A DNA stretch of 38,156 bases from positions 1 to 38,156 of the forward strand of contig JAIPBM010000034.1 of assembly GCA_021739695.1 (NCBI GenBank), given 5' to 3'. Within the stretch, counting starts at the first letter, position 1. Each line of letters opens with the position of its first letter. Shown here in pieces: positions 1-38,156 of this stretch. Source of the DNA: Flavobacteriales bacterium (GTDB lineage Bacteria > Bacteroidota > Bacteroidia > UBA10329). A model generated the notes under the pieces. It searched no databases, was not told where the DNA came from, and worked only from the letters and a program-made list of their open reading frames with translations. Made by a program: the position numbers and the translations under genes.

Positions 1-131
1 TGCTCAAAGCAGTAAAAGAGTGGGGATCATCTGTGTTGACGGGCTTCGACCGCCCTTCTGCTATTTGGATCTTCTTCCACTCTTTCGTTCCTTCTGTTTA
101 TACTTTAAAACTAATACGAGTGCAAGCTTAG

Positions 132-353
132 GACTACTACCGAGTTGGCTGTGAAGAATTCTTAAGGGACGCTACGGCTCTGAAAAACCTACTCGAAGCC
201 AAGGGTGACAAAGACGATGTAATTTCATATCTCGACAGGGAAGAAGTTAGTTACGAAGCGTTTCTAAAGGGCGACCAATTTGTGATAACTCTTGGGTCAT
301 TTGACATGGTATTCAATGCGGAGAACGAACTGGTTTCAAGTGAGTTCCGTTGA
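132..353 (+). pseudogene. C-terminal gene fragment ahead of attC1
   Basis: An open frame of 73 codons, starting DYYRVGCEEFLRDATALKN and ending SSEFR, runs to a TGA at 351-353. It has coding-like composition (acidic and amphipathic) but no ATG, GTG or TTG near its 5' end. The same frame is closed by a TAG at 129-131, and the frame upstream of that stop does not look protein-like. I read it as the tail of a decayed or frameshifted gene, or a gene with an undetected upstream frameshift. It ends 18 nt before the attC-like palindrome, which is where a cassette gene normally ends, so it is probably the cargo of the cassette that begins left of the window. No family recognised. Confidence 0.4.
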
Positions 354-371
354 AATAAAAGAAATAAAAAC

Positions 372-505
372 GTGCTACAACAACCGCTAAATCTAATGCG
401 TGCGACTGTACGTCAGTCGGTCTCAGTTTCGTTCTGCGCTGTCTGCGCATGGCGAAAGGACGGCAGTTTCTAACGCATTATCTTTAGCGGCAAACGTTGG
501 GGTTA
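372..505. repeat. attC-like site 1 (134 nt imperfect palindrome)
   Basis: The inverse core GTGCTACAAC is at 372-381. The left arm CCGCTAAATCTAATGCG (384-400) pairs with CGCATTATCTTTAGCGG (474-490), 15 of 17 positions, with a 2-nt central mismatch. A 73-nt inner segment carries TCAGTTTCG and GCGAAAGGACGGCAG, and the core GTTGGGGTTA is at 496-505. Order and spacing match integron attC sites (R''-L''-loop-L'-R'). The expected cleavage point is between G496 and T497. The R' sequence GTTGGGG departs from the GTTRRRY consensus in its last base. The site type is inferred from architecture and from its two sister sites. Confidence 0.7.
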
Positions 506-508
506 ATT
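455..508 (+). repeat. 54-bp direct repeat, copy A (3' half of attC1)
   Basis: This stretch is identical in 53 of 54 positions to 6509-6562. The only difference is C versus G in the TAACGC/TAAGGC segment. It covers the last part of the attC inner loop, the right arm, the core GTTGGGG and six bases of the following unit (TTAATT), so identity continues a little past the predicted recombination point. Confidence 0.9.
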
Positions 509-611
509 AATGGGCATCTCGATACAGCTATAAAATTGGTCTGCTTAGTTCTGCAGGACGCTAACCATCTGAGCACATCTCCAAGAATTTGGTAGTGCAA
601 CGGTTGAGTAC

Positions 612-851
612 TTGCAAAGACATTATAATCGTGCAATGGAGAACCATCGGACTTTGGGAAACTTACACCGAAAAGACGACTTTACGTTACTTCAGATGGC
701 GCTCCAAAAACCAATGGAGAGCAATATTGCGGCAGCAAATAGCCTAGCGGTAATTCAGACCAGTGATAAAAAATCAAACATTAAAGAATTGCCGATTACA
801 ACAAACCAATATTCGGAGTATCTAATTGTTGAAGTACATTCGAATCGTTAG
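612..851 (+). CDS. small ORF of doubtful status at the start of the 6-kb unit
   Basis: A 79-codon frame opens with TTG and ends 8 nt before the LytS-type kinase. The product is hydrophilic, with no signal peptide, membrane segment or recognisable motif (it contains NIKELPITTNQYSEYLIVEV). Its position just after the attC1 core (115 nt) is where a cassette gene would lie. An in-frame ATG at codon 9 could also start a 71-residue form. The composition is weakly coding-like. It may be a remnant or chance frame. No function assigned. Confidence 0.25.
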   Translation: MQRHYNRAMENHRTLGNLHRKDDFTLLQMALQKPMESNIAAANSLAVIQTSDKKSNIKELPITTNQYSEYLIVEVHSNR

Positions 852-859
852 AATATTCA

Positions 860-1858
860 ATGAGCTTTGATCGTTACTTCAATCGTATTGGGGAAAGTGC
901 TTTCCCATTCGTTTTTGCGGCTGTAATCCCATGGCTGAGCATTCTCAATGCGGTGGCATTCCGCGATTCGTTTACTTGGGTAGATATATTGGTTCAATGG
1001 ATCTTCTCTTTCGGTTTTTTGCTACTGCTATGGTTTCTGGTAGAACGGATAGTCAGTTCAGAGAACAGAATGACGTTGCCCTTGCGGTTGGCCTTTGCAC
1101 TTATTGCCGTCATTGTTTTTGGCACCACGCTGGTCTTTGCCGTATCTGAAACCTTTCCGAGCATTGATCGGGATCAACCTCTTTGGCTTTCCACTTTTCG
1201 GCTTTCGATCGGTGGTCTGATGGTGGTAGCCATTCAAGGTGGTTTTCGGGCAATCCGCGAGAACGAAAAACTCAAAACAGAGAACTTTGCTCTGCAAACC
1301 GAAAACTACAAAGCACAGCTCGATCAGTTACGGAATCAGGTAAACCCCCATTTTCTGTTCAATTCGCTGAGCACGTTGCAGACCTTGATCCGAAAGAATG
1401 CTTCTGAAAGTGAAGAATTCGTTCATAACCTATCCGATATATACCGTCAGCTTCTGCATTCAAGGGAGTCAAGCGTCAGCACACTTGAGGAAGAACTGGA
1501 TTTTCTGAATACCTACATGAACCTTCTACGATCAAGGCACGGCAGTGCGTTGCAGGTTGATATTGATGTGGACGGATCGGTCAGGAAACTTCAGTTACCG
1601 AGTTTTGCCCTGCAGCTTCTTGTTGAGAACTGCACAAAGCATAACATCATCTCAAGGGATTCACCGTTACATATCCGGATCATTGAAGCAGGCGGGAAGA
1701 TCTCGGTTTCCAATAACCTGCAACTGAAAAAGTCGGTGGATTCCACAGGCGTAGGTTTGGAAAACCTTCGGAAAAGGTATGCGTTGATGAACATCAGCGA
1801 AGGCGTGGCTGTAATGAGCACCGATGCTGAGTTCAAGGTTGAAATCAAGCTGTTCTGA
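860..1858 (+). CDS. LytS/YehU-type sensor histidine kinase
   Basis: A 332-residue membrane kinase that should autophosphorylate and pass phosphate to the LytTR regulator encoded next. About four hydrophobic segments occupy residues 15-130 (near 15-35, 43-62, 75-96 and 112-128), followed by a short coiled coil (131-160). The His_kinase motif NPHFLFNSL places the phosphoacceptor at H164. The N-box is QLLVENCTKHN (252-262) and the G-box STGVGLENL (295-303). This arrangement is usual for Bacteroidota LytS-like kinases, which lack an identifiable ligand domain. The TGA stop overlaps the ATG of the regulator by one base (TGATG at 1856-1860), so the two are translationally coupled. Ligand unknown. 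Confidence 0.93.
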   Translation: MSFDRYFNRIGESAFPFVFAAVIPWLSILNAVAFRDSFTWVDILVQWIFSFGFLLLLWFLVERIVSSENRMTLPLRLAFALIAVIVFGTTLVFAVSETFPSIDRDQPLWLSTFRLSIGGLMVVAIQGGFRAIRENEKLKTENFALQTENYKAQLDQLRNQVNPHFLFNSLSTLQTLIRKNASESEEFVHNLSDIYRQLLHSRESSVSTLEEELDFLNTYMNLLRSRHGSALQVDIDVDGSVRKLQLPSFALQLLVENCTKHNIISRDSPLHIRIIEAGGKISVSNNLQLKKSVDSTGVGLENLRKRYALMNISEGVAVMSTDAEFKVEIKLF

Positions 1859-2595
1859 TGACCAATGTTCTTATCATAGAAGATGAACCGAGTACTGCGG
1901 AGCTGCTGAAAGAACTCATTGAGTCAAGGAGTGGGCATCGGGTTGTTGAGACGCTGGAACGGGTAGATACCGCAGTTCAGTACCTGAAGGAACACCAACA
2001 GAACCTGGATATCATCTTCTTGGATATTCACCTTGCAGATGGAGAGAGTTTTCACATTTTCAAGGAGATCGATGTTCAGACCCCGGTGATATTCTGTACC
2101 GCTTATGATGAGTACCTGCTGAAAGCATTCAAGCATAACGGAATTGATTACATCTTGAAGCCGTTCAAGCAATCTGATATTCAGGAAGCTCTAGCAAAGT
2201 TCGAAAGTCTAAAGTTGAGTTTTGCTTCTAAGAACCGACACGGTCAAGAGAACAGTTCGAGAAGATCTTTTCTGGTCCATTACCGAGAGAAAACCATTCC
2301 CATTGCCGTTGAGCAGATCGCTGTTGTGCTTATCAGCGAAGGAATCACGTATCTGTATAATCTGAACGGAGATTCGTTTCACCTCGCAAAGACCATGGAT
2401 GAGGTGCAAGAGGGCTTACCGATTGACGATTTCTACAGAGTGAACAGGCAAATGATTGTGAATCGGAACGCTGTAGCTGAAATTGAACCCTACTTCAACA
2501 GAAAAGTGATCATCAAATTGAACATCAACCTTCCAGAGCAAGTAGTTGTAAGCCGTTTGAAAGTCTCCTCATTCATGAAATGGCTGGAGCAATAG
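1858..2595 (+). CDS. LytTR-family response regulator
   Basis: A 245-residue regulator. Residues 1-120 form a receiver with acidic pocket E8/D9, phosphoacceptor D56 (FLDIHL), T81 region (FCTAYDEY) and K101 (ILKPF). Residues about 140-243 are a LytTR DNA-binding domain, recognisable from FYRVNRQMIVNRNAVAEIEP and the RKVIIKLN segment. It is the partner of the overlapping kinase gene and presumably controls transcription. The nearest candidate targets are the exported protein genes directly downstream, which start after a 120-bp gap containing a promoter-like motif; this is inference from position only. Confidence 0.94.
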   Translation: MTNVLIIEDEPSTAELLKELIESRSGHRVVETLERVDTAVQYLKEHQQNLDIIFLDIHLADGESFHIFKEIDVQTPVIFCTAYDEYLLKAFKHNGIDYILKPFKQSDIQEALAKFESLKLSFASKNRHGQENSSRRSFLVHYREKTIPIAVEQIAVVLISEGITYLYNLNGDSFHLAKTMDEVQEGLPIDDFYRVNRQMIVNRNAVAEIEPYFNRKVIIKLNINLPEQVVVSRLKVSSFMKWLEQ

Positions 2596-2691
2596 AGAAG
2601 GTTCAAGACAATTCAAACCATTCCTTGTTCAATTCAGCTGGCAATCTGTTCAGTTCACTGAATTTTCGTCCTTATCGTCTGATACACAGCA

Positions 2692-2699
2692 TAGTTTTG
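2692..2699 (+). promoter_or_regulatory. Bacteroidota -7 box (TAGTTTTG)
   Basis: An exact match to the TAnnTTTG consensus of the Bacteroidota primary sigma factor, 16 nt before the ATG at 2716. No clear TTG is present at -33, so assignment rests on the -7 box alone. Confidence 0.5.
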
Positions 2700-2715
2700 C
2701 TTCAAATCATCCAAC

Positions 2716-4428
2716 ATGAAAAAAGCATTTCTAAGCATTTTAGCGGTCATCTCATTAGTAAGCATAGGCAGATCCCAATCCTCTACCTGGAACCATGTTT
2801 ACACGACTTTACAGACCAATTGCATCGGTTGCCACGGTGGTGGCGCTCCTCAAGGTAACCTTGATCTATCAGGTTCGAGCAGCGCTGTTTACAGCGCTTT
2901 GGTAAATCAAGCACCGACCAACCCTGCTGCCTTGGCAAAAGGAAATCTGCTTGTTGACCCGGGATACCCCGAAAAAAGTTTCCTGCTTAGAAAATGTGCC
3001 AACTCAGACTGGGACAATTGGTACGAATATGACCTTGCTCCGGCCGAAGGCAACTCCATGCCGCCTTCGCCACAGCCAAGTCTGGCTCATGCTGAAATTG
3101 AAATGATCCGTCAATGGATCCTTTATGGGGCAAGTGAAACAGATAGCGTTGTGGACCCAATGCTCATTCAGAATTACTACGGGGGATTGGGCATGGCCAA
3201 ACTTCCTCCTCCGCCAGCCCCAGACCCAAGCGAGGGTATTCAGGTGCGTTTGGGGACTTTTTTCCTTCCCCCTGCCAACGAAATAGAATTTCATAAGAAA
3301 CAGAAGCTGAATCTTGACAGTGATCTGGAAGTGATCTCGCTTCATCCATTTTTCAATGACGAGTCGCATCACTTCATCCTTTATAAATTCGATGCAGCAA
3401 CAGCGGCAGAATATCCGGAGGGATTAAGGAATGTGGCCGAAGGAGAAAGTTCCATGTTCGATTCAGACATGGTTGCCGCTTGGGCCGACCCAGCCGCAAT
3501 AGACCTTCCTGCTACCACTGCTTACTCGTGGGAATCCGATGTTGTGCTGGATATGAACTATCATATTCTGAACTATGAGCAGGACTCGATCTTGGCTGCA
3601 GACGTGTACATGAATATTTACACACAGCCTACCGGTGTAGCCGAACATGAAATGATCTCACGTTTACTTCCTATCGATTGGATAGAGGCAGCTTTGAGTC
3701 AGGGCGAGAACATAGGACCCTCATTGATAATTCCAAACAATGGGCAACCGCATGTTTTCGAAGAATCGTTTTTTGGGTTCGGTCCCATCATAGACCAGAT
3801 CGGTGCAAACTGGTATTTGTGGAGGCTTGGAACCCACACGCATGCAAGAGGAAGCGACTTTGACCTGTTTCTTAGAAATCCAGATGGTACCAAAGGAGAC
3901 CAGATATATGAAGGTTTCTATAATACTGAGTACACATTCAATCAAGGATATTATGACTGGGAACATCCACCAACGCGTTACTTTGAACCGGAGCTACTTC
4001 ATATCCCAATGGCAAACGGATTCATCTTCGAAGCTGAATATGTGAATAACGGTTCTGATACATTGTATTGGGGAAACACAACTCAGGACGAGATGATGCT
4101 GATTTTCGTTCAGTACACAACGGAGCCGTTGAATCAATCAGGCACTGGAATCGGGGAAACCTACGGGTCTGCCGTATCGAAGCTGACCGCCATGCCGAAT
4201 CCGACAAATGACAATTCAACAGTTCGTTTTGAGCTGGAAGAACCAGCAGAGGTCGAACTGTTGTTAATTGACATAACCGGCCGAGTTGTTTTCCAAGAAT
4301 CTAAAGGGGAGTTAGTTGCTGGCACGCACACTCAGTTGATCGATATGAGCGGATTACAAAGTGGGATGTACATGCTGAACTTGAACGTTGGTGCGGACAG
4401 AGCTGTTGTGAGTCTGGTGAAAGAGTAA
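2716..4428 (+). CDS. secreted cytochrome c / copper type II monooxygenase-like fusion with T9SS tail
   Basis: 570 residues with a signal peptide (about 1-21). A c-type heme motif CIGCH (C36, C39, H40) is followed by a probable distal ligand in SMPP (M115). Residues 170-475 resemble peptidylglycine/dopamine hydroxylases. All six copper ligands of that family can be placed: H218-H219 and H283 for the first site (spacing 219 to 283 equals 64, as between PHM H108 and H172), then H374-T-H376 and M460 (TQDEMML, like the PHM DEM motif) for the second. Residues 490-570 are a T9SS type A sorting domain (MPNPTNDNS, ITGRVV, SGMYML). Predicted activity is a copper-dependent hydroxylation at or outside the cell surface, with the heme domain as a possible electron entry. 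Substrate unknown. It precedes the hydroxylase gene by 4 nt. Confidence 0.85.
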   Translation: MKKAFLSILAVISLVSIGRSQSSTWNHVYTTLQTNCIGCHGGGAPQGNLDLSGSSSAVYSALVNQAPTNPAALAKGNLLVDPGYPEKSFLLRKCANSDWDNWYEYDLAPAEGNSMPPSPQPSLAHAEIEMIRQWILYGASETDSVVDPMLIQNYYGGLGMAKLPPPPAPDPSEGIQVRLGTFFLPPANEIEFHKKQKLNLDSDLEVISLHPFFNDESHHFILYKFDAATAAEYPEGLRNVAEGESSMFDSDMVAAWADPAAIDLPATTAYSWESDVVLDMNYHILNYEQDSILAADVYMNIYTQPTGVAEHEMISRLLPIDWIEAALSQGENIGPSLIIPNNGQPHVFEESFFGFGPIIDQIGANWYLWRLGTHTHARGSDFDLFLRNPDGTKGDQIYEGFYNTEYTFNQGYYDWEHPPTRYFEPELLHIPMANGFIFEAEYVNNGSDTLYWGNTTQDEMMLIFVQYTTEPLNQSGTGIGETYGSAVSKLTAMPNPTNDNSTVRFELEEPAEVELLLIDITGRVVFQESKGELVAGTHTQLIDMSGLQSGMYMLNLNVGADRAVVSLVKE

Positions 4429-4432
4429 GAAG

Positions 4433-5218
4433 ATGGATTCGATAAGGTGGTATTTTCTCCTTTTTATCTTGGTCGCACTTGTGGCTGAGATCATTTGGTC
4501 ACGAATTGGTAATACCGAAACGTTCGATCTTAAAGAGAGCGCTGGCAACTTGACCGTGTTTGTTGGTAATCAATTGCTTAAACCCATTTCCTTGGCCTGG
4601 AAATATCTTGTTTTTGATTGGGTGTCGCAGTTCAGATTTTTCGACATTACTACAAATGTGATTTCCGTACTCACTGCATTTCTTGCGGTTGAATTCATCT
4701 ATTACTGGTATCATAGATTGAGTCACGAAATTCCAATATTATGGACATTGCATCACACGCATCACTCGGCCATGAAGTACAACCTCACCACAGCGGTAAG
4801 GCTGAATTGGTTAGGCCTGTTCGTCAGTCCTATGTTTTATATTCCATTGATATTCATTGGATTTTCTCCGGAAATTGTTGTTTCGGCTCTTGCGGTGGGC
4901 TTGTTCTACCAGTATTTTTTGCACACGGAGGCCATTAAGAAGTTAGGCGCTTTAGAAGGTGTCATATTTAATACGCCATCTGCGCATCGGGTACATCATG
5001 GTTCGAATGAAGCGTACATCGACAAGAATTTTGGGGCTATGTTGATCGTATTCGATAAACTATTCGGAACATACCAGCCAGAGACCGAAAAAGTGAAATA
5101 TGGAGTAACCTTTGGTTTTTTCAGTAACAATCCATTTGTGATAAACTTTCTTCCGCTTATCCAGTATTTCAAGGGGAATTGGAAAAGAGAAAAACAGCGA
5201 ATAGAAGAAGGGCTTTAA
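4433..5218 (+). CDS. sterol desaturase / fatty acid hydroxylase superfamily protein
   Basis: 261-residue integral membrane di-iron oxygenase. Hydrophobic segments lie near residues 6-24, 75-100 and 125-155. The conserved histidine clusters are HRLSH, LHHTHHS and AHRVHH, plus a later NFGAMLIVFDKLFGTYQPE segment typical of the family. Members hydroxylate or desaturate lipids such as sterols, fatty acids and carotenoids in the membrane. The start codon is 4 nt after the stop of the copper monooxygenase gene, so both are probably on one transcript, which puts two oxygenases together. The exact lipid substrate cannot be told from sequence. Confidence 0.92.
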   Translation: MDSIRWYFLLFILVALVAEIIWSRIGNTETFDLKESAGNLTVFVGNQLLKPISLAWKYLVFDWVSQFRFFDITTNVISVLTAFLAVEFIYYWYHRLSHEIPILWTLHHTHHSAMKYNLTTAVRLNWLGLFVSPMFYIPLIFIGFSPEIVVSALAVGLFYQYFLHTEAIKKLGALEGVIFNTPSAHRVHHGSNEAYIDKNFGAMLIVFDKLFGTYQPETEKVKYGVTFGFFSNNPFVINFLPLIQYFKGNWKREKQRIEEGL

Positions 5219-5260
5219 AAAATCCCCCTTTGATTCGTATTGGCTTAGAATGAAAACCGT

Positions 5261-6325
5261 ATGAAGCGCATAATCTTAATGACAGTAATCGCCAGCATAT
5301 CACTGCACTGTGGCGTCAGATCACAAGACAGTACGGCCATTGTCTCGGCTTTTTTCGGTCTTGATAATGCATTGCCCATACTTGCAAATGCCTTGTGTCT
5401 TGGAGCAAACGGAATGGACGGTATGCCCGTGAATTTCAATTACCCTATAGATGGATCCAGCTTATCGGCATCTGATTTCGAAGTTGTTGACGGCCTTGGA
5501 AACAGCTACGCTCCCATGTGCGCTGTATTAGCACCAGCCAATGAAAACGGAGAAAACCGAACGGTGCTCCTGATTGGGCAGTTTGGAAATGCTGGTACCA
5601 ATCCACCAGTGCGGATCAACGTTATTGATGACCTGTTCACCACCAACACCTTGGTTGAAGAATCTTCTTGTTCTGAAATCATCAATTTGAATGGCGCCTA
5701 TACCACTAACGTTGTTCCTTTGAGCGAAGGGCCATCCTTGTTTTTCGCTCAGAAAATTGATGGTGGTATCAATGACTGTGACCTGGGTAACCAGACAATA
5801 CAAGTGGCTTGGGATGGAGGTATTACCCCTTTCATCAATGGCGTTGCTGAGGATGACCTGTTTCAATTCTACACAGGTTATTCAGATAGTTCAGGAGTGC
5901 TTATTGCTCACCAACCGATTGCGATAGCAGATATAAATGATAACGACAACTTCCATCAACTGTGCTTTTCTACCAATGAGGAGATTGTAAGAATTTCAAT
6001 TATCGCAAACACTGTTGAAGACCCGAATGGAGATCCAAATTCGGGTAGCGAGATTGACGTAAGCTATTGTTCTGCGAGTTTAAGTGCAGAAGAAATTCCA
6101 CAAGAACCAACATATAACGTTTATCCAAATCCATTCTCAGCTGAGCTGTTTGTTGAGAACTTAAGAGGAGATGAGTACTTCAAGCTTTATGATCTTACCG
6201 GACAGGTAATATTTGAAGGAGGGAACTTCGAATTATTTGACATTTCGAATATCACAAGTGGGCTTTATTTTTTCACTATCCGATCGCGTTCGTATCTGGA
6301 GAGTAAGAAAGTAGTTAAGAAATAA
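5261..6325 (+). CDS. T9SS-exported protein of unknown function
   Basis: 354 residues with a signal peptide (about 1-21, ending VRSQ) and a C-terminal T9SS type A sorting domain (YNVYPNPFSAELFVENL, LYDLTGQVIFEG, ITSGLYFFTI, final KKVVKK). The middle is rich in D, N, G and hydrophobic strands, consistent with beta-sandwich folds, and contains several cysteines (for example SSCSEI, NDCDLG, YCSAS) that could form disulfides outside the cell. No catalytic motif recognised. It lies 42 nt after the membrane hydroxylase on the same strand and ends at the edge of a disturbed attC-like site. Surface or extracellular location is inferred from the sorting tail. Confidence 0.88.
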   Translation: MKRIILMTVIASISLHCGVRSQDSTAIVSAFFGLDNALPILANALCLGANGMDGMPVNFNYPIDGSSLSASDFEVVDGLGNSYAPMCAVLAPANENGENRTVLLIGQFGNAGTNPPVRINVIDDLFTTNTLVEESSCSEIINLNGAYTTNVVPLSEGPSLFFAQKIDGGINDCDLGNQTIQVAWDGGITPFINGVAEDDLFQFYTGYSDSSGVLIAHQPIAIADINDNDNFHQLCFSTNEEIVRISIIANTVEDPNGDPNSGSEIDVSYCSASLSAEEIPQEPTYNVYPNPFSAELFVENLRGDEYFKLYDLTGQVIFEGGNFELFDISNITSGLYFFTIRSRSYLESKKVVKK

Positions 6326-6559
6326 TGAATACAACACCCACCGAATCCAATGCTCGGAACAGTGTGTCAGTCCGGAAAACACAGGATAGATCGGTCTAAG
6401 TTTCTCTTCGACACTTCGACCTGCTCAGCGCAGGCAAGCTGAGAATAGACTCGCTAAGTTGTCTGCACACGGCTACCCGACCGAAGGGAACACACCGGCA
6501 ACGAAGGTAAAGGACGGCAGTTTCTAAGGCATTATCTTTAGCGGCAAACGTTGGGGTTA
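6326..6559. repeat. attC-like site 2, enlarged and degenerate
   Basis: Right half 6509-6559 is nearly identical to attC-like site 1, with right arm GCATTATCTTTAGCGG and core GTTGGGGTTA (6550-6559). The left half is recognisable but decayed: ACAAC at 6331-6335, then CCGAATCCAATGC (6341-6353), and GTCAGTC and CGGTCTAAGTTTC shared with site 1. Taken from the expected inverse core, the element is 234 nt, 100 nt longer than the other three. The extra sequence includes a segment around 6405-6450 (CTTCGACACTTCGACCTGC and CAGCGCAGGCAAGCTGAG) like the short inverted repeats scattered in Bacteroidota genomes. The inverse core does not match the start of the unit it closes. Confidence 0.55.
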
Positions 6560-6562
6560 ATT
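6509..6562 (+). repeat. 54-bp direct repeat, copy B
   Basis: Second copy of the 455-508 repeat, one mismatch. The two copies bracket about 6 kb containing the LytS/LytTR pair, two oxygenases and an exported protein. Confidence 0.9.
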
Positions 6563-6575
6563 TTATAGTCGGACA

Positions 6576-7139
6576 ATGTTCTCGATTGCTTTAGGCCTTG
6601 TTTTCATTACTACAGTCTCAATTGCACTTGTAGCATTTGCTCTTGCCTTCTTATTTAGGAAGCACCGTTTTGTCAAAATAAGTCTGTCAGTCTTGGGTTG
6701 TTCTTCAATTGCTGTGAGTCTGTTGATTGTCTGTTTTGTCTTGACCAACGGCAATTCGCAACCTGTTAAAGTCGATTTCTCAGGTGTTTATCACAGAATC
6801 AGTGGAATACCAGGAGAAAGAGGGAAGTTGATTGTTCATCCTGACAGCACGTTTGAAGTCATTGACGATCTTTATTTATTCCGTGGAGGGTCGTGCGCGA
6901 GATTCTCCCCGTACCTGCCTGAATTAGGAGCGAGGATTTATATGAATCCTGATTCAGGAAAACATAATGGCGGAAGTTTTCATGTTACATATGACAGTTT
7001 TGACACCATTTATGTATTCCAATTGCCTGATTCCTATTTGGCAAAGGATTATGCGCTGAAAAATCCCCATACGTATCCTTTGAATTCATTTAGTTATGAG
7101 AAAGTGCCAAGTGATAACCGGATAAAAAGAAAAAACTAA
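6576..7139 (+). CDS. small membrane protein, cassette cargo
   Basis: 187 residues. Two hydrophobic helices at the N-terminus (about 2-26 and 34-56) are joined by a short basic loop (RKHRFVK). A non-cytoplasmic domain of about 125 residues follows, which begins VDFSGVYHRISG and contains IVHPDSTFEVIDD. No known family recognised. The start is 25 nt after the predicted recombination point, and the stop (TAA 7137-7139) overlaps the inverse core of the next attC-like site. This tight packing is typical of one-gene cassettes. It is the only gene in its unit. Confidence 0.75.
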   Translation: MFSIALGLVFITTVSIALVAFALAFLFRKHRFVKISLSVLGCSSIAVSLLIVCFVLTNGNSQPVKVDFSGVYHRISGIPGERGKLIVHPDSTFEVIDDLYLFRGGSCARFSPYLPELGARIYMNPDSGKHNGGSFHVTYDSFDTIYVFQLPDSYLAKDYALKNPHTYPLNSFSYEKVPSDNRIKRKN

Positions 7140-7270
7140 CCCCAACAACTACTATAAAAATAGGGCGTGACGACAGGTACGCAAGCTCAGCTGTTTCTAC
7201 CAAGTTCAGTTTCGGGCGAAAGGACGCAGGTATTAAAGCCCTATTTTCATAGTTGTAACCGTTGTAGGTA
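7137..7270. repeat. attC-like site 3 (134 nt)
   Basis: Inverse core TAACCCCAAC (7137-7146). The left arm ACAACTACTATAAAAATAGGGC pairs with GCCCTATTTTCATAGTTGT (7238-7256), the left arm carrying three extra bulged bases. The inner segment is 71 nt and shares TCAGTTTCG and GCGAAAGGACG with site 1. Core GTTGTAGGTA is at 7261-7270. The inverse core is the exact reverse complement of GTTGGGGTTA at 6550-6559, the start of the unit this site closes. Predicted cleavage lies between G7261 and T7262. Confidence 0.75.
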
Positions 7271-7272
7271 AT

Positions 7273-8145
7273 ATGAAAAACGACATACCACATGTAACAT
7301 TTAAACCTGCGACTTCTGAAAACTTTGGATTTGAAATTGTTCCAATTGAGGCAATTGCCAACAAGAAAGGTGCACATGAGCACAACTCTCAATTACCGCA
7401 TCAACTCAAGTTTTACAATTTGATTTTTTTCACCGAAGGCAAAGGCAGACATTTTATAGATTTCCACTGGTATCCTGTACAGCAAAACACTCTTGTTTAT
7501 ATTGCCAAAGAACAAGTAAATGCATTTGAATTTTCTGCAGGTTTAAAAGGATACTGCATGGTTTTTACCGAAGATTTTTTTGTGAATTGCTTTTCAAATT
7601 TTACCGACAATTTTTTGTTTCGGTTATTCAATCCACAACTATTCTCGCCCATTGTTCCAATTCCAGAAGAGTCAGATTTTATCAATTATTTTAATCTCTT
7701 ACGCAAAGAATTCAGCGCTCCAAAATCGGTGAATCAAAAGGAGATAATTAAATCGCTGCTTACCATTCTCGTATCCAAGGTGGAGAACATCAAGCAAAAC
7801 CAGCCTGAGTTTTTCATCGATTCGTCAAAGCTTATTCTATTTCAAAAATTCACCTCGCTGGTAGAAAATCATTATACCGAAAGCAGAAACGCTAATTTTT
7901 ATGCAGATAAATTGGCCATCACCTATAAACACTTGAATATTACTTGTAAAGAATTGATGCACAAAACTGCTAAAAGTGTGATTGATGACTTTATAGTGCT
8001 TCAAGCCAAACGAAAATTGATAAACGCTGATATGAAGAGTACCGAATTGGCGTATGATTTAGGTTTTGAAGACCCTACCAACTTTACAAAATATTTCAAG
8101 AAGCAAATAGGATTAACCCCAATATCATTCATAAAATCGATTTAA
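7273..8145 (+). CDS. AraC-family transcriptional regulator
   Basis: 290 residues. An N-terminal cupin-like sensing region (about 30-130, FTEGKGRHFIDFHWYPV and VYIAKEQVNAFEF) is followed by a C-terminal double helix-turn-helix (about 190-290) with FYADKLAITYKHLN and the signature LAYDLGFEDPTNFTKYFKKQ-IG-TP. The ATG is 11 nt after the predicted cassette recombination point, so it has almost no leader of its own and may be read from upstream. The coding sequence is visibly richer in A and T than the chromosomal genes to the right, which suggests transfer. It likely regulates the SnoaL-like gene that follows in the same cassette. Confidence 0.92.
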   Translation: MKNDIPHVTFKPATSENFGFEIVPIEAIANKKGAHEHNSQLPHQLKFYNLIFFTEGKGRHFIDFHWYPVQQNTLVYIAKEQVNAFEFSAGLKGYCMVFTEDFFVNCFSNFTDNFLFRLFNPQLFSPIVPIPEESDFINYFNLLRKEFSAPKSVNQKEIIKSLLTILVSKVENIKQNQPEFFIDSSKLILFQKFTSLVENHYTESRNANFYADKLAITYKHLNITCKELMHKTAKSVIDDFIVLQAKRKLINADMKSTELAYDLGFEDPTNFTKYFKKQIGLTPISFIKSI

Positions 8146-8214
8146 TAGCGTTGTTGGTTCGAGATTAACCATTTTTACTCCACTTTTCATCGTTACAACG
8201 ATTTATGGCAACTG

Positions 8215-8222
8215 CATCTTTG
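8215..8222 (+). promoter_or_regulatory. possible -7 box (CATCTTTG) upstream of the SnoaL-like gene
   Basis: Resembles TAnnTTTG with one mismatch and lies 25 nt before the ATG at 8247, inside the 101-bp gap between the AraC gene and its neighbour. No clear -33 element. A plausible AraC target promoter. Confidence 0.35.
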
Positions 8223-8246
8223 TAGCATCAAACTAGACAAAGAAAA

Positions 8247-8666
8247 ATGGAAAATTTAAAAGAAATCGTTTTGCCGTTTTACCAAAAGGCTTTAACCGTA
8301 AACGCTGAAACGAACCCTGCTGATGTATTGAATGCAATCTTAGCACCTGATTTTATATCGGAAGGAACTGTGGATAACAAGAACAAGGAACAACTGATTG
8401 GTCAGTTAGGTTTTTTCTGGAAAATGATTCCTGATTTGAAATGGGAGCCTACAGAAATCATTGAAAGTGGTAACCAAGTTATTGTAAGAAGCAAAGTGAC
8501 AGGAACACCAAACTCACCTGAAGGACAATTTTTTGGTTTACCAACAAATGGGACTAAATCTTTTGCGACTATGTCTATTGATATCCACACCATTGAAGAC
8601 TCGAAAATTGTTAAAGTTAACCACATAGAGGATTGGGCTACAGCACTGAAACAATTAAAAAATTAG
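8247..8666 (+). CDS. SnoaL-like / NTF2-fold protein
   Basis: 139 residues, no signal peptide. The pattern is that of ester-cyclase/SnoaL-like NTF2-fold proteins: an opening helix (VLPFYQKALTVN), APDFISEGTVDNK, the GFFWKMIPDLKWEPTEII segment, VRSKVTGT, GLPTNGTKSFATMSIDIHTI, and a final DWATALKQL. These proteins bind or transform small hydrophobic molecules, but many have no known activity. In Bacteroidota, such genes often sit beside AraC regulators, as here. It is the second gene of its cassette and is followed directly by an attC-like site containing a terminator. Confidence 0.85.
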   Translation: MENLKEIVLPFYQKALTVNAETNPADVLNAILAPDFISEGTVDNKNKEQLIGQLGFFWKMIPDLKWEPTEIIESGNQVIVRSKVTGTPNSPEGQFFGLPTNGTKSFATMSIDIHTIEDSKIVKVNHIEDWATALKQLKN

Positions 8667-8686
8667 CATTAGTGATGTAGAAATAC

Positions 8687-8820
8687 TACCTACAACAAGT
8701 ATAAAAGCAATAGCGGTTTGGGAGTAATCTCAAGCCGTTTTTTTGTATTTAAGTATCTTGCTTTCCGAAAAGTAACTGCATTTAAATCCGCTACTGCTCT
8801 TATACTAAACGTAGCACATT
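8687..8820. repeat. attC-like site 4 (134 nt)
   Basis: Inverse core TACCTACAAC (8687-8696) is the exact reverse complement of GTTGTAGGTA at 7261-7270, the start of the unit it closes. Left arm AAGTATAAAAGCAATAGCGG (8697-8716) pairs with CCGCTACTGCTCTTATACT (8788-8806), with two single mismatches. The inner segment is 71 nt and unlike that of sites 1-3. The right core is GTAGCACATT (8811-8820), apparently lacking the TT of the expected GTTGTAGCAC. Predicted cleavage after G8811. Confidence 0.72.
8714..8744 (+). terminator. intrinsic terminator inside attC-like site 4
   Basis: Stem CGGTTTGGGA (8714-8723) pairs with TCTCAAGCCG (8728-8737), allowing two G-T pairs, over a GTAA loop. It is followed by seven T (8738-8744). 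It would end transcripts of the AraC/SnoaL cassette. Confidence 0.75.
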
Positions 8821-8824
8821 TTAA

Positions 8825-9253
8825 ATGGACACCGAGGGAAACAAATGGTTTGCAGTAAAACTGGTTTATGTTAACGAGGTTATCGGCAAACCAGACCCGA
8901 AGTTGGTGGACAACAACTTCAAAGAAAACTATGTCGCTTACGAAGAGAGTGTTGTGCTTATCAAAGCTAAATCATTTGACGAAGCTTACGTGAAATCGGA
9001 AAAAATAGGAAAGGAAAACGAAGACGACTATACCAATATTTATGGTCAAACTGTACAGCAAAGGTTAGTTGGCGAGGTAGATTGCTTTGAGCTATTAGAT
9101 GAACCGCTTGAAAACGGAACAGAACTTTATTCCAACATTATTGAAACAAGTACTGGAAAAAGTCATGGTCACTTTATTAGTGAAACGTTCAAGGTTACGA
9201 CAGACATGCAATACATGTTGATGAATGCAGCGTTCAACAAGCAAAAGAATTAA
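8825..9253 (+). CDS. DUF4288-like protein, cassette cargo
   Basis: 142 residues, soluble. The opening KWFAVKLVYVNEVIGKP and the later VAYEESVVLIKAKSFDEAYVKSEKIGKE pattern resemble DUF4288 proteins, which have no assigned function. The ATG is 13 nt after the predicted recombination point of attC-like site 4, as expected for the first gene of a cassette. It is followed after 24 nt by a second small gene. No attC-like site is visible downstream, so this unit is the last one or has lost its end. Confidence 0.75.
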   Translation: MDTEGNKWFAVKLVYVNEVIGKPDPKLVDNNFKENYVAYEESVVLIKAKSFDEAYVKSEKIGKENEDDYTNIYGQTVQQRLVGEVDCFELLDEPLENGTELYSNIIETSTGKSHGHFISETFKVTTDMQYMLMNAAFNKQKN

Positions 9254-9277
9254 AAATCGTCTTAGCAAATTTAGAAA

Positions 9278-9664
9278 ATGAAACCCAAGCTGAGATACGT
9301 TGAACTTAAAACGGGTTATTCTGACAACGGACCTGCTTGGATTGGACTTGCTGAATTTTCAAAATCGGGACAGACCGTCTATTTCAATGGGCAGGCTTTT
9401 CGAAATATTGGTGGTTCAGGAGTTGCGGGAAACTTCATTGACGTTGAAACGAGTGACGAATACTGGATTTCAGCCATTAAAAAGGACGGCAACGACAGAC
9501 ATTGGGCAGGTGCGGGAAAAGTCAAAATCGACCGAAACGTGATTGACTTTTATCAAAGTTTAGTGGGTACGGACTGGTTGAATTCATCACAGTTTGAATT
9601 GATCGACATTCTTCCTACAGACAAGCAGAAGTTCAGTGAGATTGAAAATCGAACAATGAATTGA
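9278..9664 (+). CDS. conserved hypothetical protein
   Basis: 128 residues, soluble, with a beta-rich pattern: RYVELKTGYSDNGPAWIG, GQTVYFNGQAFRNIGGSG, GNFIDVETSDEYWISAIKK, DRHWAGAGKVKIDRNVIDFY. From memory, homologues of this small family are sometimes labelled 1-deoxy-D-xylulose-5-phosphate synthase. It is far too short for that enzyme and lacks thiamine-diphosphate motifs, so the label should not be used. It follows the DUF4288-like gene in the same unit and is probably co-transcribed. Function unknown. Confidence 0.75.
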   Translation: MKPKLRYVELKTGYSDNGPAWIGLAEFSKSGQTVYFNGQAFRNIGGSGVAGNFIDVETSDEYWISAIKKDGNDRHWAGAGKVKIDRNVIDFYQSLVGTDWLNSSQFELIDILPTDKQKFSEIENRTMN

Positions 9665-10073
9665 AAAAATGATGGATCACCAGCCATGAAAAACGTAAAA
9701 CTCCCCTCACCCCCTAAGAGGCTCATTCCAAATTGATTGGAATTTGGAGGTTCAAGAAACACCTTGGAGTTACATGATAAACCACATTTTTTCACGATTC
9801 AATGCTTTTGCAATCACTTAAATCACAAATTCAATGGAACTTTGGTCTTTTCCAGATACTAAGAGAGCGCAACGATAGACGACAAGAAGTACCTCTACAA
9901 CAGTGATATTGAACTTACATCGTTAGCAGTTTTGTAGAGCCAAGGCCAAGTTATTTAGCTCTTCAAACCCTTCCCATAAGTTCGACATATCTCCTGTTAG
10001 CTCTACTAGACGGAAAATTTCCAGTTTTTCATGGATTTTCCCGTCTATCTTTTTGCGTATAGTTGTGTTCAAT
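9665..10073. other. 409-bp intergenic stretch with several small inverted repeats
   Basis: No credible gene. It holds a CTCCCCTCACCCCCTAAGAG fragment of the kind scattered in Bacteroidota genomes, a 7-bp hairpin (ATTCCAA/TTGGAAT), an 8-bp inverted repeat CTCTACAA (9893-9900) / TTGTAGAG (9932-9939), and the hairpin at 10007-10047. This is where the cassette-like region ends and ordinary chromosome resumes. No complete attC-like site was found. Confidence 0.6.
10007..10052 (+). terminator. hairpin with T-rich tail, possible terminator
   Basis: TAGACGG-AAAAT-CCA (10007-10023) pairs with TGGATTTTCCCGTCTA (10032-10047) with small bulges. On the plus strand it is followed by TCTTTTT. It may end transcription from the cassette genes before it reaches the convergent minus-strand gene. 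The minus-strand side has no T run. Confidence 0.45.
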
Positions 10074-11570
10074 CTATTTGGCCATCAGTGCTTGAATGGA
10101 TTTGCCAGTAGCGCGGCTTAATGCCCATAGGCGCAATTCTTCGGCTCCCACCAATCGCTGCGTTTCAAACTCCAACAGGTTCTCATGAAGCTCCATCAAC
10201 ACTGGTATTCGCTCAATACCATGAAAGTCTCTATGATGCTTAATTAACCAATCATGAACCAGCTCTTCCATCTTATAAAAGGGCATGTCCTGTCGGAAGG
10301 TTCGTTGGTAGCTGCGGAGGTAGTAATGAAAACGGTCGTCACTGTCTTCCTCGAGTAATAACAATAGTCTGAACAGTCGGGCCAAACCCTGAATATCGAG
10401 CCGAGAATGCAAGATTCCTTTATCGCGGATGCGCGAAAAGTGTTCCTTGGCTTTCTTATCATTCCCCAAAACGAGGTGGACAATGCCTAGGTTGAAAAGC
10501 AAGGTCAGCTCTTTGCTTTCTGTCATCAATTTGCCAAACGATTGAATTCCGCTAAGGATGGATTCTTCCCTACCCAAAGCATCTTCCAATCTATCGGTAT
10601 TCATGTAATAAAGTTGGTATTGCAACTCCACTTCGCAAAATGCAAGCATGGACGCACGCCTTCCCGACACCATCACTTCCTCGGTCTTCTTAAGCAATGC
10701 CAGCACCTGATCAGTTTCGTTCAATTGAATGAGTATACCGATAAGGTTCGACAGTAGCTGTCGATAGAAATGTGGACGATAGCTGATTCGGTCAGGGTTA
10801 CTTTCCCACAACGACAAACCCAACTTCCAGTAGTCCGCAGCCTCTGGTAGATTTCCAACTGATTCGGCATAAAAAGCACAAGCCGATGCAAAGCGTATCT
10901 GTGCTGGTAAGGACATGGCCTTCGGAAGATCACTCATGGACCCTTCTGCCATCAGGGCATCCATGGCCGACCGAACCGCAGCATCATCTGCCACTCGGTA
11001 TTTTTTCTGATGGTCGCCCATGTTGTCGCAAATAAGGGCATACTTTGTGAGGTTGGCCACTTTACTGACCACGGTTTCCAGCCGGTATTCGTTCTCTATT
11101 ATCTGCCTCAGATTCTTAGAGCGTGGCAATAGCTTCAGACCCGTTCTCAATTGTTCCCGTAGTTGAAGTTCCGCAAATAGGTCATCCACCTTGACTGCTA
11201 GATCAATGCCCTCCGTAGTCCGTTGAACAGCCTCTTCTGCAAGCCCCATATCCAATAGGAGCTGAACCACTTGCAAATAGGCCCAAGGTGTTGCCTTCAG
11301 TTCTCTGCGCGTACGGAGATCAAGCACTGTGGCAAGCGCTGCGTCATACATCCTATGCTTTTCGGTGGGCAATATGGCAAGATACTCCGGGTCTGCAAGT
11401 GCTCTGGCAAGCAGATTTCCATCATACTTTCCCATCCGTAGCATGCTATCGAACAGACACCTGCGCTGAGTGCTCCACTTTCCATTTTGAAGGTGGGCTG
11501 AAGCACGGAAAGCAGCCACTTCGCCTTTATCCATAGCATTTAAAAAGCGATGTAACTGGTCTGGTTTCAT
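10074..11570 (-). CDS. large helical protein of unknown function (TPR-like)
   Basis: 498 residues, no signal peptide or membrane segment. It is almost entirely predicted helix with TPR-like pairs, for example WAYLQVVQLLLDMGLAEEAVQ (about 107-127), ALCEVELQYQLYYMNTDRLEDALGREE-like segments in the second half, and LFNLGIVHLVLGNDKKAKEHF. The N-terminal part (MKPDQLHRFLNAMDKGEVAAFRASAHL) resembles the start of a Bacteroidota family of helical-repeat proteins of unknown role. Likely a protein-protein interaction scaffold in the cytoplasm. It is divergent from the 11690 gene cluster across a 119-bp gap. No enzymatic motif seen. Confidence 0.8.
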   Translation of the reverse strand: MKPDQLHRFLNAMDKGEVAAFRASAHLQNGKWSTQRRCLFDSMLRMGKYDGNLLARALADPEYLAILPTEKHRMYDAALATVLDLRTRRELKATPWAYLQVVQLLLDMGLAEEAVQRTTEGIDLAVKVDDLFAELQLREQLRTGLKLLPRSKNLRQIIENEYRLETVVSKVANLTKYALICDNMGDHQKKYRVADDAAVRSAMDALMAEGSMSDLPKAMSLPAQIRFASACAFYAESVGNLPEAADYWKLGLSLWESNPDRISYRPHFYRQLLSNLIGILIQLNETDQVLALLKKTEEVMVSGRRASMLAFCEVELQYQLYYMNTDRLEDALGREESILSGIQSFGKLMTESKELTLLFNLGIVHLVLGNDKKAKEHFSRIRDKGILHSRLDIQGLARLFRLLLLLEEDSDDRFHYYLRSYQRTFRQDMPFYKMEELVHDWLIKHHRDFHGIERIPVLMELHENLLEFETQRLVGAEELRLWALSRATGKSIQALMAK

Positions 11571-11689
11571 GGGTTCACGGTGGGGTTATCGCCTATAGGG
11601 TAGTCGATTCTCTGCAATAATCGAAAAAAATAGGCAAGGAAATCTCAACGTACACTGCTTACTTCATCCTTTGAACAAAACTTAACGCA

Positions 11690-12115
11690 ATGCCAACATA
11701 CACATTTACCCCTTCAGAAACGTATGCCCTCGGTACACACGAGGTCATTTTCACCAGCAGTCGCCTTCAGGTCAAACTCAGCTCTTCGGGCCTAGTCGTA
11801 TTCGATAAAAGTTTTTCCGGTGGGATCTCTTTCCGTTGTGATGCGGATGATTTTCAAATAGGTACACTCAGCGCAAGCAACTACATGACCAAAACAGTGA
11901 ACCTAAAAGCAGCCAACGCCAAATTGTGGTTAGATGAGAAACCAAGTGCCAACAAATTCATCGGCTCCAACGACTCTACTGACGACAGCATCTACAACAT
12001 CTTCAACACTAACCAATGCCCTGTAACGCTATCTAAAAGTGGAAACGATGCCGTGATGAAATGCCCTTGCGATGGCGCCCCATGCACCAATGGTTGCTAC
12101 CAATACGGAGTGTAA
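11690..12115 (+). CDS. hypothetical protein with cysteine-rich C-terminus
   Basis: 141 residues, no signal peptide. Residues 1-100 look like beta strands (MPTYTFTPSETYALGTHEVIF, LQVKLSSSGLVVFDKSF). The last 35 residues carry six of the seven cysteines, including CPCDGAPCTNGC, which suggests a metal site or disulfide cluster. No family recognised. Its stop is 1 nt before the ATG of the next gene, so the pair is translationally coupled. Together with the following gene and the peptidase it forms a compact cluster of small soluble proteins. Confidence 0.7.
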   Translation: MPTYTFTPSETYALGTHEVIFTSSRLQVKLSSSGLVVFDKSFSGGISFRCDADDFQIGTLSASNYMTKTVNLKAANAKLWLDEKPSANKFIGSNDSTDDSIYNIFNTNQCPVTLSKSGNDAVMKCPCDGAPCTNGCYQYGV

Positions 12116-12116
12116 G

Positions 12117-12473
12117 ATGGAACTGGAACTGATAGAAGCCGCATTGCAGGTAGAATACCCTCCATACGAGGGTTGGAAACAGCTTAACAATTGTGAACTG
12201 GATGATGATTTTAACATAGACTTCCTATTTGTGCGTAAGGGAGAACCGCCTGTGGCCGTGTTACTTATGGAAAGCCCGTATATCAAGAAAGAAGACATGA
12301 TGCTGGTCGATCATGTAAAAAGCGCTTACAGAAGAAAGATGAATGGTCGAGAGGTTCATGTGGTTCTTGCTTATCAGGAGATGCTGATGCGGCCGCAACG
12401 CATACCGAAGGGAATGTCATTACTGGTAGTGTCTGAAGATATAGCCGTGCCTATGTCTCTTGCATCAAATTAA
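12117..12473 (+). CDS. hypothetical protein coupled to the cysteine-rich protein
   Basis: 118 residues from the ATG at 12117. I prefer this start over the upstream in-frame ATG at 12072 because it follows the previous stop (TAA 12113-12115) by one base and the extra 15 residues would overlap the preceding gene. It is a soluble acidic alpha/beta-type protein (IDFLFVRKGEPPVAVLLMES, REVHVVLAYQEML). No known domain identified. Tight coupling to a small protein and proximity to a cell-wall hydrolase would fit an accessory or immunity-type role, but nothing in the sequence proves it. Confidence 0.68.
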   Translation: MELELIEAALQVEYPPYEGWKQLNNCELDDDFNIDFLFVRKGEPPVAVLLMESPYIKKEDMMLVDHVKSAYRRKMNGREVHVVLAYQEMLMRPQRIPKGMSLLVVSEDIAVPMSLASN

Positions 12474-12546
12474 CTAAAAAGGGCTATTGAACGATATCAA
12501 AAAGAATCTAACCTTCCATTATTCCAACAACCCCAACTAGAACGCC

Positions 12547-13347
12547 ATGCCCCTTACCCCAGACCACGTCCGATTGGTTCAATCAGAACTCAAGCTCCGC
12601 GGCCTCTACCCTGGACCAGCGGATGGCATTGCAGGAAGCGCAACAAAGGCTGCGCTTGATAAGGTGACCGAACTGCCCAAGACATGGCCCCTCGACCGTA
12701 AGCTTGTGGGTCTACTCCAGCTTACAGCCAAAGACTTGGGCTTCGAAACAGGCCCGATTGATGGCCTTTGGGGTGCGCAGACCGCCTATGCTTACGAACA
12801 GCTGCGCCACCTGCGTCTGTTTGGTGTGACGCCTCCTGTTTGGCGGCCCGAAGGTAATGTAGTGGGCAATCCTAACAACTGGCCAACACAGCGAACTGAC
12901 GAAGAGCTGATCGCCTTCTACGGGCAGATGGGCGCCAACCAAAAAAGCCTTGCGCTGCCCTACCCTCATCGCCTTAGTTGGGACATGAACAAGAGTGTCA
13001 ACGCATTCCAGTGCCATCAAAAAGTGCACAGCAGCGTGGTGCGCGTTCTCACCAAGGTGAAGAACACTTACGGCATGGCAGAAATACAACGTTTACGCTT
13101 GGATGTTTGGGGCGGATGCCTCAATGTGCGACTGATGCGCGGTGGCGACCGCTACAGCACCCACAGCTGGGGTATCGCCATCGATTACGACCCCGAAAAC
13201 AATCAACTTAAATGGGGCCGCGACCGTGCCAGCTTTGCCCGACCCGAATACGAGCAATGGTGGCAGCTATGGGAAGAAGAAGGCTGGGTAAGCCTTGGTC
13301 GCCAGCATAACTTCGACTGGATGCATGTGCAGGCCGCTATGCTATAA
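12547..13347 (+). CDS. endolysin-like protein: two peptidoglycan-binding repeats plus M15 peptidase
   Basis: 266 residues. Residues 5-40 (VRLVQSELKLRGLYPGPADG) and 55-95 (LLQLTAKDLGFETGPIDGLWG) are two PG-binding-1-type repeats. Residues 135-266 form an M15-type zinc peptidase with the SxHxxGxAxD motif (STHSWGIAID; H206 and D213) and the final zinc ligand in FDWMH (H260). Predicted to cut peptide cross-bridges of peptidoglycan. There is no N-terminal signal peptide, so it would need a holin, lysis or an injection apparatus to reach the wall, as phage lysins do. The base composition is more G+C rich than flanking genes. It sits among small unknown genes. Confidence 0.88.
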   Translation: MPLTPDHVRLVQSELKLRGLYPGPADGIAGSATKAALDKVTELPKTWPLDRKLVGLLQLTAKDLGFETGPIDGLWGAQTAYAYEQLRHLRLFGVTPPVWRPEGNVVGNPNNWPTQRTDEELIAFYGQMGANQKSLALPYPHRLSWDMNKSVNAFQCHQKVHSSVVRVLTKVKNTYGMAEIQRLRLDVWGGCLNVRLMRGGDRYSTHSWGIAIDYDPENNQLKWGRDRASFARPEYEQWWQLWEEEGWVSLGRQHNFDWMHVQAAML

Positions 13348-13434
13348 AATCCATATTAACTTAATCAAACATGATCACTGAGCAATCACACCAAGTTAAC
13401 AAGTGGCATTAAGAAAGAAACTGACAGGGAACAA

Positions 13435-13662
13435 ATGGAACCATACAAGAACAACTCTGGAAGCTCCATTGTGGTGGCATACCAGCTCAAAGCCAATGGC
13501 ATTGCCGTAAAATTTACGGACGGAGGGATTTACGAATACGATGAAAAGCATACAGGCAAGCAGCACATCAAACACATGAAACAATTTGCCGAGGCCGGAG
13601 AAGGCCTTGGCACCTATATACAGACCGTAACCAAGTACGGATACTCAAAACAGGTGAAATGA
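13435..13662 (+). CDS. KTSC-domain-like small protein
   Basis: 75 residues, soluble. The pattern NSGSSIVVAYQLKANGIAVKFTDGG, then IYEYDEKHTGKQHIKHMKQFAEAGEGLGTYIQTVTK, resembles KTSC domains, which often occur in phage and accessory genes and have no settled function. The start ATG at 13435 is preferred; the frame is closed not far upstream. The stop TGA overlaps the ATG of the next tiny frame (ATGA at 13659-13662), which indicates coupled translation. Confidence 0.7.
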   Translation: MEPYKNNSGSSIVVAYQLKANGIAVKFTDGGIYEYDEKHTGKQHIKHMKQFAEAGEGLGTYIQTVTKYGYSKQVK

Positions 13663-13760
13663 ACAGAATGCGAGATGAACCACGACTTATAAAGCTACTT
13701 TACATTCTTATGGCCATAGTGGTTGTCATTGCCCTTACTTTCATGCTGTCAGATAAGTAA
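13659..13760 (+). CDS. 33-residue single-pass membrane peptide
   Basis: The frame opens with ATG at 13659 in an ATGA overlap with the KTSC-like gene and ends TAA at 13758-13760. It encodes MNRMRDEPRLIKLL, then a strongly hydrophobic helix (YILMAIVVVIALTFML), then SDK. Positive residues before the helix predict an N-in orientation. The overlap and the clean helix argue for a real gene. Downstream of a PG-degrading enzyme a holin-like or membrane-anchor role is imaginable, but the peptide is shorter than most holins. Confidence 0.5.
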   Translation: MNRMRDEPRLIKLLYILMAIVVVIALTFMLSDK

Positions 13761-13892
13761 AAGCATTCCTTATTTTCAAGCGCTGCACAATGCAATTGAC
13801 CTGAGGACCAGAAAAACATAAGCACAACACAACCCCACATTTGCAGCCCATGCCACCCAACAACAGCTACACTAACCTATAAAACAAGCACC

Positions 13893-14306
13893 ATGAACTT
13901 TGGAATTTGGAACGAAAAGTACTCGGTACGCAACATCATCATAGACGAACAGCATCGCAAGCTGCTCGATATCCTCTACCGTTTCGAGAAAATGGTGAAC
14001 AGGGATAAGGACCACGCAGAGATGGTTCAACTTCTGAGCGAAATGTCTGACTATGCCGAAGCGCATTTCAAATCGGAAGAACGCTACATGGAAAAATTAG
14101 GCTACCCCAAACTGCAGCTCCATCAGGAACTGCACAGCAAGTATGCTCTGGAAGTGCTACGCTTTACGCTGCAGCATTTGGACGAAGGCCCCGACAATGC
14201 CCGCGATGTGCTCAACTTCCTTACCCACTGGTGGACCGACCACATCCTTAAAGTGGATATGGATTACTCTGAGTTTGCCAAGAAAAAGGAGCTGAGCATC
14301 TATTGA
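13893..14306 (+). CDS. bacteriohemerythrin
   Basis: 137 residues. A four-helix oxygen-binding protein with a di-iron site whose ligands can be read directly: H21 (IDEQH), H58 and E62 (AHFKSEE), H77 and H81 (HQELH), and H117 and D122 (DHILKVD). Size and ligand spacing fit the single-domain bacterial hemerythrins, which sense, store or deliver O2. It has no fused signalling domain, but is followed after 130 nt by a large PAS histidine kinase, a receiver and a SpoIIE phosphatase on the same strand, so it may feed an oxygen- or redox-responsive pathway. That link is inferred from position. Confidence 0.95.
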   Translation: MNFGIWNEKYSVRNIIIDEQHRKLLDILYRFEKMVNRDKDHAEMVQLLSEMSDYAEAHFKSEERYMEKLGYPKLQLHQELHSKYALEVLRFTLQHLDEGPDNARDVLNFLTHWWTDHILKVDMDYSEFAKKKELSIY

Positions 14307-14436
14307 CCAAAATCGGTGCTCGTTTAAATAATAAACTGTACTTTTCATCTCAAACAGAAATAAGTGATGGCCTGAAACCCCTCTATCCACTCATCAATCT
14401 TCGTACTACCACCACCATCAAGCCCCAAAAGAGGAA

Positions 14437-16899
14437 ATGGAACTACCTCAAGACCCACATTCAAAAGACAGATTTCACACCATCCGCTCCATAGCGGCCT
14501 TGGTGGTGGTTGCCTTGTCGGTGGCTGTTCTTGCAGGATGGCAATTGAACGTTGATGTGCTCAAGCGGCCCATTCCCGGGTCGGTGGCCATGAACCCACT
14601 TACGGCCATCTGCTTCATTCTTTCTTCCCTTGCTTTATTGAATCTTCGGAATGGGAGACTGCTAAGGGTCTTTGCTTGGTTCCTTATGGCGCTTTCCTCG
14701 GCAAAGCTCCTTTCAATGATCACCGCGCTTCACATTCCTGTCGATACCTTCATCTTTCATGGAAAACTCGCCTCAGATAAACTGAACGGAATTAGCAACA
14801 GCATGGCGCCCAACACGGCCGTTGGGTTTCTGTGGGTAGGCATTGCCTTCGAATTGCGTAGATCAAAGAAGATAGCCCTTTGGTTCATTGAGCTAAGCGT
14901 AATGCTTGTATTGGTGCAAGGGTTGATCTCTACAATAGGCTATGGTTTTAAGGTGCCAGAGTTCTATGGCGTGCTCAACATGTTCCCAATGGCCATACAC
15001 ACGGCCATGTGTTTTCTGATAATAGCATGCGGAATGCTGTTGGTACGACCAATGGGCCCATTCATGTCAACAATGACAGACAAAGGGGCTGGGGGAATAA
15101 TGGCCAGAACACTGTTGCCCATGGCCATTCTGGTTCCTATTGTCTTAGGCGCATTGCGGCTTTACGGAGCAGCGCGCGGAATCTTCTCAACCGAATTCGG
15201 ACTGATGCTGGTGGTGGTATCGGTCATTGGTTCTTTTTGTTTGGCCATTTGGAAAATTGCTGATGTGACCAATAAGCATTCGGCAGAACAGAAGCTACAC
15301 GAAAAGCAACTTGCCTTGGCCAATGCCAACTTGGAGAAAAAGGTGGCCGAGCGTACCGAAACATTACTTGACGTAAGTCGAGAATTGGAAGAAAAGGCCA
15401 AAGAATTGGAAATAAGCGAAAAGCGTTTTAGGGCTTTGGTAGAGAATGGTGGCGATGCCGTTCTTGTGGTGAATGGCAATTTTAGCCCCATTTATGTGTC
15501 CGAATCCATTACACGTATGCTGGGTTATTCGCCAGCGGAAGTAATGGAGATCGATCTGCTTTCCCTTATTCATCATGACGATCTTGAAGGCGTTCAGCAG
15601 GCTTTGGGAAATGCCATGGAAAACCCCGGTATTCCAGTGCCTGGCCATACATCCCGAACAAGGCATAAGGATGGGTCGTGGCGTTGGCTGGAGGCCACCA
15701 TTACCAACCTCTTGCACGACCCTGCCGTCAATGGCATTGTCGATAATTTCAGGGATGTGACCGAACGGGTGGAAGCCAAGCAACGCCTGGCCGCCAGCGA
15801 AGTGCACTTTCGGCAAACGCTCGATAACATGATGGAGGGTGTGCAGATCATTGGACACGATTGGACCTATCAGTATGTGAACCTAGCCGTAACCGTTCAT
15901 GGCGCCATGACAGCTGAACAGATGTTGGGAAAGACCATCATGGAGTGTTATCCAGGTATTGAGCAGACGGAGGTGTTCAGCCAGATGCAGCGGGTGATGA
16001 ATGAAAGGACCACTCACCACATGGAGAACCTTTTCGACTATCCAGATGGAAGTCAGGCATGGTTTGAGCTAAGCATACAGCCCGTTCCCGAAGGCATCTT
16101 CATTCTGTCCATAGACATAACCGACCGGAAGAAGGCGGAAGCAGCTATTGCAGAGCTCAATGCATCGCTCGAACAAAAGGTGGAAGAACGCACCGCACAG
16201 TTGCAGGCCATCAATAAGGAACTCGAATCGTTCAGCTATTCGGTAAGCCATGACCTAAGAGCGCCTCTACGGGCAATCAACGGTTTCAGCAAAATATTGG
16301 AGCAACAGAACGCGGCACAGCTTGATGAGGATGGCAAGCGCCTACTTTCCATTATTAAGACCAACGCCAACACCATGGGCAATCTTATTGACGACCTGCT
16401 GGAGTTTTCGCGTACTGGGCGAACCGATATCCACAGCTCTGAGGTAGACATGACGGCTTTGGTCCGAGCCATACTGGCCGAAACGGACAAGGGGCTGGCA
16501 CAGATAGAAGTGGAGCCATTGCCACTGGCCTATTGCGATGCTACTATGATGAAGCACGTGTGGGTCAATCTGATCTCCAACGCCATCAAATATTCTGCGC
16601 GAAAGGAACAGCCGCTTATCCGTATTTGGTCCACCCAAGAAGACAAGCGCAGCGTTTATCACATTCAAGACAACGGAGTAGGTTTTGATATGCAATATGC
16701 CAGCAAACTCTTTGGCGTGTTCCAACGCTTGCATTCTCCTCGCGAATTTGAAGGAACAGGCGTAGGCTTGGCCATCGTGTATCGCATTATTGGAAAACAT
16801 GCAGGCCAAACATGGGCCCATGCCGAATTGGACAAAGGCGCCACTTTCCATTTCAGCCTACCTAAAACAACGAATCCATCCTTGATCAACAACCCCTAA
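14437..16899 (+). CDS. multi-TM PAS sensor histidine kinase
   Basis: 820 residues. An N-terminal membrane domain of about seven hydrophobic helices (20-275, similar in layout to MASE-type sensors) is followed by a coiled coil (280-325), PAS 1 (about 328-445, FRALVENGGDAVLVVNGN, ending NFRDVTERVEAKQR), PAS 2 (about 452-568, ending ILSIDITDRKKAE), and a second coiled coil. The HisKA domain has phosphoacceptor H605 (YSVSHDLRAPLRAINGF). The HATPase region is about 700-815, with NLISNAIKYS, DNGVGFDM and GTGVGLAIVYRI. This layout resembles bacteriophytochrome-type kinases, which signal to Rcp1-type receivers such as the one encoded 10 nt downstream. Ligand unknown. Confidence 0.94.
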   Translation: MELPQDPHSKDRFHTIRSIAALVVVALSVAVLAGWQLNVDVLKRPIPGSVAMNPLTAICFILSSLALLNLRNGRLLRVFAWFLMALSSAKLLSMITALHIPVDTFIFHGKLASDKLNGISNSMAPNTAVGFLWVGIAFELRRSKKIALWFIELSVMLVLVQGLISTIGYGFKVPEFYGVLNMFPMAIHTAMCFLIIACGMLLVRPMGPFMSTMTDKGAGGIMARTLLPMAILVPIVLGALRLYGAARGIFSTEFGLMLVVVSVIGSFCLAIWKIADVTNKHSAEQKLHEKQLALANANLEKKVAERTETLLDVSRELEEKAKELEISEKRFRALVENGGDAVLVVNGNFSPIYVSESITRMLGYSPAEVMEIDLLSLIHHDDLEGVQQALGNAMENPGIPVPGHTSRTRHKDGSWRWLEATITNLLHDPAVNGIVDNFRDVTERVEAKQRLAASEVHFRQTLDNMMEGVQIIGHDWTYQYVNLAVTVHGAMTAEQMLGKTIMECYPGIEQTEVFSQMQRVMNERTTHHMENLFDYPDGSQAWFELSIQPVPEGIFILSIDITDRKKAEAAIAELNASLEQKVEERTAQLQAINKELESFSYSVSHDLRAPLRAINGFSKILEQQNAAQLDEDGKRLLSIIKTNANTMGNLIDDLLEFSRTGRTDIHSSEVDMTALVRAILAETDKGLAQIEVEPLPLAYCDATMMKHVWVNLISNAIKYSARKEQPLIRIWSTQEDKRSVYHIQDNGVGFDMQYASKLFGVFQRLHSPREFEGTGVGLAIVYRIIGKHAGQTWAHAELDKGATFHFSLPKTTNPSLINNP

Positions 16900-16909
16900 A
16901 TAGAATGCC

Positions 16910-17353
16910 ATGGAACCAAAAATGACCGACCTACTACTGGTTGAAGACAACCCTTACGATGCCGAACTGACCCTTTCCGCCCTACGGCAGAAGAATCTGG
17001 CCAACCACTTGCATCATGTAGAAGATGGTGCCGAGGCACTTGACTTTGTTTACGCACGCGGAAAATTCGCAGGCCGAAAAGGAATGGCCCTGCCAAGCCT
17101 TATCCTGCTCGATCTGAAAATGCCGAAGGTGAACGGAATTGAAGTGCTCGAACAGCTGAAATCGGATCCAACCACCCGAAGCATTCCCGTTGTGGTGCTC
17201 ACCAGTTCCAAAGAAGACCCCGACATTAAAGCCTGCTACGACCTTGGCGTAAATAGCTACATCGTGAAGCCAGTAGATTTTGAAGCGTTCATTTCTGCTG
17301 TTATTGATCTAGGTATGTATTGGCTTCTACTAAACACACCGCCTAAGAGTTGA
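16910..17353 (+). CDS. Rcp1-type single-domain response regulator
   Basis: 147 residues, receiver only. Acidic pocket E12/D13 ([13 protein letters not shown]), phosphoacceptor D68 ([13 protein letters not shown]), T/S switch ([11 protein letters not shown]) and K120 ([11 protein letters not shown]). The NPYDAEL signature and the longer loop before the phosphorylation site ([16 protein letters not shown]) are typical of Rcp1-like receivers that pair with phytochrome-type kinases. It has no output domain and probably relays phosphate from the adjacent kinase or acts through protein binding. An in-frame ATG at codon 5 is an alternative start. Confidence 0.94.
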
Positions 17354-17387
17354 TCCACCAAGAGTTACACACCAGAAGTTTGAGGAA

Positions 17388-19031
17388 ATGGAAAAGTTGA
17401 AGATATTACTACTGGAAGATGAAGAATCGGATGCGTTGCTCGTGCTTGCCACACTGAGATCTGCCGGGTTGGTGTTTGAGTATGAGCATGTGGAAAATCA
17501 ATTTCAATTTTTAGACAAACTTGACACAAGTACTCCCGATATCATCCTTTCTGACTACGGATTGAGAGGGTACAATGGTCTGGCTGCTTTGCGTGATAAA
17601 AAGCAGCATGGCATGACCTGCCCATTCATCTTGGTCACTGGTTCGCTTCCTGATGAAGTGGCCGTTGCATGTTTGAAGGCTGGCGTTGATGATTATGTAC
17701 TTAAAGACCGATTGAGCCGATTGCCAGATGCCATCAAACAGGCACTCGATAGACAACGGTCTGATAAGGAAAGACGGAAAGCACTGGAAGACCTGATCAG
17801 AAGCCAGAAAAGGCTGGAATCGGCTGAACGCATGGCCATGGTGGGCAACTGGGAATGGAACATTGGGACAGGAGTGATCAGCTGGTCGGACGAAATGTAT
17901 CGCATCGTTGGGGCTGATCGCGATAGCTACACACCTACCAATGATTCCTTTCTGAACATGATCATTCCGGAAGATGCTCCTGACGCCAATCAGATTTCCA
18001 AAGACATGGGACACGGCAAGATGCCGGATATGAACAGCCGATTCCGGATCAAAACCCTTGATGGCCAGATAAAGATGCTTAGCAGCATTTCTAAGAGCAA
18101 CGGAAAAAGCATGGAAAGCGGAGAACTCAAGATCTTCGGAACCATGCAAGACATAACACTGCAATTCCTTACAGAAAAGGCACTAAGAGACCTTACAGAA
18201 GAACTTGAAACCCGCGTGAAACAGCGAACTTCTGAATTAGAAAATGCCAATTCCCTCCTCAAACGGAAAAACGAAGAAATGACCGACAGCATCAACTATG
18301 CCCAGTTGATCCAAAAAGCGCTACTCGCTAAACTCGATGAGTGTAAGGCCATGTTTCCAAAGTCTTTTGTTTTCTGGAAACCAAGAGATATTGTAAGTGG
18401 CGATTTCTACTGGCAATATCACAATGACGATTACGATTACATCGCAGTGGTCGATTGCACAGGACATGGCGTACCAGGTGCATTCATGTCCATGATCGGG
18501 CATCAGCTACTAAATGAGGTTGTGATCAAAAAAGGTTCTACCGAACCTGGAAACATCCTTCAGGAATTGGACGAAAGCGTTGACAAGGCCCTATTTGGCC
18601 ATGCAGGAAAGGGTGTACGCGATGGAATGGATCTGATCCTTTGCAGAATAGACAGGGTCGAAAGGAAAATCTGCTTTTCCGGAGCTTTTCGCCCTCTTTT
18701 CCATTCCACAGCCAAGGGGCTAATGGAATACCGAGGTAATCGCAATCCCATTGGCAATTACGACTCTTCGAATTGCACGAAAGTCTACGAGCAAATCTGC
18801 GTTGATTTCGAAGAAGGCGATACGATCTACCTCACTTCCGATGGATACTATTCACAATTCGGTGGGCCAAAGGGCAAGAAAATGATGAAAAAGAGATTCA
18901 AAGAATTGCTGGAAAGATTACAACCGCAACCGATCGATCTTCAGTATGAAGCAATCGATACATATCTCAATGAATGGCAAGGCGATTGCGAGCAGGTGGA
19001 TGACATTTTGGTGATCGGAATTCAATTTTAA
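17388..19031 (+). CDS. REC-PAS-SpoIIE (PP2C-type) phosphatase response regulator
   Basis: 547 residues. A receiver at residues 5-120 (D11/E12, phosphoacceptor D56 in LSDYGL, K106 in VLKDRLSRLP) is followed by a PAS domain (about 150-260, MAMVGNWEWNIGTGVISWSDEMY), a coiled coil (265-310), and a SpoIIE/PP2C serine phosphatase domain (about 320-547). The last contains SGDFYWQY, VVDCTGHGVPGAFMSMIG and the final DDILVIGIQF, so the metal-binding aspartates are present. Such proteins usually dephosphorylate an anti-sigma-factor antagonist (STAS protein) in a partner-switching cascade; no STAS or anti-sigma gene is in the window. It lies 34 nt after the Rcp1-type receiver and completes a likely operon with the kinase. 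Confidence 0.93.
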   Translation: MEKLKILLLEDEESDALLVLATLRSAGLVFEYEHVENQFQFLDKLDTSTPDIILSDYGLRGYNGLAALRDKKQHGMTCPFILVTGSLPDEVAVACLKAGVDDYVLKDRLSRLPDAIKQALDRQRSDKERRKALEDLIRSQKRLESAERMAMVGNWEWNIGTGVISWSDEMYRIVGADRDSYTPTNDSFLNMIIPEDAPDANQISKDMGHGKMPDMNSRFRIKTLDGQIKMLSSISKSNGKSMESGELKIFGTMQDITLQFLTEKALRDLTEELETRVKQRTSELENANSLLKRKNEEMTDSINYAQLIQKALLAKLDECKAMFPKSFVFWKPRDIVSGDFYWQYHNDDYDYIAVVDCTGHGVPGAFMSMIGHQLLNEVVIKKGSTEPGNILQELDESVDKALFGHAGKGVRDGMDLILCRIDRVERKICFSGAFRPLFHSTAKGLMEYRGNRNPIGNYDSSNCTKVYEQICVDFEEGDTIYLTSDGYYSQFGGPKGKKMMKKRFKELLERLQPQPIDLQYEAIDTYLNEWQGDCEQVDDILVIGIQF

Positions 19032-19183
19032 ACCATTCAAACCCGAGCTAATTCCGAGTCCCAAGCAGTGTTCCGAAGAAGCATTCTTGCGTAAGTAAGC
19101 ACGGTCAGTTCATAATGAGAGTTCTACCTGAGCTAAGGCTAGTAAGTGAAAGGAACAAAAACATGATCTTGCTGCACTCGACC

Positions 19184-19732
19184 TCAAGGATTCAGCACCC
19201 TTTCCCAACGGTATTGGTCGCGATAGCTGAACAGGACAATGCCGTATTCCGGACTCAGGGCCAATTCCTGTTTGACCCCGACAGAATCCGTTTGTTGGTA
19301 ATAATGGCAGTGCGTGAATTCATAGCCCCGCAAATTCAGTGTCGAATCAGGAATTTCTGTAGTTAAGTGAGGACCCACATCATTGACCTGTAACTCCCAA
19401 TTCGCTTGACTATAATACATACGCTTCCCTGGAATATTCGGGTAGAACATCCCAATCGTGCGAGGATAATAGTCCAAACAGTCATCCCGATAATTGTCCC
19501 TTATGAAATCGGCTGGTGTCGTTTGGTAGTTGGTATCAAACACCAATATCTGTAGGTAATTGTTCGAACTGTCCATGAATGTGCTGACCACATTTCTCCG
19601 CAAAGCTCTTGTCAACGAGTCCTGTGGTTGTGTATACTCGTCACATGCGCAACCACTCAAAAAAATGAAGAATGAGGCCGAGACAATGATCTTCATGACT
19701 GACATAGAACCGATGGCTTTCAATTTTCTCAT
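19184..19732 (-). CDS. predicted lipoprotein of unknown function
   Basis: 182 residues as drawn. A hydrophobic stretch ending in the lipobox LSGC (cysteine 28) is followed by A-C-D-E. The first 12 residues are charged and separate the start from the signal helix, so the in-frame ATG at codon 13 (start at 19696), giving MKIIVSASFFIFLSGC, is the more likely start. The mature part has no known domain (FVDTNYQTTPADFIRDNYRDD-like segment, YRDQYRWERVLNP end). Anchored in the inner or outer membrane by its lipid. It is divergent from the envelope-protein genes that follow. Confidence 0.75.
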   Translation of the reverse strand: MRKLKAIGSMSVMKIIVSASFFIFLSGCACDEYTQPQDSLTRALRRNVVSTFMDSSNNYLQILVFDTNYQTTPADFIRDNYRDDCLDYYPRTIGMFYPNIPGKRMYYSQANWELQVNDVGPHLTTEIPDSTLNLRGYEFTHCHYYQQTDSVGVKQELALSPEYGIVLFSYRDQYRWERVLNP

Positions 19733-19770
19733 TCAAGAAATTACGATAGCAAGATAGATATTTCTACAGT

Positions 19771-20637
19771 ATGTTAAATTTGATTCACAATGACATGAAT
19801 TTACAACTTAAAATACTGCTTTTTCTACTGGCATCACTGCTTTGGACACACGGATTGTTCGCTCAGGCGGAATCCTTGACCGATCATATTCTAATGAAAG
19901 ATAGCAGCGAATACCGAGGTCGGATCGTTGAATTCAATTTGCATGAGAATGTCATCATCCGTCTCATAAACGGCCAAAAGCTCACGATTCCAATGACCGA
20001 TGTGGACCGGATCGATAGGCAGGATAGTGATTTATTCAGAAAGACGAGAAGGGAAAAAGTGCCTCGGGACCGAAAACGTATTCTATACGAACCCAAGCAG
20101 AGGGCGTACTTTGGTCAATTGCAAAAGAACCTTGAGTTTGCGCAGTTCGGGCTGCAAACAGTGCACGGTTACAGATTGAGCAATTGGCATCAGCTCGGAA
20201 TCGGTTTCGGATTCAACTTTACGGCAACGTCACTTACGTTCATACCATCAACGCACAATAGTCGTCAGAATCAGATTGAGGGAATTTATACCCCGCTGTT
20301 CCTGCATTACGGAGGAAACCTTCCATCTGGTGGCGTTGTGCCGTTTTACGCCTTAGAGTTGGGTTACGCATTTAGGCTATTGCCGAACATCGAAAAAATG
20401 AACAACCCACTCGGCCTTGGAGGCGTTCATGCTGCTACCGTTTTCGGTGTCAGACTAAGAACCCGCAGTCGCTACAATTTCAGACTCGGCCTGCGATTGA
20501 GTTTCCGATCCGCAGACTTCATTTTCCGCGAATATTCTATTGACCCAGACAAGGGAATCGTTCTGTTAGATGTACGGAAAAGAACCGTAGCCAGCATGTT
20601 TATTGGTCTAAGTTTCATTCATTCCTTCGGACGATGA
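19771..20637 (+). CDS. envelope protein with N-terminal module and predicted outer-membrane beta-barrel
   Basis: 288 residues. Signal peptide about 1-32 (ending GLFAQA); the ATG at codon 9 (19795) is an alternative start. Residues 35-85 form a small beta module (DHILMKDSSEYRGRIVEF, IPMTDVDRIDR). Residues 120-288 alternate hydrophobic residues and end FIGLSFIHSFGR, with a terminal aromatic-type beta-signal and repeated amphipathic strands (GIGFGFNFTATSLTF, FGVRLRTRSRYNFRLGLRLSF). This suggests a small outer-membrane barrel. The stop overlaps the next start by 4 nt. Function unknown. Confidence 0.78.
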   Translation: MLNLIHNDMNLQLKILLFLLASLLWTHGLFAQAESLTDHILMKDSSEYRGRIVEFNLHENVIIRLINGQKLTIPMTDVDRIDRQDSDLFRKTRREKVPRDRKRILYEPKQRAYFGQLQKNLEFAQFGLQTVHGYRLSNWHQLGIGFGFNFTATSLTFIPSTHNSRQNQIEGIYTPLFLHYGGNLPSGGVVPFYALELGYAFRLLPNIEKMNNPLGLGGVHAATVFGVRLRTRSRYNFRLGLRLSFRSADFIFREYSIDPDKGIVLLDVRKRTVASMFIGLSFIHSFGR

Positions 20638-20894
20638 GAACATTTGTTATCTCCATGGCGCTAGTGGTCAGTTCTCACCAAGTCCTGTTTGCCCAAAGCA
20701 GCAGACCTGATTCGGTCATCCTCAAAGACCACAGCTTTTACTTTGGGTTTATCACCGAAATATTACCGCGCGACACGGTATTTATCCGCTCTTCGTTAGG
20801 AAACATCTATGGAATACCTGTGGCCCAAATTGAAAGGGTTTATATTCGAAAACCTCGTATTGGAACACCGATAGACAATGGACCACATAGATGA
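20634..20894 (+). CDS. short exported protein, stand-alone copy of the neighbour's N-terminal module
   Basis: 86 residues with a signal peptide (about 1-21, ending VLFAQS). The mature part (PDSVILKDHSFYFGFITEILPRDTVFIRS, then IPVAQIERVYIRK) aligns by eye with residues 35-85 of the preceding protein: both have D-x-I-x-x-KD-x-S-x-Y-x-G-x-I, a V-x-I-R strand, and IP-x-x-x-x-x-R. It lacks the barrel. The ATG overlaps the previous stop (ATGA at 20634-20637). Likely a partner or truncated duplicate of the upstream gene. Confidence 0.72.
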   Translation: MRTFVISMALVVSSHQVLFAQSSRPDSVILKDHSFYFGFITEILPRDTVFIRSSLGNIYGIPVAQIERVYIRKPRIGTPIDNGPHR

Positions 20895-21026
20895 ACACGC
20901 GTTTAGATAGGCGCTAGGGGTCTGAACAGAATATAAACTTGACATAAAATCCGCTCCCTTTCGATAAACAACTCTCCACCTAAAGCGTTTACGCATTTCA
21001 ACGTACGTGCGCCAAAAGCTGAATAT

Positions 21027-21034
21027 TACTTTTG
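21027..21034 (+). promoter_or_regulatory. Bacteroidota -7 box (TACTTTTG)
   Basis: Exact TAnnTTTG match 12 nt before the ATG of the TonB-dependent receptor gene, giving a very short predicted leader. No convincing -33 TTG. Confidence 0.5.
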
Positions 21035-21046
21035 TAGTCGATTAAG

Positions 21047-23500
21047 ATGCTGCCCTTGAAGCCCCTGTTCATTCAGTTCTTATGTCTCCTATCTCCTTTC
21101 TGGTTGCTTGCGCAAACCCAGACAATCCGTGGTGTGGTTATCGATCAGGAGAATAAAATGCCAATCATTGGCGCGGCAGTAGTGGTTGTTGGAAGTGATC
21201 CCATCATAGGAACCACCACCGATCTGGACGGAAAATTCCACCTTCCCAAAGTAAAGGTTGGTCGCATCGACCTCAAGATCACCTATTTAGGTTATGCCCC
21301 AAAAACACTTTCAGGCATCGAACTTTTCAGCGGAAAAGAATTGGTGCTCAATGTGGAGATGGTGGAAATGGTGATGAAGCAGGACGAGGTAGTAGTTAAA
21401 GCTACGCGGAAAAAGGACGAGGTGATGAACACGATGGCAACCGTTTCAGCCCGTGTTTTTTCCACCGAAGAGGCTTCGCGCTATGCCGGCACTCGGAATG
21501 ACGTTTCGCGTATGGCCACCAATTTTGCTGGTGTTCGTGGCGCCAATGATGCCACCAATGACATCGTTATCCGTGGAAACTCGCCTACAGGACTACTTTG
21601 GCGCTTGGAAGACGTTGATATTCCCAACCCGAACCATTTCGGAAACCTGGGTTCTACAGGCGGTCCGGTAAGCATGCTCAACAGCAATGTGCTTTCCAAT
21701 TCCGACTTCATGACGGCTGCATTTCCAGCAGAATATGGTAATGGTATTTCGGGTGTTTTCGACCTGAAAATGCGGTCTGGAAACAATGAGAAGCACGAGT
21801 TCATGGGACAAATTGGCTTCAATGGTGTGGAGCTTGGGGCAGAAGGACCTTTCTCTAAGAAAAGTGGTGCTTCCTATCTGATCAATTTCCGCTATTCAAC
21901 CCTTGCATTGTTCAAATTGGGCGGTGTCGATTTTGGAACGGGAGATGCCACACCACAATATTCGGATGTAAGCTTCAAAGTGCGTATTCCTACCAAGAAG
22001 ACCGGTATCTACGAGATCTTTGGGATGGGCGGCATTAGCAGCATCGACTTTATTGCCAGTCAATCAGACGATAATTCGACCAATTTCTATTCGCAAGGCG
22101 GGCTCGATATCTATAACCGAAGCAAACGAGGCGTTGTAGGATTTTCGCACACGTATCTGTTTAAGAATAGTAGCTACCTGAAAACGACCTTAGCTGGTAG
22201 CACACAACTTAATCAGGATGTGATTGACAGTGTAGATGCGTTCAAACATCCGTTCGACTGGTATAAGCAGAACTTTCAGGACCACCGTTTCCAGGCTCAC
22301 GTTTATTACAAGAAGAAATTCAATGCCAAGCATAACCTTAAGGTGGGAACACGTGCCACGGTTTTCTATTCCATTCTTCAGGATAGTTCGTTTGTCCGAG
22401 CTTGGAACGACTACCAGACACTGACTGATTTTGATGGCGTTACTGCGCTGATTCAACCTTACGCGCAGTGGCAGTGGCGATGGAATGATGCTTGGACCAT
22501 GAACACAGGCCTGCATGGGCAAGTATTGACTCTCAACGGTTCGTACACGGTAGAGCCGAGATGGGGATTGCAATGGAAGGTCAACCCACGGCACAGACTT
22601 TCGCTCGCCTATGGTCTACACAGCCAAATGGTGGCTTTGGATAGGTATTTCTTAGTAATGGAAGATTCGCTGGGGAACAAGCAGACTCCCAATCGCGACC
22701 TAGACTTTGTAAAAAGCCACCACGTGGTGCTCGGATACGATTGGAGCCTGCCATTTGACATGCGCATCAAACTGGAAGCCTATTACCAATACATCTATGA
22801 TGCGGGAATTGACCGCGATAGCAGTTCCTACTCATCGCTTAATGTGGGCAGTTTTACGCAAGATGGACCAGATGATATTGTGAATGGCGGAACGGGAACC
22901 AATTACGGATTGGAGCTCACATTCGAGAAATTCCTGACCAAAGGCTATTACTGGTTGCTTACTGCATCGCTCTACGATTCTAAATATGTGGCCAGCGATG
23001 GCGTGCTCCGCAACACGGTTTTCAACGGAAATTATGTACTGAACGTGCTTGGTGGATACGAACTTCAACTGAACAGAAAGAACCCGAAACTGAAGCAGCC
23101 GAAACCGAACTACAGCGAAAGGCAATTGAAGTATTTTGAAAAGAAGCAGAAGAGCAGATTGGCCACCAAGCATTCGCTCAAATTCGATGTGAAATTCACC
23201 ATTGCTGGTGGGTCTCGCTATACGCCCATCGACCTCACAGCATCTTCCATTGCTAAAAAGGCGGTTTATGTGGATGAACAGGCTTACTCGAAACAATTTG
23301 TTCCGTACTATCGATTGGACCTTGGACTGACCTACCGAATGAGCCGACCAAAAGTGACACAGGAATTTTCAGCCTCTTGCCAAAATGTGACTGATAAGGC
23401 CAATCCGCTTTACAATCAATACAATCCCGATCAGAACAAACTGGTGAATGTGAACCAACTAGGCATCTATCCGTTGCTTCAATATAAGGTTCTGTTCTAG
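21047..23500 (+). CDS. TonB-dependent receptor with carboxypeptidase-regulatory-like domain
   Basis: 817 residues. Signal peptide about 1-22 (LLAQ). A CarboxypepD-regulatory-like domain follows (about 23-105, TIRGVVIDQENKMPIIGAAV, TTTDLDGKFHLPKV, YLGYAPKTLSG). A plug domain is about 115-230 (SARVFSTEEASRYAGTRND, IVIRGNSPTGLLWRLEDVDIPNPNHF), and a 22-strand-type barrel runs to the C-terminal aromatic (YPLLQYKVLF). It should import a large substrate through the outer membrane using TonB energy. No SusD partner or metal-specific gene is adjacent, so the substrate cannot be guessed. Length fits SusC-unrelated, shorter TonB receptors of Bacteroidota. Confidence 0.93.
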   Translation: MLPLKPLFIQFLCLLSPFWLLAQTQTIRGVVIDQENKMPIIGAAVVVVGSDPIIGTTTDLDGKFHLPKVKVGRIDLKITYLGYAPKTLSGIELFSGKELVLNVEMVEMVMKQDEVVVKATRKKDEVMNTMATVSARVFSTEEASRYAGTRNDVSRMATNFAGVRGANDATNDIVIRGNSPTGLLWRLEDVDIPNPNHFGNLGSTGGPVSMLNSNVLSNSDFMTAAFPAEYGNGISGVFDLKMRSGNNEKHEFMGQIGFNGVELGAEGPFSKKSGASYLINFRYSTLALFKLGGVDFGTGDATPQYSDVSFKVRIPTKKTGIYEIFGMGGISSIDFIASQSDDNSTNFYSQGGLDIYNRSKRGVVGFSHTYLFKNSSYLKTTLAGSTQLNQDVIDSVDAFKHPFDWYKQNFQDHRFQAHVYYKKKFNAKHNLKVGTRATVFYSILQDSSFVRAWNDYQTLTDFDGVTALIQPYAQWQWRWNDAWTMNTGLHGQVLTLNGSYTVEPRWGLQWKVNPRHRLSLAYGLHSQMVALDRYFLVMEDSLGNKQTPNRDLDFVKSHHVVLGYDWSLPFDMRIKLEAYYQYIYDAGIDRDSSSYSSLNVGSFTQDGPDDIVNGGTGTNYGLELTFEKFLTKGYYWLLTASLYDSKYVASDGVLRNTVFNGNYVLNVLGGYELQLNRKNPKLKQPKPNYSERQLKYFEKKQKSRLATKHSLKFDVKFTIAGGSRYTPIDLTASSIAKKAVYVDEQAYSKQFVPYYRLDLGLTYRMSRPKVTQEFSASCQNVTDKANPLYNQYNPDQNKLVNVNQLGIYPLLQYKVLF

Positions 23501-23650
23501 GCCATCTTTTTCTTCGTTGAGCATGCTGTTCAACAACGTTGATTTACAAACTCAATAGTTTTACTTTAGAGGTGCTCGGAACTTAGAACATTCCTTAAGC
23601 ATAGTGCCAACTAAAAACTATTCTGGTTTTTAATTATTCAAAACAGGGAG

Positions 23651-24847
23651 ATGGAACAGATGATTGACTTTTTCAGAAAATTGCTCGAATCTGAGCAGTT
23701 CATGCCTCGCTGGGTGTGCGGAAAATGGACCCCTCTTCATGGTTGGATGTATATCCTTGCCGACCTGACTATTTTTCTCGCATACATGGCCATTCCCATT
23801 GCGATGGTCTATTTCGTCAGAAAGCGATGGGGAGATCTTCCTTTTAAACGAGTTTTCTGGCTGTTCATCGCGTTCATTGCCTTATGCGGAACAACACATT
23901 TGTTGGACGCCATCATTTTTTGGATTCCACTGTATAGGTTGAATGCGCTGGTATTGGTTCTAACGGCAGTTGTGTCGGTCGCGACCGTGGTCGCTATGCT
24001 TAAAGTTATTCCAGAAGCTTTAGCCTACAAAAGTCCTAGAGAACTACAGTCCGCTGTAGATACAAAAACGGCTGAGTTGGAAGCTAGAATCGCTGAGTTG
24101 AACCGCCTTTCCGTTCGCATCTCACGCAAGAAGGAACAGGTCGAAAATTTCGCTTACATCACTTCACACAATTTACGTTCGCCTGCAGCCAACCTTGTTG
24201 GGTTAGTGCGTGAATTGGCAAAAACCGATAGCTTAGAAAAAAAGAACGAGATCATGCCCATGCTGGTAAAGAGTGGGAATCAGCTGATGAGCACGTTAGA
24301 CGATATTTCACACGTTCTTACCCAAAGCAGCCCATTGGAAGACGCCAGACAGATTGATTTTCATGTATTGGTGAATGAAATAAAACTTGAGTTGAATTCC
24401 GAATTCCGTTCAAGCAGCGCCATTGTCAAAGAAGATTTTGGCGAGTGTAAATCGATTGTTTATGCTCCTGATCATCTCAAGAGCATTTTCATCAACCTCA
24501 TTTCCAATGCCATCCGGTACGCACATCCTCAGCGATCGCCAGTTATCGAACTGAAAACATGGATTCATGACGAGCATGTATTTCTGGAATGTAAAGACAA
24601 CGGGCAAGGAATCGACCTTATAAAACATGGACAATACTTGTTCCGATTGTACAAGACCTTCCACGAAAACGCTGAAGGAAAAGGAATTGGTCTATTCTTG
24701 GTCAGGCATCAATTGGAATCGTTGGGCGGATCAATTGATGTAGGAAGTACTGAAGGAAAAGGAACCACGTTTGTAGTGAAATTCGGTTCCCCGACATTTG
24801 AAGATCATGACAACGCACAAGGTGAAGGGATTGGAAATTTTACCTAA
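23651..24847 (+). CDS. histidine kinase with ETR1-like ethylene-binding-type membrane domain
   Basis: 398 residues. Three membrane helices (about 35-57, 66-91, 96-119) resemble the plant ETR1 sensor domain. The five ETR1 residues tied to copper and ethylene binding have counterparts at matching spacing: D38 and Y45 (D25, Y32), I76, C79 and H83 (I62, C65, H69), in DLTIFLAY and FIALCGTTHLLD. The TAVVSVATVVAMLKVIPEAL helix is also like ETR1. A coiled coil (130-165), HisKA with H173 (ITSHNLRSPAANLVGL) and HATPase (about 270-385, NLISNAIRYA, DNGQGIDL, GKGIGLFLVRHQ) follow. Plant-like domains of this kind are known in bacteria and shown to bind ethylene in a cyanobacterium. The receiver gene follows after 27 nt. 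Confidence 0.9.
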   Translation: MEQMIDFFRKLLESEQFMPRWVCGKWTPLHGWMYILADLTIFLAYMAIPIAMVYFVRKRWGDLPFKRVFWLFIAFIALCGTTHLLDAIIFWIPLYRLNALVLVLTAVVSVATVVAMLKVIPEALAYKSPRELQSAVDTKTAELEARIAELNRLSVRISRKKEQVENFAYITSHNLRSPAANLVGLVRELAKTDSLEKKNEIMPMLVKSGNQLMSTLDDISHVLTQSSPLEDARQIDFHVLVNEIKLELNSEFRSSSAIVKEDFGECKSIVYAPDHLKSIFINLISNAIRYAHPQRSPVIELKTWIHDEHVFLECKDNGQGIDLIKHGQYLFRLYKTFHENAEGKGIGLFLVRHQLESLGGSIDVGSTEGKGTTFVVKFGSPTFEDHDNAQGEGIGNFT

Positions 24848-24874
24848 ATTAGGGTATCCGAAAAACAGAAAGAC

Positions 24875-25267
24875 ATGGAAAACTCAAAAGACATATGGTT
24901 TGTAGATGACGATGATATTTTCCGTTTCATCGTCAAGGGTTTGATGGATGAAACGGATTATGCTGAACGTGCAGTTTATTTTGATGATGGTGACAGAGCC
25001 ATCATGAAAATGATTGAGCTGGCGAAGGCTGGAAATCACGAACCGAAGCTCGTTTTCCTTGATCTAAGCATGAAACATTTGGAAGGCTGGCAACTGCTTG
25101 ACCTGATGAACGAGTTTGGAACAAATTCAAAAGTGGTGATCTTAACATCTTCAGTTGGATTGAAGGATCGTGTGCGTGCAGAAAAAGAACCTTTGGTACA
25201 CGGTTATCTTACAAAACCAGTAGACAGGTCTCAGCTCGTAGCCTACATAAACACCTTAGCTGCTTAG
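24875..25267 (+). CDS. single-domain response regulator
   Basis: 130 residues, receiver only. Acidic cluster DDDD (11-14), phosphoacceptor D63 (LVFLDLSMKHLEGW), switch serines (ILTSSV) and K114 (YLTKPVDRSQL). It is the probable phospho-acceptor of the ETR1-like kinase just upstream and has no output domain, so it must act by protein contact or as a relay. Its last 4 bases overlap the end of the convergent NarL-like gene (25264-25267). Confidence 0.93.
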   Translation: MENSKDIWFVDDDDIFRFIVKGLMDETDYAERAVYFDDGDRAIMKMIELAKAGNHEPKLVFLDLSMKHLEGWQLLDLMNEFGTNSKVVILTSSVGLKDRVRAEKEPLVHGYLTKPVDRSQLVAYINTLAA

Positions 25268-25896
25268 TCCCGTACCACCCCCATTTTTAGGGCGTATTTC
25301 ACCAAACCAACCACATTCTTCACCTCTAATTTTTTGATGAGGTTACGTTTGTGTGTATCCACCGTTCGGATTCCACAATCGAGCCTATCGGCTATTTCTT
25401 GATTGGTGTATTCTTGGGCTATGAGCCGTAATACTTCATCTTCCTTCTTGGTAAGCATTGGCCCCATTTTCTTAGCGCCCTTCGTAAACTCATCAGAGAT
25501 CTTCGATAATACATCAGCACTGAAATGCTGCTTATTATCTGCCACATCTTTGATGGCATCGATGATCTCTGCCTTGGTGGAATGCTTGAGTATGTATCCT
25601 GAAGCCCCGGCCTGCAGCACTTCTTTGATGAATCGAGGCTCATCGTTGATAGTTACGGCCAACACTTGCGTGTTCGGATACAGCGCACGAATAGCCTTTG
25701 TAGCCTCCACCCCACTCATAATCGGCATATTCAGATCCATCAGCACTACATCTATTTGACGTGTGCCGCAGAAATCAAGAGCTTCTTTCCCATTCTGTGC
25801 CATTTCCACCACATGAATATCCGGTTCACCTCGCAATAAGGACGAAAGTCCGTTGCGGATCATTTCATGGTCATCTGCAATAAGTATTCTGATCAT
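25264..25896 (-). CDS. NarL/FixJ-family response regulator
   Basis: 210 residues. Receiver 1-120 (D8/D9, phosphoacceptor D54 in VLMDLNMPIMSG, K104 in YILKHSTKAE, where a histidine replaces the usual proline after the lysine). LuxR-type helix-turn-helix at about 147-207 (LTKKEDEVLRLIAQEYTNQE, RTVDTHKRNLIKKL). It is the partner of the PAS/HisKA_3 kinase whose stop overlaps its start by 4 nt (25893-25896), so the pair is translationally coupled. Presumed DNA-binding activator; targets unknown. Confidence 0.94.
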   Translation of the reverse strand: MIRILIADDHEMIRNGLSSLLRGEPDIHVVEMAQNGKEALDFCGTRQIDVVLMDLNMPIMSGVEATKAIRALYPNTQVLAVTINDEPRFIKEVLQAGASGYILKHSTKAEIIDAIKDVADNKQHFSADVLSKISDEFTKGAKKMGPMLTKKEDEVLRLIAQEYTNQEIADRLDCGIRTVDTHKRNLIKKLEVKNVVGLVKYALKMGVVRD

Positions 25897-28163
25897 TGTC
25901 TCAAAGAATTGTTCAAAGGTATCTCAACTGTGGTAACGGTGCCCTTTCCTGGTGCAGAATCTATTTCAACCCGTCCATCAAACACTTCCGCCCGTGAACG
26001 AATGTTTCTGAGTCCAAAACCTTTTGACGTGGTTTTAGGTTTGAATCCGCTGCCATCATCCTCCACCATCAGCACAATAGAATCTTCGTGATTGATGAGT
26101 TGCACGTAAATCTGCGAGGCGTTGCCATGCCGAACGGAATTGTTGATCAACTCCTGACACATTCTAAACAATGCCTTCTCCAGTTCGGGCGAAAACCGCT
26201 GGTTCACATCCACTAATTCCAGTCGTATTTTATTCTCAATGGATGCGTTCCACTTATCCACCATATCTTCAATGGCAGGCTTTAGGCCAAACTGATGCAA
26301 CACATCGGGCATGAGGTTTCTCGAAATATTCTTAACCTCGGAAATGGCAATACCGATGTTGTCTTCCAAGGCCTGAACACGTTCAAACAAGGGACTTGAA
26401 TCCTCCAACTCATCTAATCCTGATTTCAAATGTTGGAGATTGAGTTTGATAGCCGTAAAAAGTTGACCAAGACCATCATGTAGCTCTTGCGAAACGCGCG
26501 TCCGTTCGTTTTCCTGTCCTTCAATAAGCGCTTCGCGATTATGTTTTTCGAATTCCTTCGTTTCGGTCACGTTTCGGGCAATACAGATCACAGTTATAAC
26601 CCGTTTTCCATGAAATATCGGAGAAAGAGAGACAGCGTAGGTATTCATACTTGGCTCACCAGGTTTCAGAAGCTTGAATTCTGTTTTCAAGCCCTTTCCT
26701 GTGGTAAAAACATGATTGATCAGTTCCATCGAAGCCTGTGCATTCTCTGGAAGCATCACATCTTCAAAGGTTCTACCGGCCCATTTTACATCCTTCGGAA
26801 GCTCGCTGTAATCATTCACAGTTAAGATATATCCTTCTGAGTTGATCGTCATAATGAGGTCATCCGCATGGTCGAAAACCGTACGCCATCGTGCTTCAGA
26901 CGATGCCAACGCCTCTTGAGCCATTTTTCTGGCAGTCACGTCACTTCCAACTGCCTGATATCCAAGTAAGGTTCCTGAGTTACCGAAAAATGCAGTTACA
27001 GACCATTCTTGCCAAACCAGATCACCTTCATGGTTATAATTCCGGAGCTCTAAGGTTTTGCTTGGTTCCGCGGCTGAGAGCGTTCGTAGTTCACGCTCGC
27101 ATTTGTCAAGTTCTTCTGGCGGAAAAAGGGTAACAAACTTGATGTTATCACTTTTCGTTTTAAATGCAAAGAAGTTAGTAAATGCGAGGTTGCTGAATAG
27201 AATCCTGCCTTCTGGATTTACCCTGCATATCATCTCCTTTTGAGCCTCAACAATACTCTGGTAACGATACTTCATACTGGAAAGCTCGTTCTCCATCTTG
27301 CGCATGTCGCTCACGTCTACAACTGAAACAAGCACTAGAGACCACGAATCTTCATGTCCGGGAAGTACATTCAGGTTGAACAGCAAGTTGTGAGAGTTTC
27401 CCTTCAGGTCTATAATTGTGGCTTCCGACTGATACTTGGTTTTACCTTCCGCCAGTGCTACAAATTCTTCTAAGAATACTTTTTCAGAATCCTTTGTGAA
27501 ATTGTGCTTTAACCGAGAAGTGATAGATGCTTTATCATCAGCAGCATTCATTTCCACGGTGGTTCTGTTCACATTCAAAATCTTGATCAGGCCAATGCAC
27601 TTATTCAAGGATTCCGGACTCCGCTTAAAATGTCTTCTGAAATTGTCTATCCCTTGCGCCTTCAGTTCTTCAATGTAATTCCGCACTTCAGAAAAGTCTT
27701 CTTCCCAAAATCCTATAGGTGCATTATCGAATATGAACTGGTATTTCTTCTCTGCCAATCGTGCATCGGTTACATCACGCGAAACACCTATTAGCCCAAT
27801 GATCTTTCCTGCAGAATCGAACAATCCAGATTTATGGGTGGAAAAGGTTTGAGTCTTCTTCCCGTCTACGCTTTGACTCTCGTAAATGATGGACTTGCCT
27901 GTGCGATACAGGTTTTCATCCCGTTCCATGTATTTCCAACCTTCCTCGCCAAGTAGATCGCGGTCGGTCTTTCCGATCACATCATCTACTTGCAATCCGA
28001 AAAAAGCGGCTCCCGCCTCGTTTATGGTGATATATCGACCGTCCAGATCTTTCGCATAAATGGAATCGGATGCTCCTTGGATGATACTGTTCAGCAATTC
28101 ATTCTCACGCGTAAGCAATCGAATCTGCTCTTCAGCACGCAGCACAACGGTTTCTTTAGACAT
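25893..28163 (-). CDS. soluble multi-PAS NarX-like histidine kinase
   Basis: 756 residues, no membrane helix. Four PAS-type regions in order: about 15-135 (SIIQGASDSIYAKDLDGRYI), 140-290 (YQFIFDNAPIGFWEEDF), 300-415 (YQSIVEAQKEMICRVNPEG) and 425-540 (WRTVFDHADDLIMTINSEGY). A HisKA_3 dimerisation domain follows with phosphoacceptor H in RVSQELHDGLGQLF, then HATPase (QELINNSVRHGNA, VEDDGSGFKP, KGFGLRNIRSRAE). No heme or flavin ligand pattern is obvious. The cytoplasmic location implies sensing of an internal signal. Coupled to the NarL-like regulator by a 4-nt overlap. Confidence 0.94.
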   Translation of the reverse strand: MSKETVVLRAEEQIRLLTRENELLNSIIQGASDSIYAKDLDGRYITINEAGAAFFGLQVDDVIGKTDRDLLGEEGWKYMERDENLYRTGKSIIYESQSVDGKKTQTFSTHKSGLFDSAGKIIGLIGVSRDVTDARLAEKKYQFIFDNAPIGFWEEDFSEVRNYIEELKAQGIDNFRRHFKRSPESLNKCIGLIKILNVNRTTVEMNAADDKASITSRLKHNFTKDSEKVFLEEFVALAEGKTKYQSEATIIDLKGNSHNLLFNLNVLPGHEDSWSLVLVSVVDVSDMRKMENELSSMKYRYQSIVEAQKEMICRVNPEGRILFSNLAFTNFFAFKTKSDNIKFVTLFPPEELDKCERELRTLSAAEPSKTLELRNYNHEGDLVWQEWSVTAFFGNSGTLLGYQAVGSDVTARKMAQEALASSEARWRTVFDHADDLIMTINSEGYILTVNDYSELPKDVKWAGRTFEDVMLPENAQASMELINHVFTTGKGLKTEFKLLKPGEPSMNTYAVSLSPIFHGKRVITVICIARNVTETKEFEKHNREALIEGQENERTRVSQELHDGLGQLFTAIKLNLQHLKSGLDELEDSSPLFERVQALEDNIGIAISEVKNISRNLMPDVLHQFGLKPAIEDMVDKWNASIENKIRLELVDVNQRFSPELEKALFRMCQELINNSVRHGNASQIYVQLINHEDSIVLMVEDDGSGFKPKTTSKGFGLRNIRSRAEVFDGRVEIDSAPGKGTVTTVEIPLNNSLRQ

Positions 28164-28220
28164 GGAATGACTTTGAGCGAACTAATTTAGTTTTACACTC
28201 GCAACTTGCATCCTTTTTCC

Positions 28221-28688
28221 ATGAAAATCAGTCCGATTTTATTTCTTCTTGTTTTGCTTGGATTGAATTCGTGCATGCAGATTGAACCCTTGGCTGTAAA
28301 GACAGTAACTTGTTGCGAACTGAAAAAGGCGTTGAAATCTGAAACCGAAGTTGCTTTTTCCATCGAATTGAGTAATCCAAACCCATTTCCCATCAATATT
28401 AAAAAGTATGATCTGGATGTTCGGATAAATGGAAATACAATTGGAACCACCGAGAATACCGAACTGACGGCCATCCCAGCCAACAGCACGGTTGAGAAAA
28501 CGATAAGCGTAACCGCCTCCACCGAAAAACTGATGAGCGGAACCTTGATGATGGGATTGAGCGCACTGCTGAAAAACGACCCCACAACATTGGAGATTGA
28601 AGTGGCCGGTTACGTAGTAGGAAGCGCTAAAGGGTTGTCGAAACGCGTTCGGATACATGAGAAATATCCGCTGAAAATGCACCCCTGA
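28221..28688 (+). CDS. LEA14/WHy-type lipoprotein
   Basis: 155 residues from ATG 28221. I prefer this start over the upstream TTG at 28206 because it gives a compact lipoprotein signal, MKISPILFLLVLLGLNSC, with the lipobox cysteine at 18. The mature part is a LEA type 2/WHy-like beta-sandwich (ETEVAFSIELSNPNPFPINI, YDLDVRINGNTIGTTE, IPANSTVEKTISVTA). These domains are linked to stress and desiccation, though function in bacteria is unclear. Its TGA stop abuts the end of the convergent aldehyde dehydrogenase gene, with no space for a terminator. Confidence 0.85.
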   Translation: MKISPILFLLVLLGLNSCMQIEPLAVKTVTCCELKKALKSETEVAFSIELSNPNPFPINIKKYDLDVRINGNTIGTTENTELTAIPANSTVEKTISVTASTEKLMSGTLMMGLSALLKNDPTTLEIEVAGYVVGSAKGLSKRVRIHEKYPLKMHP

Positions 28689-30125
28689 TCAGAACATCGG
28701 AATGCACACATTCTTGGGCTCGGTGAAGAACCGCAAGGCTTCCCAACCGCCTTCGCGCCCAACACCAGATTGCTTTACACCACCGAACGGAGTTCTCAGA
28801 TCACGCACCAGCCAGCAGTTTATCCATACAATTCCAGTATGCAAATTGGCAGCTACGCGATGTGCTTTCGTCAGATCATTTGTCCAAACCGTTGTTGCAA
28901 GCCCGTATTTGGTTCCATTGGCATAGCCCAAAACCTCTTCTTCTGTTTCGAAGGGTTGAATGGTAACCACTGGGCCAAAGATCTCTTCCTGATTTGTACG
29001 GCAGGTTTCTGGCAAACCTTCAATAATGGTCGGTTCAATGAACCAACCGCCCATTCCCGTTTCGGCCTCTTTTCCGCCACAAAGGACTGTTCCGCCTTCT
29101 TCTTTGGCCAGTTGAACATAGGATAGAATCTTATCGAAATGCGGTTTGGAGACCACAGCGCCAAGTTTCACATCTGGTGATTTAGGGTCGCCCACTTTCA
29201 TGGCTTTCACCAGCTCAACGAATCGGGTTTTGAACTCCTGATAAATTCCTTTCTGAACATAAATGCGCGAGCCACACAGACAGATCTGTCCCTGATTGGC
29301 AAAACTGGAATTGAGCGATGTCTTCAAGGCATTATCCAGGTCGCAATCATCAAAAATGATGTTCGGATTCTTTCCGCCCAGCTCTAAAGAAAGTTTCTTG
29401 AACATGGGCGCAGCCGTACGTGCAATGGCCTTTCCTGTTTCGGTCCCGCCCGTAAAGGAGATGATCGGAACATCCACATGTTCTGTAATGGCGGAGCCAA
29501 CCTTCCCTCCTAGCCCGTGCACAATATTCAGCACGCCTTTCGGAAATCCAACCTCATCACAGATCTGCGAAAGCAAGAAAGCTGTCATCGGTGTGATCTC
29601 TGATGGTTTGGCCACAACTGTGTTCCCAGATGCCAAGGCTGGAGCTATTTTCCAGGTGAAAAGGTAGAGCGGCAAATTCCATGGCGAGATGCAGCCTGCC
29701 ACACCAATGGGTTGACGAAGCGTGTAGTTCAGATACTTTCCATCTGTATCGTGCACTTCAGAACTATCGTGCAAAATGGCCGTTGCAAAGAATTTGAAGT
29801 TGTCGCTAGCGCGAGGAATATCAACCAACTTGGCCAACCAAAATGGCTTACCGTTGTCGGTAGATTCAGCTTGTGCCAGTTCATCCGAACGCTCCGTTAT
29901 CCGTTTAGAAACGTTGAGCATGTGCTGTGAACGTTCTTCACGTGTGAGTGCCGACCAAAGTGGAAACGCGGCTTTCGCAGCCTCAACCGCTTGCGCCACA
30001 TCGCTCGCATCCGAATCAGGAATCAGCGAATAGACCTCGCCCGTGGCAGGATTGTAGTTATCCAAGAACTCGCCTGAGTTTGGGGCCTGAAACTGCCCGT
30101 TGATGTAGTTGAGAATCTGCTGCAT
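28689..30125 (-). CDS. aldehyde dehydrogenase, probably 2-aminomuconate/2-hydroxymuconate semialdehyde type
   Basis: 478 residues from ATG at 30125. An in-frame ATG 15 codons further upstream is less likely because the alignment-like start is MQQILNYINGQF. NAD-dependent ALDH family features: SPWNLPLYLFTWKIAPAL, FTGGTETGKAI, catalytic base E248 (LELGGKNPNI) and nucleophile C282 (NQGQICLCGSRI), with the C-terminal PFGGVKQSGVGREGG motif. The sequence resembles the XylG/DmpC/AmnC group that oxidises 2-hydroxymuconate or 2-aminomuconate semialdehyde. The 3-hydroxyanthranilate dioxygenase gene 4 kb away supports the aminomuconate role in kynurenine degradation. The substrate is inferred. Confidence 0.88.
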   Translation of the reverse strand: MQQILNYINGQFQAPNSGEFLDNYNPATGEVYSLIPDSDASDVAQAVEAAKAAFPLWSALTREERSQHMLNVSKRITERSDELAQAESTDNGKPFWLAKLVDIPRASDNFKFFATAILHDSSEVHDTDGKYLNYTLRQPIGVAGCISPWNLPLYLFTWKIAPALASGNTVVAKPSEITPMTAFLLSQICDEVGFPKGVLNIVHGLGGKVGSAITEHVDVPIISFTGGTETGKAIARTAAPMFKKLSLELGGKNPNIIFDDCDLDNALKTSLNSSFANQGQICLCGSRIYVQKGIYQEFKTRFVELVKAMKVGDPKSPDVKLGAVVSKPHFDKILSYVQLAKEEGGTVLCGGKEAETGMGGWFIEPTIIEGLPETCRTNQEEIFGPVVTIQPFETEEEVLGYANGTKYGLATTVWTNDLTKAHRVAANLHTGIVWINCWLVRDLRTPFGGVKQSGVGREGGWEALRFFTEPKNVCIPMF

Positions 30126-30464
30126 TGCTGTTGTTTGGGGTAAAAGTAGCCAACTGGCGGTTTTGTGCATGAAGTAGAAAAGACCTCCGTTTCCGGTTTT
30201 TCGTTACACACCAAAAAACCTGACACACCTGACATGACGACCCGAAAAGGAGTGTCTGACGAACGGTCTGTCATGTGTGTCAGTATTCCTGTTTTTTTAC
30301 ACAGATCCGTGTCAAAGAATGCCAATTATTTCTCTATCCCTTTGTTCATAAGGCTTTCAAGCTTTTTTGGATGATGATGATTGAGTTTGGCACAGCTATG
30401 TGCACGGTAATTGCCTACTGCTAAGCGTCAAACATTGATTCACAAACAACTAAAAACAAATATT
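30126..30464. other. 339-bp gene-free gap with a CTGACA-rich inverted repeat
   Basis: Divergent spacing between the aldehyde dehydrogenase and the phasin-like gene. It holds an inverted repeat (30220-30283) and T- and A-rich tracts. A weak TGAGTTTG box near 30387 is the only promoter-like match for the phasin-like gene. No credible ORF. Confidence 0.6.
30220..30283. repeat. inverted repeat with CTGACAC arms
   Basis: CTGACACACCTGACATGAC (30220-30238) faces GTCTGTCATGTGTGTCAG (30266-30283). The outer nine bases pair perfectly and the inner ATGACA/TGTCAT also pair, with one bulge. A further GTGTCTGAC lies in the loop. It could be a regulator-binding array or a dispersed repeat. Confidence 0.6.
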
Positions 30465-30800
30465 ATGGAAGACGCATTCAAAAAATTCCTTTACGCTGGT
30501 GTTGATCTAGCTGCAGAAGTTTCTTCAAAATTCGAAGAGACTGTTAAAGACCTTATCGAAAAAGGTAAGATCTCTGACGTTGAAGGAAAGAAAATGGTAG
30601 ATGAGCTTTTCGAAAAAACAGAAGCTCGCAAAGAAGAGTTCGAAGCAAAATATGCTGAGATCAAAGAAAAAGTTGGTATCGTTAAGAAAACAGAAGAAGA
30701 AATTCTTGCTGACCTTAAATCAAAAGTTGCTGACCTAGAAAGCAAAATCGGTAAATCTTCTGCTAAAGCTGCTGCTCCTAAAGCAACTGCAAAAGCATAA
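30465..30800 (+). CDS. phasin-like coiled-coil protein
   Basis: 111 residues from ATG at 30465. I reject an upstream in-frame ATG at 30411, which adds a basic leader that does not fit. The protein is highly charged, nearly all helix (EDAFKKFLYAGVDLAAEVSSK, KKMVDELFEKTEARKEEF), and ends in an alanine/lysine-rich tail (SSAKAAAPKATAKA) like PhaF/PhaI-type granule proteins. Codon use is strongly biased, which suggests high expression. It ends in front of a strong terminator. A role in coating polyhydroxyalkanoate or lipid granules is possible, but no PHA synthase gene is in the window. It may also be a general stress or DNA-associated helical protein. Confidence 0.72.
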   Translation: MEDAFKKFLYAGVDLAAEVSSKFEETVKDLIEKGKISDVEGKKMVDELFEKTEARKEEFEAKYAEIKEKVGIVKKTEEEILADLKSKVADLESKIGKSSAKAAAPKATAKA

Positions 30801-30850
30801 GTAAAGGCAAAGAAGCGGGGTTGGAGAGTCCCGTACCTTTTCATGGTAAG

Positions 30851-30880
30851 CGCCCAAGCGAAAGTTTGGGCGTTTTTTTT
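30851..30880 (+). terminator. strong intrinsic terminator
   Basis: Stem CGCCCAAGC/GTTTGGGCG (9 bp, one G-T pair) with a GAAA tetraloop, followed by eight T. It ends the phasin-like transcript 50 bp after the stop. Confidence 0.9.
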
Positions 30881-30946
30881 GTCCCATAAAGCGTATGGCA
30901 GGCGTTAAAAAGTGTTAAGCATAAAATACAGGCACGACATCGAACG

Positions 30947-30954
30947 TACCTTTG
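30947..30954 (+). promoter_or_regulatory. Bacteroidota -7 box (TACCTTTG) overlapping the kinase 5' end
   Basis: Exact TAnnTTTG match, 67 nt after the terminator and just before in-frame GTG (30957) and TTG (30960) codons. If used, it would exclude the upstream GTG at 30912 as the start and give a leaderless or nearly leaderless mRNA. Confidence 0.45.
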
Positions 30955-30956
30955 AC

Positions 30957-32681
30957 GTGTTGGGAAAGAATACGATAAAAGCGACCATTATTCTGATGAC
31001 CGTAGCCTTGGTTGGGCTGATCGGTATACAGGTGTATTGGATAAACAGTGCGGTGATCCTGCGCCAGCAAAAGTTCCAATCTACCGTGAACGAGGCACTC
31101 GGAAACGTGGTGTATCAATACGAAAAGCTGAAAACTGCCGAAAGTTTGGCCATGAAAATGGACCTGCGCGAAAAACGCAGAAGGTTGGTTTTTGAGATGG
31201 ACTCCATCAACCGCGCCATTCGCAGAACGCAAGACAGTTTGATGTTTCTGCAGCAATCGAAATTTGATGGTCTGCCAAACCCCAAAGGAGTTGGCTTCAG
31301 CAACGATCACGAAGTGTTTTTCTCTTCAGACGGAAGCTCTGTTCAAGGTTTTGGCGATTTTGGACAAGCACATTTCCAAGTAAGTGTATACGAGGAGTTT
31401 TTGGTCGATTCGGGCGGAACGTACGTGAAAAGAAGTCGTCAAAAGCATTTTGAATCTCCCAATTTCGGACCTATCCGAAAACCTGTTCTGCCAGAATCGA
31501 AGGACGATATGACGTGGTATGTCGATTCGATGAAACAGGCGCAGGCAATGAATTTACAGTGGCTGGAAAAACGTGCCGATATGGTAAACGAGATCTTCGA
31601 AGAGATTGTAAACGTTGACCTCTACAACCAATCGGAAGGCATCGATACCGTAGCGCTGGATTCGCTTTTGAAAGAGCAACTGAAAGACAAGGGAATTGGC
31701 GCTGAATATGCTTACGGCATTTTCGACCCTTTTATGAACGCTTATTTCATGCAAGGAGATTCGGACGAGGTCGAGGGCATCATCACATCTCCGCACAAAG
31801 TGAATCTGACTCCTGGAAACGTGTTCAGCCAGCCTAAATTCCTGAGCATCTTTTTCCCAAATCAGAACAAATACCTGCTTCGCACCATGTGGTTGCTGCT
31901 TACCATTTCGGCCATGTTCATTCTGGTCATCATCTTCTCGTTCTCTTTCACGGTTTCAACCATCATCCGTCAGAAAAAGGTATCTGAGATCAAGAACGAT
32001 TTCATCAATAATATGACCCACGAGCTGAAAACACCAATCAGCACCATTTCGCTGGCGTGCCAAGCGCTGAGCGATCCTGACATCAAAACAAGGGAAGGAA
32101 TCGTGGATAATTACATCAACGTGATTGCTGACGAAAACAAGCGATTGGCGATGGTGGTGGAGAATGTGCTACGCACGGCTGTGATGGACAAAGGCGAACT
32201 GAAACTGAAAATTGAAGCCATCGATGTACACGAAGTGGTGAATCAGGTTTTGCAGAACATGAACATTCAGTTGGAACGCAGAGGCGGTTCGTTCATCACC
32301 GATATGCAAGCCACGCAAACCATGGTTCAGGCAGATAAGATCCACCTGACAAACGTGGTTTTCAACTTAGTGGATAACGCCCTGAAGTACACCGAAAAAA
32401 TACCGGTGATAAAAGTGGGAACACGAAACGAGGCGCACGGAGTTGTGCTATTTGTGGAAGACAACGGAATTGGAATTTCGAAGGAAAACCAAAAGAAGAT
32501 CTTTGATAAATTGTATCGCGTACCCACCGGAAACATCCATAATGTGAAAGGTTTTGGCCTTGGCCTGAGCTACGTAAAAGCCATTGTTGACAAGCACAAC
32601 GGCTGGATAAAAGTGAACAGTGAGCCGAACAAAGGCAGTCGATTTGAAATACTCATCCCCCATAAATATAACCAAGCATGA
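30957..32681 (+). CDS. membrane sensor histidine kinase, RprX-like
   Basis: 574 residues if GTG 30957 is used; a GTG at 30912 would give 589. I prefer the shorter form because it starts VLGKNTIKATIILMTVALVG, with a first membrane helix right at the N-terminus as is common for Bacteroidota kinases, and because a promoter-like box lies within the longer form. A periplasmic domain of about 270 residues, with a coiled-coil start (LREKRRRLVFEMDSINRAIRR in parts), precedes a second membrane helix (MWLLLTISAMFILVIIFSF). HisKA phosphoacceptor is in NNMTHELKTPISTISL, then HATPase with VFNLVDNALKYTE, DNGIGISKEN and GFGLGLSYVKAI. It overlaps the regulator gene by 4 nt. Confidence 0.92.
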   Translation: MLGKNTIKATIILMTVALVGLIGIQVYWINSAVILRQQKFQSTVNEALGNVVYQYEKLKTAESLAMKMDLREKRRRLVFEMDSINRAIRRTQDSLMFLQQSKFDGLPNPKGVGFSNDHEVFFSSDGSSVQGFGDFGQAHFQVSVYEEFLVDSGGTYVKRSRQKHFESPNFGPIRKPVLPESKDDMTWYVDSMKQAQAMNLQWLEKRADMVNEIFEEIVNVDLYNQSEGIDTVALDSLLKEQLKDKGIGAEYAYGIFDPFMNAYFMQGDSDEVEGIITSPHKVNLTPGNVFSQPKFLSIFFPNQNKYLLRTMWLLLTISAMFILVIIFSFSFTVSTIIRQKKVSEIKNDFINNMTHELKTPISTISLACQALSDPDIKTREGIVDNYINVIADENKRLAMVVENVLRTAVMDKGELKLKIEAIDVHEVVNQVLQNMNIQLERRGGSFITDMQATQTMVQADKIHLTNVVFNLVDNALKYTEKIPVIKVGTRNEAHGVVLFVEDNGIGISKENQKKIFDKLYRVPTGNIHNVKGFGLGLSYVKAIVDKHNGWIKVNSEPNKGSRFEILIPHKYNQA

Positions 32682-33379
32682 GCGCAGAAAAGATCAAGGT
32701 ACTACTTACAGAAGATGACCCGAACTTGGGGATGTTGCTTCGCGAATATTTGAACGCCAAAGGCTACGAAACCACCTTGGCCGAAAACGGAAAGATCGGC
32801 TACGAAAAGTTTTCGCAGGGCGGATTTGACATCTGCATTTTGGATGTGATGATGCCCGTAAAAGATGGCTTCACATTGGCTGAAGAAATACGTCAGACAG
32901 ACAAGCAAATGCCGATCATTTTCCTTACTGCCAAAAGCATGAAGGATGATAAAGTGAAAGGATTTACGGCCGGTGCAGACGATTACATAACCAAACCGTT
33001 CAGCATGGATGAGCTTCTTATGCGTATGCAAGCCGTGCTAAGAAGAACGCTGCCAGAAACCGCCAAAGCCAAAAAGAAAGCTTCGCTGACAGTTGGCAAA
33101 TTCGTGTTCGATTACGACCGACAGGTACTTCTTATTGATGGTGAAGAAAAACGCCTCACCACCAAGGAAGCCGATCTGCTTCACATGCTATGCGAGAACC
33201 GCTACGATGTACTGGATCGTAATTACGCGCTCAACAAAATTTGGGGCGATGACAATTACTTCAACTCACGCAGCATGGACGTTTACATTGCCAAATTGCG
33301 CAAATACCTTTCACTCGACCCAGAAGTGGAGTTGGTGAACGTGCACGGAAAAGGATTTAAGCTGCTGGCGAAGGAGTAA
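32678..33379 (+). CDS. OmpR-family response regulator, RprY-like
   Basis: 233 residues. Receiver 1-120 (E12/D13, phosphoacceptor D56 in ICILDVMMPVKDGF, T84 in FLTAKS, K106 in YITKPFSMDE). Winged-helix DNA-binding domain about 137-230 (LTTKEADLLHMLCENR, DVYIAKLRKYLS, VHGKGFKLL). ATGA overlap with the kinase at 32678-32681. In Bacteroides, the similar pair RprX/RprY affects envelope and tetracycline response; the same role here is only a suggestion. Confidence 0.94.
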   Translation: MSAEKIKVLLTEDDPNLGMLLREYLNAKGYETTLAENGKIGYEKFSQGGFDICILDVMMPVKDGFTLAEEIRQTDKQMPIIFLTAKSMKDDKVKGFTAGADDYITKPFSMDELLMRMQAVLRRTLPETAKAKKKASLTVGKFVFDYDRQVLLIDGEEKRLTTKEADLLHMLCENRYDVLDRNYALNKIWGDDNYFNSRSMDVYIAKLRKYLSLDPEVELVNVHGKGFKLLAKE

Positions 33380-33463
33380 ATCAGTTAGAAGTTGATAGAG
33401 TAGATGAAGTTGACAGGTCTAATAACCAATCAACTTTGTAAACCAACTAAACTATAAACTAAG

Positions 33464-34252
33464 TCACAGACTTCCTGTTCTTCCGCCATCAACCGGAACA
33501 TTGATTCCATTGATGTAACCCGCAAGCGGTGATGCTAGGAACGTAGCTGCTGCTGCCACTTCCCAAGGTTGAGCAAAGCGCTTTGCAGGAACTTCAGCTT
33601 TCATATGTGCAGAAACTTCTGCTTCGCTGCTTCCAGATTTCGCAGCCTTGTTGGAGATAATACTTGAAAGTCGTTCGGTTTCGGTAGCGCCTGGCAGCAC
33701 ATTATTCACCGTAATTCCGAATTCGCCCAGCTCATTCGCAAGCGTTTTGCTCCAACTGGCAACCGCTCCGCGAATGGTGTTCGAAACACCCAGACCATGC
33801 AGCGGAATCTTCACAGAAGTAGAAATGATGTTGATGATGCGACCGTATTTCTCGGCTTTCATGCCATCAACCAAAGCCTGAACCAGAATATGATTGCACA
33901 TAAGATGCGAACGGAAAGCCGCTTCAAATTCATTCAGCTCGGCATCAATGGCCTTTCCGCCTGCCGGACCGCCTGTGTTGTTGAGTAGAATGTGGTAAGG
34001 CGCAGCTGATTTCATGTGGTTTTCCAGCACAATTTTCAGCGCTTCCGGTTTGCTGAAATCTGCCACGAGGTAACTGTGGCTTTGGCCTTCGACAGTTGCC
34101 AATTCCCTTAAAACTGATTTCAATTTTTCCTCGTTACGCGCCAGAAGAGTGACACTTGCACCGGTTTCGGCCAATTGCAAGGCTACTGCTTTTCCAATTC
34201 CTGCCGTGCTTCCGCAAACCAAGGCACGCTTTCCTTTAAGATCGATCTTCAT
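33464..34252 (-). CDS. atypical short-chain dehydrogenase/reductase (SDR)
   Basis: 262 residues. The Rossmann fold begins LKGKRALVCGSTAGIGKAVA (cofactor motif GSTAGIG), with an LLNNTGGP segment in place of the usual NNAG and IINIISTSV carrying the catalytic-type serine. Where classical SDRs have YxxxK, this protein has S-N-T-I-R before GAVASWSKTLANELG, so both the tyrosine and the lysine are missing. A group of SDRs with an SNxxR motif exists in other bacteria and is usually labelled FabG-like; its chemistry may differ. It is divergent from the dioxygenase gene (61 bp apart), which suggests but does not prove a role in the same pathway. Confidence 0.88.
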   Translation of the reverse strand: MKIDLKGKRALVCGSTAGIGKAVALQLAETGASVTLLARNEEKLKSVLRELATVEGQSHSYLVADFSKPEALKIVLENHMKSAAPYHILLNNTGGPAGGKAIDAELNEFEAAFRSHLMCNHILVQALVDGMKAEKYGRIINIISTSVKIPLHGLGVSNTIRGAVASWSKTLANELGEFGITVNNVLPGATETERLSSIISNKAAKSGSSEAEVSAHMKAEVPAKRFAQPWEVAAAATFLASPLAGYINGINVPVDGGRTGSL

Positions 34253-34260
34253 GATTGAGA

Positions 34261-34293
34261 TTTGGTCAAAACTACTTGAATTTCCTTACTTTG
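34261..34293 (+). promoter_or_regulatory. predicted promoter of the dioxygenase gene
   Basis: TTTGG at 34261-34265 and TTACTTTG at 34286-34293 (one mismatch to TAnnTTTG) are separated by about 21 nt, a fair match to the Bacteroidota -33/-7 pattern. The start codon is 20 nt downstream. Confidence 0.5.
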
Positions 34294-34313
34294 ATCGGAA
34301 CAAAAACAACGCT

Positions 34314-34844
34314 ATGGCTATTCAAAAACCGTTCAATCTTCAGAAGTGGATAGATGATAATCGCAACCTTTTGAAGCCACCAGTAAGCAACAAGAATCTG
34401 TATACAGAATCAGGCGATTACATCGTGATGATCGTTGGCGGACCTAATGCGCGCAAGGATTATCACTACAACGAGACGGAAGAACTTTTCTACCAACTGG
34501 AAGGCGACATCAACGTGCGGATACAGGAAGATGGAAAAGCCGTTGACGTTCCTATAAAAGCGGGAGAAATGTTCCTGTTGCCAGCCAATGTTCCGCATTC
34601 GCCCATGCGAAGCGAAGGCTCCGTGGGTTTGGTGATTGAACGCGTGCGAAAAGGAACCGACATGCAAGATGGACTGATGTGGTTCTGCGATAAATGCAAT
34701 CACAAATTGCACGAATACAAGTTTCCCCTTTCCAATATTGAGAACGATTTCCTTCCTCGATTCCGTGATTTCTACGCTTCGGAAGAACTGAGAACCTGCA
34801 AAAACTGTGGGCATGTGATGGAATCCGACCCAAGATTCGTGTAG
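34314..34844 (+). CDS. nbaC: 3-hydroxyanthranilate 3,4-dioxygenase
   Basis: 176 residues from ATG 34314; the frame is open further upstream but MAIQKPFNLQKWIDDNR is the usual family start. Cupin ring-cleaving dioxygenase of the kynurenine pathway: 3-hydroxyanthranilate plus O2 gives 2-amino-3-carboxymuconate semialdehyde. Catalytic iron ligands are H51, E57 and H95 (YHYNETEELFYQ, ANVPHSP). The second, rubredoxin-like iron site of bacterial enzymes is present as C125-C128 and C162-C165 (WFCDKCNH, RTCKNCGH). Length is normal. With the aldehyde dehydrogenase at 28689 it points to tryptophan or anthranilate-type breakdown; the decarboxylase, kynureninase and monooxygenase are not in the window. 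Symbol haaO is also used. Confidence 0.95.
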   Translation: MAIQKPFNLQKWIDDNRNLLKPPVSNKNLYTESGDYIVMIVGGPNARKDYHYNETEELFYQLEGDINVRIQEDGKAVDVPIKAGEMFLLPANVPHSPMRSEGSVGLVIERVRKGTDMQDGLMWFCDKCNHKLHEYKFPLSNIENDFLPRFRDFYASEELRTCKNCGHVMESDPRFV

Positions 34845-34847
34845 CAT

Positions 34848-34952
34848 CGCGCAAAGACGCTAAGTCGCAAAGAATTGTTTGCGCAAAAAAGAAGGGGCTT
34901 CCGATTCAGTCGGAAGCCCCTTTTTCTCTTGGCGTCTCAGCGCCTTTGCGAG
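34848..34952. repeat. outer inverted repeat around a terminator
   Basis: CGCGCAAAGACGCTAAGTCGC (34848-34868; 21 bp, of which GCAAAGACGCTAAG is the core) is an inverted match, 17 of 21 positions, to 34932-34952. The perfect terminator stem lies between them. CGCAAAG-type repeats are frequent between genes in Bacteroidota. Confidence 0.7.
34892..34925. terminator. bidirectional intrinsic terminator
   Basis: A perfect 13-bp stem, AAGGGGCTTCCGA (34892-34904) with TCGGAAGCCCCTT (34910-34922), has a 5-nt loop. T runs follow on the plus strand (34921-34925) and on the minus strand (A tract 34885-34893 region). It serves both the dioxygenase gene and the convergent T9SS gene. Confidence 0.92.
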
Positions 34953-34957
34953 AAAAA

Positions 34958-36085
34958 TTACTTGATCACACTCACACGTCCTGTGTGTGCAATATTTCCT
35001 GCTTCAGTAACCATTTGGTAAACGTAAAGACCAGTGGCCAATCCGTTCAATTCTACTGTTTGACCATCAACGGTCAACAGCGTTGATTGCAACAATTTAC
35101 CGCTCATATCCATAATGTTCAGTTGGTAAAGATCACCACCTGTTCTTACACGGATATTTCCGTTAGTTGGGTTTGGATACAATACATTCTGACCAGAAGC
35201 AACGATTTCTTCAACTCCGGTACAGCACTCAGAATTATCAGAAACAAACGTAGCCGAAAGTGGAGCACCAGTGACATCTGTCAAGAACTCAACCACATAG
35301 TAGCCCAATTCTTCGCTCAAATATCGCATGCGGTAAGTTGTAGTGTTGCTTGGAAGACCAACAAATCCTTGAACAAGCGCAGGAGGCAAAGCCCATCCAC
35401 CAGAAGCTGTCCAGCCCCAAAGTGTATCAATGGCTGTTTCAACCACATTCATTCGCAATACGTTGTGCAAATCATCCAATGGGTTTGTAAGTGTTCCTTC
35501 TCCATCCATCACCGATTGCATGTAGATGGTTCGTTTGATACGAACTGAATCTGGAGCAGGATTCCAAACCAAACCTATTTGTGCAGGAAGCAAACCAGTT
35601 GCAAGCACTTTTTGATCAAAAACAGCTGTATCCGTGAAAGCCGTTCCCAACATGGAAGGGAACGTGAAGATGGTCCAAGGATTGGTTGCTGGAATTCCAA
35701 GCACCAATGGAACAGGGCTGCCAAGTTGCGGCCCAAGGTCACCTCCAAGTCCGATCACGTCAACAGAACCAGAGTTTACTTCTACGAAACCGTATGCACC
35801 AGATTGATCTACAGCCATGTCAGCAGTTGGAAAATCGCTACCACCAGTTACAGTAGTTGGGTCATAGAAGCCTACTTGAAACAGCGAATCTGTCTGAAGC
35901 ATAGAGAAATCGAAGGTTTGTCCAGCACCAGTTGTTCCCAAACTGATTGAAAGATTTGATACATCTAGGTCGGTACCAAAGGTGAATGATTCTCCTGCTT
36001 GTGGGAAATCTACTTCATCAATAATAACCTGAGCATTTGCTGATGCAACTGTTCCCAGAATAAAAAGGGGTAATAGTTTTTTCAT
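34958..36085 (-). CDS. T9SS-exported protein of unknown function
   Basis: 375 residues. Signal peptide about 1-18 (MKKLLPLFILGTVASANAQ). The middle region is a beta-rich secreted domain (FTFGTDLDVSNLSISLGTT, TYRMRYLSEELGYYVVEF) with no recognised catalytic residues and a CC pair (SECCTGVEE) before the tail. The C-terminal T9SS type A domain (about 300-375) shows NVLYPNPTNGNIRV, LNIMDMSGKLLQS and GLATGLYVYQM. Presumed surface or extracellular protein. It is divergent from uvrC by 56 bp, with a TACATTTG box (36107-36114, minus strand) as its likely -7 element. Confidence 0.88.
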   Translation of the reverse strand: MKKLLPLFILGTVASANAQVIIDEVDFPQAGESFTFGTDLDVSNLSISLGTTGAGQTFDFSMLQTDSLFQVGFYDPTTVTGGSDFPTADMAVDQSGAYGFVEVNSGSVDVIGLGGDLGPQLGSPVPLVLGIPATNPWTIFTFPSMLGTAFTDTAVFDQKVLATGLLPAQIGLVWNPAPDSVRIKRTIYMQSVMDGEGTLTNPLDDLHNVLRMNVVETAIDTLWGWTASGGWALPPALVQGFVGLPSNTTTYRMRYLSEELGYYVVEFLTDVTGAPLSATFVSDNSECCTGVEEIVASGQNVLYPNPTNGNIRVRTGGDLYQLNIMDMSGKLLQSTLLTVDGQTVELNGLATGLYVYQMVTEAGNIAHTGRVSVIK

Positions 36086-36106
36086 GATTTAAGTTAAATG
36101 TTTAGC

Positions 36107-36114
36107 CAAATGTA
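36107..36114 (-). promoter_or_regulatory. Bacteroidota -7 box (TACATTTG) for the T9SS gene
   Basis: Exact TAnnTTTG match on the minus strand, 21 nt before the ATG at 36085. Confidence 0.5.
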
Positions 36115-36129
36115 CGCATTGCGCCAAGT

Positions 36130-36137
36130 TATATTTG
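36130..36137 (+). promoter_or_regulatory. Bacteroidota -7 box (TATATTTG) at the uvrC start
   Basis: Exact TAnnTTTG match ending 4 nt before the GTG start codon at 36142. If it is used, the transcript would begin at or just beside the start codon. Confidence 0.45.
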
Positions 36138-36141
36138 TACA

Positions 36142-37953
36142 GTGAGCGTCACTCAAGCACCAGAGCATATTCAAACCCTTTTAAAGGTCATTCCCGATAA
36201 CCCGGGAGTGTATCAATATTTCAACGAAGAGGCGAAATTGATCTATGTCGGCAAGGCCAAAAGTCTGAAGAAACGCGTGTCTTCCTACTTCACCAAAGAC
36301 CGCTACGACAGCCGCAAAACAGCCATTCTTGTTCGGCAGATACGCGATATCAAGTTCATTGTCGTGGCTTCCGAATTGGACGCACTGCTGTTGGAGAACA
36401 ACCTCATCAAGGAATATCAGCCGAAGTACAACGTCTTACTTAAGGACGATAAAACCTTCCCGTGGATCTGCATCAAGAAGGAACCCTATCCGCGCATTTT
36501 TCCTACACGGAGAGTGATAAAAGACGGTTCGCAGTACTTCGGACCCTATGCGAATGTGAAAATGATGCACACACTTTTGGAGTTGGTGCGACAGCTTTAT
36601 CCTTTGCGCACCTGCAACCTCAACCTCACACAGGAAAACATCAAGGCCGATAAATTCAAAGTTTGTTTGGAATACCACATCGGCAATTGCAAAGGTCCCT
36701 GCATCGGCAAGCAGAAGGAAGAAGATTACGAACTCGCCATTCAGAACATCCGCAAGATCATCAAAGGGAACATCCGTGAAGTGCGCGAACATTTAGGCGA
36801 CCTGATGACCGAATTTTCCGCCAAGTTGGAGTTTGAAGAGGCCCAATTGGTGAAGGAAAAACTGGAGATTCTCGAGAAATTCACGAGCAAGTCGGCTGTC
36901 GTGAGTCCTGTGATATCGGATGCCGATGTCTATTCCATCGTATCCGATGTGAAATCGGCCTACGTCAATTACATGAAAGTGATTGAGGGCGCGATTGTAC
37001 AGGCGCACACCATCGAACTGAAAAAGAAACTCGAAGAAACGGATGCCGAACTGCTGGAAATGGCCATCATCGAACTTTCGCAACGTTTCCAATCGGATGC
37101 CAAGGAATACATCGTTCCCTTTGAGATGGAACTCGAGATTCCAGGCGTGAAGATCACTGTTCCGCAGCGTGGCGACCGAAGCACTTTGCTCAAACTATCT
37201 GAGCGCAATGCCCTTACTTACAAGCGCGACAAGGACAAACAGACGGAAATCCTCGACCCCGAGCGCAACGTGACGCGCATCATGGAGCAGATGCAGAAGG
37301 ACCTGCGCATGAAGGAGCAACCGCGCCACATCGAGTGTTTCGACAACTCCAACATCCAGGGCGATCATGCCGTGGCGGCCATGGTCTGTTTCCGCAACGG
37401 CAAACCCTACAAGAGCGACTACCGCCATTTCAATATCAAAACGGTGGTTGGTCCAGACGATTTCGCTTCGATGGAGGAAGTAGTACTCAGACGCTACAAA
37501 CGCATGTTGGAGGAAGGCATTCCGCTGCCACAACTCATCGTTATTGATGGTGGCAAGGGCCAGTTGAGCAGCGCGGTGAAAAGCCTCGATGCGCTCGGAC
37601 TGCGCGGCAAGGTCACCATCATCGGCATTGCCAAAAAGCTGGAAGAGATCTATTTCCCGGGCGATTCGGTGCCGCTTTACATCGACAAACGTTCTGAAAC
37701 GCTCAAAATCATACAGAATGCGCGCAACGAGGCGCACCGTTTCGGCATTACGCACCACCGCAACAAGCGCTCAAAGGCCACCGTCAAGTCCGAACTCACC
37801 GACATCAAAGGCATCAGCGACAAGAGTTCGCAGCAATTACTCTGGAAATTCCGCTCCGTGAAAAAAGTGAAAGAAGCCACCGAGGAGGAACTGGCCGAAG
37901 CCATTGGCAAAGCCAAAGCGAAGGTGGTTTTTGAGCATTTTCATGGGGCGTAG
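36142..37953 (+). CDS. uvrC: UvrABC excinuclease subunit C
   Basis: 603 residues from GTG 36142, normal length. Nucleotide excision repair: makes both incisions around a UvrB-bound lesion. GIY-YIG nuclease domain at residues about 15-95 (NPGVYQYFNEEAKLIYVGKAKSLKKRVSSYF), cysteine-containing LEYHIGNCKGPCIG segment, a UvrB-interacting UVR region about 205-240 (FSAKLEFEEAQLVKEKLE), RNase H-like C-nuclease about 385-545 (ECFDNSNIQGDHAVAAMV, VIDGGKGQLSSA), and helix-hairpin-helix motifs at the end (LTDIKGISDKSSQQLLWKF, FRSVKKVKEATEEEL). No in-frame ATG precedes the conserved region, so GTG is the most plausible start. G+C rises along the gene. Confidence 0.97.
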   Translation: MSVTQAPEHIQTLLKVIPDNPGVYQYFNEEAKLIYVGKAKSLKKRVSSYFTKDRYDSRKTAILVRQIRDIKFIVVASELDALLLENNLIKEYQPKYNVLLKDDKTFPWICIKKEPYPRIFPTRRVIKDGSQYFGPYANVKMMHTLLELVRQLYPLRTCNLNLTQENIKADKFKVCLEYHIGNCKGPCIGKQKEEDYELAIQNIRKIIKGNIREVREHLGDLMTEFSAKLEFEEAQLVKEKLEILEKFTSKSAVVSPVISDADVYSIVSDVKSAYVNYMKVIEGAIVQAHTIELKKKLEETDAELLEMAIIELSQRFQSDAKEYIVPFEMELEIPGVKITVPQRGDRSTLLKLSERNALTYKRDKDKQTEILDPERNVTRIMEQMQKDLRMKEQPRHIECFDNSNIQGDHAVAAMVCFRNGKPYKSDYRHFNIKTVVGPDDFASMEEVVLRRYKRMLEEGIPLPQLIVIDGGKGQLSSAVKSLDALGLRGKVTIIGIAKKLEEIYFPGDSVPLYIDKRSETLKIIQNARNEAHRFGITHHRNKRSKATVKSELTDIKGISDKSSQQLLWKFRSVKKVKEATEEELAEAIGKAKAKVVFEHFHGA

Positions 37954-38004
37954 GCCGTACCTTTAGGTTTCGAGCGCCTCAGCCTACGCCTGCGCGCGGT
38001 GGGC

Positions 38005-38029
38005 GTACCCTGAGGTTCTCGAAGGGTAC
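38005..38029. repeat. short dispersed-type inverted repeat
   Basis: GTACCCT (38005-38011) and AGGGTAC (38023-38029) enclose GAGGTTCTCGA. It is very similar to the CCCTGAG/TTCGAAGGG elements scattered in many bacterial genomes. It lies between uvrC and the GIY-YIG gene and may act as a weak terminator. Confidence 0.65.
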
Positions 38030-38072
38030 AGCGTGGGTGTCGTGCCAAATAATTCAGAATTAATTTTGTTTC

Positions 38073-38156
38073 ATGTCTGGGTGGATGTACATATTAGAAT
38101 GTTCTGACGGTTCATTTTACACCGGAAGCACAAAAGACCTTCAAACAAGACTCATC
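38073..38156 (+). CDS. GIY-YIG nuclease family protein, cut by the window end
   Basis: Only the first 28 codons are present. The start is ATG 38073 and the read-through MSGWMYILECSDGSFYTGST then KDLQTRL contains the family pattern (Y-I-L, Y-T-G-S-T, R). This is the layout of the small YhbQ/UPF0213-like predicted endonucleases common in Bacteroidota. The remainder lies beyond the window, so completeness cannot be judged. Confidence 0.85.
   Translation, partial: MSGWMYILECSDGSFYTGSTKDLQTRLI

Follow-up and report, generated by a model that had tools for sequence, protein, structure and literature searches.

Attachment-site hairpins, matched-core gene cassettes and a linked tyrosine recombinase in Bacteroidia: a probable variant integron seen through a fragmented array

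The window, by which we mean the whole 38,156-nt stretch analysed, is contig C34 of a 4.24-Mb, 53-contig draft Bacteroidia genome (G000), whose class we infer from named organisms with related recombinases. The window carries attC-like sites, two intact cassettes and their genes, all on the forward strand:

371-505, + strand: attC-like site 1, with inverse core GTGCTACAAC at 372 and core GTTGGGGTTA from 496; covariance model 120.7 bits
6328-6560 (approximate), + strand: damaged attC-like site 2, with a right half near-identical to site 1, an enlarged middle and an unmatched inverse core
6551-7261, + strand: intact cassette of 711 nt, with first bases TTGGGGTTA following G6550 and last base G7261; 10-nt core/inverse-core match
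6576-7139, + strand: cassette ORF of 187 aa, without a Pfam family
7136-7270, + strand: attC-like site 3; covariance model 140.3 bits
7262-8811, + strand: intact two-gene cassette of 1550 nt; 10-nt core/inverse-core match
7273-8145, + strand: cassette ORF, AraC-family regulator (HTH_18)
8247-8666, + strand: cassette ORF, SnoaL-like protein
8686-8820, + strand: attC-like site 4, with a damaged core (GTAGCAC, TTG missing); covariance model 70.5 bits
8825-9253, + strand: DUF4288 gene, 3′ of the damaged core of site 4

From inverse core to core, sites 1, 3 and 4 are each 135 nt long, and the covariance model recovers them in one register; all three belonged to its training set. The original prediction had described four sites of one architecture, three of them spanning exactly 134 nt. 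The common architecture and the constant length were borne out for sites 1, 3 and 4, at 135 nt, but not for site 2, which shares 98% identity with site 1 over its right 54 nt and is ~95 nt longer in the middle. Site 2 was missed by the covariance model and folds no better than shuffles, whereas site 1 folds with a z of about -5 relative to shuffles and sites 3 and 4 have a mild advantage only.

Each intact unit opens with 10 bases whose reverse complement is the inverse core at its own end (GTTGGGGTTA/TAACCCCAAC and GTTGTAGGTA/TACCTACAAC), exactly as predicted. By these matches 6551-7261 and 7262-8811 are intact cassettes, and they would be excisable. That the sites delimit cassettes is true of two of the three window units; the third, 497-6550, was ruled out as a cassette, with a core that matches the inverse core of site 2 over 4 nt and a block of ordinary genes inside. 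The core of site 4, GTAGCACATTT, equals GTTGTAGCACATTT minus TTG, and GTTGTAGCACATTT is found elsewhere in the genome (L050, L056); the DUF4288 gene next to it is probably the remnant of one more cassette. Between sites 1 and 2 (860-6325) lie genes for a histidine kinase, a LytTR regulator, a fatty acid hydroxylase and two sorting-tail proteins, which are not cassette-like. The repeat at 1-133 (TCCTAAGCTTGCACTCG...) recurs at the ends of contigs C42 (L290) and C22 (L292) and probably represents one end of an insertion element; its C22 copy breaks into an attC-like arm. An Rfam search of the window gave nothing relevant.

We searched the rest of the genome with a short pattern, then with an arm scan and then with a covariance model built from 30 sites, for which a hand-set structure was adopted because the automatic consensus structure gave just 11 pairs. 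At E<1e-12 the model reported 48 sites, 30 of them its training sites. Besides the window, arrays of such sites lie on C23, C16, C9, C17, C42 and C43; they are broken, as the array contigs of this draft end at repeats. The long paired arms that had been predicted covary strongly: among the 30 own sites, double-change cells numbered 88, compared with 34 after shuffling and 6-18 after sliding. Single scattered sites are also present (e.g., on C3, C4 and C22), and one site, L055:84-220, has two arms of different types and may have arisen by recombination between two sites or by chimeric assembly.

Along the arrays, cassettes stand in tandem with attC-like hairpins between them, which is the arrangement of integrons. 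The leading core is the reverse complement of the unit's own inverse core over 8 nt or more, typically 10 nt, in 27 of 30 consecutive units. The mean match length, computed from the inverse-core positions given by the covariance model coordinates, was 9.37 in these 30 units, while the shuffled mean was 5.12 and the maximum of 10,000 shuffles was 6.33. Most units are ~0.5-2 kb long and contain a single ORF, and the longest ORF has the orientation of the array in 28/29. The units carry a variety of accessory genes (C5 methyltransferase, HNH, TonB-like, NIF phosphatase, exonuclease and many unknown); a PADLOC scan of three cassette proteins matched only the C5 methyltransferase and, weakly, an HNH-type protein.

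The cores begin with GTTR in 110 of 115 sites and fit the classic integron consensus GTTRRRY in just seven, so their departure from that consensus, seen at first in the window, is general. In an ungapped scan the arms, ~17 bp long, appear to be interrupted mostly by same-length mismatches, with the G usually on the bottom strand (G/T, G/G, G/A), and show no clear sign of the bulged extra bases that had been proposed. When the arms only were folded, the bottom strand did better in 94 of 106 sites (61/70 and 33/36).

The best IntI-like protein of the genome is a 426-aa tyrosine recombinase at the end of contig C45 (18894-20174). Its stop codon TAG overlaps a core, GTTGTGGTTA, in the context CCCC TAG TTGTGGTTA. 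The 138-139 nt that start at this core are found also after an attC at the start of C9, and C16 joins C45, with the recombinase, and C9, with the attC, through the same 139-nt overlap, and the two paths part at precisely the core G. That one crossover base has two junctions means that the cassette is present in duplicate or that the population is mixed, and site-specific recombination at this base is compatible with either. Since the array contigs break at repeats, the link between recombinase and array in this genome is made through contig overlaps only.

The link recurs in relatives. Among 99 genomes of the class, 52 carry attC-like sites and 50 carry the recombinase family, and the two co-occur beyond expectation (p=0.0017); some site-rich genomes, such as G008 with 25 sites, gave no recombinase match at the threshold used. 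A core/inverse-core match of 8 nt or more, assessed against shuffles, was found in 30/44 units of relatives. At 40 recombinase loci of relatives nearly all site matches lie downstream on the same strand, and at 80 named loci this was true of 35/36 matches (binomial 2e-20). Named isolates with such loci include Algibacter onchidii, Seonamhaeicola aphaedonensis, Winogradskyella ursingii, Zunongwangia mangrovi and Flavobacterium aciduliphilum, and the non-Bacteroidota loci among the 80, which serve as an internal control, gave one marginal match. The core predicted from the first attC was present within 500 nt after the recombinase stop codon in 18 of 26 loci, compared with 9 of 650 mismatched controls, though two of the 18 (L158 at 489 nt and L189 at 389 nt) may mark an attC missed by the model. 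At these loci, as at C45, a site that carries the first cassette's core adjoins the recombinase, in the manner of attI in integrons. A motif near GGGTATANACNA often precedes the first core after the stop codon. In Rufibacter (L202:10001-10963 and following) the first core overlaps the recombinase stop codon too, as it does in our genome.

The search for an IntI-type recombinase that the original prediction called for had a divided outcome: a linked tyrosine recombinase was found, but canonical IntI was absent from the 99 class relatives (no TIGR02249 match at 1e-45). Phylum-wide, the same model placed canonical IntI above its cut-off in 84 of 296 genomes, and one of the 86 matching genomes belongs to the class. 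The C45 protein scores 209.1 bits with TIGR02249, below the cut-off of 265. All recombinases of this family that we compared are without the ~42-residue IntI insert near patch III that bears the I2 helix: the spacing from KDR to HxxRH is 57-62 residues in 26 of 27 proteins (one outlier was read as 3), compared with 100 in all 11 canonical IntI proteins. The Vibrio integron integrase (PDB 2A3V, listed as IntI4) aligns over its core-binding and catalytic domains at 217.9 bits, in two pieces (6-181 and 240-320), with 58 residues of 2A3V corresponding to 15 here. In a quick tree the IntI-type rows form a clade (support 99) that holds no Bacteroidia rows, the deeper branches being weak; a smaller tree left the branching order open.

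XerA-type models match the recombinase about as well as IntI does. In both sequence and fold, the catalytic part is matched best by XerA and archaeal Xer-like recombinases (NF040815; PDB 5hxy, 4a8e), but the C45 protein falls below the NF040815 cut-off (209 vs 220) and differs from XerA-type proteins in an extra N-terminal domain, an IntI-like SPLD/SPFD tail and its location at cassette arrays. The prediction of the extra domain, ~75 residues long, is a confident one. HARP is a domain that reads DNA structure, and Pfam HARP matched 3 of 20 members (best 5e-4), while DUF5710 matched 8 of 20 (best 2e-5) and PDB 4o66 was reached at E=0.06. A fold search with the domain placed an eIF1-like protein (YciH) at the top and did not list HARP; a HARP identity is a lead from weak sequence hints.

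Chromosomal integrons, with intI, attI and attC arrays, resemble this system in the array of hairpin sites, the mostly one-gene cassettes on one strand, the G|TT crossover, the core that matches its own inverse core and an attI that adjoins a tyrosine recombinase. They differ in having a recombinase with the I2-bearing insert, inside the IntI clade, and GTTRRRY cores with 7 nt of complementarity, whereas here GTTR is followed by variable bases, complementarity extends over 9-10 nt and site length is nearly constant (~135-139 nt). In Treponema integrons intI is transcribed toward attI (PMC3607928), and there too recombinase and cassettes read in one direction and attI lies at the 3′ end of the recombinase gene; those integrons encode an intI of the known kind, unlike the different family with an added N-terminal domain described here.

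Array anatomy, matched cores, attI linkage and one-strand polarity, all of them read directly from the sequence together with the assembly branch at the crossover base, make an integron-like cassette system very likely, and with good confidence we take the window to be a piece of a fragmented array of chromosomal cassettes, belonging to a variant integron that extends across Bacteroidia. The proposal of a lineage-specific, previously undescribed cassette class gains support from the arrays, the attI-like sites, the one-strand cassettes and the linked recombinase. We strongly infer that this recombinase is the catalyst. As we picture it, a tyrosine recombinase of ~370-430 aa would be transcribed in the direction of an attI-like site that coincides with its stop codon or lies just 3′ of it, and circular cassettes, normally one gene with a ~135-nt attC-like hairpin, would be inserted at G|TTR. 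Later recombination of attC with attC would excise or reshuffle them, and in the circle the leading 10 nt of the cassette would pair with the inverse core and restore the R box. Like IntI in its integrons, the recombinase would work on the bottom strand of attC in its folded form, and could plausibly act on such single-stranded hairpins despite the missing I2 insert.

Several other explanations share part of this evidence. The same cassette logic and G|TT crossover, and the frequency of canonical IntI in other classes of the phylum, would suit ordinary integron cassettes (CALIN) that a canonical IntI, itself absent from the assembly, has left behind or serves. This is very improbable, as site arrays are common in the class relatives although canonical IntI is not found there, the arrays begin at an I2-less recombinase with a matching first core, and few cores fit GTTRRRY. 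We give almost no credence to REP- or MITE-type palindromes scattered between genes without cassette turnover. Lone sites such as those on C3, C4 and C22 have that appearance, but neither dispersed palindromes nor a REP family that brings its own transposase accounts for the arrays, because the cores of consecutive sites are matched unit by unit and a tyrosine recombinase stands at the head of the arrays; the fixed orientation of the sites with the genes and their strict polarity relative to the recombinase also speak against it.

The remaining alternatives concern the enzyme. Dif-like sites are ~28 nt long. XerC/D-like proteins are encoded in the genome, and host XerC/XerD could in principle move the cassettes as in dif modules; with ~135-nt hairpins as sites, and array starts that adjoin loci of the linked recombinase family, at which the first core is found, this is extremely improbable. 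The arrays might instead be integron-like while the linked recombinase works on double-stranded cores by Xer-type strand exchange, with no single-strand hairpin. The comparable matches to XerA-type models, the missing I2 and a core complementarity that exceeds the 7-bp R box agree with such a mode, which we regard as unlikely, since double-stranded sites offer no easy explanation for long, covarying arms of ~17 bp and the bias toward bottom-strand folding.

IntI is reported to require the I2 helix in order to capture cassettes; in the accepted account the acquisition of this helix gave integron integrases single-strand recombination, and it is present in no other protein (PMC7790495). The use of hairpins without I2 is for this reason the most interesting point of the reading we favour, that of a variant integron. 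We tentatively suggest, as a possibility somewhat short of even, that it represents a separate integron lineage in which recombination at hairpin sites either originated or was retained without I2, the N-terminal domain recognising the folded attC and paired G mismatches replacing extrahelical bases. If so, single-strand cassette capture would have evolved more than once or would predate I2. The IntegronFinder 2.0 survey listed for Bacteroidetes only In0 elements and one integron, of Salinibacter ruber (PMC9024848). An I2-less system in a large class with almost no surveyed integrons makes the origin of integrons directly testable and would bring to light a large pool of mobile genes that has gone unseen. 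In the open-access literature, preprints excluded, we found no report of attC sites in Bacteroidota or Flavobacteriia or of I2-less integrons, and an earlier description elsewhere is possible.

The genome also holds a second XerA-like recombinase, a 206-aa open frame at the end of C38 (L035), and the remnant of one at the start of C19 (L036). Both adjoin a shared repeat around GGTTGGCCGCGGCCAACC.
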